A stretch of 50,594 bases of DNA from Deltaproteobacteria bacterium (GTDB lineage: Bacteria; Desulfobacterota; Syntrophia; Syntrophales; UBA2192), in assembly GCA_012728915.1 (NCBI GenBank), contig JAAYEC010000047.1, forward strand, positions 1-50,594, given 5' to 3'. The position numbers were made by a program, and so were the translations under genes. Each line of letters starts with the position of its first letter. Within the stretch, counting starts at the first letter, position 1. Below, piece by piece: positions 1-50,594 of this stretch. Under the pieces are notes generated by a model, which worked only from the letters and a program-made list of their open reading frames with translations, was not told the DNA's origin and did no database searches.

Positions 1-135
1 AAGCGCTTCAAGGACGACGCGAAGGAGGTTACCGCCGGGATGGAGTGCGGCCTCGGCATCGAGGGGTACAACGACATCCGCACGGGGGACGTGATCGAGG
101 CGTACATCACGGAGCAGATCGAGAGAAGACTCTAA
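1..135 (+). CDS. infB: Translation initiation factor IF-2, C-terminal end (partial)
   Basis: The window opens in frame inside this gene and only the last 44 codons are present, ending in TAA at 133-135. The visible tail contains [20 protein letters not shown] followed by a DVIEAY element, which is the typical end of domain IV of IF-2, the part that binds the acceptor end of fMet-tRNA. IF-2 is a GTPase that positions initiator tRNA on the 30S subunit. The downstream order DUF503-rbfA-nrnA-truB-rpsO-pnp is the classic infB operon order, which supports the call. The G domain lies outside the window. Confidence 0.93.
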
Positions 136-232
136 TTGGTCCGTTCCGTCTGTTCAGCCTGTTCCGTCGAGAAACGGAAGATCGGAATGGCTGATTCGGA
201 CCGAATAGACCGAATAGACCGAATAGACCAAT
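135..232. repeat. 9-mer phased inverted repeat filling the infB-DUF503 gap
   Basis: Arm 1 (about 135-168) carries 9-base units of the form TGTTCCGTC. Arm 2 (about 199-232) carries three exact units of ccgaataga (201-209, 210-218, 219-227) plus flanks. Arm 2 reverse-complemented matches arm 1 at roughly three quarters of positions and in the same 9-base phase. The stem would begin at the last base of the infB stop codon and end at the base before the DUF503 ATG, so it occupies the whole gap. No Shine-Dalgarno is visible before 233. Confidence 0.7.
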
Positions 233-577
233 ATGGTAGTCGGTGTCGGGATCATCCAACTGCGCATCCACGAGAGCCGCTCCCTGAAGGGGAAGCGGGG
301 GGTCGTGAAGAGCCTGATCCGGCGCACGCAGAACGAGTTCAACATCTCGATCGCCGAGGTCGACGGGCACGACAACTGGAAGCAGGGGGTCGTCGGCTTT
401 GCCGTGGTGGGCAACGACCGGGGCTTCGTGGACTCGAAGATGGAGAGGATCCTGAATTTCGTCGAAAACCTCCACCTGGCCGAAGTCGTGAACGTCCGGA
501 GGGAGATCACGAACTACTCCGACATGGCGGGCCGGTACGACGGGGGGGCGCTGTCCGATGGATTTCAAGAGAGCTGA
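233..577 (+). CDS. DUF503 family protein (YlxP-like)
   Basis: This 114-residue protein matches the DUF503/YlxP family, a small protein encoded almost invariably between infB and rbfA. It begins VVGVGIIQLRIHESRSLKGK, and the family hallmark RSLKGKR (about residues 16-22) is followed by an RVVKSLIRR-type helix. The biochemical role is unproven; the family is suspected to act in ribosome maturation because of its fixed position beside rbfA. It overlaps rbfA by 20 bases, so translation is probably coupled. The ATG at 233 has no visible Shine-Dalgarno and directly follows the repeat hairpin, so initiation may depend on coupling to infB termination. Confidence 0.88.
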   Translation: MVVGVGIIQLRIHESRSLKGKRGVVKSLIRRTQNEFNISIAEVDGHDNWKQGVVGFAVVGNDRGFVDSKMERILNFVENLHLAEVVNVRREITNYSDMAGRYDGGALSDGFQES

Positions 578-926
578 CCGGGTCGCGGATCTCATCAGGC
601 AGGAGCTATCCGGCATCCTGCGGCGCGAGGCCCACGACCCGAGGATCGCCAACATCACCGTGACGGACGTGAAGCTCACCGACGATCTGCGCTCCGCCCG
701 GATTTACTTCGTCGAGCTCGGCCGGGACCGCCAGAGCGAAGGGGTCGAGAGGGGGCTTGCGAGGGCCAAGGGGTTTCTCCGACGGGAGCTGGGTCGACGC
801 CTCCAGCTGCGGTACGTGCCGGAACTGAGCTTCTTCTACGATCCGTCCTTCGAGTACGGGGCCAGGATCGAGAGGCTGCTCAGGGAGATCGGGAAAGACG
901 AAACGGATGATCAACCGGATCGCTGA
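558..926 (+). CDS. rbfA: Ribosome-binding factor A
   Basis: The protein has 122 residues, normal for RbfA, a KH-like cold-shock factor that binds the 30S subunit and helps mature the 5' end of 16S rRNA. Family features visible are the N-terminal RADRVADLIRQELSGIL helix, the DPRI (about 28-31) and VTDVKLTDDLRSARIY strand region, and the RRELGRRLQLRYVPELSFFYD segment before the C terminus. It starts inside the DUF503 gene (20-base overlap) and its end overlaps nrnA by 20 bases, so it is the middle of a tightly coupled run. Confidence 0.95.
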   Translation: MDFKRADRVADLIRQELSGILRREAHDPRIANITVTDVKLTDDLRSARIYFVELGRDRQSEGVERGLARAKGFLRRELGRRLQLRYVPELSFFYDPSFEYGARIERLLREIGKDETDDQPDR

Positions 927-1863
927 GATCATACGGAAAGGCCGCCGCTTTCTCGTCACCTCCCACGTGAGGCTCGACGGGGATGCCGTGGGCTCCGAGC
1001 TGGCCCTCTACGAGGCGCTCAGGGGCCTTGGCAAGGAGGCGGTCGTCTACAACCAGGACCGCACGCCGCAGGTCTACGCGTTCCTTCCCGACGCGGGGGT
1101 GATCGTGAACCGGCTGGGCTCCCTGGACGGCTTCGACGCCGTCTTCGTCCTGGACTGCAGCGAGATCGAGCGCGTGGGAGACGAGGCGCCGCGTATCGCA
1201 GAAGTCCGGCGGATCGTCAACATCGACCACCACATTTCGAATGACCGCTACGGCCACTTGACGCTCACGGACCCGGAGGCAAGCTCCACGGGCGAGATGG
1301 TGTTCCGGCTGCTCGACGGGATGGGGGTCGAAATCACGAAGGACATGGCCGTCAACCTCTACACCGCGATCCTGACCGACACCGGGGCCTTCCGGTACTC
1401 GAACACGGGGCCGGGAACTTTCGCCGTCGCCGGCCGGCTCCTGGAGAAAGGGGCCGATCCCGCCGGGATCGCCCAGCAGGTCTACGAGACGCACCCGGCC
1501 GTGAAGTTCCGGCTGCTGGCCCTTGCGCTCTCCACGCTGGAGTTCGACTGGCAGGGAAAGATCGCGGCCCTTACCGTGTCGAAGAGGATGCTCGACGAGG
1601 CGGGAGCCCAGTGGGAGCACACGGAAGGGTTCGTGGAGTACCCCCGCTCCATCGAGGGCGTTCAGGTGGCCGTCTTCCTGAGCGAGATCGGCGAGGGGTT
1701 CTTCAAGGCAAGCCTGCGCTCCAAGGGGCGCTTCAACGTGGAGGCGGTGGCGCGGAGGTTCGGGGGGGGCGGACACATCAATGCCTCGGCCTGCCGGGTC
1801 CCCGGTGACGCGGAGACGGTCAAGAAACGGCTCTTCGAAGCGATCAAGAACGGGGGCCGATGA
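907..1863 (+). CDS. nrnA: DHH/DHHA1 phosphoesterase, NrnA-type nanoRNase/pAp phosphatase
   Basis: The product has 318 residues. NrnA enzymes degrade 2-5 nt RNAs and dephosphorylate 3'-phosphoadenosine 5'-phosphate with Mn2+. Visible metal-binding motifs are SHVRLDGDAVGS (residues 19-30; Leu replaces the usual Pro before DGDA), VLDCSE (about 81-86, Asp83) and the DHH triad at 107-109. The C-terminal DHHA1 domain ends with the FGGGGHINASA substrate loop. It overlaps rbfA (20 bases) and truB (ATGA). A divergent relative lies at 21190-22305. Confidence 0.92.
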   Translation: MINRIAEIIRKGRRFLVTSHVRLDGDAVGSELALYEALRGLGKEAVVYNQDRTPQVYAFLPDAGVIVNRLGSLDGFDAVFVLDCSEIERVGDEAPRIAEVRRIVNIDHHISNDRYGHLTLTDPEASSTGEMVFRLLDGMGVEITKDMAVNLYTAILTDTGAFRYSNTGPGTFAVAGRLLEKGADPAGIAQQVYETHPAVKFRLLALALSTLEFDWQGKIAALTVSKRMLDEAGAQWEHTEGFVEYPRSIEGVQVAVFLSEIGEGFFKASLRSKGRFNVEAVARRFGGGGHINASACRVPGDAETVKKRLFEAIKNGGR

Positions 1864-2795
1864 ACGGCGTCGTCATCGTCGACAAACCCGCGGGGATCAC
1901 GTCCCACGACGCCGTGGCCCGGGTGAGGAGACTCCTCGGCCGGAGGAGGGCGGGCCATACCGGCACGCTCGATCCCATGGCGACCGGGGTGCTTCCCGTT
2001 TGTGTCGGCGAGGCGACGAAGCTCGCCTCCTTCCTTGCGGGGGACGACAAGGTCTACGAGGTCACGATGCGCCTGGGCGTCCGGACGGACACCCAGGACA
2101 TGACCGGCCGGGTGCTGGCCGAGCAGGAACCGCGGGTGAGCGGGGAGGAGATCCGGGCCGCCCTTGCATCCTTTGTCGGAACGATTGCCCAGGTGCCGCC
2201 GCAATACTCGGCCGTCAAGGTCCGGGGCCGGGCTCTTTACCAGTGGGCCCGCAGGGGGGTCCGCATGGAGGCCCCCGAGCGGCTGGTCGAGATCCGCGAC
2301 ATCCGCCTCCGGTCGATCGAGATGCCCCGGGTGCGGTTCGACGTGACCTGCTCCAAGGGCACCTACGTCCGCACGCTTTGCGCCGATATGGGCGAGCGTC
2401 TCGGCTGCGGGGCCGCCCTGGAGCGCCTGCGCAGGACCGCAAGCGGCATCTTCCGGCAGGAAGACGCCGTCGCCATCGAGGGGGACAGCGACGCCGCGAT
2501 CCGCCAGAGGCTCGAGCAGGGGCTCATCCCGCCGGTGCGGGCGCTTGCGGGCATTCGGGACATTGCGGTGCCCCCCCGGTTCGAGGAGCGGCTCATGAAG
2601 GGCCGTCAGCCCGGCGCCGAGGACCTGGCGGGCCTGCAAATCCCTTCTCTTGCCGCGGGAGATGTGGTAATGTTCACGAGCGGGTCCGGGCGCCTCGTGG
2701 CGCTGGCCCGGATGACCGTTTCGACGGCGGAGATCCCGATGCTCGGGGCCCGGGACCGGGTCGCCCGCATCCTGAGGGTCTTCATCGACCCATGA
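1860..2795 (+). CDS. truB: tRNA pseudouridine-55 synthase
   Basis: TruB converts U55 in the T-loop of tRNAs to pseudouridine. This 311-residue protein opens with GVVIVDKPAGITSHDAV and carries the catalytic motif HTGTLDPMATG, with the nucleophilic Asp at residue 38. Further family segments are KVYEVTMRLGVRTDTQDMTG, PPQYSAVKVRGRALYQWARRG and SKGTYVRTLCADMGERLG. A C-terminal PUA-like region is present. Its ATG overlaps the nrnA stop in an ATGA arrangement. The next gene, rpsO, starts 48 bases downstream. Confidence 0.96.
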   Translation: MNGVVIVDKPAGITSHDAVARVRRLLGRRRAGHTGTLDPMATGVLPVCVGEATKLASFLAGDDKVYEVTMRLGVRTDTQDMTGRVLAEQEPRVSGEEIRAALASFVGTIAQVPPQYSAVKVRGRALYQWARRGVRMEAPERLVEIRDIRLRSIEMPRVRFDVTCSKGTYVRTLCADMGERLGCGAALERLRRTASGIFRQEDAVAIEGDSDAAIRQRLEQGLIPPVRALAGIRDIAVPPRFEERLMKGRQPGAEDLAGLQIPSLAAGDVVMFTSGSGRLVALARMTVSTAEIPMLGARDRVARILRVFIDP

Positions 2796-2843
2796 AACGA
2801 AACAGACAGGGACACTATGTGAGTAAAGGGAGGATTTACGGAC

Positions 2844-3110
2844 GTGCTTGACGCAGAGAAGAGGAAAGAGATCATTGCCGGCTATCAAACCCACGAGGGC
2901 GACACGGGCTCTCCCGAAGTGCAGATTGCCCTGCTGAGCGCCAGGATCCAGTACCTGACGGAGCATTTCAAGACGCACAAGAAGGATCACCACTCGCGCC
3001 GGGGTCTCCTGAAGCTCGTCGGCCAGCGCCGGCGGCTGCTGGAGTATCTCAGGAACAAGGACGTGAACCGCTACCGCAAGATCATCGAGCGGCTCGGTCT
3101 GCGTAAGTAG
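2844..3110 (+). CDS. rpsO: 30S ribosomal protein S15
   Basis: This is an 88-residue S15, the exact family length. It contains [20 protein letters not shown] and [16 protein letters not shown], followed by the [12 protein letters not shown] helix, all diagnostic. S15 binds the three-way junction of the 16S rRNA central domain early in 30S assembly. The start is GTG at 2844, preceded by AAAGGGAGG at 2826-2834. The 181-base gap to pnp (3111-3291) has no convincing intrinsic terminator. It contains only a fragment resembling the common dispersed motif TCGCTCAGGACAGG (about 3203-3216). Confidence 0.97.
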
Positions 3111-3291
3111 CGTCGAGGGCAACGGTCGCATCGTTCGACCCGGCTCAGCCCCGGGTCCAGGCTTCTGGAATGGTCAATCCATCCGCAACATTGAAACCGG
3201 TTCGCTCAGGACAGGGGAGCCGTCTGTCTGCCGGCATGCGCCGGGGGCACGTCCAGAACCCCATTGTCATCAGCAAGGAGAAAGAAGAAGC

Positions 3292-5421
3292 ATGAGTCAG
3301 GTATTCAAGACACAATTCGCGGGCAGCGAGATCAGCGTCAAGGCGCACTACATCGCCGGCCAGGCTGACGGCGCCGTCCTCGTGACCTACGGGGAGACGG
3401 TCGTGCTCGTCACCATCGTTTCGTCCCGGGCGCAGAGGGAGGGGCTCGACTTCCTTCCCCTCACCGTGGATTACCAGGAAATGACCTTCGCCGCGGGCAA
3501 GATCCCCGGCGGGTTCTTCAAGCGCGAGGGGCGCCCCAACGAGCGCGAGATCCTGATCTGCCGGATCATCGATCGCTCCATCCGCCCCCTGTTCCCCAAG
3601 GGCTACAACTTCGAGACGCAGCTCATCGCCACGGTGCTCTCCGTGGACGGCGAGCACGACTCGGACGTGGCCGCCCTGCTGGGCGCCTCGGCGGCGCTGC
3701 AGATCTCCAACGTCCCCTTCAATGGACCCATCGCCGGCGTCCGGATCGGCCGGCTCGACGGCAAACTCGTTGCCAACCCCACCTCGATGGAGGGAAGCGA
3801 CCTCGACATGTTCATCGTGGGACGCAAGGTGACCCCCGGCACGGGGGGCCGGCCCTACGACGTCAACCTCGTCATGCTCGAGGGGGGCGCCTGGGAACTG
3901 GGCGAGGAGGACATCGTCCAGGGGATCAACCTGGCGCTGGAGAGCATGCGGCCCGTCATCGAGCTGCAGGACGAGATGCAGAAGGCCATCGGGAGGGCCA
4001 AGCGGGACTTCGCGCCCCCCGCCGTCGACGAGACCCTCTACCGGAAGATCTCCGACCTGGTGAAGGGCGGTTTCCAGGAGGCCTACCGGATCCCGGAGAA
4101 GCTCGACCGCTACGGCAAGCTGCGGGAGGTCCGCGAGAAGGCCACCGAGGCCCTCTGCAAGGACGACCCGTCGCTCAAGCCCCTCGTGGAGCACGTCATC
4201 GAGAAGATCGAACGCAGCGTGCTGAGGAACATGATTCTGGCCGAGAAGCGCCGCGTCGGCGGACGCGCCTACGACGAGATCAGGCAGATCCACAGCGAGG
4301 TGGGGCTCCTGCCCCGCACGCACGGCTCGGCCCTCTTCACGCGGGGCGAGACGCAGGCCCTCGTCACGATCACCCTGGGGACCTCCTCGGACGAGCAGCG
4401 GATGGACTACATCACGGGCGAGGAGCGCCGTTCCTTCATGCTTCACTACAACTTCCCGCCCTACTGCGTGGGCGAGGTGAAGCGCCTGGGCAGCCCCGGC
4501 CGCCGCGAGGTCGGGCACGGTGCCCTGGCCCGCCGGGCGCTGCTTCCCGTCCTGCCCACCCAGGAGGAGTTCCCCTACACGATCCGCACCGTGTCGGAGA
4601 TCGTCTCCTCCAACGGCTCGTCCTCCATGGCCAGCGTCTGCGGCGGGGCCCTCTCGCTGATGGACGCGGGCGTTCCCGTGAAGGACGTCGTGGCGGGAAT
4701 CGCCATGGGCCTGCTGAAGGAAGGCGACAACGTGGCGGTTCTTTCCGACATCCTCGGCGACGAGGACCACGCGGGCGACATGGACTTCAAGGTCTGCGGA
4801 ACCCGGAAGGGCATCACGGCCCTGCAGATGGACATCAAGATCGACGGGATCGACGAGCCCATCCTGCGCAAGGCGCTCCAGCAGGCGAAGGAAGGCCGGT
4901 ACTTCATCATCGACAGGATGAAGGAAACGCTTCCCGAACCCCGCAAGGAGCTGTCCCAGTACGCCCCGCGGATCATCACCCTGAAGATCCGGCCCGACCG
5001 GATCCGTGACCTCATCGGAACGGGCGGCAAGAACATCCGCCAGATCGTTGCCGAAACGGGCGTCTCCATCGACGTGGAAGACGACGGCACAGTACTCATC
5101 GCCTCGGCCGACCTCGAGGCCGCAGACCGGGCGATTGCCATGGTGAAGTGGCTCACCGAAGAGGCCGAGATCGGCAAGATCTACATGGGCACGGTGAAGA
5201 AGGTCGTCGATTTCGGGTGCTTCGTGGAGATCCTGCCCGGCACCGAGGGGCTCGTCCACATCTCCCAGCTTGACACGAAGCGGGTCGCCAAGGTGACCGA
5301 CGTGGTCAAGGAAGGCGACAAGATCCCCGTGAAGGTCCTCGAGATCGACTCGAACGGGAAGATCCGCCTGAGCAGGAAGGATGCCCTGGGTGCAGACGTA
5401 TCGAAAAACAGTCCTTTCTAA
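3292..5421 (+). CDS. pnp: Polyribonucleotide nucleotidyltransferase (PNPase)
   Basis: PNPase is the phosphorolytic 3'-5' exoribonuclease of the degradosome. The 709-residue product shows both RNase PH-like cores, with [20 protein letters not shown] in the first. The second contains [16 protein letters not shown] and [17 protein letters not shown] with its metal-binding Asp residues. A KH domain ([10 protein letters not shown] loop) and an S1 domain ([20 protein letters not shown]) complete the order. The length is normal. The start at 3292 has AAGGAG at 3275-3280. Its 3' end overlaps the M16 peptidase gene by 41 bases. Confidence 0.97.
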
Positions 5422-6652
5422 CGGGATCAGGGTCATCACGGAGGAGATCCGCCACGTCCGCTCCGCCTCGATCGGCGCATGGGTCCGCTGCGGCTCGCGC
5501 CACGAGGACGAGCGGATCAACGGGACGGCCCACTTCATCGAGCACATGCTCTTCAAGGGGACGGCCCGGCGCTCGGCCTTCGACATCGCCTCCGACATCG
5601 ACTCCGTCGGGGGCGTGATGAACGCCTTCACGGGCAAGGAGCTGACGGCATTCTACGTCAAGGTGCCCGACTACCACCTCCCGCTCGCCATGGATCTGCT
5701 CGCGGACATCTTCAACCACTCCCTGTTCAACCGCGACGAGATTGACAAGGAAAAGTCCGTCATCCTCCAGGAGATCCGCATGGTGGAGGACACGCCGGAC
5801 GAGTACATCCACGACATCTTCGAGAAGCACTTCTGGGAAGGGCATCCCCTGGGCATGCCCGTTCTCGGGACGAGGGACTCCGTCGACGGCTTCGACCGCG
5901 GGGAAGTCCTGAAATTCTTCGAGGGGCGTTACCGGGGGGACAACCTGGTCATCGCCGCCGTGGGCAACCTGGAACACGAGAAGCTGGTGGATCTCGTGGC
6001 GGAGCTCTTCGGCGGACTGCCGGCTCTCCGGACCGGAACGGAGGAGACGAGGCCGCGCACCGCGGCCCGCCTGTCCTGCATCGAGAAGGATCTGGAGCAG
6101 CTCCACCTCGTCATCGGCACGCCGGCGCCGGCCACGCTGGACGACACGCGCTTTGCCGGCATCCTGATGAACTCCGTCTTCGGGGGCTCCATGAGCTCGC
6201 GGCTCTTCCAGGAAATCCGCGAGAAGCGGGGCCTTGCCTACGCCGTGCGCTCCTACATCGTCTCGTACCGCGACACGGGGATGCTCAACATCTATGTCGG
6301 GACCTCGAAGGACAAGACGCAGGAGGTCATCGACATCGTCCTGGCCGAGATGAAGCGCATGAAGACCGAACGGTTCACGGACAGGGAACTGCAGTCGGCC
6401 AGGGAACTGATCAAGGGCAACCTGCTCCTGAGCATGGAGAGCACCGACAACCGCATGCAGAAGCTCGCGACCAACGAGATCTACTTCGGCCGCCACGTGC
6501 CGCCGGAGGAGATCGTCGGCCGGATCGAAGGCGTGACCGCCGAGGATATCCTGTCCCTATCCGCGCAGATGTTCACGCGCCCCCAGCTGTCCATGGTCTT
6601 CCTGGGCGACATGACGGACGCCGAAATGCCCTCGGGAACGATCGACCTCTAA
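5381..6652 (+). CDS. M16 family zinc peptidase (processing-peptidase-like)
   Basis: This 423-residue protein belongs to the insulinase/processing-protease family M16. The inverted zinc motif is clear in [14 protein letters not shown] (HxxEH near residue 50), with the third ligand Glu expected in the ELTAFY...E region about 75 residues later. The family segment [20 protein letters not shown] is also present. Single-domain M16B proteins encoded next to pnp are widespread, and their substrates are usually unknown. The ATG lies inside pnp in another frame (41-base overlap), indicating coupled translation. Confidence 0.92.
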
Positions 6653-6717
6653 GATCAGCAAGCGACAGGCCGCAGGGCACGGAACCCCTCTCGTCCCCCC
6701 TTTTTCAAGAGACGGTG

Positions 6718-6737
6718 CGGAAAGGGGCCCCTTTCCG
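6718..6737. repeat. 20-base perfect palindrome in the M16-dut gap
   Basis: The sequence cggaaaggggcccctttccg is its own reverse complement. It sits between a C-rich stretch with TTTTT (6696-6705) and a G-rich stretch (6740-6751) that are also partly complementary, so a larger cruciform or RNA hairpin is possible. It could act as a terminator for the infB-pnp-M16 operon, but no clean U-run follows on the plus strand. Confidence 0.5.
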
Positions 6738-6792
6738 TAAAGGGGGCGGGGGATTCGGCCGGACAGGCGGGGCGGACCGACAGGCGAAACCC

Positions 6793-7239
6793 ATGGAACA
6801 GATCAGCGTCGCCATCACGCGACTGGGGGGATCGGAGGACCTTCCTCTTCCTCGCTACATGACGGACCGCGCGGCGGGCATGGACCTCCTTGCCGCCGTC
6901 GAGGACGATCTGGTCCTCGCCCCGGGGTGCCGCGCCCTTGTCCCGACGGGCATCGCCATCGCGCTGCCGGAGGGCTTCGAGGCGCAGGTGCGCCCGCGCA
7001 GCGGCCTCGCGCTGAAGAACGGGGTCAGTCTCGTGAACACGCCGGGGACGATCGACGCCGACTACCGGGGCGAGATCCGCGTCATCCTGATCAATCACGG
7101 CAGCGAACCCTTCGTTGTCCGGAGGGGCGACCGGATCGCCCAGATGATCGTGGCCCCGGTCTGCAGGGTCCGGTGGGACGTGCGGGTGACCCTTCCCTCG
7201 ACGCGCCGGGGCGGCGGCGGCTTCGGGCACACCGGATGA
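6793..7239 (+). CDS. dut: Deoxyuridine 5'-triphosphate nucleotidohydrolase (dUTPase)
   Basis: dUTPase hydrolyses dUTP to dUMP and pyrophosphate, keeping uracil out of DNA and feeding thymidylate synthesis. All five trimeric-dUTPase motifs are present: [39 protein letters not shown], and the C-terminal GGGGFGHTG arm that closes the active site. The frame is open upstream to 6715, but the residues there are low complexity. The ATG at 6793 gives the usual length of 148 residues. The Shine-Dalgarno is weak. Confidence 0.95.
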
Positions 7240-7250
7240 GGTCTGACGGC

Positions 7251-7355
7251 CTCGTATTTCCCTCATTTCTGTTGGACATCGAATTGAAAATAGTCTAAGA
7301 AACGGGAAATACGAGAAGTTAAGAAGTTGAGAAGGTAAGAAGGTTGGAGAGGCTG
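7251..7355. repeat. 12-bp inverted repeat followed by an 8-mer array
   Basis: ctcgtatttccc (7251-7262) is the perfect reverse complement of 7304-7315, with a 41-base loop. From about 7313 the sequence continues as 8-base units AGAAGTTA, AGAAGTTG, AGAAGGTA, AGAAGGTT. This is one of several 8-mer arrays in the window. Here only the purine-rich arm is seen. It lies between dut and the DUF39 gene. Confidence 0.6.
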
Positions 7356-7380
7356 TGATGATTTGTGAGTTGCGGCCGGG

Positions 7381-8625
7381 ATGGCCGGCGGAACAGACTG
7401 GACAAGACGGAACAGACGCTTGAAGACGTCCAAGGTCAGGAAAACGATCGCGGAGATCAACGAGAGGATCCGGCAGGGCAGGGCCGTCGTCGTGACGGCC
7501 GAGGAGATGATCGACGTCGTCGAGCGCCACGGGAACGCGGAGGCGGCCCGGAAGGTCGACGTGGTGACGACGGGAACCTTCGGGCCCATGTGTTCCTCGG
7601 GGGCCTTCCTGAATTTCGGCCACACCTCCCCGCGCATCAAGGCCCACAAGGTCTGGCTCAATGACGTCGCCGCCTACGGCGGTGTGGCGGCGGTCGACTG
7701 CTACCTCGGCGCCGCCGAGGTGGCCGAGGGCGATCCCCTCAACAGCGTCTTTCCCGGCGAGTTCAATTACGGGGGCGGCCATGTCATCGAGGATCTCGCG
7801 GCCGGGAACGTGATCCGCCTCCGGCTGGAAGGCTACGGTACGGACTGCTACCCCTCGCGCAAGCAGGAGAAGAACATCCTGCTGCACGATCTGCGCGATG
7901 CGCTCCTGTTCAACCCGCGCAACTGCTATCAGAACTACAACTGCGCGGTGAACATGTCCGACAAGACGATCTACACCTACATGGGGGTGCTGCGACCGCG
8001 CATGGGCAATGCGAATTACTCCACCTCCGGTCAGCTCAGCCCCCTGTTCAACGACCCCTACTACCGGACGATCGGCATCGGGACCCGCATCTTTCTCGGG
8101 GGCGGCCGGGGCTACGTGGCCTGGCACGGCACCCAGCACGCCCCGGAGACGCCCCGCAGCCCCAACGGCGTGCCCACGGGCGGGGCGGGGACGCTTGCCG
8201 TCATCGGAGACCTGAAGCAGATGTCCCCGGAATGGCTCAAGGGCGCCAGCTTCCTGGGCTACGGCGTCTCGCTGTACGTGGGCATCGGGATCCCGATCCC
8301 GGTGCTCGACGAGGAGATGGCCCGCTACACGGCCGTGAGGGACGAAGACATCGTGACCCAGATCTACGACTACAGCATGGATTACCCCGGCGGCGGTGCG
8401 ATGAAGAGCCTCGGGGAAGCCACGTACAGGGAACTGCGCAGCGGCCGGATCCTCCTCAACGGCAGGGAAGTGGCCACGGCCTCCATGTCCAGCTATTATC
8501 GCGCCCGGCAGATTGCCGAGACGCTCAAGACCTGGATCGAAAAAGGGGAGTTCCTGCTTGGCGAGCCGCAGGCGCTCCTTCCCTCGGTGAGCCCTTCGCC
8601 GCCTGAGGGCCGCCGAAAGCGTTAG
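7381..8625 (+). CDS. DUF39 / homocysteine-biosynthesis family protein
   Basis: The protein (414 residues from this ATG) matches the DUF39 (HcyBio) family. Members in anaerobes and methanogens have been implicated in making homocysteine from aspartate semialdehyde and sulfide. Characteristic segments include TTGTFGPMCSSGAFLNFGH, with the conserved Cys, and PGEFNYGGGHVIEDL, GYGTDCYPSRKQEK, LFNPRNCYQNYNCAVN and FLGGGRGYVAWHGTQH. The family N terminus usually aligns near KTIAEINERI, so the real start may be the TTG at 7420. The first 13 codons from 7381 coincide with a 9-mer repeat (GGAACAGAC-type units, about 7389-7418). The partner ferredoxin-like CBS protein sometimes found nearby is absent. 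Confidence 0.88.
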   Translation: MAGGTDWTRRNRRLKTSKVRKTIAEINERIRQGRAVVVTAEEMIDVVERHGNAEAARKVDVVTTGTFGPMCSSGAFLNFGHTSPRIKAHKVWLNDVAAYGGVAAVDCYLGAAEVAEGDPLNSVFPGEFNYGGGHVIEDLAAGNVIRLRLEGYGTDCYPSRKQEKNILLHDLRDALLFNPRNCYQNYNCAVNMSDKTIYTYMGVLRPRMGNANYSTSGQLSPLFNDPYYRTIGIGTRIFLGGGRGYVAWHGTQHAPETPRSPNGVPTGGAGTLAVIGDLKQMSPEWLKGASFLGYGVSLYVGIGIPIPVLDEEMARYTAVRDEDIVTQIYDYSMDYPGGGAMKSLGEATYRELRSGRILLNGREVATASMSSYYRARQIAETLKTWIEKGEFLLGEPQALLPSVSPSPPEGRRKR

Positions 8626-8661
8626 CGCCGCGTTGCCAGCGCCGGATCCGGGGGGTGGCGG

Positions 8662-8928
8662 ATGAAGGTGGGGAGAGTGCTTCTGCTGTTCCTGGTCCTC
8701 ATGGGCCCGGTCATCCTCTTCGGAAGCCGGGGGGTCCTGGACAATCACCGTCTCGACCGGAAGCTTCTCGACCTGAGGAAGAGCAACGAGGAGCTCGCCG
8801 TGAAAAACGACGCCCTCAAGAAGGAGATCCTTCTGCTCCGCAACGACATGCGCTACATCGAAAAGGTCGCCCGCGACGAGCTGGGCATGGTCCGGCAAAA
8901 CGACAAGGTCTACCGCCGCGTGGACTGA
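8662..8928 (+). CDS. FtsB/DivIC-type septum formation initiator
   Basis: This 88-residue protein has the architecture of FtsB/DivIC. There is a short cytoplasmic N terminus, one membrane segment (about 5-21, VLLLFLVLMGPVILFG), a leucine-rich coiled coil (about 28-62) and the family ending YIEKVARDELGMVRQNDKVYR. In other bacteria FtsB forms the FtsQBL complex that activates septal peptidoglycan synthesis. The start at 8662 follows ggggggtggcgg. Neighbours give no division context, so the exact paralogue (FtsB or FtsL-like) is not certain. Confidence 0.85.
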   Translation: MKVGRVLLLFLVLMGPVILFGSRGVLDNHRLDRKLLDLRKSNEELAVKNDALKKEILLLRNDMRYIEKVARDELGMVRQNDKVYRRVD

Positions 8929-8934
8929 ACATGC

Positions 8935-9036
8935 AGAGGGTGAGAGGGTAAGAGGGTAAGAAGGTTGGAAGAGCCGGAGGCCGGTCCGAAGCTTCCGCTG
9001 CTCCAACCTTCTCACCTTCTTACGTTCTTGCCCTCT
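8935..9036. repeat. 8-mer array with two inverted arms
   Basis: The left arm 8935-8968 reads as AGAGGGTG, AGAGGGTA, AGAGGGTA, AGAAGGTT, GG. The right arm 9003-9036, reverse-complemented, reads AGAGGGCA, AGAACGTA, AGAAGGTG, AGAAGGTT, GG. The two 34-base arms are in register, and most differences would be G-U pairs in RNA, so a long stem with a 34-base loop is predicted. It starts 6 bases after the ftsB-like stop codon. Confidence 0.75.
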
Positions 9037-9321
9037 TCTTTTGCCCCATCCGGGGGGCGTCAAAAAGCTTTACATGTCTTGGGAAACGCAGTCCCCGGGC
9101 CTTTTTCGCGGTATCCTCCCTTTTCCCGGCAGCACCCCTCCGCATTTTTTATTTAACCCCGACTCCTTCCCTGCCGATTAGTAAGGTTGGGAATTCGCCC
9201 GGCCGCAACGCATGACGGCGGGGCATCCCGAGGGATGTCCTGCCGAAAAGCCCTCTGAATCAAGGTCTTTCGGGGTTGCAGGCGGGTGATTCGCTCCCCG
9301 GCCCGTTTCCCGGCCCGCCCG
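9037..9321. other. Gene-free upstream region of the pil operon
   Basis: No convincing gene was found here. The clearest structure is a 12-bp stem with two G-U pairs, 9217-9228 against 9233-9244, followed by a weaker overlapping stem (ccgaaaag near 9243 with ctttcgg near 9267). It does not match a riboswitch class I can recognise. Because it lies upstream of the sigma-54 promoter, it could hold activator (PilR/NtrC-type) binding sites, which is inference. Confidence 0.35.
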
Positions 9322-9336
9322 TGGCACAGTGCTTGC
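9322..9336 (+). promoter_or_regulatory. Sigma-54 (RpoN) promoter for pilMNOPQ
   Basis: TGGCAC-N5-TTGC lies at 9322-9336, with the GG and GC dinucleotides exactly 10 bases apart. This agrees with the -24/-12 RpoN consensus (YTGGCACGRNNNTTGCW). Transcription would start near 9348, about 90 bases upstream of the pilM ATG. It implies an NtrC/PilR-type activator and an upstream enhancer, neither identified here. Confidence 0.75.
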
Positions 9337-9436
9337 TTGATCTGTTTGCCGTAGTGGTGCGAAAGGAATCGGCCTTAACCCATTCAGCCTGTCCCGGCCT
9401 CCCGGCCGGGCGAGACCGCAAAAGACAGAGGACCCC

Positions 9437-10507
9437 ATGCTCAAACTCAACGGCCTGTTCGCAAGCAAGAAGCAGATTGCGGGACTCGACATCGGTGCCA
9501 GTTCCATCAAGATTGCCGAGATCGCAGAGGGAGCCGACGGCTACGTGCTGCAGAATTTTGCAAGCCTCCCTCTCGCGAAGGGCATCATCGCCGACGGTCT
9601 CATCGCCAATCCCAATGCCCTTGCCGAGCGGATCAAGGAACTCCTCAAGATCTCCCGCTGCAAGGCCCGCACCGTCGTCACGTCCCTGTCCGGATACTCC
9701 GTCATCGCCAAGAAGATCGGCTTTCCCTCCATGGACGAGGAATCGCTCCGCGAACTGATCAGCGACGAGATCGAGAAGTACCTGCCCTTCGGAGACATGA
9801 AGGACGTCAATTTCGACTTCCAGATCCTGGGCTCCAGCGAGATGAGCCCCGGCCAGATGGAGGTCTTCCTCGTGGCCGCCAAGAAGGACGTCGTCCAGAG
9901 CTACGTCGAAACCATCAAGAAGGCCGGGCTGGACGTGCTCATCATGGACGTGGACTCCTTCGCCCTGGAGACGATGTACGAGGAAAACTACGACTACGGT
10001 CACGAGGACGTCTGCATCCTCGTGAATATCGGGGCCAGCATGACCAACATCAACGTCGTCAAGGGGGGCGCCTCCATCTTCATCCGCGACTTCCCCCTGG
10101 GAGGGTATTCGATCACGGAGAACCTCCAGGACAAGACGGGAGTCTCCTTCGAGGAGGCCGAGCGAATGAAGCTGGAGAAATCCGCCTCGGGAGACGAGCA
10201 CAGCCGGGATGAGCTGCTCACGTACGCCGATCCCCTGCTGCTGGAGATCGAGCGATCCGTCGACTACTTCCGCTCGACCTACCCGGGCAAGTTCATCAAG
10301 CAGATCCTGCTCTGCGGCGGGACGGCCCGGATGCCCGGGATCGCGGAAGCCCTTCTCCAGAGACTCAACGTGGAGGTCGAGATCGCCGATCCCTTCCGCA
10401 AGGTTTCGGCCGACAAGAAGGCGTTTTCAGCCGAGGACCTGAAAGAAATCGGGCCGCAGGCCTCGGTCGGAGTCGGGCTCGCCATGAGGAGGATCGGGGA
10501 CAAATGA
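9437..10507 (+). CDS. pilM: Type IV pilus assembly protein PilM
   Basis: PilM is a cytoplasmic, actin-like ATPase-fold protein that binds the N terminus of PilN and links the inner-membrane alignment subcomplex to the pilus motor. The 356-residue product shows the phosphate-1 motif GLDIGASSIKIAEI (about 17-30), the second nucleotide-binding segment LVNIGASMTNINVV, and LLCGGTARMPGIAEAL near the C terminus. The RDFPLGGYSITENL and SVDYFRSTYPG segments are typical. It is the first gene of pilMNOPQ and overlaps pilN by ATGA. Confidence 0.95.
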   Translation: MLKLNGLFASKKQIAGLDIGASSIKIAEIAEGADGYVLQNFASLPLAKGIIADGLIANPNALAERIKELLKISRCKARTVVTSLSGYSVIAKKIGFPSMDEESLRELISDEIEKYLPFGDMKDVNFDFQILGSSEMSPGQMEVFLVAAKKDVVQSYVETIKKAGLDVLIMDVDSFALETMYEENYDYGHEDVCILVNIGASMTNINVVKGGASIFIRDFPLGGYSITENLQDKTGVSFEEAERMKLEKSASGDEHSRDELLTYADPLLLEIERSVDYFRSTYPGKFIKQILLCGGTARMPGIAEALLQRLNVEVEIADPFRKVSADKKAFSAEDLKEIGPQASVGVGLAMRRIGDK

Positions 10508-11052
10508 TCAAGGTCAACCTGCTTCCCTACCGGGAAAAGAAAAAGGAAGTCCAGTCGAAGAACCAGGCCGTCATCCTCGGCGCCCTCGGGGGCGTGTTCG
10601 CGATCCTGTTCGTCGGGTTCCACGTCTTCACCGTGATGAAGCTCAACGATCTCGAGGGCGAGGTCCAGGGGACACAGCAGAGGCTTCAGCAGCTCAGGAC
10701 GAGCATCGGCGACATCAACCAGTACAAGAAGGCGAAGGAGATCCTGGAGAAGCGGCTCCACATCATCAGCTACCTCGAGAAGAACCGCTTTGCCAAGGTC
10801 TACTTCCTCGATGAGCTGACCGCCATGGTCCCGGCCAACCAGGTCTGGGTCAAATCGATGAAGGAATCGGAAGCGGACGTGAAGATCGACGGGTTCGCGC
10901 GGGACAACATCGCCATCGCGAAGTTCATGAGGAACCTGGAGCGCTCCAAGCACCTCACCTCCGTGGATCTCGTCTCGTCCAAACAAACGGAAATCGCGGG
11001 CAACCGGCTGAAGCAGTTCACCCTGTCCTGCGGTCTCAAGAAGGGGTTCTGA
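10504..11052 (+). CDS. pilN: Type IV pilus assembly protein PilN
   Basis: The product has 182 residues and begins MIKVNLLPYREKKKE, the conserved INLLPYR motif that docks into PilM. One membrane segment follows (about 23-43, GALGGVFAILFVGFHVFTV), then a periplasmic coiled coil (about 45-80) and a ferredoxin-like domain. PilN pairs with PilO in the inner-membrane platform. It overlaps pilM by 4 bases and is separated from pilO by 2 bases. Confidence 0.94.
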   Translation: MIKVNLLPYREKKKEVQSKNQAVILGALGGVFAILFVGFHVFTVMKLNDLEGEVQGTQQRLQQLRTSIGDINQYKKAKEILEKRLHIISYLEKNRFAKVYFLDELTAMVPANQVWVKSMKESEADVKIDGFARDNIAIAKFMRNLERSKHLTSVDLVSSKQTEIAGNRLKQFTLSCGLKKGF

Positions 11053-11054
11053 GC

Positions 11055-11696
11055 ATGGCACTGAGCGTTGACGATCTCAAGAGAATGCCCCTGCGGCAGA
11101 AGGTCCTGGCGATGTTCGTGTTCGTCATCCTGCTGGGATTCGCCTACTACTCGCTCTACTACCAGGCCGCCATGCAGGAGGAGGAGCAGCTCCAGCAGAA
11201 GCTCACGGCCCTCCAGACGGAGCTCTCCCAGAAGCAGAAGCTCATGGAGGAGAAGGTCAAGTTCGAGCGGGAGATCGCCCAGCTGCAGGAACAGCTGAAA
11301 GTGGCCATGGCGAAGCTGCCCGAACAGAAGGAAATCCCGGGGCTGCTCATCTCCATGTCCGAGGCCGAGAATATCGGCGGGGTCGAGTTCCAGCTCTTCG
11401 AGCCCTTGGCCCCCGTCGAGAAGGAGTTCTATGCCGAGCTGCCCGTGAAGATCTCCCTCACCGGGGTATATCACGACACGGCCACATTCTTCGAAAAGGT
11501 GGCGAAACTGCCCCGCATCGTCAATGTGTCGGATGTCTCCATGGAACGGCGCGAAAACGCCAAGGACACCAACGGCCCCAAGGGCCCGGTCCTGGCCACG
11601 AGTTTCCTGATCAAGACCTACATGTTTGTCGAAAAGCCCGTTGAAGGGAGCAAGAAGGCGGATGGAACGGACAAGAAAGCAGCTGAGAAAAAGTAA
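11055..11696 (+). CDS. pilO: Type IV pilus assembly protein PilO
   Basis: PilO is the inner-membrane partner of PilN. This 213-residue protein has a short cytoplasmic tail with MPLRQKVL and one membrane segment (about 16-36). A long Gln/Glu/Lys-rich coiled coil (about 38-90) follows, then a periplasmic domain with the PVKISLTGVYHDTATFFEKV signature seen in PilO. The Lys-rich C terminus overlaps the pilP start by 35 bases in another frame. Confidence 0.93.
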   Translation: MALSVDDLKRMPLRQKVLAMFVFVILLGFAYYSLYYQAAMQEEEQLQQKLTALQTELSQKQKLMEEKVKFEREIAQLQEQLKVAMAKLPEQKEIPGLLISMSEAENIGGVEFQLFEPLAPVEKEFYAELPVKISLTGVYHDTATFFEKVAKLPRIVNVSDVSMERRENAKDTNGPKGPVLATSFLIKTYMFVEKPVEGSKKADGTDKKAAEKK

Positions 11697-12246
11697 GCCC
11701 CTCGCGGGGAGCCTGGTGCTCATCTTCCTGCTTGCGGCCTCCGCGGCGGCAGCCCCGCCGGAGAGCGCTCCGGCGGCCCGGCCCGCGGAAGTGGCCACGG
11801 CCATTCCCGCGTCGGCGCCGCCAACGGTGAAGCCCGAGGCGGCCGCCCTCGAGACCCCGGACTACCGGTACGACCCCAGGGGCAAGACCGACCCCTTCAA
11901 GGCCTTCGTGCGGCTCGAACTGCCCACCCCCGCGAAGAAGGGGCCGGAGAAGAAGAGGTACACCGGAAAGCTGACCCCCCTGCAGCGGGTTCCCCTGGAC
12001 AAGGTCCGCGTGACGGGGATTGCGGGCTCCCCGGAGAAGCGTGTGGCCATGGTCGAGGACGGGGCCGGAAAGGGATACATCGTGTACTCGGGGACCCTCA
12101 TCGGGGAAAACGGCGGCCGGGTGATCCAGATCCTTCCCGACCGGCTCATCGTCGAGGAGAAAACCGGGGAGGGCGGCAAGGGCAGGGAAAAATCGCACCG
12201 CGTGGCGCTGAAGCTCCATAAAGAAGAAGGCGAGGGAAGACCATGA
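11662..12246 (+). CDS. pilP: Type IV pilus assembly protein PilP
   Basis: PilP is a periplasmic protein that links PilN/PilO to the PilQ secretin. From the ATG at 11662 the product has 194 residues. A hydrophobic export segment (about 16-31, LAGSLVLIFLLAASAAAA) is followed by a Pro/Ala-rich linker and the family motif YDPRGKTDPFKAFV. The beta-sandwich then has LDKVRVTGIAGSPEKRVAMV and VYSGTLIGENGGRV. A classic lipobox Cys is not seen, so it may be a secreted or anchored rather than lipidated form. It overlaps pilO by 35 bases and pilQ by 4. Confidence 0.92.
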   Translation: MERTRKQLRKSKPLAGSLVLIFLLAASAAAAPPESAPAARPAEVATAIPASAPPTVKPEAAALETPDYRYDPRGKTDPFKAFVRLELPTPAKKGPEKKRYTGKLTPLQRVPLDKVRVTGIAGSPEKRVAMVEDGAGKGYIVYSGTLIGENGGRVIQILPDRLIVEEKTGEGGKGREKSHRVALKLHKEEGEGRP

Positions 12247-13937
12247 AGAAGCTGAGCATTTGGGCACTGACGATTGCACTCTCCGTGACGCTGGTCGCCG
12301 GCTGCGCAACGATGAACGCCGGGTCCGATCCGGCAGCGGAGGACGCCGCCAGGCCGGGAGGCCCGGCGCCGGACGAGACGCCATCCGCCGTCGGCTACAT
12401 CGAAAAAATCACCTTCGACAGGACGGCGGACAAGGAGAAGATCCTCGTCGCCACCTCGAAGCTCACGGGATACACGGCATCCCGGGAATCGGCCCGGACA
12501 CTCGTGATCACCTTCGACCGGATGATGATGCCCGAGGAGCTGAAGAAAAAGACCGCCGACAGCGGCCTCAAGGTCATCGAGGGCGTCACCGGCGAGCAGG
12601 CGAAGTCGGGCGATCGGCCCGTGGCCACGCTGAAGGTCACGCTGAGAGACGCCGTGCCCCACCTCGTCCGCGAAGAGGGAAATCTGCTCATCGTCGACGT
12701 GGACGCGGCCGCCCTGCCCCGGAGCGAGGCCATGAAGAACGAGGTGGCCAAGATCGAGGCGACCCGGCCCGCGCCGAAGGCCCGCGAGGCCACGGTCGAG
12801 AAGAAGGAAGCCAAGGTCTACACGGGCCAGAAGATCACGGCCGACTTCCAGGATGCCAATGTCCGCAGCGTCTTCCGCCTCATCGCCGAGGTGAGCGGCC
12901 TCAACATCGTGGCCGGCGAAGAAGTCAAGGGCAGTGTCACGATGAAACTCAACGAGGTCCCCTGGGACCAGGCCCTGGAGACGATCCTCGACATCCAGCA
13001 GCTGGGCACCAAGACGCAGGGCAACGTGATCGTCGTCATGCCCGCGGACAAGATCAAGAAGGCCGAGGAGCAGCGCCTCAAGGAGGACGTCTCCCGCGGC
13101 AAGCTGAAGCAGATCTCCATCGAGGCCCAGATCGTCGAGGCCAACGAGACCTTCACGAGCCGTCTCGGCATCCAGTGGGGCGCGGGCGGTGCGACCAACA
13201 TCAACTCCACGAACCTCGGCATCCTGGGCGGCTCGGCCGGATACGCCACGCAGACGACGTCGACGGGCACGACGGGCGCCACGACGATCGCGCAGACCCT
13301 CCCGGGAGGCATCGGGTTCACGGGCAGCAACCTTGCCGTGAACTTCCCCTACACCTACTCGGCCACGCCGCTTCTGGGCGTCGTCGCCGGCGGCAGCAAT
13401 TTCGTCATCAGCGCCCAGATCCACGCCCTGGAGAGCACGAGCGAGGGCAAGATCATCTCCTCGCCGAAGGTCACGACACTCGACAACGTCAAGGCGACGA
13501 TCAAGCAGGGCGAGGAAATCCCCTACGTCACCGAATCCACCTCGGGCGGCGTCGTGACGAGAACCGTCCAGTTCAAGGAGGCGGTGCTCAAGCTCGACGT
13601 GAAGCCGACGATCACCCCCGAGGGCAAGATCTCCATGGAGATCAAGGCCACCAACGACTATGCGGACTACTCCCGGTCCATCTCGGGCAACCCCCCCATC
13701 AACAAGAACGAGGTCGATTCCACCGTCGTCGTCTACGACGGGGACACGATCGTCATCGGCGGCATCTACAAGTCGGCCGACAACAAGACCGTCGCCGGCG
13801 TTCCCGGCCTCTACAAGGTCCCGCTGTTCGGCTGGCTCTTCAAGGCGGAGGACGAGCAGAAGATCAAGCGCGAGATCCTGATCTTCATCACGCCGAGGGT
13901 CGTTCCGGAAACCCAGGTCGCAAGGGGCGACATCTAA
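12243..13937 (+). CDS. pilQ: Type IV pilus secretin PilQ
   Basis: PilQ forms the outer-membrane pore for the pilus. The 564-residue product starts with a lipoprotein-type signal (lipobox VAGC, Cys at about 21). An AMIN-like N-terminal region (about 50-145), an STN/N0-N1 region beginning near YTGQKITADFQDANVRSVFR, and the secretin beta-barrel domain follow. The secretin hallmark VPGLYKVPLFGWLFK sits near the C terminus before ILIFITPRVV. It is at the short end for PilQ, with one visible AMIN domain. It ends the pil operon and is followed by a strong terminator. Confidence 0.94.
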   Translation: MKKLSIWALTIALSVTLVAGCATMNAGSDPAAEDAARPGGPAPDETPSAVGYIEKITFDRTADKEKILVATSKLTGYTASRESARTLVITFDRMMMPEELKKKTADSGLKVIEGVTGEQAKSGDRPVATLKVTLRDAVPHLVREEGNLLIVDVDAAALPRSEAMKNEVAKIEATRPAPKAREATVEKKEAKVYTGQKITADFQDANVRSVFRLIAEVSGLNIVAGEEVKGSVTMKLNEVPWDQALETILDIQQLGTKTQGNVIVVMPADKIKKAEEQRLKEDVSRGKLKQISIEAQIVEANETFTSRLGIQWGAGGATNINSTNLGILGGSAGYATQTTSTGTTGATTIAQTLPGGIGFTGSNLAVNFPYTYSATPLLGVVAGGSNFVISAQIHALESTSEGKIISSPKVTTLDNVKATIKQGEEIPYVTESTSGGVVTRTVQFKEAVLKLDVKPTITPEGKISMEIKATNDYADYSRSISGNPPINKNEVDSTVVVYDGDTIVIGGIYKSADNKTVAGVPGLYKVPLFGWLFKAEDEQKIKREILIFITPRVVPETQVARGDI

Positions 13938-13983
13938 AGGCGGGGAAGGCGCCCCGGGCGGGGCCGAAGACCTCGGAAAACAG

Positions 13984-14024
13984 GAACCCCGCGGCTCCCA
14001 GGGCCGCGGGGTTCTTCCGTTTTG
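13984..14024 (+). terminator. Intrinsic terminator of the pil operon
   Basis: gaaccccgcggc (13984-13995) pairs perfectly with 14003-14014 across a 7-base loop, giving a 12-bp GC-rich stem. It is followed by ttccgtttt. It lies 47 bases after the pilQ stop. Confidence 0.9.
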
Positions 14025-14028
14025 AACC

Positions 14029-14056
14029 TTGACACACCCGGGGCGCTGTGTTAGTC
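14029..14056 (+). promoter_or_regulatory. Sigma-70-type promoter for the TPR-peptidase pair
   Basis: TTGACA at 14029-14034 is followed after 16 bases by TTAGTC (14051-14056), a weak -10. It sits directly behind the pil terminator and about 85 bases before the likely ATG at 14141, as expected for a new transcription unit. Confidence 0.55.
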
Positions 14057-14140
14057 CCCCGACTGAACGCGAAGGACGGGACGGCGGAAGCGGGGAAAAG
14101 CGGGCAGGAAAACGACGAAAAGAGAACGGGGAGCAGGCGG

Positions 14141-15016
14141 ATGGAAAGAAACGGCGCCGACGGCCACGGGACGGTTCGGCCCAGCGATGTGGCGGACCGC
14201 AGGGAATTCATCGCCCGGGCCGAGGCCTGCCTGGAACAGGACCCCTCCCGCGCCGTCGAACTCGCCCTGGCACGGCTTCGGGCCTACCCGGACGACGTCG
14301 AGGCCCGGGTCGTGCTCGGCGCCGGGCGGTTCCGGAAGGGGGAACGGGGCCCGGCCCTCGACGTGCTGCGGGAGTTCGCCCGCGACGTGACCCGGTGGTC
14401 GCCCGCCTTCCGAATCCTCTCCGAGCTGTGCCGTGAACAGGGTCTGGCCGACGAGGCCGACCGGGCAGCCCGCATCTACATGTCGCTGAACCCCGAATCC
14501 GAGGAGGCCATCCAGGATCTCGAGGACCGCCTGCGCAGGGAGAGCCGCGCGTACCCGGAGGCGGCCGAGAAGCCCGATGAGGATGCCGGCCTGCCCCGGG
14601 CGGCCGATTTCAGGACCCTCACCCTGGCCGATCTCTACGCCCGCCAGGGCTACCGGGAACTGGCCGAGGCGCTCCTGAAGGAAATCCTCGCCTCGGACCC
14701 CCGGAACCGCGATGCCCAGGACAGACTTTCCAGACTGCGGCCGCGGGAGCGCGAGGGCGCGAATCTTCCCCTTGCCGCCGGGGCCGTCCCGGCCGCGGGA
14801 GACAAGGACCTCTTTTTCGGGGACCCCGCGGCGCCCCCGTTCCAGGGTCTCTTCAGTCACACGGCACGCGCGGAGAAGCCCGGGGACGAGGATCCGAAAG
14901 CGGGAGAGCCCGCAGGCCCCGTGCCGGGATCCGCCGTCTCGGACCGCCGTTCGGCCGTCGCCGGAACCCTGAACCGCTGGCTTACCTCCCTGGACAGGAT
15001 GAAACGGCATGCCTGA
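14141..15016 (+). CDS. Tetratricopeptide-repeat protein of unknown function
   Basis: The product has 291 residues from the ATG at 14141, with GGGGAG at 14128-14133. The frame is open from a GTG at 14048, but that codon overlaps the predicted promoter. Helical repeats of TPR type are visible: REFIARAEACLEQDPSRAVE, a second at about 70-130, and ADLYARQGYRELAEALLKEI (about 163-182). No signal peptide or membrane segment is seen, so it is probably cytoplasmic. The C-terminal third is Pro/Gly/Ala-rich and likely disordered. It overlaps the M24 peptidase by 8 bases. Function unknown; a scaffold role is only a guess. Confidence 0.8.
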   Translation: MERNGADGHGTVRPSDVADRREFIARAEACLEQDPSRAVELALARLRAYPDDVEARVVLGAGRFRKGERGPALDVLREFARDVTRWSPAFRILSELCREQGLADEADRAARIYMSLNPESEEAIQDLEDRLRRESRAYPEAAEKPDEDAGLPRAADFRTLTLADLYARQGYRELAEALLKEILASDPRNRDAQDRLSRLRPREREGANLPLAAGAVPAAGDKDLFFGDPAAPPFQGLFSHTARAEKPGDEDPKAGEPAGPVPGSAVSDRRSAVAGTLNRWLTSLDRMKRHA

Positions 15017-16094
15017 CAGAGCGCCCGCCGCCACGAGGAGATCCCGCTTGCGGGCCCTGCTGCGCCGCTCGGGCGTGGATGTGCTCCTGATCCTCGACCT
15101 CAAGAACATCCGCTACCTCACGGGCTTTTCCGGCAGCGACGGGGCCCTGCTGGTGGGCGCCGGGAAACCGACCCTCCTCGTGGACGGACGGTACACGACC
15201 CAGGCCGCCGGGGAGGCCCCGGGAACCCGCGTGGTCCTTTACCGGGAAAAGGCCGCCGGAATCGCCGACGCCCTGTCCGCGGGCGGGTACGGGCACGTGG
15301 GTTTCGAGCCCTCCGTCATGACCGTGGACGTTTTCGGCGCGCTGCGGCGCAAGGCGAGGAAGGTGCGTTGGAAGCCCCTCCCGTCGGAGCTGGGATCCAT
15401 CCGCGCCGTCAAGGATTCCGTCGAAATCGGACATATCCGCAGGGCGATCCGCATCGCCGCCGGGGCGCTCCGGTCGGCCCTGGCCGGGTTCCGTCCCGGC
15501 GTGTGCGAGCGCGACATCGCCCTCGAACTCGACTACGAGATGCGGAAAAGGGGCGCGGAAGCCCCTTCCTTTGACACGATCGTTGCATCGGGTCCCAACA
15601 GCGCCCTTCCCCACGCTCGGCCGGGAAGGCGGAAGATCCGGCCGGGGGATTTCGTGGTCGTCGATTACGGGGCCGTCAGCGGCGGGTACCATTCGGACGA
15701 AACGTGCACCTTTGCCGTCGGGCGTGCGGGGAGGCGGCACAGGGCGCTGTACACCGTCGTCAAGGAGGCCCACGACAGGGCCCTGGAGACGGTGAGGCCG
15801 GGGGTTGCCTGCCGAGACGTCGACGCCGCCGCGAGGGCCGTTATCGAAAAGGCGGGGTACGGCCCCCGGTTCACGCACGGCACGGGGCACGGGCTCGGGC
15901 TCGACGTTCACGAGGCCCCGCGGCTCTCGGCCCTGTCGGAGGCCGTCCTCGAAGAGGGAATGGTCATCACCATCGAGCCGGGCATCTATCTTCCCGGTTC
16001 CTGCGGCATCCGCATCGAGGACACGGTCCTGGTGACCCGGGACGGGTTCCGGGTGCTCACGGAATTTTCGAAAGAGTTGCAGGTGATCGGTTGA
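15009..16094 (+). CDS. M24 family Xaa-Pro peptidase (aminopeptidase P/PepQ-like)
   Basis: The protein (361 residues) has the two-domain fold of Xaa-Pro dipeptidases. An N-terminal creatinase domain begins at VDVLLILDLKNIRYLTGFSG. The pita-bread domain carries the metal ligands: Asp in FVVVDYGAV, Asp in GGYHSDETCTF, His in THGTGHGLGLDVHE, Glu in MVITIEPGIY and Glu in CGIRIEDTVLV. These enzymes cleave N-terminal residues preceding proline using two metal ions. It starts 8 bases inside the TPR gene. The stop codon TGA runs straight into an 8-mer repeat. Confidence 0.93.
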   Translation: MPDRAPAATRRSRLRALLRRSGVDVLLILDLKNIRYLTGFSGSDGALLVGAGKPTLLVDGRYTTQAAGEAPGTRVVLYREKAAGIADALSAGGYGHVGFEPSVMTVDVFGALRRKARKVRWKPLPSELGSIRAVKDSVEIGHIRRAIRIAAGALRSALAGFRPGVCERDIALELDYEMRKRGAEAPSFDTIVASGPNSALPHARPGRRKIRPGDFVVVDYGAVSGGYHSDETCTFAVGRAGRRHRALYTVVKEAHDRALETVRPGVACRDVDAAARAVIEKAGYGPRFTHGTGHGLGLDVHEAPRLSALSEAVLEEGMVITIEPGIYLPGSCGIRIEDTVLVTRDGFRVLTEFSKELQVIG

Positions 16095-16099
16095 AAGAC

Positions 16100-16210
16100 G
16101 AGAAGGCAGGAGGTTGAGAGGGCAAGAAGGTAAGAAGCCTGGAGAATCGTTCAGCGTGCTCTGGCTGGGATCCTGATCCGGATTTCTTACCTTCTCGACT
16201 TCTTCTTTTG
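16100..16210. repeat. 8-mer array with inverted arms
   Basis: The left arm (about 16100-16138) holds units AGAAGGCA, GGAGGTTG, AGAGGGCA, AGAAGGTA, AGAAG. The right arm (about 16184-16210) is pyrimidine-rich and reverse-complements to AGAAGTCG, AGAAGGTA, AGAA. The array starts about 6 bases after the peptidase stop and ends 13 bases before the gcvH ATG. Confidence 0.65.
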
Positions 16211-16223
16211 TTTTGGGGGGAGC

Positions 16224-16625
16224 ATGTCCGTTTTTCAGGAAGATCTTTTTTACAGCCGTGAACACACCTGGGTGAGGGTGGACGGCAACATCGCCACGAT
16301 CGGCATTTCCGACTACGCCCAGGAGCAGCTCGGGGACATCTACTCCGTGGAGCTGCCCGAGCCGGACCGCGAGGTCGAGCAGGACGAGGCCTTCGGCTCC
16401 ATCGAATCCTCCAAGTCTGTGGCGGAGCTCGTCTCGCCGGTCAGCGGCGAGGTCATCAGCGTCAACGAGGACATCGAGGACGACACCGGCGTGATCAACA
16501 GCGACCCCTATGGGTCCGGCTGGCTCATCATGGTCGAGCTGCGCGATCTCGACGAGCTCAACAATCTCCTCGATGCGGAGGAATACAGGGATTATGTCGG
16601 CGAGGAAGCCGTGGAAGAGGAATGA
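16224..16625 (+). CDS. gcvH: Glycine cleavage system H protein
   Basis: GcvH is the lipoyl carrier of the glycine cleavage system. This 133-residue protein has SREHTWVRVDGNIATIGISD, DYAQEQLGDIYSVELPE and the lipoylation site FGSIESSKSVAELVSPVSGE with Lys64. The ggggggag before 16224 is the ribosome-binding site. No gcvT or gcvP is in the window. Instead gcvH overlaps the lipoate ligase gene (ATGA), a pairing that suggests the ligase charges this protein. Stand-alone GcvH proteins can also serve as lipoyl relay carriers. Confidence 0.96.
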   Translation: MSVFQEDLFYSREHTWVRVDGNIATIGISDYAQEQLGDIYSVELPEPDREVEQDEAFGSIESSKSVAELVSPVSGEVISVNEDIEDDTGVINSDPYGSGWLIMVELRDLDELNNLLDAEEYRDYVGEEAVEEE

Positions 16626-17461
16626 GTGAGGCCCTGTGGCGCTTTCTGCCCTTCCGTGCGCTCAACGCCGCCGAAAACATGGCCGTCGACGAGGCCGTTT
16701 TCCGTCTGAACCGCCGGGAGGGCCTTCCCCCGACTCTTCGGTTCTACGGATGGCGACCCCCGGCCGTGTCCCTCGGTTACTTCCAGAAGACATCCCGGGG
16801 AATTGACGTCGGCGCCTGCCGGCAGGCGGGAATCGACATCGTGCGCCGTCCCACCGGGGGAAAGGCCGTTCTGCACGAGCACGAGCTGACCTACTCGGTG
16901 GTTGCGGCCGCGGACCACCCCCTCTTCACGGGCGACATCACAGGGACCTACCGGGTCGTGAGCGCCTGCATCGTGGAGGCTCTGCGCCGGCTCGGCCTGG
17001 CGCCCGAGGTTGCCTGCGAGGGCCGGTCGGCGGCGGGGATGCCCCTGGAGGGATACTGTTTTGCCGCGCCGTCCCGGTACGAGCTCCTCGTGGGGGGGCG
17101 CAAGATCTGCGGGAGCGCCCAGGTCCGGTCGGGAGGCGTCTTCCTCCAGCATGGCTCCCTGCTGGCCGACATGGACCCGGCGCGGACCGCGTCGGTCATG
17201 GGGGTTCCCGCCGGGGCCGTCTCGGCGACGACGACCACCCTCCGGGAGCAGCTCGGCAGGGCCGTCGGGTGCGGAGAACTGGCCCGTCTCCTCCGGGAGG
17301 CCTTCGAGGACACGCTGGGCATCCGTTTGGCCGAGGGCTGCCTGAGCCCGGCCGAGAAGTCGCTGAAGGAGCGCCTGGTCGCGGAAAAATATGGCCGGGA
17401 CCGCTGGAACCTCGAGGGAAAAGCCGACCCGGGAGAGGATGCGGCCCCGGCCGCTGACTGA
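16622..17461 (+). CDS. Lipoate-protein ligase A family protein
   Basis: The protein (279 residues) belongs to the biotin/lipoate ligase superfamily (BPL_LplA_LipB). The lipoate-binding motif RRPTGGKAVLHEHELTYS lies at about 75-92. The conserved lysine that contacts lipoyl-AMP is in VGGRKICGSAQVR (Lys161). LplA-type enzymes attach lipoate through lipoyl-AMP, while LipM-type enzymes transfer octanoate from ACP. The sequence alone does not decide between them, and no lipA is nearby. Start ATGA overlap with gcvH. Confidence 0.88.
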   Translation: MSEALWRFLPFRALNAAENMAVDEAVFRLNRREGLPPTLRFYGWRPPAVSLGYFQKTSRGIDVGACRQAGIDIVRRPTGGKAVLHEHELTYSVVAAADHPLFTGDITGTYRVVSACIVEALRRLGLAPEVACEGRSAAGMPLEGYCFAAPSRYELLVGGRKICGSAQVRSGGVFLQHGSLLADMDPARTASVMGVPAGAVSATTTTLREQLGRAVGCGELARLLREAFEDTLGIRLAEGCLSPAEKSLKERLVAEKYGRDRWNLEGKADPGEDAAPAAD

Positions 17462-17486
17462 AGGGGCCCGATTCCCAAAGTTTTCA

Positions 17487-17515
17487 TTGACAAAAGAGTT
17501 GTTATCTAATAATGT
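17487..17515 (+). promoter_or_regulatory. Promoter upstream of rpsU
   Basis: TTGACA at 17487-17492 is followed by an AT-rich element containing TAATAATGT (17507-17515). With a 17-base spacer the -10 would be TAATGT at 17510-17515. It lies just after the lplA stop. The resulting 5' leader to the rpsU start at 17670 would be about 150 bases, which is long for a ribosomal protein gene. Confidence 0.6.
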
Positions 17516-17669
17516 TCAGTGGTTTCGCGGGGGAAAATCGTGTTCATCGGCCGGTCCGCGCATTCTCCCGGCCCGTGCAATCACCTATGATTCCGTTGCG
17601 CTGAAGGCGTTTTGTCCCGCCGGAACGCTCGAATTCATACCGAATCTACAAGGAAGGGAGCGATCATTT

Positions 17670-17861
17670 TTGGAAGTCAAGGTTTTCGACAATGACGTCG
17701 ACAAGGCATTGAAGGTCCTGAAGAACAAGCTGTCGAAGAACGGCCTGTTCAAGGAGCTGAAGCTGCGCCGCGCCTACGAAAAGCCTTCCGTCAAGCGCAA
17801 GAGAAAAGCGCTCGAGGCCAGACGGCGGCTTGCCAAGCTTCAGAGACGGCGCCACTCGTAA
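17670..17861 (+). CDS. rpsU: 30S ribosomal protein S21
   Basis: S21 is a small basic protein of the 30S platform that promotes mRNA base pairing with the 16S 3' end. This product has 63 residues: EVKVFDNDVDKALKVLKNKL followed by LFKELKLRRAYEKPSVKRKR and a basic tail, matching the family throughout. The start is TTG at 17670, with AAGGAAGGGAG at 17650-17660. The frame is open further upstream, but those residues do not resemble S21. About 150 bases of leader precede the start. Confidence 0.95.
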   Translation: MEVKVFDNDVDKALKVLKNKLSKNGLFKELKLRRAYEKPSVKRKRKALEARRRLAKLQRRRHS

Positions 17862-17958
17862 CCGGCTGCATGGACAGACGTCCCGAGACAACCCTTACCG
17901 GGGACGGGGGCGGAGGCCTCAAGGCCGGGTTTCCGCCTCGGTCCCCGGATTGCGCCTG

Positions 17959-18612
17959 ATGGAAGAAAAACAATATCTCGTCGATGCCCTTTCCGTTAAC
18001 GAATCGTGGCGGATGTTCCGCATCATGGCGGAGTTCGTCGAGGCCATAGAAGAACTCTCCGATATCGGGCGGGCCGTGACCATCTTCGGATCCGCCCGGA
18101 CCAACCCGGCCAACCCGTACTACCGGAAGACGGAACACCTGGCGCGACTGCTTGCCCAGCAGGGCTTCAGCGTCATCACGGGCGGCGGGCCCGGCATCAT
18201 GGAGGCGGCCAACAAGGGGGCTGCCGAGGCCGGCGGCACGTCGGTGGGGATGAACATCCGCCTGCCCTTCGAGCAAACGCCCAACGAATTCGCCAATGTG
18301 AAGCTCTACCACAAGTATTTCTTCATCCGGAAGGTCATGTTCGTCAAGTTCGCCGTGGCCTACGTCATTGTGCCCGGCGGCTTCGGCACCATGGACGAGC
18401 TCTTCGAGGCCCTCACCCTGATCCAAACGAAGCGCATCAAGAGCTTCCCCGTCATCCTGATGGGCAGCGATTACTGGAAGGGCCTTCTCGACTGGATCAG
18501 GAGCGTCATGCTCGGCGAGGGCATGATCTCCCGCGAGGACATGGAGCTGTTCCGTGTCCTGGACGAACCGGAGGAGATCGTGCAGTACATCCGCAAGTTT
18601 GTCATCGTCTGA
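17959..18612 (+). CDS. LOG family protein (Rossmann-fold nucleotide-binding, TIGR00730-like)
   Basis: The product has 217 residues from the ATG at 17959; an in-frame TTG at 17950 is an alternative. It has the two LOG signatures: GGGPGIMEAANKGA (75-88) and PGGFGTMDELFE (139-150). LOG proteins are phosphoribohydrolases that release the base from cytokinin or other nucleoside 5'-monophosphates. Many were historically misnamed lysine decarboxylases. The true bacterial substrate is usually unknown. It follows rpsU by about 97 bases. No clear Shine-Dalgarno is seen. Confidence 0.88.
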   Translation: MEEKQYLVDALSVNESWRMFRIMAEFVEAIEELSDIGRAVTIFGSARTNPANPYYRKTEHLARLLAQQGFSVITGGGPGIMEAANKGAAEAGGTSVGMNIRLPFEQTPNEFANVKLYHKYFFIRKVMFVKFAVAYVIVPGGFGTMDELFEALTLIQTKRIKSFPVILMGSDYWKGLLDWIRSVMLGEGMISREDMELFRVLDEPEEIVQYIRKFVIV

Positions 18613-18734
18613 TCGGCCGGCCGCCGCCTTTCCGCAATATCTCCTCTCCCGTTTTCGCCGGAATTGAGGTATACCGTATACGGTCCGCGGGCGATTGCGG
18701 CCCGCGGGGGATATCTCGACGACCCGATCGTGAA

Positions 18735-20138
18735 ATGAGCCGCAGAGAGCAGAGCTCCGAAAAGAGCATCGAGGGTGTCCTGGAGGACATCGCGAAAGGG
18801 AAGGGCGCGTCCTGCTACCTTCTTTACGGGGACGAGGAGTTTCTCGTGGAGGAGGCTTTGGGAAAGATCGTCGACGCCCTGGTCCCCGGGCCGGACCGGG
18901 ACCTGAGCCTCTTCGTGATGGATGACGAGTCGGGCGGGGTGAATGCCGTCTGCGAGACCCTTCTGACGCCTTCCCTCATCCCGGGGCCGAAGGCCGTCGT
19001 CCTGCGGAAAACCCGACTCTTCTATTCGAAGTCTTCGCTGTCCGAGCTCGCGAAAAAAGTCGCCGACAGCGCGGAAACGGATCTCCCCTCGGCAGCCCGG
19101 ACCTTCATGGCCCTGCTCGACGTGGCGGGCTGGGACCTCGAGCAGCTCCGCGACGAAGGCTGGCGGAGGATCCCCGATGCGCAGTGGCGGGAAGCGCTGG
19201 GAGAGGAGGGAGCCGCGGAGCGGGACAAATGGCTCCCCCGGGTGCTGGAGCACTGCCTCTCGCACAACCTGGCCGGGGGCGCGGCGCCGGGGAGCACGGA
19301 GGCCCTCGAGGATCTCCTGTCAGCCGGCCTGCCCGAGGGGCACGTCCTGGTCGTATCGGCCGACTCCGTGGACCGCCGCAAGAGGCTCTTCAAGGTGATG
19401 GCCGACAGGGGGGTCGTGCTGGCGTTCGTGAGGGCGCGCAACGAGGCGAGGCAGCGCAGCGTCATGATGGAGACCCTGCGGGAAAAGCTCGCGCGGAAGG
19501 GGAAGACGCTCAGCCCCGAGGCATGGGCCGTCCTGGGGAGGAAAACGGGATTCCGGCTGCGGGATTCGGCCGAGGCGCTCGATCAGCTGATCACGTACAC
19601 AGGGGACCGGACGCGGATCGAGACCGCCGATGTGGAGGCGGTGATCGGCCGCACGCGCGACGACACGGTGTTCGACCTGACGGAGGCCCTTGCGGGACAG
19701 GACGCGCGCCGAGCCCTGGCGAGTCTCGGCGATCTGCTCTACCAGGGGGTCCACCCCCTCGTCATCCTGGCCATGATCGCCAGGGAGATCCGTTTTCTCG
19801 TCCACGGCAAGGCGTTTCTCGGCACGGGCAGGCTGGGCGACTTTCGCGCCGACATGGACTTCGGCCGGTTCCAGAAGACCGTCTACCCGGCCGTGAAGGC
19901 GTTCCAGGATGGACCGGGCAAGGGAGCCGCCCTCGCGAACCAGCACCCCTACGTGATCTACAACGCGCTTCGCAACTCGGCCCGATATCCCTTCGGGGAG
20001 CTGCTGTCCCGCATGAGACGGGTGCTTGCCGCAGACGTGGCGATGAAATCGGCAGGGCAGGAGCCCAGGCTTCTGCTCGAGCGGCTGTTGATAGACCTGT
20101 GCGGACAGGCCGGGGCGCGGCGGCAGATGCCGGGTTGA
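18735..20138 (+). CDS. holA: DNA polymerase III delta subunit, with an insertion
   Basis: HolA opens the sliding clamp within the clamp loader. The N terminus SCYLLYGDEEFLVEEALGKI (about 27-46) is the typical Walker-like region of delta. The C-terminal part with LGDLLYQGVHPLVILAMIAREIRFLV is the collar domain. At 467 residues it is about 120 longer than the E. coli protein. The extra length lies mainly at about 108-195, between a strand ending near LRKTRLF and the strand starting LPEGHVLVVSA. An 8-bp GC stem (18685-18692 with 18700-18707) precedes the gene. Confidence 0.88.
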   Translation: MSRREQSSEKSIEGVLEDIAKGKGASCYLLYGDEEFLVEEALGKIVDALVPGPDRDLSLFVMDDESGGVNAVCETLLTPSLIPGPKAVVLRKTRLFYSKSSLSELAKKVADSAETDLPSAARTFMALLDVAGWDLEQLRDEGWRRIPDAQWREALGEEGAAERDKWLPRVLEHCLSHNLAGGAAPGSTEALEDLLSAGLPEGHVLVVSADSVDRRKRLFKVMADRGVVLAFVRARNEARQRSVMMETLREKLARKGKTLSPEAWAVLGRKTGFRLRDSAEALDQLITYTGDRTRIETADVEAVIGRTRDDTVFDLTEALAGQDARRALASLGDLLYQGVHPLVILAMIAREIRFLVHGKAFLGTGRLGDFRADMDFGRFQKTVYPAVKAFQDGPGKGAALANQHPYVIYNALRNSARYPFGELLSRMRRVLAADVAMKSAGQEPRLLLERLLIDLCGQAGARRQMPG

Positions 20139-20194
20139 TAGCGCCTTCCTTGTCTCACCGTTCCGCCTTCCTGCCCTCTAGACTTCCGTATCGG

Positions 20195-20725
20195 TTACAG
20201 CTTCTCCAACCCCCGCTGCCTGAGCCTCTCGCGCCTGGACGTGCGGTGGGAGGGGCCTTTCTTCTTCGTCCCCCTCGGGGAGGGATCGCCTTCGTCATCG
20301 TCTTTCCCGCTCGGGGCCTCTGCGCCTGCCGGGGCGCCGCGGGCGCGGCGAACCTTCTCCTCGAACTCCCGGGAGGCAACGGCCGTGACGCCCGCTCGCG
20401 CGACGGCATCCATGACGGGGCGGTCCGAGGTGACGACGACCGTCTCGTCGGCGTGCAGGCGGGCGAGTCTCTTGATGACCTCGTCCGCCTTTTCCCCCCG
20501 CCGGGAGTAGATGATATCGATGCCCGCTTCCCGGTCGCGCTCCTCCCGGGCCGGGCCCCCGAGCCAGCCGTCGAAAACGACGGTGATCCGGTGGCCCATG
20601 ACCCGCCTGTAGCCTGCCAGCATGTGGACGAGGGCCTTGCGGCCCGCCTCCAGGCCCCGGCGTTCGTGGGCCCTCAGGACGTCCGACTGACGGATCAGGT
20701 TGTAGCCGTCGATGATGAGATGCAT
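20195..20725 (-). CDS. NYN/PIN-domain RNase-like protein (YacP/DUF901 type)
   Basis: The protein (176 residues) has the YacP/Rae1-like NYN fold. MHLIIDGYNLIRQ contains the first acidic residue (Asp6), VVFDGWLGG the second, and IDIIYSRRGEKADEVIKRL and VVVTSDRPVMDAV complete the catalytic cluster. The last about 50 residues are charged and probably disordered, ending in SRRERLRQRGLEKL. Relatives such as Rae1 cut mRNA in a ribosome-dependent manner; the target here is unknown. It is convergent with holA and divergent from the 7-mer array at 20733. Confidence 0.85.
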   Translation of the reverse strand: MHLIIDGYNLIRQSDVLRAHERRGLEAGRKALVHMLAGYRRVMGHRITVVFDGWLGGPAREERDREAGIDIIYSRRGEKADEVIKRLARLHADETVVVTSDRPVMDAVARAGVTAVASREFEEKVRRARGAPAGAEAPSGKDDDEGDPSPRGTKKKGPSHRTSRRERLRQRGLEKL

Positions 20726-20732
20726 ATAACAA

Positions 20733-20913
20733 CAGGCTAAAGGCTAAGGGCAAAGGGCTAAGGGTAAAGAAAAATACACATGCAACAGGCTCAGGGCTAA
20801 AGGCTTAGGGCTAAGGGCAAAACAAAAACACGAACGACAGGCTAAAGGCCAAGGGCATGAATGTTTCTTTTTTACCCTTCACCTCATGCCCTTCGCCCTT
20901 AGCCTTTTGCCTG
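20733..20913. repeat. 7-mer array: three forward blocks and one inverted arm
   Basis: Block 1 (20734-20768) is AGGCTAA, AGGCTAA, GGGCAAA, GGGCTAA, GGGTAAA. Block 2 (20787-20821) is AGGCTCA, GGGCTAA, AGGCTTA, GGGCTAA, GGGCAAA. Block 3 (20839-20859) is AGGCTAA, AGGCCAA, GGGCATG. The inverted arm at 20874-20913 reverse-complements to AGGCAAA, AGGCTAA, GGGCGAA, GGGCATG, AGGTGAA, GGGT. Any of the three blocks could pair with the arm. It lies between divergent genes, 8 bases from the NYN start codon. Confidence 0.8.
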
Positions 20914-21189
20914 CATTGATACTACCCCACTTGACCGGCGCCTTCAAGGGCGGCGGACATCCCCCGTTTTTGCGGCGCGAAATAGTTGTGGACATTCGCC
21001 CCCAAAGTCCTATAATCGCCCCTACGCCCCGGCGGCCGGGGGGCAGGACCCGGGTCCGGGCTGTTCGGCGGGTTCGGAGCGGCGGAATGCACGGCCGGGG
21101 CGGGATCGCGCCCCGAACCGTCCGCCTCCGGGGGAGGAACCCGCAATCGGCCGACCGGCGTGACGGCGTTTCGGCAGCGCCTCGACAAC

Positions 21190-22305
21190 ATGGCTCAGAA
21201 CGGCACGAACAACCAGGCCCGCCTGGAAAAGCTCTACGAGATCATCCGGGGCAAGCGGAAAATCCTGATTGTGACCCACAATCACCCCGACCCCGATGCG
21301 CTGGCCGCCGCGTTCGCCCTGAAGTATCTCCTGCAGACGAAATGGAAGGTCGCCTCGATCATCGCGGCCAGCGGGGTCGTGGGCCGCGCCGAGAACCGGG
21401 CCATGATCCGTCACCTGAAGATCGACCTGCGCGCTCTCTCCGAGATCAACCTAAACAACTTCAGCGTCATTGCCCTCGTGGACACGCAGCCCGGGGCCGG
21501 CAACAACTCCCTGCCCCGATCCGTCATCCCCGACATCGTCATCGACCACCACGTCCCCATCCGGGCCAGGACCCGCCTGGCGCAGTATTACGACATCCGG
21601 ACCGATTACGGGAGCACGTCGACCATCCTGGCCGAGTACCTGAGGGATGCGGGCATCACGGAAGTGGACCGCAGGGTGGCCACGGCGCTTCTCTACGGCG
21701 TCCGGTCCGACACGCGCGACCTGGGCCGCGGGGTCAGCGAGAAGGACATCAACGCCTGCATGTACTTCTACGACCGGGTCCTCTTCCGCCTGCTGTCGCA
21801 GATCGAGCACCCGGAGGTCCCGCGCGACTACCTGAGCATGCTCGAGAGGGCCATCAGCAGCGCGCGGCTGTACAAGGATGTCGTCATCCTGGATCTGGGC
21901 CGCGTCGAGCACCTGGAGATCATTGCCGAGATGGCCGACCTCATCGTCCGGACGGAAGGGGTCAAGTGGGTCCTGTCGGCGGGGGAGTTCGTCGGCGACG
22001 TGTACTTCTCGCTGCGGACCAAGAAGAGGCGCGGGTCGGCCGACCGGATCGCCCAGCAGATGGTGGCGGGCCTCGGGACGGGGGGCGGCCACGAGATGCT
22101 GGCCGGAGGCAAGGTGTCCGCCGGCGGGATGCCCCACCACTCCCCCGAGGAGCTGACGGAAATCCTGGCGGCGAGATTCCTGAAGGCCGTCAAGCGCAGG
22201 GATTCCAGGGCCGAGAATCTCCTGGCCTACAGCCGGGGGGCCGCCGCGCCCGGGAAGCCGGAAGCGGGCGAGACACCCGTGGAAGAAAAGAAGCAAGGAA
22301 GTTAA
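21190..22305 (+). CDS. DHH family phosphoesterase (second, NrnA-like)
   Basis: The product has 371 residues from the ATG at 21190; a GTG at 21160 is in frame but has no better ribosome-binding site. Metal-binding motifs are THNHPDPDALAAAF (29-42), LVDTQPGAGNN (96-106, Asp98) and IDHH (118-121). The C-terminal substrate loop is GTGGGHEMLAGG. It is an active-looking bimetal phosphoesterase of the nanoRNase/pAp phosphatase group, but clearly diverged from the operon copy at 907-1863. The last codons (EEKKQGS, TAA) lie in a purine-rich repeat. The 276 bases before it (20914-21189) hold nothing recognisable. Confidence 0.87.
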   Translation: MAQNGTNNQARLEKLYEIIRGKRKILIVTHNHPDPDALAAAFALKYLLQTKWKVASIIAASGVVGRAENRAMIRHLKIDLRALSEINLNNFSVIALVDTQPGAGNNSLPRSVIPDIVIDHHVPIRARTRLAQYYDIRTDYGSTSTILAEYLRDAGITEVDRRVATALLYGVRSDTRDLGRGVSEKDINACMYFYDRVLFRLLSQIEHPEVPRDYLSMLERAISSARLYKDVVILDLGRVEHLEIIAEMADLIVRTEGVKWVLSAGEFVGDVYFSLRTKKRRGSADRIAQQMVAGLGTGGGHEMLAGGKVSAGGMPHHSPEELTEILAARFLKAVKRRDSRAENLLAYSRGAAAPGKPEAGETPVEEKKQGS

Positions 22306-22376
22306 GAAGAGCGGAAGAGCGGGAAAACCAATGCTCCCTGTCTGCGCTTCCTGGCTTCGTGCATGCCTGTCTGCGA

Positions 22377-23045
22377 CTATCGTATCCCGCCGAGTATCGC
22401 TTTCATCCGGGCAATCGTGTCGGCGTACGGAGGGCTGCCGAAAATGGCGGCGCCGGCCACGAAGACATCCGCGCCCGCCTCGGCCAGGACCCCGATGTTG
22501 TCCGGCGTGACGCCCCCGTCGACCTCGATGACCAGCCCCAGGCCGCGCGATCGCGCCAGCTCCCTTGCCTTCCGGATCTTGGGCAGCGTGCCCGGGATGA
22601 ACTTCTGCCCGCCGAACCCGGGGTTCACCGTCATGATCAGCAGCTGGTCGATGTCGGGCAGGATCTCCTCGATGCAGGACAGGGGCGTCGACGGGTTCAG
22701 GGAGACCCCCGCCCTGGCCCCTTTCCCCTTGATGTAGTTCACCGTCCGGTTCAGGTGGATCACCGCTTCGGCGTGAACCGTGACGATGTCGCTGCCCGCA
22801 TCGATGAAGGCGTCGATGTAGCGGTCCGGGTCCTCGATCATGAGATGCACGTCGAAGGGCAGGCGCGTCGTTTTCCTGAGGGAGGCGACGACGCCGGGGC
22901 CGATGGTGATGTTCGGGACGTAATGGCCGTCCATGACGTCCACGTGGATCAGGTCGGCGCCGGCCTTCTCCACGGCCCTGATCTCCTCTCCCAGCCGGCT
23001 GAAATCGGCGGAAAGAATGGACGGGGCGATCCGATACTTCATCAT
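22377..23045 (-). CDS. rpe: Ribulose-phosphate 3-epimerase
   Basis: Rpe interconverts ribulose 5-phosphate and xylulose 5-phosphate. The TIM-barrel protein has 223 residues from MMKYRIAPSILSADFSRL (222 from the second Met). Signature segments are HVDVMDGHYVPNITIGP, FDVHLMIEDPDRYI and LLIMTVNPGFGGQKFIPG. The phosphate-binding end is LVIEVDGGVTPDN with VAGAAIFGS. Metal ligands His and Asp in HVDVMDG, His in DVHLM and Asp in EVDGG are all kept. The start is preceded by gaggatgcc on its own strand, directly after the 7-mer array. Confidence 0.96.
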   Translation of the reverse strand: MMKYRIAPSILSADFSRLGEEIRAVEKAGADLIHVDVMDGHYVPNITIGPGVVASLRKTTRLPFDVHLMIEDPDRYIDAFIDAGSDIVTVHAEAVIHLNRTVNYIKGKGARAGVSLNPSTPLSCIEEILPDIDQLLIMTVNPGFGGQKFIPGTLPKIRKARELARSRGLGLVIEVDGGVTPDNIGVLAEAGADVFVAGAAIFGSPPYADTIARMKAILGGIR

Positions 23046-23059
23046 GGCATCCTCAGGAC

Positions 23060-23161
23060 GGGCAAAAGACATAAGGCAAAAGGCATAAGGCAAAAGAGAG
23101 ACTGGATTCAACGAACCCTTTCTTTTTTGCCATTAGCCTTAAGCCCTTAGCCCCGTGCCTG
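23060..23161. repeat. 7-mer array with inverted arms between lipoprotein and rpe
   Basis: The plus-strand left arm (23060-23099) is GGGCAAA, AGACATA, AGGCAAA, AGGCATA, AGGCAAA, AGAGAGA. The right arm (about 23127-23161) reverse-complements to AGGCACG, GGGCTAA, GGGCTTA, AGGCTAA, TGGCAA. On the minus strand it begins about 5 bases after the lipoprotein stop codon and ends about 15 bases before the rpe start. Confidence 0.75.
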
Positions 23162-23165
23162 TATT

Positions 23166-23903
23166 TTAATAGCGCAGCACCACGGGCGGATAGACCCTTC
23201 CCGTGTCCGCCTCCCTCAGCCGCAGCCGCAGTTCCTGGGCCTTTTTGGCCTCGCCCGGGAAAAAGACGAACCCGTGGGCCAGCTCCTGCGGCGCCACGGC
23301 CCTGCGCTCGAGGGAGCGAGTCCGGAGGTCTTCCCGGATCTGGCGCTGCACGTCGGTGTCCGACATGCCCTGGGCGCCCCCGAGGACGGCCCCTGTCGCC
23401 GCGCCGGCAGCCGCGCCCTTCATGGCGGCGTCGCCGACCCCCTGGCCGCTCACGATCCCGATCGCCGCGCCGATGATCCCGCCCGCTACGGCGCCGAGGG
23501 CGCCGTACTTGGCGGCGCCGGGGGCGACTTCACCGAATTCCGTTTTCTTCGCGATGCGGTCGTAGGCAAGCTTGGCGTCGAGGACCTGCCAGGCGTTGTT
23601 CTCCGCGTCGACGAGGATCGTCTGCTCGGCGACGATCTCGAGGGGGTGGCTTCCCTTGTTGTCGAAGACGACCTGGACGGGGAGGATGTCGGGCCGGATG
23701 TCGAAGCCGAAGGCGTTCCGCGCCTCTTCCGGGTTGTCCCATGCCCTGGAGGCCACGATGGCTCCACCGACGGCCGTGGCATTGGGATAGGCCTGCGGCA
23801 TCTTGAAGGGCACGACCTGCCGCTGGTACCGGGCGCAGGACGCAAGCGCCAGGACGACGCTCAATGCGATCAGGCTCACGAGGAATGCTTTTCTGGGCGT
23901 CAT
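23166..23903 (-). CDS. Lipoprotein with a glycine-zipper segment
   Basis: The protein has 245 residues and a signal peptide ending in a lipobox (VLALASC, Cys at about 23), so it is probably lipidated. After an N-terminal domain of unknown type there is a Gly/Ala-rich stretch (about 130-180: GALGAVAGGIIGAAIGIVSG and a second similar block) that resembles a glycine zipper. A C-terminal beta-rich part (GFVFFPGEAKKAQELRLRL) follows. Glycine-zipper lipoproteins associate with the outer membrane. A ggaggactcc ribosome-binding site precedes the ATG. A possible promoter on this strand is TTGACA (23996-24001) with TAGGGT 17 bases away. Confidence 0.8.
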   Translation of the reverse strand: MTPRKAFLVSLIALSVVLALASCARYQRQVVPFKMPQAYPNATAVGGAIVASRAWDNPEEARNAFGFDIRPDILPVQVVFDNKGSHPLEIVAEQTILVDAENNAWQVLDAKLAYDRIAKKTEFGEVAPGAAKYGALGAVAGGIIGAAIGIVSGQGVGDAAMKGAAAGAATGAVLGGAQGMSDTDVQRQIREDLRTRSLERRAVAPQELAHGFVFFPGEAKKAQELRLRLREADTGRVYPPVVLRY

Positions 23904-24008
23904 GAAAGGAGTCCTCCGTTTGTTGCGTTGACTATTCCACCGTAAATTCGGGCTCTTTGGCGAGCCCAGCCCACCCTACAACAGAACCCCTCCGATGTCA
24001 ACGAATGA

Positions 24009-24108
24009 TGGCGAAAGGCACAAGGCTCAAGTCTCGGAGCATGAAACAACAGCGTGGTTCTTCGCTTTTGCCCTTCGCCATGAGCCACATGCCCTGTGCC
24101 ATAAACGC
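24009..24108. repeat. 7-mer array with inverted arms
   Basis: The left arm from 24009 reads TGGCGAA, AGGCACA, AGGCTCA, AGTCTCG, GAGCATG. The right arm, about 24056-24108, reverse-complements to units including GGGCATG, TGGCTCA, TGGCGAA, GGGCAAA. It lies in the 272-base gap between the divergent lipoprotein and waaA genes. Confidence 0.65.
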
Positions 24109-24140
24109 ATGAGCCTTTCCCGCGTTTACAGGGACAGAGC

Positions 24141-24169
24141 TTGACAGCCTGCCGAAACCGCATTATCGT
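24141..24169 (+). promoter_or_regulatory. Promoter immediately upstream of waaA
   Basis: TTGACA at 24141-24146 and TATCGT at 24164-24169 are separated by 17 bases. The predicted start point (about 24176) coincides with the GTG start codon of waaA, so the message may be leaderless. Confidence 0.55.
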
Positions 24170-24175
24170 CGGGCG

Positions 24176-25480
24176 GTGCTGAGCGTGCTCTACAACCTCG
24201 CGCTGCTTGCGGGCCTCGTGCTCCTCGCGCCCTACTATGCCATCAGGATCCTCGTGACGGGAAAGTATCGCGCCAGCATCGGGCAGAAGCTGGGCAGGAT
24301 CCCCCGGGGATTGATCTCCTCCCTCGAGGGCCGCCCCCGGATCTGGGTCCACGCCGTGTCGGTGGGGGAGGTGACGGCGGCGGCGCCCATTGTTGCCGCC
24401 CTGCGGGGAAGGCTCCCCGGCGCCTGCATCTTCCTGACGACAGGAACGGAGACGGGCCAGGCCATGGCAAAGAGGCTCGTTCCCCAGGCGACGGCCTGCG
24501 CCTATTTCCCGCTCGACCTCCCCTGGGTCGTGGGGCCGGTCATTGAAAAAATCGCCCCTGACATCGTCGTCCTGACGGAAACGGAACTGTGGCCCAACTT
24601 CCTGGGGCATTGCTCGAGGCGCGCGATTCCGGTTGTCATGGTCAACGGGCGCGTCTCTCCCCGGTCCTTCAGGCGGTATTCGCGGACCTCCTTTTTCTGG
24701 AAGAAAGTTCTCGGGACGGTCCGCGAGATCGGCGTCATCTCCGGCGTGGACGCCGATCGTATCCGGGCGCTCGGGGCGGCGCCGGGAAACGTCCGTGTCA
24801 TGGGGAATGCCAAGTACGACAGCCTCGCCTCGCGGGTGAGCGGCGAGGACTGGTCCCGCAAGGCCGCCCAGCTGAAGATGACGGCGGATTCCCGCGTCCT
24901 CGTGGCGGGCAGCACGCATGAAGGGGAAGAGGCCGTCGTCCTCGACGTGTACCGCGGGCTGCTGCGGGAGTTCCCGGACCTGCGGCTCGTCCTCGTGCCC
25001 CGCCACCCCGAGCGGGGGGCGGCGGTCCGCGACCTCGCCGCGCAGAAGGGGCATGCCTGCATCCTGATGAGCGAGATCCGCGCCGGGCGGGAGCCGCAGG
25101 GCGAGCTCGTCGTCGTCGACGTGATCGGCGAGCTCTTTGCCCTCTACAGCCTCGCCACCGTGGTCTTCTGCGGGGGAAGCCTCGTGCCGAAGGGAGGCCA
25201 GAACATCCTCGAGCCGGCCGCCTGGGGGAAGGTGGTCTTCTACGGGCCTTCCATGGAGGACTTCGCCGACGAGAAGGCCCTGTTGGAAGAAGCGGGGGCC
25301 GGTATCTGCGTGAGGGACGGCAGGGAGCTTCTCGACAGGATGAGGGAAATCCTGTCGGATCCCGCCGAGCGGCAGCGCCGCGGGGCCGAGGGCCGGAAGC
25401 GGGTCCTGTCGAGCCGCGGCGCCGCCGAGCGATATGCGGAGATGGTCGTCAAGGCGTTAGGGCTAAAGGCTAAAGGCTAA
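24176..25480 (+). CDS. waaA: 3-deoxy-D-manno-octulosonic acid (Kdo) transferase
   Basis: WaaA adds Kdo to lipid IVA in lipopolysaccharide synthesis. The protein (434 residues) has an N-terminal membrane anchor (about 4-22) and a GT-B fold. WVHAVSVGEVTAA has the catalytic Glu (about 65), VVLTETELWPN and MVNGRVSPRSF follow. VLVAGSTHEGEEAVVLD and FCGGSLVPKGGQNILEPAAW form the CMP-Kdo site. The start is GTG, with no Shine-Dalgarno. The last residues (LGLKAKG and TAA) are encoded by the first three units of a 7-mer repeat, so the C terminus has been shaped by the array. Confidence 0.94.
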   Translation: MLSVLYNLALLAGLVLLAPYYAIRILVTGKYRASIGQKLGRIPRGLISSLEGRPRIWVHAVSVGEVTAAAPIVAALRGRLPGACIFLTTGTETGQAMAKRLVPQATACAYFPLDLPWVVGPVIEKIAPDIVVLTETELWPNFLGHCSRRAIPVVMVNGRVSPRSFRRYSRTSFFWKKVLGTVREIGVISGVDADRIRALGAAPGNVRVMGNAKYDSLASRVSGEDWSRKAAQLKMTADSRVLVAGSTHEGEEAVVLDVYRGLLREFPDLRLVLVPRHPERGAAVRDLAAQKGHACILMSEIRAGREPQGELVVVDVIGELFALYSLATVVFCGGSLVPKGGQNILEPAAWGKVVFYGPSMEDFADEKALLEEAGAGICVRDGRELLDRMREILSDPAERQRRGAEGRKRVLSSRGAAERYAEMVVKALGLKAKG

Positions 25481-25550
25481 AGGCAAGACGGGATATTGCC
25501 TGATCGTCTTTTCTTTCACCCGTCGCCCTTTGCCGTAAGCCTTTAGCCCG
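25460..25550. repeat. 7-mer array overlapping the end of waaA
   Basis: The left arm 25460-25487 is GGGCTAA, AGGCTAA, AGGCTAA, AGGCAAG. The waaA stop codon TAA is bases 25478-25480, in the third unit. The right arm 25515-25550 reverse-complements to GGGCTAA, AGGCTTA, CGGCAAA, GGGCGAC, GGGTGAA. The stem would form about where waaA translation ends. Confidence 0.8.
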
Positions 25551-25559
25551 TTTTTCTTG

Positions 25560-25588
25560 TTGACAACCCGCACCCTTTCCGATATCAA
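25560..25588 (+). promoter_or_regulatory. Promoter of the leader/oxidoreductase operon
   Basis: TTGACA (25560-25565), a 17-base spacer and TATCAA (25583-25588). It lies 31 bases before the leucine-rich leader ORF and about 230 bases before the first structural gene. Confidence 0.65.
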
Positions 25589-25618
25589 GGGTGTACTTTG
25601 TGAGGGAATGACCGGAAA

Positions 25619-25729
25619 ATGACGTCGATCGGCGCAAGAAGAGAACTGCTGAGCCTCAAGGGTCTATTGTGCCTCGCTCTGCTCCTGCTTCTGCGGACAT
25701 ACCGATCGCCCGTCGTTTTTAGAATTTAG
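25619..25729 (+). CDS. Putative leucine-rich leader peptide (attenuator ORF)
   Basis: An ATG at 25619 opens a 36-codon frame ending in TAG at 25727-25729. Eleven of the 36 residues are leucine, with the runs RELLSLKGLLCLALLLLLRT and five consecutive Leu codons of mixed type (CTG, CTC, CTG, CTT, CTG). The gene lies between a good promoter and an intrinsic terminator, 90 bases before the first structural gene. This is the layout of leader peptides such as LeuL. GAGGG at 25602-25606 is a distant Shine-Dalgarno. A four-codon ORF (ATG 25608) ends overlapping the leader ATG. Expression is unproven; alternatively it is a fortuitous hydrophobic frame. Confidence 0.5.
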   Translation: MTSIGARRELLSLKGLLCLALLLLLRTYRSPVVFRI

Positions 25730-25750
25730 GGAATCGAAGACGGAATTCTA

Positions 25751-25787
25751 AAGGCCATGGGCAGAAAGCTCATGGCCTTTTTCATTT
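25751..25787 (+). terminator. Intrinsic terminator/attenuator before the oxidoreductase genes
   Basis: AAGGCCATG (25751-25759) pairs with CATGGCCTT (25771-25779). Three more pairs (one G-U) inside give a 12-bp stem with a 5-base loop, followed by TTTTTCATTT. A competing stem joins 25718-25726 (end of the leader ORF) with 25744-25752. A third joins the Leu codons at 25687-25694 with 25761-25769, one A bulged. The structural genes start at 25817. Confidence 0.75.
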
Positions 25788-25816
25788 CCCGGCAGCGCAA
25801 GGAGCGGACGGACAAC

Positions 25817-26386
25817 ATGAAAGAGATCATCTGGTTCGGTCGGGGAGGCCAGGGCGCCGTTGTTGCCGCGCAGATCCTGGCGGAGTCTGCATACCTGGAA
25901 GGCTTCAGGGGCGTCACGTCGGCGCCGACCTTCGGCCCCGAGCGCCGCGGCGCGCCGGTGACGGCCTCGACGCGGATCTCGGAGGAGCCCATCCGGATGT
26001 TCTCCCAGGTGGAGATGGCCGACATCGCCGTCGTGCTGGACGAAACGCTGCTCGGCGTCGTCGACGTCAAGGGACGGATCCGGAAGGGCGGGACGGTGAT
26101 CGTCAACACCTGCGCAAAACCGGAGAGCCTGGGGTTTGCGGCCGATGTCGACGTGGCCGCCGTCGATGCCACGGGGATCGCCCTGAAGCTTCGCCTCATG
26201 AAAGAGGGGGCCCCGGTGATCAACACGCCGATGCTGGGCGCCTTCGCGAAGGCCACGGGGATCGTCTCCCTGGGCAATGTCGAAAAGGCCCTCCGCAGCA
26301 AGCTCTCCGCGGCCGTGGCCTCGCAGAACTTCGAGACGGTGAGAGCGGCCTACGAGGGAACAACGCTCAGCAAGGTAAAAGGCTGA
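25817..26386 (+). CDS. 2-oxoacid:ferredoxin oxidoreductase, gamma subunit
   Basis: The 189-residue product is the gamma (PorC/VorC/KorC-type) subunit. It begins KEIIWFGRGGQGAVVAAQIL and contains TSAPTFGPERRGAPVTASTR, both family signatures. Gamma contributes to the CoA-binding region of the four-subunit enzyme, which decarboxylates 2-oxoacids to acyl-CoA and reduces ferredoxin. The chosen start at 25817 has AAGGAG at 25799-25804. The frame is open to 25757, but that part lies in the terminator. The last codons run into a 7-mer repeat that supplies the TGA stop. Confidence 0.92.
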   Translation: MKEIIWFGRGGQGAVVAAQILAESAYLEGFRGVTSAPTFGPERRGAPVTASTRISEEPIRMFSQVEMADIAVVLDETLLGVVDVKGRIRKGGTVIVNTCAKPESLGFAADVDVAAVDATGIALKLRLMKEGAPVINTPMLGAFAKATGIVSLGNVEKALRSKLSAAVASQNFETVRAAYEGTTLSKVKG

Positions 26387-26491
26387 GGGCGAAAGACGAA
26401 GGGCAAAGGGCGAAAGGCGAAAGGCAAGAGCGAGGGCAGGATTTTCCCTGTTTTCCAACCCTTTGCCTTTAGCCCTTCGCCTTATGCCGTG
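26373..26491. repeat. 7-mer array overlapping the end of the gamma-subunit gene
   Basis: Eight consecutive units run from 26373 to 26428: AGGTAAA, AGGCTGA, GGGCGAA, AGACGAA, GGGCAAA, GGGCGAA, AGGCGAA, AGGCAAG. The TGA stop of the gamma subunit (26384-26386) is in the second unit. The inverted arm 26457-26491 gives CGGCATA, AGGCGAA, GGGCTAA, AGGCAAA, GGGTTGG. It separates gamma from delta inside what is probably one operon. Confidence 0.82.
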
Positions 26492-26529
26492 AAGTCGGAA
26501 TCGACCACGAAGAGGTAGAGGCAAACGAC

Positions 26530-26823
26530 ATGAAAAAGAAAGACGAAAACATATCCGCCATGTGCAGGCCCACCGTCGGCGAGGCCGGCAGGACCGGCGA
26601 CTGGCGCGACCTGCGGCCCGTCATCGACCACAGCAAGTGCACGCCCTTCGTCAAGAAGAAGGCGGCCTGCTACCTGTGCTGGCTCTACTGCCCCGAGGCG
26701 GTGGTCAAGGCGGGGATCCCCGTCGAGATCGATCTCGAGTACTGCAAGGGCTGCGGGATCTGCGCCGAGGAGTGCCCGTCGAGGGCCATCAGCATGGTGA
26801 GGGAGGACCAGTGCAATGACTGA
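26530..26823 (+). CDS. 2-oxoacid:ferredoxin oxidoreductase, delta (2[4Fe-4S]) subunit
   Basis: This 97-residue ferredoxin-like subunit relays electrons from the thiamine pyrophosphate site to external ferredoxin. The second cluster motif is canonical: CKGCGICAEECP (Cys72, 75, 78, 82). The first is unusual: Cys37, then nine residues, then CYLCWLYCP (Cys47, 50, 54), instead of two residues between the first pair. It overlaps the alpha gene by 8 bases and is preceded by the 7-mer array. Confidence 0.92.
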   Translation: MKKKDENISAMCRPTVGEAGRTGDWRDLRPVIDHSKCTPFVKKKAACYLCWLYCPEAVVKAGIPVEIDLEYCKGCGICAEECPSRAISMVREDQCND

Positions 26824-28024
26824 CGCGCGCATCATCACCGGAAACCAGGCGGCGGCCGTGGCGGCCAGGCTCTGCGACGTCCAGGTCATTGCCGCCTACC
26901 CGATCACCCCCCAGTCGCAGCTTGCCGAGATCCTGTCCCAGTTCGTGGAAAGCGGCCAGCTGCGGGCCGAATACGTCCGGGTGGAGGGCGAGCACTCGGC
27001 CATGACGGTCTGCATCGGGGCCTCCACCGTGGGGGCCCGGGTCTTCACGGCCACGAGCGCCAACGGCCTTTTGTACATGCACGAGCAGCTGCACTGGGCC
27101 GCCGGGTCGAGGCTGCCCATCGTCATGTGCTGCGTCAACCGCGGCGTGGGCGCCCCCTGGTCCATCTTCAACGACCAGCAGGACTCGCTCGCCCAGCGCG
27201 ACACGGGCTGGATCCAGATCTACTGCCGCGACAACCAGGAGATCCTCGACACGGTCATCCAGGCCTACCGGATCGCCGAAACGGTCTACGCCCCCGTCAT
27301 GGTCTGCTACGACGGCTTCGTGCTCTCCCACACGATGATGCCCGTCGTCAGCCCGGCCCCGGCGGCCGTCCGGAAGTTTCTGCCGCCCTACAGGCCCCAT
27401 ACCATCCTCGACGCCGCAAACCCGCTGACCCTCAACTCGGTGCTGCTGCCCAACCGGCGGCCCGACGCCGAGGGGACCCTCTGCGACGGCTACATGGAGA
27501 TGCGCTGGAAGCTGCAGAACGCCCTCGACCGGGCCCCGGAGGTTATCCGCGAGGTCAACCGGAGTTTCGCGGAGGCCTTCGGGCGCGACCACGGCGGGAT
27601 GCTCTGGACGCACCGGACGGAGGACGCCGAGGTGATCCTCTCGGGCATGGGCTCGCTTGCCGCCGAAGCCACGGTGGCCGCCGATGCCCTGCGCGAGGAG
27701 GGGATCCGGGCCGGCGTCGTGGGGATCCGCGTCTACCGCCCCTTCCCGGCAAAGGAGGCCGTCGAGGCCTTCCGGGGCGCGAAGGCCATCGTCCTCTTCG
27801 AGAAGAGCATCAGTTACGGCTACGAGGGGGGGCTGTGCTCGGACCTCAAGGCCGCCTTCTACGGCAGCGGGATCCTGGCGCCCATCCACGACCACGTGGC
27901 GGGCCTCGGGGGCCGCGACGTGAAGGCGAGGGAGCTGGTCGAGGCCGTCAAGTCGTCCCTGGCCCGGATCCAGGCGGGCGAGCGGGATCTGAAAACCACC
28001 TGGCTGAACTGCGCCACGGAGTAG
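26816..28024 (+). CDS. 2-oxoacid:ferredoxin oxidoreductase, alpha subunit
   Basis: The product has 402 residues and is the pyrimidine-domain (domain I/II) subunit. It shows IAAYPITPQSQLAEILSQFV, VRVEGEHSAMTVCIGASTVG, FTATSANGLLYMHEQLHWAA and VNRGVGAPWSIFNDQQD, all typical of the PorA/VorA family. The subunit order gamma-delta-alpha-beta is that of four-subunit pyruvate or 2-ketoisovalerate enzymes. Substrate (pyruvate or branched-chain) cannot be read from sequence. The leucine-rich leader upstream hints at branched-chain 2-oxoacids. Four bases separate it from beta. Confidence 0.93.
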   Translation: MTDARIITGNQAAAVAARLCDVQVIAAYPITPQSQLAEILSQFVESGQLRAEYVRVEGEHSAMTVCIGASTVGARVFTATSANGLLYMHEQLHWAAGSRLPIVMCCVNRGVGAPWSIFNDQQDSLAQRDTGWIQIYCRDNQEILDTVIQAYRIAETVYAPVMVCYDGFVLSHTMMPVVSPAPAAVRKFLPPYRPHTILDAANPLTLNSVLLPNRRPDAEGTLCDGYMEMRWKLQNALDRAPEVIREVNRSFAEAFGRDHGGMLWTHRTEDAEVILSGMGSLAAEATVAADALREEGIRAGVVGIRVYRPFPAKEAVEAFRGAKAIVLFEKSISYGYEGGLCSDLKAAFYGSGILAPIHDHVAGLGGRDVKARELVEAVKSSLARIQAGERDLKTTWLNCATE

Positions 28025-28028
28025 AGCC

Positions 28029-28934
28029 ATGCCGCACAATCTCTTCAAGATCCACGAGAAGGAATACGTCCTGCCCGGCACGAGGGCCTGCCAGGGCTGC
28101 GGGCTCTCCATCGCCTACCGGTTCGCCCTGAAGGCTCTCCGGGAGGACACGATCGTGACCTTCCCCGCTTGCTGCCTGTGCGTCCTTCACGGCCTGTACC
28201 CGCTCACGCCGGTCCTCGTCCCCAGCGTGAATTCCACCTTCGCTGCCACGGCCGCCTCGGCCTCGGGCATCGCGGCGGGGCTTGCCGCCCTGAACCGGAC
28301 GGAGACGACCGTCGTGGCCTTCGCCGGCGACGGCGGCACCTTCGACATGGGCATCCAGGCCCTCTCGGGCGCCGCCGAGCGGGGGACGGACTTCATCTAC
28401 GTTGCCTACGACAACGAGGGCTACATGAACACGGGGACGCAGCGATCGAGCGCGACCCCCATGGGGGCCCTCACGACGACCACCCCCGTGCTCACGAAGC
28501 AGCAGCACAAGAAGGACTTCCTCAAGATCATGGAGGCCCACCAGATCCCCTACGTCGCGACGACGACGCCGGCCTACCCCATCGACCTCTACGACAAGTT
28601 CGTCCGGGCCAAGCGCATCAAGGGGACGCGGTTCATCCACATCCACACGCCCTGCCCCCCCGGGTGGCAGTACCCCACGAAGGACACGATCCGGATCGGC
28701 CGGCTCGCCGTGGACACGGGCCTGTGCGTGCTCTTCGAGGTGGAGAACGGAAAGTTCCGCTTCACCGGCCGCAGCCGCACGCTCGCCGAGAAGGGCAACA
28801 AGCTCCCCGTGGTGCACTACGTCGAGAAGCAGGGTCGCTTCAAGAAGATGAGCATCGAGCAGCTCAACCAGCTCCAGGCCTGGGTGGACGACCGCTGGGA
28901 GGAGTACAGGAGGAGGGCGGCGGAATCGAAATGA
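28029..28934 (+). CDS. 2-oxoacid:ferredoxin oxidoreductase, beta (TPP-binding) subunit
   Basis: The product has 301 residues and carries the thiamine pyrophosphate site: GDGGTFDMGIQALSGAAERG with the GDG...N motif continuing through YVAYDNEGYMNTGTQRS. The N-terminal ACQGCGLSIAYRFALKAL with CxxC and a later CC pair match the Cys ligands of the cluster carried by beta. Together with gamma, delta and alpha it completes the enzyme, which releases CO2 and makes acyl-CoA with two reduced ferredoxins. Confidence 0.94.
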   Translation: MPHNLFKIHEKEYVLPGTRACQGCGLSIAYRFALKALREDTIVTFPACCLCVLHGLYPLTPVLVPSVNSTFAATAASASGIAAGLAALNRTETTVVAFAGDGGTFDMGIQALSGAAERGTDFIYVAYDNEGYMNTGTQRSSATPMGALTTTTPVLTKQQHKKDFLKIMEAHQIPYVATTTPAYPIDLYDKFVRAKRIKGTRFIHIHTPCPPGWQYPTKDTIRIGRLAVDTGLCVLFEVENGKFRFTGRSRTLAEKGNKLPVVHYVEKQGRFKKMSIEQLNQLQAWVDDRWEEYRRRAAESK

Positions 28935-28936
28935 CA

Positions 28937-29042
28937 GGGCACAGGGTCGAGGAAAAATCTTCTTCCTTCCCTGGACCCTGGACCCCCATCCGGGTGGACC
29001 GGAGAGAAAGATCAGACAGACCGGAGAGACCGACAAGGAGGG
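28937..29042. repeat. Short 7-mer and 9-mer repeat stretch before the SDR gene
   Basis: Near 28937 the units GGGCACA, GGGTCGA face an inverted stretch at about 28974-28990 whose reverse complement is GGGTCCA, GGGTCCA, GGG. From about 29000 a 9-base rhythm follows: AGATCAGAC, AGACCGGAG, AGACCGACA, then aggag, which is the ribosome-binding site of the SDR gene. This is a weaker member of the repeat family. Confidence 0.5.
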
Positions 29043-29049
29043 TGACAAG

Positions 29050-29841
29050 ATGGATCTGGGACTGAAGGGGAAGGTGGCGTTGGTTGCAGGGGGAAGCCAG
29101 GGGCTGGGGCTCGCCGTGGCGCTGGAGTTTGCCCGGGAGGGTGCGAAGGTCGCCGTCTGCGCGCTCGACGACCCGCACCTGCCGGCGGCGGCCGATGCGA
29201 TCCGCAAGGCGGGAAGCGGCGAGGTCTTCTCCATCCCGGCCGATGTGTCGGACCTGGAGCAGGCGAAGAACTTCGTCCGGAAGTCGGCGGCCCATTTCGG
29301 CACGGTGGACATCCTGGTCAACAATGCCGGGGGCCCTCCCTCGATGAGCTTCCTCGAGATCGACGACGAGCTGTGGATGCGGGGATGCCGCCTCAACCTG
29401 CTCTCCACGATCGTGATGACGCGCGAGGCCGTTCCCATCCTGAAGGAGAAGCGCTGGGGACGGATCATCAACATGACCTCCATCGCCGTCAAGCAGCCCA
29501 TCGACGGCCTGATCCTTTCCAACACGGTGCGCTCGGGCGTCATCGGCTTCGCCAAGTCGCTCTCGAACGAGCTCGCGCCCTTCAACATCACCGTCAACAG
29601 CGTCTGCCCGGGATACACGATGACGGACCGCGTCCGCAATCTGTCGAAGGTGCTGGCCGAGAAGCAGGGGACGACCCCCGAGGCCATTGTCGAAAAATGG
29701 GCGTCAGAGATCCCGATGAAGAGGATCGGCACGCCCGAGGAATTCGCCGGCCTCGTCGTCTACCTCGCCTCGCAGCAGGCGGGCTACATCACCGGCGCGG
29801 CCGTCCAGATCGACGGGGGTTGGTACAGGGGGATTATGTGA
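29050..29841 (+). CDS. SDR family oxidoreductase-like protein lacking the Tyr-x-x-x-Lys pair
   Basis: This 263-residue Rossmann protein matches classical short-chain dehydrogenases. The cofactor motif GGSQGLG is at about 14-20, VDILVNNAGG (87-96) and INMTS with the usual catalytic Ser (144) follow. Where YxxxK is expected (157-161) it reads SNTVR, so the catalytic Tyr and Lys are replaced by Ser and Arg. A subgroup annotated as 3-oxoacyl-ACP reductase-like SDRs shares this change; its chemistry is unclear. The C-terminal part ending GAAVQIDGGWYRG is normal. It may be the last gene of the oxidoreductase operon. Confidence 0.88.
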   Translation: MDLGLKGKVALVAGGSQGLGLAVALEFAREGAKVAVCALDDPHLPAAADAIRKAGSGEVFSIPADVSDLEQAKNFVRKSAAHFGTVDILVNNAGGPPSMSFLEIDDELWMRGCRLNLLSTIVMTREAVPILKEKRWGRIINMTSIAVKQPIDGLILSNTVRSGVIGFAKSLSNELAPFNITVNSVCPGYTMTDRVRNLSKVLAEKQGTTPEAIVEKWASEIPMKRIGTPEEFAGLVVYLASQQAGYITGAAVQIDGGWYRGIM

Positions 29842-29842
29842 T

Positions 29843-29933
29843 AAAGGCAGGCGTTAGGCATCAGGCATCAGGTATCAGGGAAAGACAAGAAAAAGGCAGG
29901 CTTAAGGCATTAGGCGTAAGGCGTAAGGCAAAA
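29843..29933. repeat. 7-mer array after the SDR gene
   Basis: Two forward blocks: AGGCGTT, AGGCATC, AGGCATC, AGGTATC, AGGGAAA (about 29855-29885), then AGGCTTA, AGGCATT, AGGCGTA, AGGCGTA, AGGCAAA (about 29898-29932). No 7-mer inverted arm was found. A terminator follows directly. Confidence 0.65.
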
Positions 29934-29936
29934 CGA

Positions 29937-29976
29937 AAAGGGCATCGGGATAAACCACCATCCCGGCGCCCTTTCT
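29937..29976. terminator. Bidirectional terminator between SDR and the TPR membrane gene
   Basis: AAAGGGC (about 29937-29943) pairs with GCCCTTT (29968-29974), and internally CGGGAT pairs with ATCCCG. Pyrimidines follow on the plus strand and a TTTTCGTTTTG stretch follows on the minus strand, suiting the convergent arrangement of the two genes. Confidence 0.75.
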
Positions 29977-30007
29977 TCTTCCATTCGAGTTCTGCTCTTC
30001 CTTCTTT

Positions 30008-30035
30008 TATCTCACCTTCTTACCTTCTTCTTTTC
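30008..30035 (-). repeat. 8-mer units encoding the end of the TPR membrane protein
   Basis: On the minus strand the sequence reads AGAAGGTA, AGAAGGTG, AGATAA. The TAA of the first unit is the stop codon of the 30020-32038 gene, and the preceding purines encode its KRRR tail. Confidence 0.6.
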
Positions 30036-32038
30036 TGCTGCGCCAGGGCGTCCCTGAGGTTCTCGCGGGCCATCCCGTAGTCCGGGTCGAGGCGGACGGC
30101 CTCCCGGAATTGATCGATCGCCTCGTCGATGCGGTTGCGCAGCATCAGCGCACTCCCGAGGTTGTTGCGGGCTCTCGAGTAATCGGGCGCGAGCCGGACG
30201 GCCTCCCGGAAATGCGAGATCGCCTCGTCGACTTTTCCTTTGAGGATATAGATGCTGCCGATGTTGTAGTGCAGCTTCGCGTCGGCCTGCTGCCATTCGA
30301 GGGCCGACAGGCTGTAGGACAGGGCCTCGTCCATCCTGCCCTTCAGGATGTACGCCTCGGCAAGCCCGGCATAGGCCTTCGGTTGAGGCTCCGAGGTTTG
30401 AATCGCCCGCTCGAAATGCACGATGGCGCGATCCACATCCCCCTTCGACAGGTATACGCCCGCAACGGTGTAGTTCGCATCGGGGAACGCGGGGTGGATC
30501 TCCAGGGCCTTCAGGTACGACGGCAGGGCCTCGTCGCCCCTGCCCAGCCGGGCAAGCGCGATGCCCCGGTTGAAATGCGCCCCGGCGTAACGGGGCTGGA
30601 TGGCGAGCGCCTGTTCGATGTGGACCAGGGCTTCCTCGATCCGGCCGTCCACGATGAGGGCGACGGCGAGGTTGTTGTGGGCCAGGAAGTTCTTTTCCGT
30701 GACGGCAAGCGCGCGGGTGAAGAGCGAATGGCTGTCCCGCCAGTGGGCGATCTGGCCGTGCGTGACGATCGCGCACGCGGCCAGGACCGCGCCGGCCGCG
30801 GCGGGGAGAACGGCCGGCGGCAGCCGGAGCCGCGCCGCCAGGTCGCAGGCCCCCCAGGCGAGGGCGACGAAGGGGCCGATCAGGGGGACGTAGGTGTAGC
30901 GGTCCGCCATGGCCGCGTCCCCCAGCTTGACGAGGCCGATCACGGGCAGGAGCGTCACGAGGTACCAGGCCCAGCCGAAGGCCAGGTATGGAAATCTGCG
31001 GCTCCACCGGAGCGCCACGGCCGTCACGGCGGCCAGGAAGAGGGCGGCGGCCAGGACGGCCGCGGGCGGCCAGGGCTGCAGGGGGTAGAACACGGCAAGC
31101 CCCGACGGCCAGATCGTCTTCCACAGGTACAGGACGCAGGACACGAGCGCATTTCCGACCCGTTCCGCGAGGGACAGCTGCGTGAGCGAGACCACGGCCC
31201 CGCTCTTCTGCTGCGTCACGATCGCGACCACGCTGAAGACGACCGAAAGGATCGCCAGGGGGATCTTTTCCGTCAGCAGCGGCAGAAACGGGAACGCGCC
31301 CCGGCCGGCCTTGTCTTGCGTCGCCGGCTGTCCCCGCTGCGCCTTCCTCTTGCGGTCTTTCTTTTCCCGTGGCTGCGGGTCGCCGGTTACCTGCGCGGGG
31401 GCCGCCTGCCGGGCGGAGTCGAGCCGCTTCAGCGGCCACCCGTCCATCAGCAGCAGGATGACGGGCACGGTGACGAGCATCGGTTTGGCCATCAGGCCCG
31501 CCAGGAAGAAAACAAGAACGGGAAGGTAGCGCTTCGGTCCCGGCCGCTCCGCGTAAAACGCGTAGGCCCACAGGGTGAGCATCCAGAAGAAGGTGCTGAG
31601 CACGTCCTTGCGCTCGGCGATCCAGGCGACGGACTCCACGTGCAGGGGGTGCAGGGCGAACAGGGCGGCGGCGAAGGCGCTTCGCCACCGGGCCTGCGTC
31701 ATACGCTCCAGGGCGAGGAAGAGCAGGACCGCGTTGAGCGCGTGAAAGAGCACGTTGACGAGATGGTGGGCGCCGGGACCGGCTCCGAACAGCCGGCAGT
31801 CGAGCATGTACGAGAGCCACGTCAGCGGGTGCCAGTTCCCCAGGGTCGTCGTTGTGAAGGCCCACTTCACGCCGTACGCCGTCAGGCCGCGCTGCACGAT
31901 GAGATTTTCCTGGACGTAGAACGGGTCGTCGTAATTGACGTAGTCGAAGGCCCCGACCTGCGCGTAGAGGGCCGCCGTCAGCACCGCGAGAGCGACCGCG
32001 GGGAGGGCGTTCATGAGGATCCTGCTTTGCTCAGCCAT
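30020..32038 (-). CDS. TMTC-like membrane protein with C-terminal TPR repeats
   Basis: The product has 672 residues. The first half is a polytopic membrane domain of about ten segments resembling the PMT/TMTC family, with the diagnostic luminal motifs FDYVNYDDPFYV (about 30-41), GNWHPLTWLSYMLD and ALHPLHVESVAWIAERKDVL. The second half carries about six to seven TPR units (for example IEEALVHIEQALAIQPRYAG, VDEAISHFREAVRLAPDYSR and IDEAIDQFREAVRLDPDYGM). Eukaryotic TMTCs are O-mannosyltransferases. Bacterial homologues are common in deltaproteobacteria and of unknown substrate, so protein glycosylation is plausible but unproven. Confidence 0.85.
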   Translation of the reverse strand: MAEQSRILMNALPAVALAVLTAALYAQVGAFDYVNYDDPFYVQENLIVQRGLTAYGVKWAFTTTTLGNWHPLTWLSYMLDCRLFGAGPGAHHLVNVLFHALNAVLLFLALERMTQARWRSAFAAALFALHPLHVESVAWIAERKDVLSTFFWMLTLWAYAFYAERPGPKRYLPVLVFFLAGLMAKPMLVTVPVILLLMDGWPLKRLDSARQAAPAQVTGDPQPREKKDRKRKAQRGQPATQDKAGRGAFPFLPLLTEKIPLAILSVVFSVVAIVTQQKSGAVVSLTQLSLAERVGNALVSCVLYLWKTIWPSGLAVFYPLQPWPPAAVLAAALFLAAVTAVALRWSRRFPYLAFGWAWYLVTLLPVIGLVKLGDAAMADRYTYVPLIGPFVALAWGACDLAARLRLPPAVLPAAAGAVLAACAIVTHGQIAHWRDSHSLFTRALAVTEKNFLAHNNLAVALIVDGRIEEALVHIEQALAIQPRYAGAHFNRGIALARLGRGDEALPSYLKALEIHPAFPDANYTVAGVYLSKGDVDRAIVHFERAIQTSEPQPKAYAGLAEAYILKGRMDEALSYSLSALEWQQADAKLHYNIGSIYILKGKVDEAISHFREAVRLAPDYSRARNNLGSALMLRNRIDEAIDQFREAVRLDPDYGMARENLRDALAQQKRRR

Positions 32039-32084
32039 GAGGGAAGGGCCTTCCGGGGGTCTGCGCCGCCGCGCGGCGACCCGT

Positions 32085-32114
32085 TATCTAGGATCGGACG
32101 GCCCGTCCCGTCAA
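32085..32114 (-). promoter_or_regulatory. Promoter for the TMTC-like gene
   Basis: On the minus strand TTGACG (32114-32109) is followed by 18 bases and TAGATA (32090-32085), about 50 bases before the ATG at 32038. Confidence 0.45.
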
Positions 32115-32129
32115 GGGTTTTTTCGAGGC

Positions 32130-33722
32130 TCACCCCTGCGTTGCGGGGGACTCCGTCCCCGGTTCCTCCCCGGCCGGGCACGGGACTGGCGTCTCGCCGT
32201 CCCGGATGAGCCATTCCAGCCGCTCCAGGAGGCACCCGAAGGTCGACGGGTCACGGGCCGAGACGGCGATGGCGTCGAACCGTCTGCACAGGGCGGCGAG
32301 CAGCTCCTTGTCGGCCACGCGGTCCTCCTTGTTGAAGACCCGGATCGTCGGCTTGGCGGCGATGTCGAGTTCCGCGAGAATCTTCTCCACGGCGGCGATG
32401 TGTTCCTCGAAATCGGGGTTGCTCACGTCGATGAGGTGCACGAGCACGTCCGCCTCGTGGAGTTCCTCGAGGGTGGCCCGAAACGCGGCGAAGAGCTCCT
32501 TCGGCAGGTTGCGGATGAAACCGACCGTGTCGGTGATGACGGCCTCGGTGTCGCGGGGGAAACGCAGCCGCGAGCTCTTCGGATCGAGCGTCGCGAAGAG
32601 CCGGTCTTCGGCCAGGACGTCGCTCCGGGTCAGCGAGTTGAGCAGCGTGGACTTGCCCGCGTTGGTGTAGCCCACGATGGAGATGACCGGGAGCCCCGCC
32701 CTCTCGCGGCCCGCGCGCCGCGTCCGCCGGCCCTTCTGGATGTGACGCAGGGCGTCCTCGAGCCGGTGGATCCTGTCCCGCACCCGCCGGCGGTTGATCT
32801 CGAGCTTCGTCTCGCCGGGGCCGGTGCCGCCGATCCCGCCCGTGAGGCGCGACATGGCCGTGTTCTTCTCGATGAGGCGGGGGAGCATGTACTTGAGCTG
32901 GGCGAGTTCCACCTGGATCTTGCCGTCACGGCTGTGGGCCCTCTGCGCGAAGATGTCCAGGATCACCTGCGTGCGGTCGATGACCTTCAGCTCCGTGAAG
33001 TCCGTGATGGAGCGGACCTGGGCGGGCGTCAGCTCGTGGTCGAAGATGAGCAGGTTCGCGCCGATCTGCAGGGCCCGGATCACCACGTCCGAGAGGCGGC
33101 CCTTCCCCATGAGGTACTTCGGGTCGATCTCCGGGCGGTGCTGGGTGATCGAGTCGAAGACCTCCACCCCGCACGACTCGGCGAGCTCCTTCAGTTCGGG
33201 AAGCGTGTCGGCGCGGCTTCGGGGGTCCGTCTCGACACGGATGAGGATGGCCCGCTCCCGCGAGGCGACCCTGCGGGTGCGCTGCCTGCGGGCGATCTGG
33301 TCCTCCAGGTCCCGGATGAAGCCCGCGAAGTCGAGATCCATCCGGGCCGGGTGCACGGGTTCCGTCTGGAGCCAGTAGCGTCCGTCGGGGTTTTCCGGCA
33401 GGAGGTGCGCCGAGTGGGTTGGGCCGGGCTGCCCGTCCTCCTCCACGGTCACGGCGCTGATGTAGTCCAGGCGCAGCAGCGCCAGGTCCGTCAGGTCGTC
33501 GCGCGTGAGCGCCTCCCCGTTGAGGTGGGTGTGGACGAGCCGGAGCCCCTTGAGGCGGCTCTCGCCGGAGCGGAACGCGTCGAGGCTGGGGATCAGGAGC
33601 TGGCGGTGATCCCCCACGACGACGAGGTGGATGTCGCCCTTCCGGCTGATCAGGACGCCGACCTGGCGGTTGGTTTCCCGGGAGATCTCGCAGAGGTTCC
33701 GGGCAAGCTCGAGGGTGAGCAC
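32130..33722 (-). CDS. hflX: GTPase HflX
   Basis: HflX is a ribosome-associated GTPase that splits stalled or heat-damaged 70S ribosomes. The sequence shows the HflX-specific glycine-rich linker [20 protein letters not shown] and the G domain: [13 protein letters not shown] (G1), ATLDPKSS (G2 region), [11 protein letters not shown] (G3) and FNKED (G4). From the GTG at 33722 the product has 530 residues, but homology (IYGNVAGLKAGQIRRLQQL) clearly continues upstream in the same frame to about 33815. No ATG, GTG or TTG occurs there. An ATC at 33815, behind aaaggcgggggg, is the apparent true start. Confidence 0.92.
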
Positions 33723-33830
33723 CCGGTCGATGGGGATTTTGCGGCGGTAGAGCTGCTGGAGGCGCCGGATCTGGCCGGCCTTGAGACCGGCTACGTTGCC
33801 ATAGATTCTGTTGATTTCGACCCCCCGCCT

Positions 33831-34043
33831 TTACGCCGTTGCCGCTTCGAAGGCGACTTTCAGAGATTCCGTCGTTTCGACGGAAAAGTTCAGGCGCTCG
33901 AAACCGATCACCCGTCCCGATTTGTCCTTCATCAGGATGACCTCATCGCCCGTCTCCTCACATACGTACTCGTCTTCGGGATTTCCGAACCACACGGTCA
34001 GGGTATTTCCCGTTCGGTCATAGAACACCTTCACTTCGGCCAT
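33831..34043 (-). CDS. DUF2283 family protein
   Basis: This 70-residue protein matches DUF2283: MAEVKVFYDRTGNTLTVWFG followed by DEYVCEETGDEVILMKDKSGRVIGFE, a small beta-rich domain. The function is not established. It overlaps the upstream toxin-like gene by 13 bases and ends 15 bases before the apparent hflX start. Because DUF2283 genes are often found beside small nuclease-like genes, an antitoxin-like partner role is possible, which is inference. Confidence 0.85.
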   Translation of the reverse strand: MAEVKVFYDRTGNTLTVWFGNPEDEYVCEETGDEVILMKDKSGRVIGFERLNFSVETTESLKVAFEAATA

Positions 34044-34360
34044 ATTCTTTCCCCTTCTTTAATGGCATCCGTCGGATACGCCGTGATCAGGAAGCCTTCG
34101 GAGTTCTTTCTCTTTGCAACGGCGCATGTCCACCGCCCGGGTTTCTCAAGCCTGTAAAAAAGAAACACATCCGGGGAGCTTCGACTGCGGCGGATCTCAT
34201 CGGGCTTTTCCAGGGCTTCCCGTATTCTTGTTTCACATCCCTTCATGACGGGATGCTTGACCGTTACGACGACTGACCAGCAGGAACGAGTAACGCGGAC
34301 CCGAAAACCGATGGGTGTCGCCGCCTCGAAGAGAATTTCTCCTTCCGCATGTTCCGTCAA
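34031..34360 (-). CDS. Small RelE/barnase-like (PBECR/DUF4258-type) protein
   Basis: From the TTG at 34360 (ggagg at 34366-34370, six bases away) the product has 109 residues. The arrangement KHPVMKGCETRIREALEKPD, EIRRSRSSPDVFLFYR and the end FLITAYPTDAIKEGERIWPK resembles small phage-barnase/ColicinE5/RelE-like nuclease domains. In these a conserved His early and a Tyr/Thr-rich end form the active site. It is followed with a 13-base overlap by a DUF2283 gene, a toxin-antitoxin-like gene order. Activity is inferred only from this resemblance. A longer in-frame reading to 34684 is antisense-like and not used. Confidence 0.65.
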   Translation of the reverse strand: MTEHAEGEILFEAATPIGFRVRVTRSCWSVVVTVKHPVMKGCETRIREALEKPDEIRRSRSSPDVFLFYRLEKPGRWTCAVAKRKNSEGFLITAYPTDAIKEGERIWPK

Positions 34361-34440
34361 CGCGACCTCCGAGCTTCCCGAACGTCTGGTCCGCCTACTG
34401 GGTTGTCGGCCAAGACCGCCGGATTGAACCCAAGAGGTAT

Positions 34441-34500
34441 CGGTCTTTGAAACGCCTGAAGCCTGATGCCCGAAGCCTGCGGCTTGTGAGGCCTTCGGCC
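34441..34500 (-). repeat. 7-mer array after fmdB
   Basis: On the minus strand, starting just after the fmdB stop, the sequence contains gaggccgaaggcctc (a palindrome) and then AGGCTTC, GGGCATC, AGGCTTC, AGGCGTT. It lies between fmdB and the toxin-like gene. Confidence 0.55.
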
Positions 34501-34704
34501 TCACTTGAACTTGTGCGGGTTCACCTTCCGTTCCATCGTGTCGAGGAATTTGGACCACGCGTCCGTCTTGAACGGAGACACCCGCTTGCGGGATTTGCCG
34601 GCCCCGCACTTCGGGCAGGGGTAGTCCACCCCTTCCTCGCTCAGCTTGTGAAAGACCTCGAAGACATGGGCGCACTTGACGCATTCATAATCGTATAAAG
34701 GCAT
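34501..34704 (-). CDS. FmdB family zinc-ribbon protein
   Basis: This 67-residue protein has the FmdB/CxxC_CxxC_SSSS signature: MPLYDYECVKCAHVFEVFHK with Cys8 and Cys11, then YPCPKCGAGKSRKRVSPF with a second Cys pair. The four Cys would bind one zinc. The family is widespread and its name comes from a putative regulator of formamidase; its real role is unknown. It opens the minus-strand group toward hflX. Confidence 0.92.
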   Translation of the reverse strand: MPLYDYECVKCAHVFEVFHKLSEEGVDYPCPKCGAGKSRKRVSPFKTDAWSKFLDTMERKVNPHKFK

Positions 34705-34723
34705 GATCGCAACTCCGTTGCTT

Positions 34724-34825
34724 GAGGCTTAAGGCTGATGGCTAAAGGCTGATGGGGAAGAGCATCTTGTATTGCCATAAGCCCCTTGCCATACGCCTTA
34801 AGCCATTTACGCCTTCGGCGTAAAT
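34724..34825. repeat. 7-mer array with inverted arms upstream of fmdB
   Basis: The left arm (about 34724-34757) is AGGCTTA, AGGCTGA, TGGCTAA, AGGCTGA, TGGGG. The right arm (about 34773-34825) reverse-complements to TGGCTTA, AGGCGTA, TGGCAAG, GGGCTTA, TGGC plus a small tacgccttcggcgta palindrome. Confidence 0.7.
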
Positions 34826-34926
34826 ATCTCTCAGCCCCGGGGTCTTGTCAAGACGATTTGATTTGAAAGGAAATCCCCATCGGTCCCCCTTCCCCATCCT
34901 TCGGCGGGAGGCTCCCACATCTGTCT

Positions 34927-34947
34927 CCCCTCCCGCGACGGGAGGGG
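34927..34947. repeat. GC-rich hairpin in the fmdB-porin gap
   Basis: CCCCTCCCG (34927-34935) and CGGGAGGGG (34939-34947) form a perfect 9-bp stem with a 3-base loop. Related CT-rich and GA-rich stretches flank it (34880-34990). No gene is visible in 34826-35047. Confidence 0.5.
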
Positions 34948-34978
34948 ATCAGGGGGAGGGTGACACCCTCCCGCGGGC

Positions 34979-35016
34979 AAAAAAAGGCCCCCGGGGGGGA
35001 TTAACCCCCGGGGGCT
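34979..35016 (-). terminator. Intrinsic terminator of the porin gene
   Basis: GCCCCCGGGGG (34988-34998) and CCCCCGGGGGC (35006-35016) form an 11-bp stem. On the minus strand it is followed by a run of eight T (34986-34979). It is 31 bases past the porin stop. Confidence 0.9.
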
Positions 35017-35047
35017 TCTTGCTCTCATACAACCTTCAGAAAGACCC

Positions 35048-36517
35048 TTAGAAGGACAGGGTCAGCTGGTTCATGAGCAGGAAGTTGTCGTCGACGTTGG
35101 TAACGGTGCCGCCGATACCCTTGAAGTAATCGCCGGTCCAGAAGTAGCCGAAGCCAACGGTGTAGCTCAGGTTGTTGTAGATCTTGTAAGTCGCGTAGAT
35201 GTCGAATTCCTTGCCGTACTCGTCATCCATGCCTGCGGAGGTTTCGTTCGCCTTAAGCCAGGCGTACTGGGCCACGATCTCGAGCTGGGGATTAACCTTG
35301 TAGCCGACATAGGGCTTGATCATCATGAGGTTGCGCTCGATGCTGTTCACGCCGGCCGTTGTGGTGCCGCCGCCGCCATTGGAGTACCAGGCACCAGCAG
35401 GACCCATGGTGCCATGCCACTTGTGGAAGAGGTTGTTGCCGAACATGAGGAGCGGATCCCATCCGTCGCCGCCGAGCACGCCCGCTTCGTTCTTATCGGT
35501 TGTGGCGGGGTCGTCGCCGCTGATGTAGCAGAACTCGAGGCCGCCGTAGAAGGCGCCCATCGTGTACTTGCCGTTCAGGTAAAGGTCCCAACCCTTGCGG
35601 TCGATGTCGGACAGGGCACCGTCATAGTCCGTGGTGCCCCAGATGTAGCGGAACTCGGCTTCGAGGGCGAAGGGGCCGGAGACCCACTGCACGTAGGGAG
35701 CGAGTTCATGGAACGTGGAGACCCAGGGCTGGCCCGTGTAGGCAGCTGTCGTCCCGCCGTAGGGAGCCGTGAGGATTGCCGTCTGGCTGCCGGTCAGCTG
35801 CTTGCCGTTCGTGGCGTCGCGGTCGAACTCGTAGCGGATGCCCGCCTGGCCCGTGGCCCAGCGGTAGATCGCGTAAACGTGGTAGACGTCGTGGTCGTCA
35901 TCGGTGCCGGACAGGGAGGTAGATCCGCTGGACCTCGAACCCTCAGCAAGACCATAATAAGTGTTACTGCCGGCAAAGCCCGTGGGCTTCTCCCACTCCA
36001 GGCCGAATGTCCAGGGACCCATCATGTAGCGGTAGTGAACCGCCGCATCGGAGGTGTAGTCGTTGCAGAACGCGCAGGTGCCCCAGGCGAGGGTCTGCTG
36101 GTAGCCCACATCCCACACGCCGTAAAGGGCGTTGAAGGTCACGTAGACGCGCTCCCAGCTGATGTTGTTCTCGAAGCGGTCGTAGGGGACGTCGCGGCTG
36201 TCAATCGCCGCGCCGGCCGCCGTCTGGCGGATGTTGGTCGTCGGGATTGTCGGCTGCTGGCCCCACACGCGCTCCATGGCGTCGAAGCGGGTCGTGAGCT
36301 TCAGGCCTTCCTGGATCTGGATCTCGAACTGCATTCTCAGGCGCTGGGCCACATTCGCCCTGGACTGTCCTGTGTCCTTCGTCAGGCTCTGGTTGTCAGC
36401 ATAGGAACCGTAGACGTAGTAAGTGCCGCTCGCCTTGATGTTGGGCTGAGCGGAGGCCGTCATGGCGAAGCCCATGATCAGGCCGACAGCGAGGAAACCG
36501 ATTAAAAGCTTCTTCAT
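35048..36517 (-). CDS. Outer-membrane beta-barrel porin
   Basis: The 489-residue product has a signal peptide (MKKLLIGFLAVGLIMGFAMT, cut after ASA) and then alternating, Tyr/Trp/Gly-rich strands typical of a 16- to 18-strand barrel. It ends in a Phe (LLMNQLTLSF), the C-terminal signature recognised by the BAM machinery. Segments such as YYVYGSYADNQSL, VGYKVNPQLEIVAQYAWLKA and YTVGFGYFWTGDYFKG are membrane strands. The substrate is unknown. The ribosome-binding site gaggaggag is excellent. Codon use and the strong promoter and terminator suggest high expression. Confidence 0.85.
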   Translation of the reverse strand: MKKLLIGFLAVGLIMGFAMTASAQPNIKASGTYYVYGSYADNQSLTKDTGQSRANVAQRLRMQFEIQIQEGLKLTTRFDAMERVWGQQPTIPTTNIRQTAAGAAIDSRDVPYDRFENNISWERVYVTFNALYGVWDVGYQQTLAWGTCAFCNDYTSDAAVHYRYMMGPWTFGLEWEKPTGFAGSNTYYGLAEGSRSSGSTSLSGTDDDHDVYHVYAIYRWATGQAGIRYEFDRDATNGKQLTGSQTAILTAPYGGTTAAYTGQPWVSTFHELAPYVQWVSGPFALEAEFRYIWGTTDYDGALSDIDRKGWDLYLNGKYTMGAFYGGLEFCYISGDDPATTDKNEAGVLGGDGWDPLLMFGNNLFHKWHGTMGPAGAWYSNGGGGTTTAGVNSIERNLMMIKPYVGYKVNPQLEIVAQYAWLKANETSAGMDDEYGKEFDIYATYKIYNNLSYTVGFGYFWTGDYFKGIGGTVTNVDDNFLLMNQLTLSF

Positions 36518-36699
36518 TTTCTCCTCCTCATTGAGTTTGGGATTGGGGAACGTCCCCGGGCGAGCCCGGCAGACTTCCTTCTGATCTTGCGGCTTTGCAG
36601 CCGCCGGACCCGGGACGGGATCTCCTGCCTTCCCGGAGCCGATACCGACTTTTCTCACCACCCCCCTTCGCGGGGCATAGTGCCCCCCCTGTTTTATAG
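36518..36699 (-). promoter_or_regulatory. Long structured 5' leader of the porin mRNA
   Basis: The mRNA would carry about 180 untranslated bases. Minus-strand hairpins include ggggca-cta-tgcccc at the start, gcggc-tgcaaa-gccgc in the middle and a GC-rich stem before the Shine-Dalgarno. The layout does not match any riboswitch class I recognise. Stability or sRNA control is possible. Confidence 0.45.
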
Positions 36700-36705
36700 C
36701 GTGAA

Positions 36706-36734
36706 GAACTAGCATCGGCCGAAACCCCTGTCAA
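36706..36734 (-). promoter_or_regulatory. Promoter of the porin gene
   Basis: On the minus strand TTGACA (36734-36729), 17 bases and TAGTTC (36711-36706). The -10 is weak but the -35 and spacing are ideal. Confidence 0.6.
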
Positions 36735-37054
36735 GCATTTTTTGGCTGCCGATGCCCCGGGACCAAAGCCCGCGGCACCCGTTCAGCCTGCCTGACACGC
36801 AGAATCCCCGCTCCGTCTCGGAACGGATGCCCCAAGCATTCAGCAATTCCCATACCACCCACGATCGACAACAATGGATTGAACCTAAGTAATTGAATAT
36901 ATGCGCTTTATTATGGATAAGGCGAGTTTTTCCCTGTCGGCGAAAGTCGCTGGGAGTTGTCCGGGGTGTGTATAAAAAAACACACACGAGCCGGACCGAT
37001 GCTTTTTTGCAACGGTTTTGGCTGTGAATTCCGGTGAAATGACCCACTTTTTTC
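36735..37054. other. Gene-free region between divergent porin and acs promoters
   Basis: No supported gene. It is locally AT-rich around 36875-36930 (ttgaatatatgcgctttattatgg) and has a small stem GTGTGT-ataaaaaa-ACACAC near 36967-36986. The AT-rich segment may be a regulator site or promoter for a small RNA, but nothing decides this. Confidence 0.35.
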
Positions 37055-37083
37055 TTGACAAAAAGGGACCTTCAACTTATAGT
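37055..37083 (+). promoter_or_regulatory. Strong promoter of acs
   Basis: TTGACA (37055-37060), exactly 17 bases, TATAGT (37078-37083). This is the best sigma-70-type promoter in the window. The transcript would start near 37090, leaving about 237 bases of leader before the ATG at 37327. Confidence 0.85.
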
Positions 37084-37326
37084 GCGTCGGCTTTTCAGAG
37101 AGGGGTACGAGGGAGTAACTTCATGCGCCTTTTCCATTCGGGAGGGCGCACTCGCCAACCCGGTGGCGCTTCTGCCGGATCTCCATCCCGCCTCGCGCGG
37201 GCGCGGGGCTTCAGCCGGGCGCTCACCCGGCCAGAGGACCCGGCCTGCGGGCAGGGTGTTTCGATACCGGGAAGGTTCTCCCTGGAATATCACCGAAAAC
37301 AAAGTTCATATGGAGGTGGAGTGGAG

Positions 37327-39288
37327 ATGGCAGATGTACAGCTCAAAGATGTATACCCGATTCCGGAGAAGCTGAAGAAGTCGGCCTGGGTCGCCGGCAG
37401 GGCGGCCTACGACAAGCTTTGGAAGCGCTCCATTGAAGACCCCAACGGGTTCTGGGCGGAGATCGCGGGCGAGTATGTCGAGTGGTTCAAGAAGTGGGAC
37501 AAGGTCATGGACTACAACTTCGACATCAGGAAGGGCCCCATCTACGTCAAGTTCTTCGAGGGCGGCAAGCTCAACGTATCCTACAACTGCCTCGACAGGC
37601 ACCTGAAGACCCGTGGCAACAAGGTCGCCCTGCAGTGGGAAGGCAACGAGCCCGGGGAGGACAGGGCCTTCACCTACAAGCAGCTCCACGGGGAGGTGTG
37701 CAAGTTCGCCAACGTCCTGAAGGGGCTCGGCGTGAAGAAGGGCGACCGGGTCTGCTTCTACCTGCCCATGATCCCCGAGCTCGCCATCGGCATCCTCGCC
37801 TGCACGCGAATCGGTGCGATCCACAGCGTCGTCTTCGGCGGGTTCAGCTCCGACGCCCTCCGTGACCGCCTCCAGGACAGCACCTCGAAGGTCCTCGTGA
37901 CCTGCGACGGCACCTTCCGCGGCGCCAAGGCCGTCCCCCAGAAGACCAACGCCGACGAGGCCGTCAAGGAAAGCCCCTCGGTCGAGAAGGTCATCATCGT
38001 CAAGCGCGTGGGCGACAAGATCAAGACCTCCATGGGCCCCAAGGACATCTGGTACGAGGAGGCCATGGCAAAGGCCTCGGCCGACTGCGCCCCCGAGTGG
38101 ATGGACGCCGAGGATCCCCTCTTCATCCTCTACACCTCCGGCTCCACCGGCAAGCCCAAGGGTGTCATGCACACCACCGGCGGCTACCTCGTCTTCGTCG
38201 CCTATTCCCACAAGATCATCTTCGACTACCACGAAGAGGACATCTACTGGTGCACCGCCGACATCGGCTGGGTCACGGGCCACAGCTACATCGTCTACGG
38301 GCCGCTGTGCAACGGCGCCACGTCGATCATGTTCGAGGGCGTGCCCAACTACCCCGACATGAGCCGCTTCTGGAAGGTCGTCGAGAAGTACAAGGTCAAC
38401 ATCTTCTACACGGCCCCCACGGCCATCCGCGCCATCGCGAAGGAAGGCAACGAGTGGGTGAAGAAGGCCGACATCTCGACGCTGCGCATCCTCGGCACCG
38501 TCGGCGAGCCCATCAACCCCGAGGCCTGGAACTGGTACTACAATCTCATCGGCCGCGGCGAGTGCCCCATCGTGGACACGTGGTGGCAGACCGAGACGGG
38601 CGGCATCCTGATCACCCCGCTGCCCGGCGCCGTCGACATCAAGCCCGGCATGGCGACGCTGCCCTTCATGGGCGTGTGGCCCGTGCTGCTCAACGACGAG
38701 GGCAAGGAGATCCCCGAGACGGAAGCCAGCGGCGCGCTGTGCATCAAGATGCCCTGGCCCGGCATCATGCGCGGCGTCTACGGTGATCCCAAGCGCTTCC
38801 AGGAGACCTACTTCGAGCAGTTCCCCGGCTACTACGTGACCGGCGACGGCGCGCGCAGGGACAAGGACGGCTACTACCAGATCACGGGCCGCATCGACGA
38901 CGTCATTAACGTCTCCGGTCACCGCATGGGAACGGCCGAGGTCGAGAGTGCCCTCGTCGCGCACCCGAAGGTGGCCGAGGCCGCCGTCGTGGGATACCCC
39001 CACGACATCAAGGGGCAGTCGATCTACGCCTACGTCACCGTGAAGACGGGCGTGCAGAAGTCCGACGATCTCAAGAAGGAGCTCACCGCCCACGTGCGCG
39101 CGCTCATCGGTCCCATCGCGACGCCCGAGAAGATCCAGTTCGCCGACGGTCTCCCCAAGACCCGCAGCGGAAAGATCATGCGGCGCATCCTCAAGAAGGT
39201 GGCCGCCAACGACATCGGCGATATCGGTGACACGACGACGCTCGCCGACCCCTCGGTCGTCGACGATATCGTCAAAAACAGGCTGTAG
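37327..39288 (+). CDS. acs: Acetyl-CoA synthetase (AMP-forming)
   Basis: Acs interconverts acetate, ATP and CoA with acetyl-CoA, AMP and PPi. In Syntrophus aciditrophicus an Acs of this type has been reported to run backwards to make ATP. The 653-residue product contains the A3 loop [18 protein letters not shown] (269-286), [32 protein letters not shown] with the acetate-pocket Trp, the hinge [15 protein letters not shown] and the acetylatable Lys616 in [12 protein letters not shown]. The start at 37327 follows GGAGG (37312-37316). The frame also stays open to an ATG at 37123 with GAGGGAG upstream, giving a doubtful 68-residue low-complexity extension. Confidence 0.95.
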
Positions 39289-39293
39289 AAAGA

Positions 39294-39324
39294 GGGCTAA
39301 GGGCGAAAGGCAAAAGGCCGGAAA
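39294..39324 (+). repeat. 7-mer array after acs
   Basis: GGGCTAA, GGGCGAA, AGGCAAA, AGGCCGG starting five bases after the acs stop. No inverted arm is evident; the gap continues to etfB at 39466. Confidence 0.6.
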
Positions 39325-39465
39325 GCGGGAGAGGCAGAGTCGATTGACGGCCTGGTCTTGAACCGTGGCGCCTGATGCCGAGAGAATACAACATTTGTGG
39401 AATTGCCGATCGTCGGGCTGCCGGAGGGCGGCCCGGCGCTCCGCGTCCGAAGAAAGGAGGCAGCT

Positions 39466-40236
39466 GTGAACATCATTGCATGCGTGAAGCAGGTCCCCGA
39501 CACGGAGACCCTGATCAAGGTAAAGCCCGACGGATCAGGCATCGTAGAAGACGGGATCAAGTGGGTCATGAACCCCTACGACGAGTTCGGCGTCGAAGAG
39601 GCGCTGAAGCTCAAGGAGAAACTCGGCGGCGACGTGACCATCGTGTCCGTGGGCCCCGCCCGCGCGATGGAGACGATCCGCACGGCGCTCGCGATGGGGG
39701 CCGAAAAGGGCATCCACATCGACGACCCGTCCCTCAACGGCGCAGACGCCTACACGACGGCCTCGGCACTGGCCGCCGCCATCAAGGGGCTTCCCTGCGA
39801 CATCATCTTCTGCGGCCAGCGGGCCATCGACGGCGACGCGGGCCAGGTCGGCTCGGTGCTGGCCGACATGCTGGGGCTTCCCTCGGTCACTCTCGTGACG
39901 AAGCTCGAGATCGCCGGCACCGCCGTGAAGGCCCAGAAGGCCATCGAGGGCGCAACCGTGACGATCGAGACGAGCCTTCCCTGCGTCATCACGGCGCAGA
40001 AGGGGCTCAACGAGCCGCGTTACGCGTCCCTGCCCGGCATCATGAAGGCCAAGAAGAAACCCGTCGACGTGAAAAACGCGGCGGCCATCGGCGTGACCGC
40101 CACCGTCAAGGCGAAGGTAGCCAAGACCGTACCGCCTCCGGCAAGACCTCCCGGAAAGATCCTCCAGGGCGATGATCCGGCACTGAAGGCTCAGGAGCTC
40201 ATGAAGCTGCTGCGGGAAGAGGCGAAAGTGATTTAA
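39466..40236 (+). CDS. etfB: Electron transfer flavoprotein, beta subunit
   Basis: EtfB binds AMP and, with EtfA, accepts electrons from acyl-CoA dehydrogenases. From the GTG at 39466 (AAAGGAGG at 39453-39460, five bases away) the product has 256 residues. Family features are NIIACVKQVPDTETLIKV, VMNPYDEFGVEEALKLKE, the AMP-binding FCGQRAIDGDAGQVGSVLAD and SLPCVITAQKGLNEPRYASL. An ATG-type frame runs back to 39397 but lacks homology. It is followed by etfA after 22 bases. Confidence 0.95.
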   Translation: MNIIACVKQVPDTETLIKVKPDGSGIVEDGIKWVMNPYDEFGVEEALKLKEKLGGDVTIVSVGPARAMETIRTALAMGAEKGIHIDDPSLNGADAYTTASALAAAIKGLPCDIIFCGQRAIDGDAGQVGSVLADMLGLPSVTLVTKLEIAGTAVKAQKAIEGATVTIETSLPCVITAQKGLNEPRYASLPGIMKAKKKPVDVKNAAAIGVTATVKAKVAKTVPPPARPPGKILQGDDPALKAQELMKLLREEAKVI

Positions 40237-40258
40237 GGAAAGGAGGAGGTACCGAACC

Positions 40259-41236
40259 ATGGCAAAAGGTGTATGGATCGTTGCGGAAGTCAGAGACGGG
40301 GCGTACCGGAAGGTAAGCTTCGAGATCGCCAGCGCGGCCCGCAAACTGGCCGACGAGCTGGGTGAAGAGGTCTGCGCCGTGCTGTGCGGCTCCGGCGTCG
40401 AAGCCAAGGCCGCCGAGCTCGGCAAGTACGGGGTGGACAAGGTGTACGTGGCCGACAACGCGGCCCTGGAACCCTACACGACGGACGCCCACGCGGCGGC
40501 GGTCGCGAAGATCGTGAAGGAGAAGCAGCCCGCCATCCTGCTGATGGGCGCCTCGGTGCAGGGCAAGGACCTCTCGGCGAGGCTCGTGGGCAAGCTGGCC
40601 ACGGGGCTGGCCACGGACTGCACCGCCCTGAAGATCGAGGGCGGCAAGCTCGTCGCCGTGCGGCCCCTGTACGCCGGCAAGTGCTTCGGCGAGGTGGCCT
40701 TCGAGACGTCCCCCGCGATGGCCACGCTGCGGCCCAACGTGTTCCCCATCGTGGAGAACGCGAAGGCCGGCGCCGCCGAGAAGTTCGACCCGGCGCTCGA
40801 CGCGGCCCAGCTGAAGACCAAGGTGGCCGAGATCGCCAAGGACACGAGCGGCAAGATCGAGCTCACCGAGGCCAACGTCATCGTGTCCGGCGGCCGCGGC
40901 ATGAAGGGCCCCGAGAACTTCCCCCTGCTCGAGGAGCTGGCGAAGGTGCTTGGCGCCGCCGTCGGCGCATCGCGCGCAGCCGTGGACGCGGGCTGGCGCC
41001 CCTCCACGGACCAGGTCGGGCAGACGGGCAAGACCGTGTCGCCGAACCTCTACATCGCCTGCGGCATCTCCGGCGCCATTCAGCACCTGGCGGGCATGAG
41101 CTCCTCGAAGTTCATCGTCGCCGTCAACAAGGACCCCGAGGCCCCCATCTTCCAGAGGGCGGACTACGGGATCATCGACGACCTCTTCAAGGTCGTCCCC
41201 GAGATGACGGCAGCGGCGAAGAAGCTCATGGCGTAG
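40259..41236 (+). CDS. etfA: Electron transfer flavoprotein, alpha subunit
   Basis: EtfA (325 residues) carries the FAD. The N-terminal domain begins GVWIVAEVRDGAYRKVSFE. The C-terminal FAD domain has SGGRGMKGPENFPLLEELA, GASRAAVDAGW, QVGQTGKTVSPNLYIACGIS, GAIQHLAGMSSSKFIVAVNK and ADYGIIDDLFKVVP. AAGGAGGAGG lies before the start. EtfAB would pass beta-oxidation electrons to the membrane FeS oxidoreductase encoded next. No ferredoxin or bifurcating partner genes are present, so a non-bifurcating ETF is the simpler reading. Confidence 0.95.
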   Translation: MAKGVWIVAEVRDGAYRKVSFEIASAARKLADELGEEVCAVLCGSGVEAKAAELGKYGVDKVYVADNAALEPYTTDAHAAAVAKIVKEKQPAILLMGASVQGKDLSARLVGKLATGLATDCTALKIEGGKLVAVRPLYAGKCFGEVAFETSPAMATLRPNVFPIVENAKAGAAEKFDPALDAAQLKTKVAEIAKDTSGKIELTEANVIVSGGRGMKGPENFPLLEELAKVLGAAVGASRAAVDAGWRPSTDQVGQTGKTVSPNLYIACGISGAIQHLAGMSSSKFIVAVNKDPEAPIFQRADYGIIDDLFKVVPEMTAAAKKLMA

Positions 41237-41245
41237 TGACACAGA

Positions 41246-41288
41246 CCGGGGCCGGACCCGCACCGGGGACGGCCCCGGATTCTTCTTT
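41246..41288 (+). terminator. Terminator after etfBA
   Basis: CCGGGGCCG (41246-41254) pairs with CGGCCCCGG (41270-41278), followed by attcttcttt. It begins 10 bases after the etfA stop. Confidence 0.75.
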
Positions 41289-41623
41289 GAACAGGACATC
41301 GGCCCTGCCCGGCCCCTGCCGGGCGCCTCCGTTTGCGCCGAATCTCATCTGAACGCCATCTCCACCGGATGCCCGTCGACGGAAGCGCCCCTTGAGAGCC
41401 CGTCCTGCAGCGCACGCAGGGGGCGGGCGCGACCGGGCGGCGGGGGAGCCGCAGGTCGCAGCTCAACCGGGCGGACGGTCGGTGCGGGGGAGGGTTCCCC
41501 CGTCGGGACAGTCCGCACAGCATGAAGGGAGAGACAGGGAGAGGGAGAGACTCCTTCCTGACCGGAAAGCCCGCATCACGGGGGGGCTTTTCAACCAGAA
41601 CTGTGGAATGGAGGACGTGACGT
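41289..41623 (+). promoter_or_regulatory. Leader region of the EMO gene with an attenuator-like hairpin
   Basis: No gene is seen in these 335 bases. GAAAGCCC (41565-41572) pairs with GGGCTTTT (41584-41591; one G-U), a terminator-like hairpin ending 32 bases before the ATG at 41624. GGAGG at 41610-41614 is the ribosome-binding site. No clear promoter was found. Confidence 0.45.
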
Positions 41624-43726
41624 ATGCAGAACATGGTATTTGGACCCGGCAACGAAGGAAGGGAGGTATTCTGGAATACCACGAATTACCAGATCCCCCT
41701 CGACATCTTCGCGCTCATCGCCCTGGCCATCATGGGCTACGGGCTCTACACGCGTCTGAATTTCTGGAAGGCCATGGGGAAGGCGGAGGTCCGGGATGAC
41801 AACCGGGGCGAGCGCATCAAGAACCTTTTCAGAAACGGCATCCTGCAGCTCTCCGTGTGGCGGGACTTCTACCCAGGACTGATCCACGGACTCATCTTCT
41901 TCGCCTTCTTCGTCCTGATCTGGGGAGCCGCCATCGACGCCACCTCGTTCTACACGGGGATCCACCTGCCCGGCAAAGGGTACCTGGCCTTTTCCTTCAT
42001 CATGGATCTTTTCGGCCTCTTTGCCATCGTGGGCGTCATCCTGGCGATCGACCGGCGCTACATCAAGAAACCCGACCGTCTCGGCTACAAGGGAACGCCC
42101 GATAACCGGCCCGAAGACGCCATCGTCCTGCTCCTCATCCTGGCCATCATGGTGACGGGCTACATCGTCGAGGGCATCCGCATCGTCGCCACGGGCAACC
42201 CCGACTTCGAGAAATGGTCCTTCCTGGGCTACCTGGTGGGGCAGTTCTTCGTCGGGATCAACCTGGAGACCCTCAAGACCTCCCACAAGGTCCTGTGGTG
42301 GACGCACGCCTTCCTGGCCTTCGGCTTCATCGCCTACATTCCCTTCTCGAGGATGCTGCACATGGTGGCCTCGCCCGCCAACCAGTTCATGGCCACCCTG
42401 AAGCCCGTGGGGCAGCTCGAGCCCATCCGCGACTTCGAGAACGCCGAGAGCTTCGGCGTGGGCAAGCTCGAGGAATTCACCTGGAAGCAGATCTTCGACA
42501 GCGACGCCTGCACGCGATGCGGCCGTTGCCAGGACGGCTGCCCGGCCTACCTGACGGGCAAGGAGCTCTCGCCCAAGAAACTTATCCAGGACATCAAGGA
42601 CCACTGGCTCACGCGCGCGCCGCTCTACGCGGCGGCCGCCAAGGCCGCCAAGGCGGCCGGCCCCGACGCCGCGGCCCCCGAGATTCCCGAGAGCGAGAAG
42701 AACCTCATCAACGACGCCGTGGGCGTCAACCCCGTGTGGGACTGCACCAACTGCATGCACTGCATGGAGCACTGCCCCGTCATGATCGAGCACGTGCCGA
42801 AGATCGTCGACATGCGGCGCTACAAGGTTCTCATGGAGGCCGACTTCGCCCCCGAGCTGCAGCTGACCTACCGCAACATGGAGAACAACTCCAACCCCTG
42901 GGGCATCGGCGCCCACATGCGCGGCGACTGGGCCAAGGAGCTGGGCGTGAAGACCATGGCCGAGAACCCCGAGGCCGAGTACTGCTGGTACGTGGGATGT
43001 GCGGGCGCCCTGGAGGACCGGGGCAAGAAGGTCTCGGCGGCCTTCGCGAAGATCCTGCAGGCCGCCGGCGTCAACTTTGCCATCCTCGGCGTCGAGGAGA
43101 GCTGCTGCGGTGACTCGGCCATGCGCGGCGGCAACGAGTACCTCTACCAGGCGCTCGCCCAGGCCAACATCGAGGTGATGAACGGCTACGGGGTCAAGAA
43201 GGTCATCACGACCTGTCCCCACGGCTACAACGTGATCAAGAAGGACTACCCCCAGCTGGGCGGCACCTACGAGGTCTACCACCACACGGAGATCATCGCC
43301 GAGCTCATCGCCAAGGGGAAAATCAAGCCCGCGAAGGCCGTCGAGGGGCTCTTCACCTACCACGACTCGTGTTTCCTCGGCCGCTACAATAAGGTCTACG
43401 ACCAGCCCCGGAAGATCCTCCAGGCCGTGCCCGGCCTCAGGCTCGTGGAGATGGAGAAGCACCACGACCACGGCTTCTGCTGCGGCGCCGGCGGCGGCCG
43501 GATGTGGATGGAGGAGCATCACGGCGAGCGGATCAACAACTATCGCACGGACATGGCCCTGAGGGTGAACGCCACGGCCGTCGCCACGGCGTGCCCCTTC
43601 TGCAACACCATGTTCATGGACGGCCTGAAGGCCCGCAACGTCGAGGAGAAGGTCGCGGCCAAGGACATCGCCGAGATCGTCTGGGAATCCCTGGAGGCAA
43701 AGGAAGAACCGAAGGCCGAGGCCTGA
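41624..43726 (+). CDS. Membrane (Fe-S) oxidoreductase of the EMO/HdrD-like type (ETF:menaquinone oxidoreductase candidate)
   Basis: The 700-residue product joins a membrane domain of five or six segments (about 25-46, 84-107, 120-142, 167-189, 223-248, NarI-like with several His for heme b) to a soluble HdrD-like part. Two 4Fe-4S motifs are CTRCGRCQDGCP (296-307) and CTNCMHCMEHCP (374-385). Two CCG domains follow, with CCG at 494-496 and 619-621. Proteins with this architecture encoded beside etfBA were described as ETF:(methyl)menaquinone oxidoreductase in syntrophic fatty-acid degraders, and the position here fits that role. The quinone and direction of electron flow are inferred. Confidence 0.88.
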   Translation: MQNMVFGPGNEGREVFWNTTNYQIPLDIFALIALAIMGYGLYTRLNFWKAMGKAEVRDDNRGERIKNLFRNGILQLSVWRDFYPGLIHGLIFFAFFVLIWGAAIDATSFYTGIHLPGKGYLAFSFIMDLFGLFAIVGVILAIDRRYIKKPDRLGYKGTPDNRPEDAIVLLLILAIMVTGYIVEGIRIVATGNPDFEKWSFLGYLVGQFFVGINLETLKTSHKVLWWTHAFLAFGFIAYIPFSRMLHMVASPANQFMATLKPVGQLEPIRDFENAESFGVGKLEEFTWKQIFDSDACTRCGRCQDGCPAYLTGKELSPKKLIQDIKDHWLTRAPLYAAAAKAAKAAGPDAAAPEIPESEKNLINDAVGVNPVWDCTNCMHCMEHCPVMIEHVPKIVDMRRYKVLMEADFAPELQLTYRNMENNSNPWGIGAHMRGDWAKELGVKTMAENPEAEYCWYVGCAGALEDRGKKVSAAFAKILQAAGVNFAILGVEESCCGDSAMRGGNEYLYQALAQANIEVMNGYGVKKVITTCPHGYNVIKKDYPQLGGTYEVYHHTEIIAELIAKGKIKPAKAVEGLFTYHDSCFLGRYNKVYDQPRKILQAVPGLRLVEMEKHHDHGFCCGAGGGRMWMEEHHGERINNYRTDMALRVNATAVATACPFCNTMFMDGLKARNVEEKVAAKDIAEIVWESLEAKEEPKAEA

Positions 43727-43785
43727 TCGACGGCGGGCAGAACCGCCGCCGCTTGACATCCGGTCAGTGAAGCCGCTGAGATCGA

Positions 43786-43821
43786 GTCCCCGCCCGCATC
43801 CGCGGGCGGGGACTTTTTTTT
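43786..43821 (+). terminator. Strong intrinsic terminator after the EMO gene
   Basis: GTCCCCGCCCGC (43786-43797) pairs perfectly with 43802-43813 over a 4-base loop and is followed by eight T. Confidence 0.93.
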
Positions 43822-43831
43822 ATGAATTCCA

Positions 43832-43861
43832 TTGACATAGGCCGGGACTTATGTTTACAAA
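43832..43861 (+). promoter_or_regulatory. Putative promoter of fadL
   Basis: TTGACA (43832-43837) and TACAAA (43856-43861) are 18 bases apart, right after the terminator and about 65 bases before the fadL ATG at 43933. Confidence 0.5.
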
Positions 43862-43932
43862 TTCCGCAAGCGGAGTGCGTCTTCAGGGCATTTGTGGCAT
43901 CATGAGTTCATTGGTTCTAAGGAGGGGATCTT

Positions 43933-45189
43933 ATGTTCAGGAGGAGACTTGCTTATTCGTTCCTAATCATCGTTTTCGCGCTTTCCCTTTCCACGTCGGC
44001 TTTTGCCTCCGGCTTTGCGCTGTATGAAGGCAGCGCCCGCGGCAACGTTCTGGGCGCGGGCCTCACGGCATCGGCCGACGACCCGTCGGCTGTCTTCTAC
44101 AACCCGGCCGGCATCACCCAGCTCAAGGGCAAACAGGCCATGATCGGCGTGACGTTCATCACCCCGATGATCAGTGTCGAGACGGCGGACGGCTCCAGGA
44201 AGGATGATTTCAAGCGTAACTGGTTCTACCCACCCCATGCCTACTACACCCATCAGATCGACGACAAGTGGTGGGCGGGTGTCGGGGTCTTCAGTCGCTT
44301 TGGCCTTGGCACGGAGTTCAACCCGGCATGGCCCGGACGCTACAACAGCTACAAGGCCAACATCCAGACCCTCGAGCTCAACCCCAACATCGCCTACAAG
44401 ATCAGCGACAAGCTTTCCATCGCAGGAGGCCTCAGCCTGATGTGGTTCGACCTTGAGCTGAAACGAAAGCTCAACACGGCGGCCCTCGGCGTGGGCGACA
44501 CGGACTTCGTGCTGGACGGCGATTCCTTCGGATGGGGCTTCAACTTGGCCATTCACTACAAGCCGACGGACTGGATGCAGGCGGGCGTTTCCTACCGCAG
44601 CCGGGTGAGCCAGCACGTGGAAGGAGATGTAAAGGTCAGCAACCAGATCGCGATTCCCGGTGTCGTGAACATCGTCAACATGGGCGACTCGGGCAATCTC
44701 CACCTGCCTGACATGATCTTCGCCGGCGTGAATTTCAACATCCGGCCGGACCTCACGCTGGGCGGCGGCATCTACTGGACCCGCTGGGACTCCTACGACA
44801 AGCTGGAGATCCAGTTTGACAGGCCCTTCGGCGCACCTCCGGCAGCGAAGTCCACGTCCCGGAAGGCCTGGGACAACGTCTACCGCTTCCTGATCGGCAC
44901 GGAGTGGAAGATCAACCCCAACTGGGATCTCCGGCTGGGCTATGCCTTCGACGAGGCCCCCGAGCCCGACGACACGATTGACTTCATCCTGCCCGACAAC
45001 GATCGCCACATGTTCAGCGTGGGCTTCGGCTATCACAAGAACAACTGGGCCCTCGATTTCTCCTATACCTACATGTTGATTATCGACCGCAACGAAATCG
45101 CGGCGAGGGCGGCCCAGGGTATCCATGCCTGCAAGTTCGTCGACGGCGTGGCCCACCTGATTGGCCTGAGCTACACCTACAAGTTCTAG
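43933..45189 (+). CDS. OmpP1/FadL family outer-membrane transporter
   Basis: FadL-type porins take up hydrophobic compounds such as long-chain fatty acids or aromatics. The 418-residue product has a signal peptide (cut near AFASG) and the plug start SGFALYEGSARGNVLGAG with the NPAG-like element DDPSAVFYNPAGITQL. This is the FadL hatch motif. Barrel strands follow and the last residue is Phe (LIGLSYTYKF). The aagga before the ATG is the ribosome-binding site. It stands just before an acyl-CoA ligase, fitting uptake followed by activation. Confidence 0.92.
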   Translation: MFRRRLAYSFLIIVFALSLSTSAFASGFALYEGSARGNVLGAGLTASADDPSAVFYNPAGITQLKGKQAMIGVTFITPMISVETADGSRKDDFKRNWFYPPHAYYTHQIDDKWWAGVGVFSRFGLGTEFNPAWPGRYNSYKANIQTLELNPNIAYKISDKLSIAGGLSLMWFDLELKRKLNTAALGVGDTDFVLDGDSFGWGFNLAIHYKPTDWMQAGVSYRSRVSQHVEGDVKVSNQIAIPGVVNIVNMGDSGNLHLPDMIFAGVNFNIRPDLTLGGGIYWTRWDSYDKLEIQFDRPFGAPPAAKSTSRKAWDNVYRFLIGTEWKINPNWDLRLGYAFDEAPEPDDTIDFILPDNDRHMFSVGFGYHKNNWALDFSYTYMLIIDRNEIAARAAQGIHACKFVDGVAHLIGLSYTYKF

Positions 45190-45194
45190 GCATG

Positions 45195-45238
45195 GTTTCG
45201 AGGGGAAGTGCGGACATTGCCGGGCTTCCCCTCGAAAC
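45195..45238 (+). terminator. Hairpin after fadL
   Basis: GTTTCGAGGGGAAG (45195-45208) pairs perfectly with CTTCCCCTCGAAAC (45225-45238). There is no U-run, so it could be a Rho-aided or 3'-end-stabilising structure rather than a standard terminator. Confidence 0.6.
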
Positions 45239-45243
45239 GGCAC

Positions 45244-45428
45244 AGGGCATAAGGCGAACGGGAACAGGCGCAAGACAAAGGGCAAAAGGCTAAAGGCGGG
45301 ACCAGAGGCCTGCTGCCCTTTCTTTCTCTTAGCCCCAAGCCTTTCGCCTTAAGCCGGTTCATCGTCCTGAGCCTGTTCAGGGTGATTTCCTGTTTTTTGC
45401 CCTTCGCCATACGCCTTAAGCCTTTTTT
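45244..45428. repeat. 7-mer array with one forward arm and two inverted arms
   Basis: The forward arm (45244-45300) has GGGCATA, AGGCGAA, CGGGAAC, AGGCGCA, AGACAAA, GGGCAAA, AGGCTAA, AGGCGGG. Inverted arm 1 (about 45329-45357) gives CGGCTTA, AGGCGAA, AGGCTTG, GGGCTAA. Inverted arm 2 (about 45395-45428) gives AGGCTTA, AGGCGTA, TGGCGAA, GGGCAAA. A separate dispersed motif (tcgtcctgagcctgttcagg, 45363-45382) lies between the two inverted arms. Confidence 0.8.
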
Positions 45429-45440
45429 GCGAGGTGCCCC

Positions 45441-47147
<1,707 letters not shown>

Positions 47148-47155
47148 ACACCAGA

Positions 47156-47234
47156 GACGTTGTTTACTAATTCGAATAACTCTGCGACGCCCTGAGACGT
47201 TTGCGAGAAGTTATTCGAATTAGTAAACAACGTC
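47156..47234. repeat. 26-bp perfect AT-rich inverted repeat between convergent genes
   Basis: The left arm 47156-47181 and right arm 47209-47234 are exact reverse complements of 26 bases, with a 27-base loop. The arms carry gttgtttactaattcgaat, clearly more AT-rich than the surrounding genes. It fills the gap between the convergent fadD-like and CoA-transferase genes (left arm 9 bases after one stop, right arm 1 base before the other). No U-run is present. It resembles a REP/MITE-type mobile palindrome more than a terminator. Confidence 0.8.
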
Positions 47235-47235
47235 C

Positions 47236-49107
47236 CTATTCCGCCCGGAAGGAGATGACGATCTCGTAGGCCCCCTCGGAGACCACGGCGCGCAGCGGGT
47301 AAGGGGTCTTCTCGAAGACACGCAGCATGGACTTGTTGTCCAGCAGCACGTCGGCCCGGAACCCCTCGATGCCGCCCTGCTCGCGGGCGATCCGGATGAG
47401 CAGGTTGAGCAGGAAGGTCGAGATCCCTTTTCCCTGGTAGGCCTCGTCGACCAGGAAGGCCGTGTCCGCATAGGGCCTGTCCGGCAGGCGGACATAGCGG
47501 CCTTCGGCGATGATCCGCTCGATTCCCTTCTCCTGCACCACCCCCACGATGGACATGGTCCTCCGGTAGTCCACGTTGACGTACCCCTGCATCGCCCCGT
47601 GAGGCATGGCCTTGATGCGGGTGAAGTAGCGGTAGTAGACGGCCTGGTCGGAGAAGCGGTAGAAGAGCCTTCTCATCTCGTCCTCGTCGGAGGGCTTGAT
47701 GGGCCGGAAGTGGACCTTCAGGCCGTCCTTGAACGTCTCCGTCCGTGCCAGCTTCTCCGGGTAGAGATGTCCGGACTCGGCGAGAAAGATCTGGTCCCTG
47801 TAAAGAAGCCTCGCTTCCTTGGCCTCCTCCACGAGCCGCTGACGATCGCCGGGGTGGGCGATGTCGATCATGGCCTGGGCTCTCTCCCGGATGGTCCGGC
47901 CCGTGAGGTAGGCGATCCCGTATTCCGTCACGACCATGTCGAGGGATTCCTGGTTGGTGAACTGGTTCGGGTAGTCGGCAATCGACGCGAGGATGTTGGA
48001 CTCGCCCTTGCGGTTTCGGCTGGGCAGGGCGAAGATCGTGCGCCCTCCCCGGGAAAAGGCGGCCCCGGCGAAGAGCTCCGCCACGGCTCCCGCTCCGGCT
48101 GTCACGTTCCCCTTGCCCACGTGGAGGGCGATGCCGCCGGTGAGATCGGCCTTGCGGGCAGGCAGGATGGCGATGAAGCGGTCGTTGAGGCCGATGTTGC
48201 GCGGGTTCATGACCACGTCGATGGGCTGAAAGTCCACGAGCGCGTTGCCGTCGAGCCATTTCATCAGCTTGGGCGTTCCGAGCACGTAGGCCGCCACCGA
48301 CTTTCCCTGGAAGAAGCGCTTGCGGCGGTTCGTCACGGCGCCCGAGGTGACGAGGTCCATGAGGGCGTCCGTGAAGAAGGGCGTGTGAATGCCGAGGTGC
48401 TTCTTTTTCCAGAGATGACAGGCCAGGGCCTCGTAGATGGGCCCGATGGAGAAGGACAGGCAGCTCCCGTCCTCGATAACCGCGGCCACGTGCGCGGCGA
48501 TCCGGTCATAGGCGTCCGGCACGGGCCAGCGGGGCAGGTAGATCGGGGGCTCCCTGGCCTCGACGAAGAGGTCGAAGTCGTCGACGTGCACGAAGGTGTC
48601 GCCGACCGTCCGGGGGATCCCGGGGTTGACCTCCGCCACGACGAGCGAGGCGTACTCCATGGCATGCCGCGCCACGTCGACGCCTAGCCCGAGGCTGGCG
48701 TGGCCCTGCTCGTCGGGCGGCGTGATCTGGATGACGGCCACGTCGATGCGGACAGCGCCCGATTGGAAGAGCCAGGGAATCCTCGAAAAGCGGCTCGGGA
48801 TCAGGTCCACCCGGCCCGCCGTGACGGCCTCGCTTGCCACCCAGCCCGAGTAGAAGGTCTTGAGACGGTACTTTTTCGAGTAGCGCTCGTCGATGGAGAC
48901 GGTGTCCCCGAGGCTGACGAGCTGGATCAGTTCGAGGTCCTGCAGGTTGCCCCGTTCCGAGGCCATGAGGTGCCGGACGAAGGTGCGCGGCTCGGCCATC
49001 CCCGTCCCGAGGAAGATCGTCATGCCGGGTCTGATCTTCTCCAGCGCCTCTTCGGGCCTGACGATCCGGTCTTTCCAGAAGGGCGGGGTCTTGGGGCCGT
49101 GGAGCAT
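47236..49107 (-). CDS. Acetyl-CoA hydrolase/CoA-transferase fused to a GNAT acetyltransferase
   Basis: The protein has 623 residues. About 1-430 is an acetyl-CoA hydrolase/4-hydroxybutyrate CoA-transferase-like fold: GMTIFLGTGMAEPRTFVRHL, IQITPPDEQGHASLGLGVDV and the catalytic-Glu region MVVTEYGIAYLTGRTIRERA. About 440-620 is a GNAT domain (VHFRPIKPSDEDEMRRLFYR, then the acetyl-CoA loop AFLVDEAYQGKGISTFLL). The GNAT part resembles that of Pat-type protein acetyltransferases. The CoA part could move CoA between acyl groups and acetate. Substrates are not provable. It is preceded by a good promoter with an operator-like dyad and faces fadD. Confidence 0.88.
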   Translation of the reverse strand: MLHGPKTPPFWKDRIVRPEEALEKIRPGMTIFLGTGMAEPRTFVRHLMASERGNLQDLELIQLVSLGDTVSIDERYSKKYRLKTFYSGWVASEAVTAGRVDLIPSRFSRIPWLFQSGAVRIDVAVIQITPPDEQGHASLGLGVDVARHAMEYASLVVAEVNPGIPRTVGDTFVHVDDFDLFVEAREPPIYLPRWPVPDAYDRIAAHVAAVIEDGSCLSFSIGPIYEALACHLWKKKHLGIHTPFFTDALMDLVTSGAVTNRRKRFFQGKSVAAYVLGTPKLMKWLDGNALVDFQPIDVVMNPRNIGLNDRFIAILPARKADLTGGIALHVGKGNVTAGAGAVAELFAGAAFSRGGRTIFALPSRNRKGESNILASIADYPNQFTNQESLDMVVTEYGIAYLTGRTIRERAQAMIDIAHPGDRQRLVEEAKEARLLYRDQIFLAESGHLYPEKLARTETFKDGLKVHFRPIKPSDEDEMRRLFYRFSDQAVYYRYFTRIKAMPHGAMQGYVNVDYRRTMSIVGVVQEKGIERIIAEGRYVRLPDRPYADTAFLVDEAYQGKGISTFLLNLLIRIAREQGGIEGFRADVLLDNKSMLRVFEKTPYPLRAVVSEGAYEIVISFRAE

Positions 49108-49138
49108 GCGTCGTGCCTCCGACTGAGTTGACCCGGCT

Positions 49139-49168
49139 ATTATGACTTCAGGAGTCTTTCGAAGTCAA
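49139..49168 (-). promoter_or_regulatory. Promoter with operator-like dyad for the CoA-transferase/GNAT gene
   Basis: On the minus strand TTGACT (49168-49163), 18 bases and CATAAT (49144-49139). Inside it lies the dyad TGACTTC-N11-GAAGTCA (49143-49167), which overlaps the -35 and reaches the -10. Its position suits a repressor site. Confidence 0.6.
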
Positions 49169-49176
49169 TCCGTCAA

Positions 49177-49292
49177 GAAGGTCAGAAGGTAAGAGGGTAA
49201 GAGGGTGAGAGGGTTGAAGGATCCGGTAGCTGCCCGCATTCCGGAGGCATCTCCACGCTTCTCACCTTCCCACCTTCTCACGTTCTCTCTTC
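49177..49292. repeat. 8-mer array with inverted arms
   Basis: The left arm (49177-49220) has AGAAGGTC, AGAAGGTA, AGAGGGTA, AGAGGGTG, AGAGGGTT, GAAGG. The right arm (49259-49292) reverse-complements to AGAACGTG, AGAAGGTG, GGAAGGTG, AGAAG. It fills the gap after the minus-strand enoyl-CoA isomerase-like gene, whose stop is at 49296. Confidence 0.75.
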
Positions 49293-49295
49293 AAG

Positions 49296-50018
49296 TCAGT
49301 CTTTCCAGAACAGCTTCAGCGGTTCGATGACCTTCGGGTCTTCTTTATCGATGATCTCGACGATCACCGCGTGGAGCCTGCGCTTCATCTCGCCGAAGAC
49401 GCCCCGTTTTTTCCGGAGTGATTTCGCGAAGGCCATCGTCTCGGCGATGAGCGCCTCTTCGTTCTCGCAGGCCTTCGTGAAAACGCCGCACGCGGCCAGC
49501 TCTCCCGCCGTGTACCGCTTTCCCGTCAGGGCCATCTCGTTGAACGTGTCGTAGGGAATGGCCTTCTTCAGAAAGGCGAGCATCCCGGGAAGAAAGGGGA
49601 TGCCGATATCGATCTCAGGGAAGAAGAAAAAGCCCCTGTCGGCGCGCATGAACCGGAAATCGCAGGCGCAGGCCAGGATGGCCCCGTTGGCCGCCGCGTG
49701 GCCGTTGAGGCAGGCGATGACGGGCATGGGGTAGAGGAGCACCCGCTTGAAGACGTTATTGATCCCGTACATGAAGTCGCGGATGGCCTGGATGTCCTTC
49801 TGCTGCATCTTTCCCGTGATCCAGGCCAGGTCGATACCCTGGGACCAGCTCTTGGGGTCCGACGACACGATGACGACGGACGAGACGCCCGGGTCCTTCT
49901 CGATCTCGTCGAGCGCCCGCAAAAAGGCCGCCGTGAAATCCGGGTTGTGCCGGTTCTCTCCGTTGGTCAGGGTGATGACGGCGACACTCTCCTCTTTCCT
50001 CCACTCCAGGACGGCCAT
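49296..50018 (-). CDS. Enoyl-CoA hydratase/isomerase family protein (single-Glu type)
   Basis: This 240-residue crotonase-fold protein has the oxyanion-hole segment ACLNGHAAANGAILACACDF and FFFFPEIDIGIPFLPG. Glu135 in PEIDIG aligns with the first catalytic Glu of hydratases. The usual second Glu region (GGTQRL) is absent. This resembles peroxisomal/plant-type delta3,delta2-enoyl-CoA isomerases rather than a two-Glu hydratase. The likely role is moving a double bond during oxidation of unsaturated fatty acids, but this is inferred. The ggagagaag before the ATG is the ribosome-binding site. Confidence 0.85.
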   Translation of the reverse strand: MAVLEWRKEESVAVITLTNGENRHNPDFTAAFLRALDEIEKDPGVSSVVIVSSDPKSWSQGIDLAWITGKMQQKDIQAIRDFMYGINNVFKRVLLYPMPVIACLNGHAAANGAILACACDFRFMRADRGFFFFPEIDIGIPFLPGMLAFLKKAIPYDTFNEMALTGKRYTAGELAACGVFTKACENEEALIAETMAFAKSLRKKRGVFGEMKRRLHAVIVEIIDKEDPKVIEPLKLFWKD

Positions 50019-50040
50019 GCTTCTCTCCTTTCACGAACTG

Positions 50041-50061
50041 CAGGCTAAAGGCAAAAGGCCT
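50041..50061 (+). repeat. Short 7-mer array
   Basis: AGGCTAA, AGGCAAA, AGGCCTA at about 50042-50062, upstream of the enoyl-CoA isomerase-like gene. No inverted arm seen. Confidence 0.5.
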
Positions 50062-50071
50062 ATAAACCATC

Positions 50072-50248
50072 GTCATCGCGAGCCGAGCCTTGCGAGGCGT
50101 GGCGATCTACGATCAAGAAATACTCTGACAAAACCGGATCTAGCGATAAGAAGCTGGTCGCTCCAGTTCGAGGGTCATTGCGAGCACCCGCAGGGTGCGC
50201 GGCAATCTCTCACGAACGGCGAGATCGCCACGCTCCGCTCGCGATGAC
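50072..50248. repeat. Dispersed palindromic repeat of the GTCATTGCGAGC type
   Basis: gtcatcgcgagccgagcc...ggcgatct (50072-50107) resembles the reverse complement of 50221-50248 (gagatcgcc...cgatgac). A further half copy, gtcattgcgagcacccgc...gcaatctc, runs from 50174. This GTCATTGCGAG...GCAATCTC dyad is a common dispersed intergenic repeat in diverse proteobacteria. No gene is seen in the 321-base gap 50019-50339. Confidence 0.6.
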
Positions 50249-50339
50249 ATGAGTTTATCGCTGGATTCGGGTAAAAACCATATTTCAAACGAAGATTGCC
50301 GCTCTTTACGAGCTTGAACGGTCCCTGCCTGGACAGCCC

Positions 50340-50594
50340 TCAGGCCGGAATCGCCCGGTTGAGACGTTCGCGCACCCCTGACGCCTCAGCGTCGATGCGC
50401 TCCATCAGTTCGGCCACCGTCGGGACGTCGCGGACAAGCCCCGTCACCTGTCCCACCGTGAGGACACCCTTCTCGTTGTCGCCGTTTTTCGTGGCGATGC
50501 GGATGGCCCTGAAGGCGTTGGCCATGAAGGCAAGCTGCTTCGCGTTCCTCCAGCCCGAGGCCATCACCCCGACAAAGAGCTTGGCGTAGGGGAG
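50340..50594 (-). CDS. Nitronate monooxygenase family protein, C-terminal part (partial)
   Basis: The gene runs off the right edge; about 84 C-terminal residues are visible. LPYAKLFVGVMASGWRNAKQ, VGQVTGLVRDVPTVAELMER and the ending ERLNRAIPA match the FMN-dependent nitronate monooxygenase/2-nitropropane dioxygenase-like TIM-barrel family. Members in fatty-acid gene neighbourhoods may act as trans-2-enoyl reductases, so the name is only a family label. The FMN-binding core is outside the window. Confidence 0.75.
   Translation of the reverse strand, partial: LPYAKLFVGVMASGWRNAKQLAFMANAFRAIRIATKNGDNEKGVLTVGQVTGLVRDVPTVAELMERIDAEASGVRERLNRAIPA

Follow-up and report, generated by a model that had tools for sequence, protein, structure and literature searches.

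A leader at positions 25616-25782 of the window (the whole 50,594-nucleotide stretch of Deltaproteobacteria bacterium DNA that was analysed) in all likelihood governs, by ribosome-mediated transcription attenuation in response to charged leucyl-tRNA, a gamma-delta-alpha-beta operon for a 2-oxoacid:ferredoxin oxidoreductase. An earlier note had read the region as a Leu-codon attenuator of such an enzyme, and this is now strongly supported: a comparison of 69 homologous leaders establishes the leader ORF with its conserved Leu codons, in frame in all 69, a covarying antiterminator, the terminator, and the sharing of the leader with leuA (2-isopropylmalate synthase).

The leader and its operon

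The window corresponds to contig C41 of genome G000 (2.79 Mb, 100% complete). The features identified are listed in Table 1. The leader ORF begins with ATG and encodes the peptide MTSIGARRELLSLKGLLCLALLLLLRTYRSPVVFRI. It is the ORF of the earlier note, with the same 36 codons and 11 Leu, five of them together; the terminator with its U run ahead of the gamma gene is likewise present, and the gamma gene starts at 25817, as given in that note.

Table 1. Features of the leader and the downstream operon (positions are those of the window).
Feature	Positions	Strand	Evidence
Plausible sigma-70 promoter: TTGACA (25560-25565), 17 nt, TATCAA (25583-25588)	25560..25588	+	Sequence reading
Region 1 (protector), AAAAUGACGUCGAUCGG, contains the leader start codon	25616..25632	+	Whole-leader folds; start-region:region-2 duplex z
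Leader peptide ORF, 36 codons, 11 Leu	25619..25729	+	In-frame conservation in 69 leaders
Control codons, five consecutive Leu (CTG CTC CTG CTT CTG)	25679..25693	+	Conserved Leu positions
Region 2, GCCCGUCGUUUUUAGAAUU, antiterminator 5' arm, overlapping the end of the leader ORF	25708..25726	+	Folds, covariation, three-frame reading
Region 3, AAUUCUAAAGGCCAUGGGC, antiterminator 3' arm and terminator 5' arm	25744..25762	+	Folds, pairing, covariation
Intrinsic terminator (region 3:4), U run 25778-25782	25750..25782	+	Scan, folds, 98% pairing
2-oxoacid:ferredoxin oxidoreductase gamma subunit	25817..26386	+	TIGR02175 181 bits (cut-off 81), PF01558
Delta subunit (ferredoxin-like)	26530..26823	+	TIGR02179 88 bits (cut-off 60)
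Alpha subunit	26816..28024	+	PF01855, PF17147; NF040682 427 bits, below cut-off 550
Beta subunit (thiamine diphosphate binding)	28029..28934	+	PF02775; NF008818 372 bits, below cut-off 405

The terminator of the window has 13 pairs (7 of them G-C) and a loop of 5, followed by the T run. A terminator scan of the region found one example where 1.0 is expected by chance. The scan is therefore insufficient by itself, and it is conservation in the 69 leaders, where 98% of cells are paired, that sets the terminator apart from chance.

The promoter proposed in the earlier note stands in part. Both motifs are present, with a perfect -35 and a -10 agreeing at 4/6 positions, and TTGACA also occurs 5' of several relatives' leaders (for example, L010, L012 and L016). 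We grade the pair as no more than a plausible leader promoter because a strict sigma-70 scan of the window did not report it. Just upstream, an intergenic repeat (AGGCTAAAGGCTAAAGGC...GCCTTTAGCC) is found at 25455-25556 and again at 20728-20773 of the same contig with 85% identity. The copy at 25455-25556 is probably either a small repeat or the terminator belonging to the kdtA-like gene upstream.

Judged by its domains, the operon encodes a four-subunit 2-oxoacid:ferredoxin oxidoreductase. It has the same gamma, delta, alpha and beta subunits as other enzymes of the POR/VOR type, and differs from them by the leucine attenuator. Most of the named relatives of its alpha subunit come from Syntrophales metagenome-assembled genomes (MAGs), and the motif NRGVGAPW(S/T)IFND is nearly invariant in the clade to which the enzyme belongs. 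The gene neighbourhood was uninformative: across the loci the operon usually consists of the four subunits alone, and in some an SDR gene follows them.

Distribution of the leader

A DNA search of 149 relatives with the window leader gave matches in 99, most of them in the terminator. At the loci inspected the leader stands directly before either the gamma gene of the oxidoreductase operon or, in many relatives, leuA. The alignment used throughout comprises 69 leaders from fetched loci (43 before the oxidoreductase operon and 26 before leuA) and was made by sequence, not fitted to structure. A covariance model built from these 69 over the full length of the leader matches the window with E = 5e-34 and finds a match at E <= 0.01 in 146 of the 149 relatives. 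All strong matches with a readable downstream gene lie before the oxidoreductase operon or leuA, and a few others sit at contig ends. One genome (G003), in which the search found no alpha gene, nevertheless has two oxidoreductase-type leader copies, both at contig ends (G003:C79:4545-4708 and G003:C48:5781-5944).

When the search was extended to the class, only genomes of this order (Syntrophales) were returned. No recognisable leader was seen at some orthologues (for example, L123, L137 and L139) or at the 55-58% identical orthologues outside the clade. One family of the order (f14) has a group of oxidoreductases with 54% identity (L176, L177, L185). At the two of these loci inspected (L176 and L185) there is no Leu leader upstream of the gamma gene; the genomes concerned do carry the leuA leader.

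Conservation of the Leu codons and of the RNA

A short Leu ORF in homologous operons had been named in the earlier note as a point to check, together with alternative stems and covariation. The leaders present in related operons carry it: the segment of the Leu run, about 10 codons long, has 5.5 Leu codons when read in frame and 0.56 when read out of frame. Over the 69 leaders Leu occupies five of the positions with 84-100% conservation, each written with four to six synonymous codons, and the Leu codons and the terminator are kept together. Of the outcomes that the earlier note named as refuting, those open to this comparison did not occur. The segment that follows the run, GCCCGTCGTTTTTAGGA, behaves differently. 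It is read in three frames (in 36, 23 and 10 leaders) and is therefore conserved as RNA. It is nearly complementary to the terminator 5' arm, UCCUAAAGGCCAUGGGC.

The alternative stem is a 16-bp antiterminator helix between regions 2 and 3. In the 69 leaders 90.6% of its cells are paired, with 31 double-change cells. Its covariation score of 0.195 exceeds that of slid controls (at most 0.072) and was reached by 0/500 shuffles, a count that is not a probability since the rows of the alignment are related. The genus of the window has UUUAGAAUU:AAUUCUAAA in this helix where others have UUUAGGA:UCCUAAA. An initial model of the antiterminator, based on a CCCAU.GCC block, was replaced by the GCCCGU.GUUUUUAGGA helix, which gives a better fit and was picked from the fold of the window, not from the covariation count.

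Folding of the window leader gave a different structure for each position of the ribosome. With the 3' part of the ORF free, as a stalled ribosome would leave it, the antiterminator forms (-23.2 to -25.6 kcal/mol while arm 4 is still lacking). A ribosome placed at the stop codon leaves only the terminator (-26.5 kcal/mol). Without a ribosome the start region takes region 2, region 1 pairing with 25702-25720, and the terminator forms (-73.5 kcal/mol). The z-score of the duplex between the start region and region 2 is -2.6 in the window, with means of -1.5 for the oxidoreductase (POR) leaders and -1.2 for the leuA leaders; the pairing thus beats shuffles on average, with scatter, among related rows not all of which show it. 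Some POR leaders seem by eye to have a further local hairpin downstream of the Leu codons, but this was rejected as weakly supported (mean z -0.7). In the window folds the terminator, once complete, outweighs the antiterminator in stability, so that the switch must act kinetically, as in known attenuators.

Logic of control

The proposed mechanism is as follows. When charged Leu-tRNA is scarce, the ribosome would stall within the Leu run, leaving region 2 free to pair with region 3; the terminator would not form and the operon would be transcribed. When it is ample, the ribosome would reach the stop codon at 25727 and cover region 2, regions 3 and 4 would pair, and transcription would end. If the leader is not translated, its start region would hold region 2 and the terminator would again form. 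In every row of the alignment the first base of the leader stop codon falls within columns 138-152, which is the 3' end of region 2, and by this reading of the alignment its position lets a finishing ribosome mask that region. From this and the conserved 2:3 pairing we infer stalling, read-through and the ordinary, canonical direction of control, with the operon on when there is little Leu-tRNA.

The earlier note had speculated that the logic might be reversed, through pairing of the Leu codons at 25687-25694 with the top of the terminator. Such a reverse attenuator would turn the operon on with ample leucine and would suit an enzyme that degrades the keto acid of leucine. Enzymes of this class do work in both directions, and the window allows a pairing, with one bulge, between eight bases of the Leu run and the terminator top. 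Across the 69 leaders, however, this pairing is no longer than in shuffles (mean longest helix 5.33 bp compared with 5.35 bp), while it is the 2:3 pairing, giving the ordinary logic, that is conserved. Homologous leaders also precede leuA, a gene of synthesis, and we consider the degradative reading very improbable. It is harder still to credit that the hairpin acts only as an intrinsic terminator and that the Leu-rich ORF arose by chance or encodes a small membrane peptide, even though chance alone would yield one such terminator in the region and short Leu-rich peptides can form membrane helices. Region 2 is conserved as RNA and pairs with covariation, the leader directly precedes both the operon and leuA, and genes that match other control codons have a similar scaffold before them (see below).

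Substrate and direction of the enzyme

Assignment of a substrate by family models failed. PorA gives the higher score for the alpha subunit and a VOR-type model the higher score for the beta subunit, but none of the scores reaches the relevant cut-off. Since pyruvate-type and 2-ketoisovalerate-type models match the subunits to a similar degree, short of the equivalog cut-offs, pyruvate and branched-chain enzymes are not told apart and we assign no substrate by sequence. A branched-chain enzyme, as suggested earlier, is possible and fits the control shared with leuA.

A profile search of the 100% complete genome G000 found no leuA (TIGR00973); its nearest leuA relative is a citramalate synthase (719 bits, cut-off 450), and it has ilvD. 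Among genomes at least 90% complete, an orthologue of the oxidoreductase is present in 18 of 23 without leuA and in 38 of 83 with it (Fisher p = 0.009, kinship ignored). Many genomes have both, and three (G031, G092 and the 100% complete G068) have neither. With reduced ferredoxin, enzymes of this class are able to carboxylate acyl-CoAs, and some anaerobes are known to convert isovalerate to leucine by carboxylation. A synthetic direction is suggested by the ordinary logic and by the leader held in common with leuA. We therefore slightly favour, as the most likely role of the enzyme, leucine synthesis in which isovaleryl-CoA would be reductively carboxylated to 2-oxoisocaproate.

An unlikely, but by no means negligible, alternative is that the attenuator is real and the enzyme an ordinary pyruvate synthase, leucine serving as a signal of amino acid sufficiency for the supply of pyruvate. 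PorA is indeed the best-scoring alpha model. Moreover, 21 genomes of the order were searched without finding a single-chain pyruvate:ferredoxin oxidoreductase, so that some multi-subunit enzyme must do this job. G000, however, has a second multi-subunit enzyme, on contig C49, which scores higher with PorA (478 bits compared with 427) and has a different active-site motif. Relatives such as G041 do without the window enzyme, the nearest they have being a distant one (best alpha match at E about 1e-84), and for pyruvate a signal consisting of Leu codons alone would be strange.

Leaders with other control codons

About a dozen relatives from several families of the order have leaders with three or four consecutive Trp codons before IorA genes of one class. 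IorA is the alpha subunit of indolepyruvate:ferredoxin oxidoreductase, a family of known substrate class. These WWW or WWWW leaders (for example, MNRTLNLWWWRSSHKGSGVRV) are found at L178, L180, L256, L257, L284, L285, L288, L290-L293, L296 and L298, and several are followed by a terminator of the GGCCATGG type. This suggests, from the leader sequences, that one IorA class is under Trp attenuation. Other IorA copies, including that of G000 itself (L282), have no Trp-run leader. Because their codons match the known substrate class, the Trp-run leaders support a synthetic role for the Leu-attenuated enzyme.

A Tyr-rich leader with a terminator was also seen before a beta-eliminating lyase of the tryptophanase/tyrosine phenol-lyase family at L068, L077 and L182 (G025:C3; the L182 peptide is MVNYPYNLFMDYTGGNSNTYYFYYYYYGGMRLCAFSR). 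This lyase possibly works towards tyrosine synthesis.

A search of the whole phylum gave related scaffolds, which share the GCCC-rich region 2 and a region 3/terminator of the AAGGCCATGGGC type and differ in control codons and targets. Those in other classes (L235, L236, L239 and L243-L250) have Leu codons before leuA, Phe, Tyr or Trp codons before DAHP synthase and its relative ADH synthase, Lys codons before dapA, and Ile codons. As they are read from single, unaligned loci, we regard them as leads.

Relation to known systems and significance

Rfam, searched at the gathering score with the window and 11 related loci, gave no match to any family, including the enterobacterial leu leader and the T-boxes; a relaxed E-value gave weak sub-threshold matches only. 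In E. coli, leuL is a Leu leader-peptide attenuator. The ilvD gene of Staphylococcus aureus has a Leu-rich attenuator peptide (PMC5794164). The Syntrophales leader has in common with these two systems an ORF with a Leu run, alternative antiterminator and terminator, and, as proposed here, expression when leucine is scarce. It differs from them in sequence and in its target, a 2-oxoacid:ferredoxin oxidoreductase instead of the ilv/leu enzymes. In Actinobacteria, candidate attenuators have been described before leuS and a LEU element before leuA, the latter a candidate pseudoknot whose mode of regulation was given as unknown (PMC1262725). The actinobacterial leaders, too, carry Leu codons in an ORF ahead of leucine genes; unlike the LEU element, the Syntrophales leader has a full terminator and antiterminator. 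In the open literature, outside which most subscription papers lie, we found no description of this leader, of leucine attenuation in Syntrophales or of an oxidoreductase under such control.

The leader lies outside Rfam and turned up in nearly every Syntrophales genome searched. The direction in which a 2-oxoacid:ferredoxin oxidoreductase works is rarely evident from sequence, and an attenuator that reads the product gives a hint: this operon is apparently off with ample leucine, as a synthesis gene would be. A broader proposal, which we hold to be evenly balanced, is that Syntrophales without leuA make leucine from isovaleryl-CoA through the Leu-attenuated oxidoreductase, that relatives make tryptophan through a Trp-attenuated indolepyruvate:ferredoxin oxidoreductase, and that cognate attenuators mark the oxidoreductases working in the synthetic direction. 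If this is true, a CO2-fixing step would fill the missing leucine route of syntrophs that lack leuA, and leader codons would offer a general way of sorting 2-oxoacid:ferredoxin oxidoreductases.
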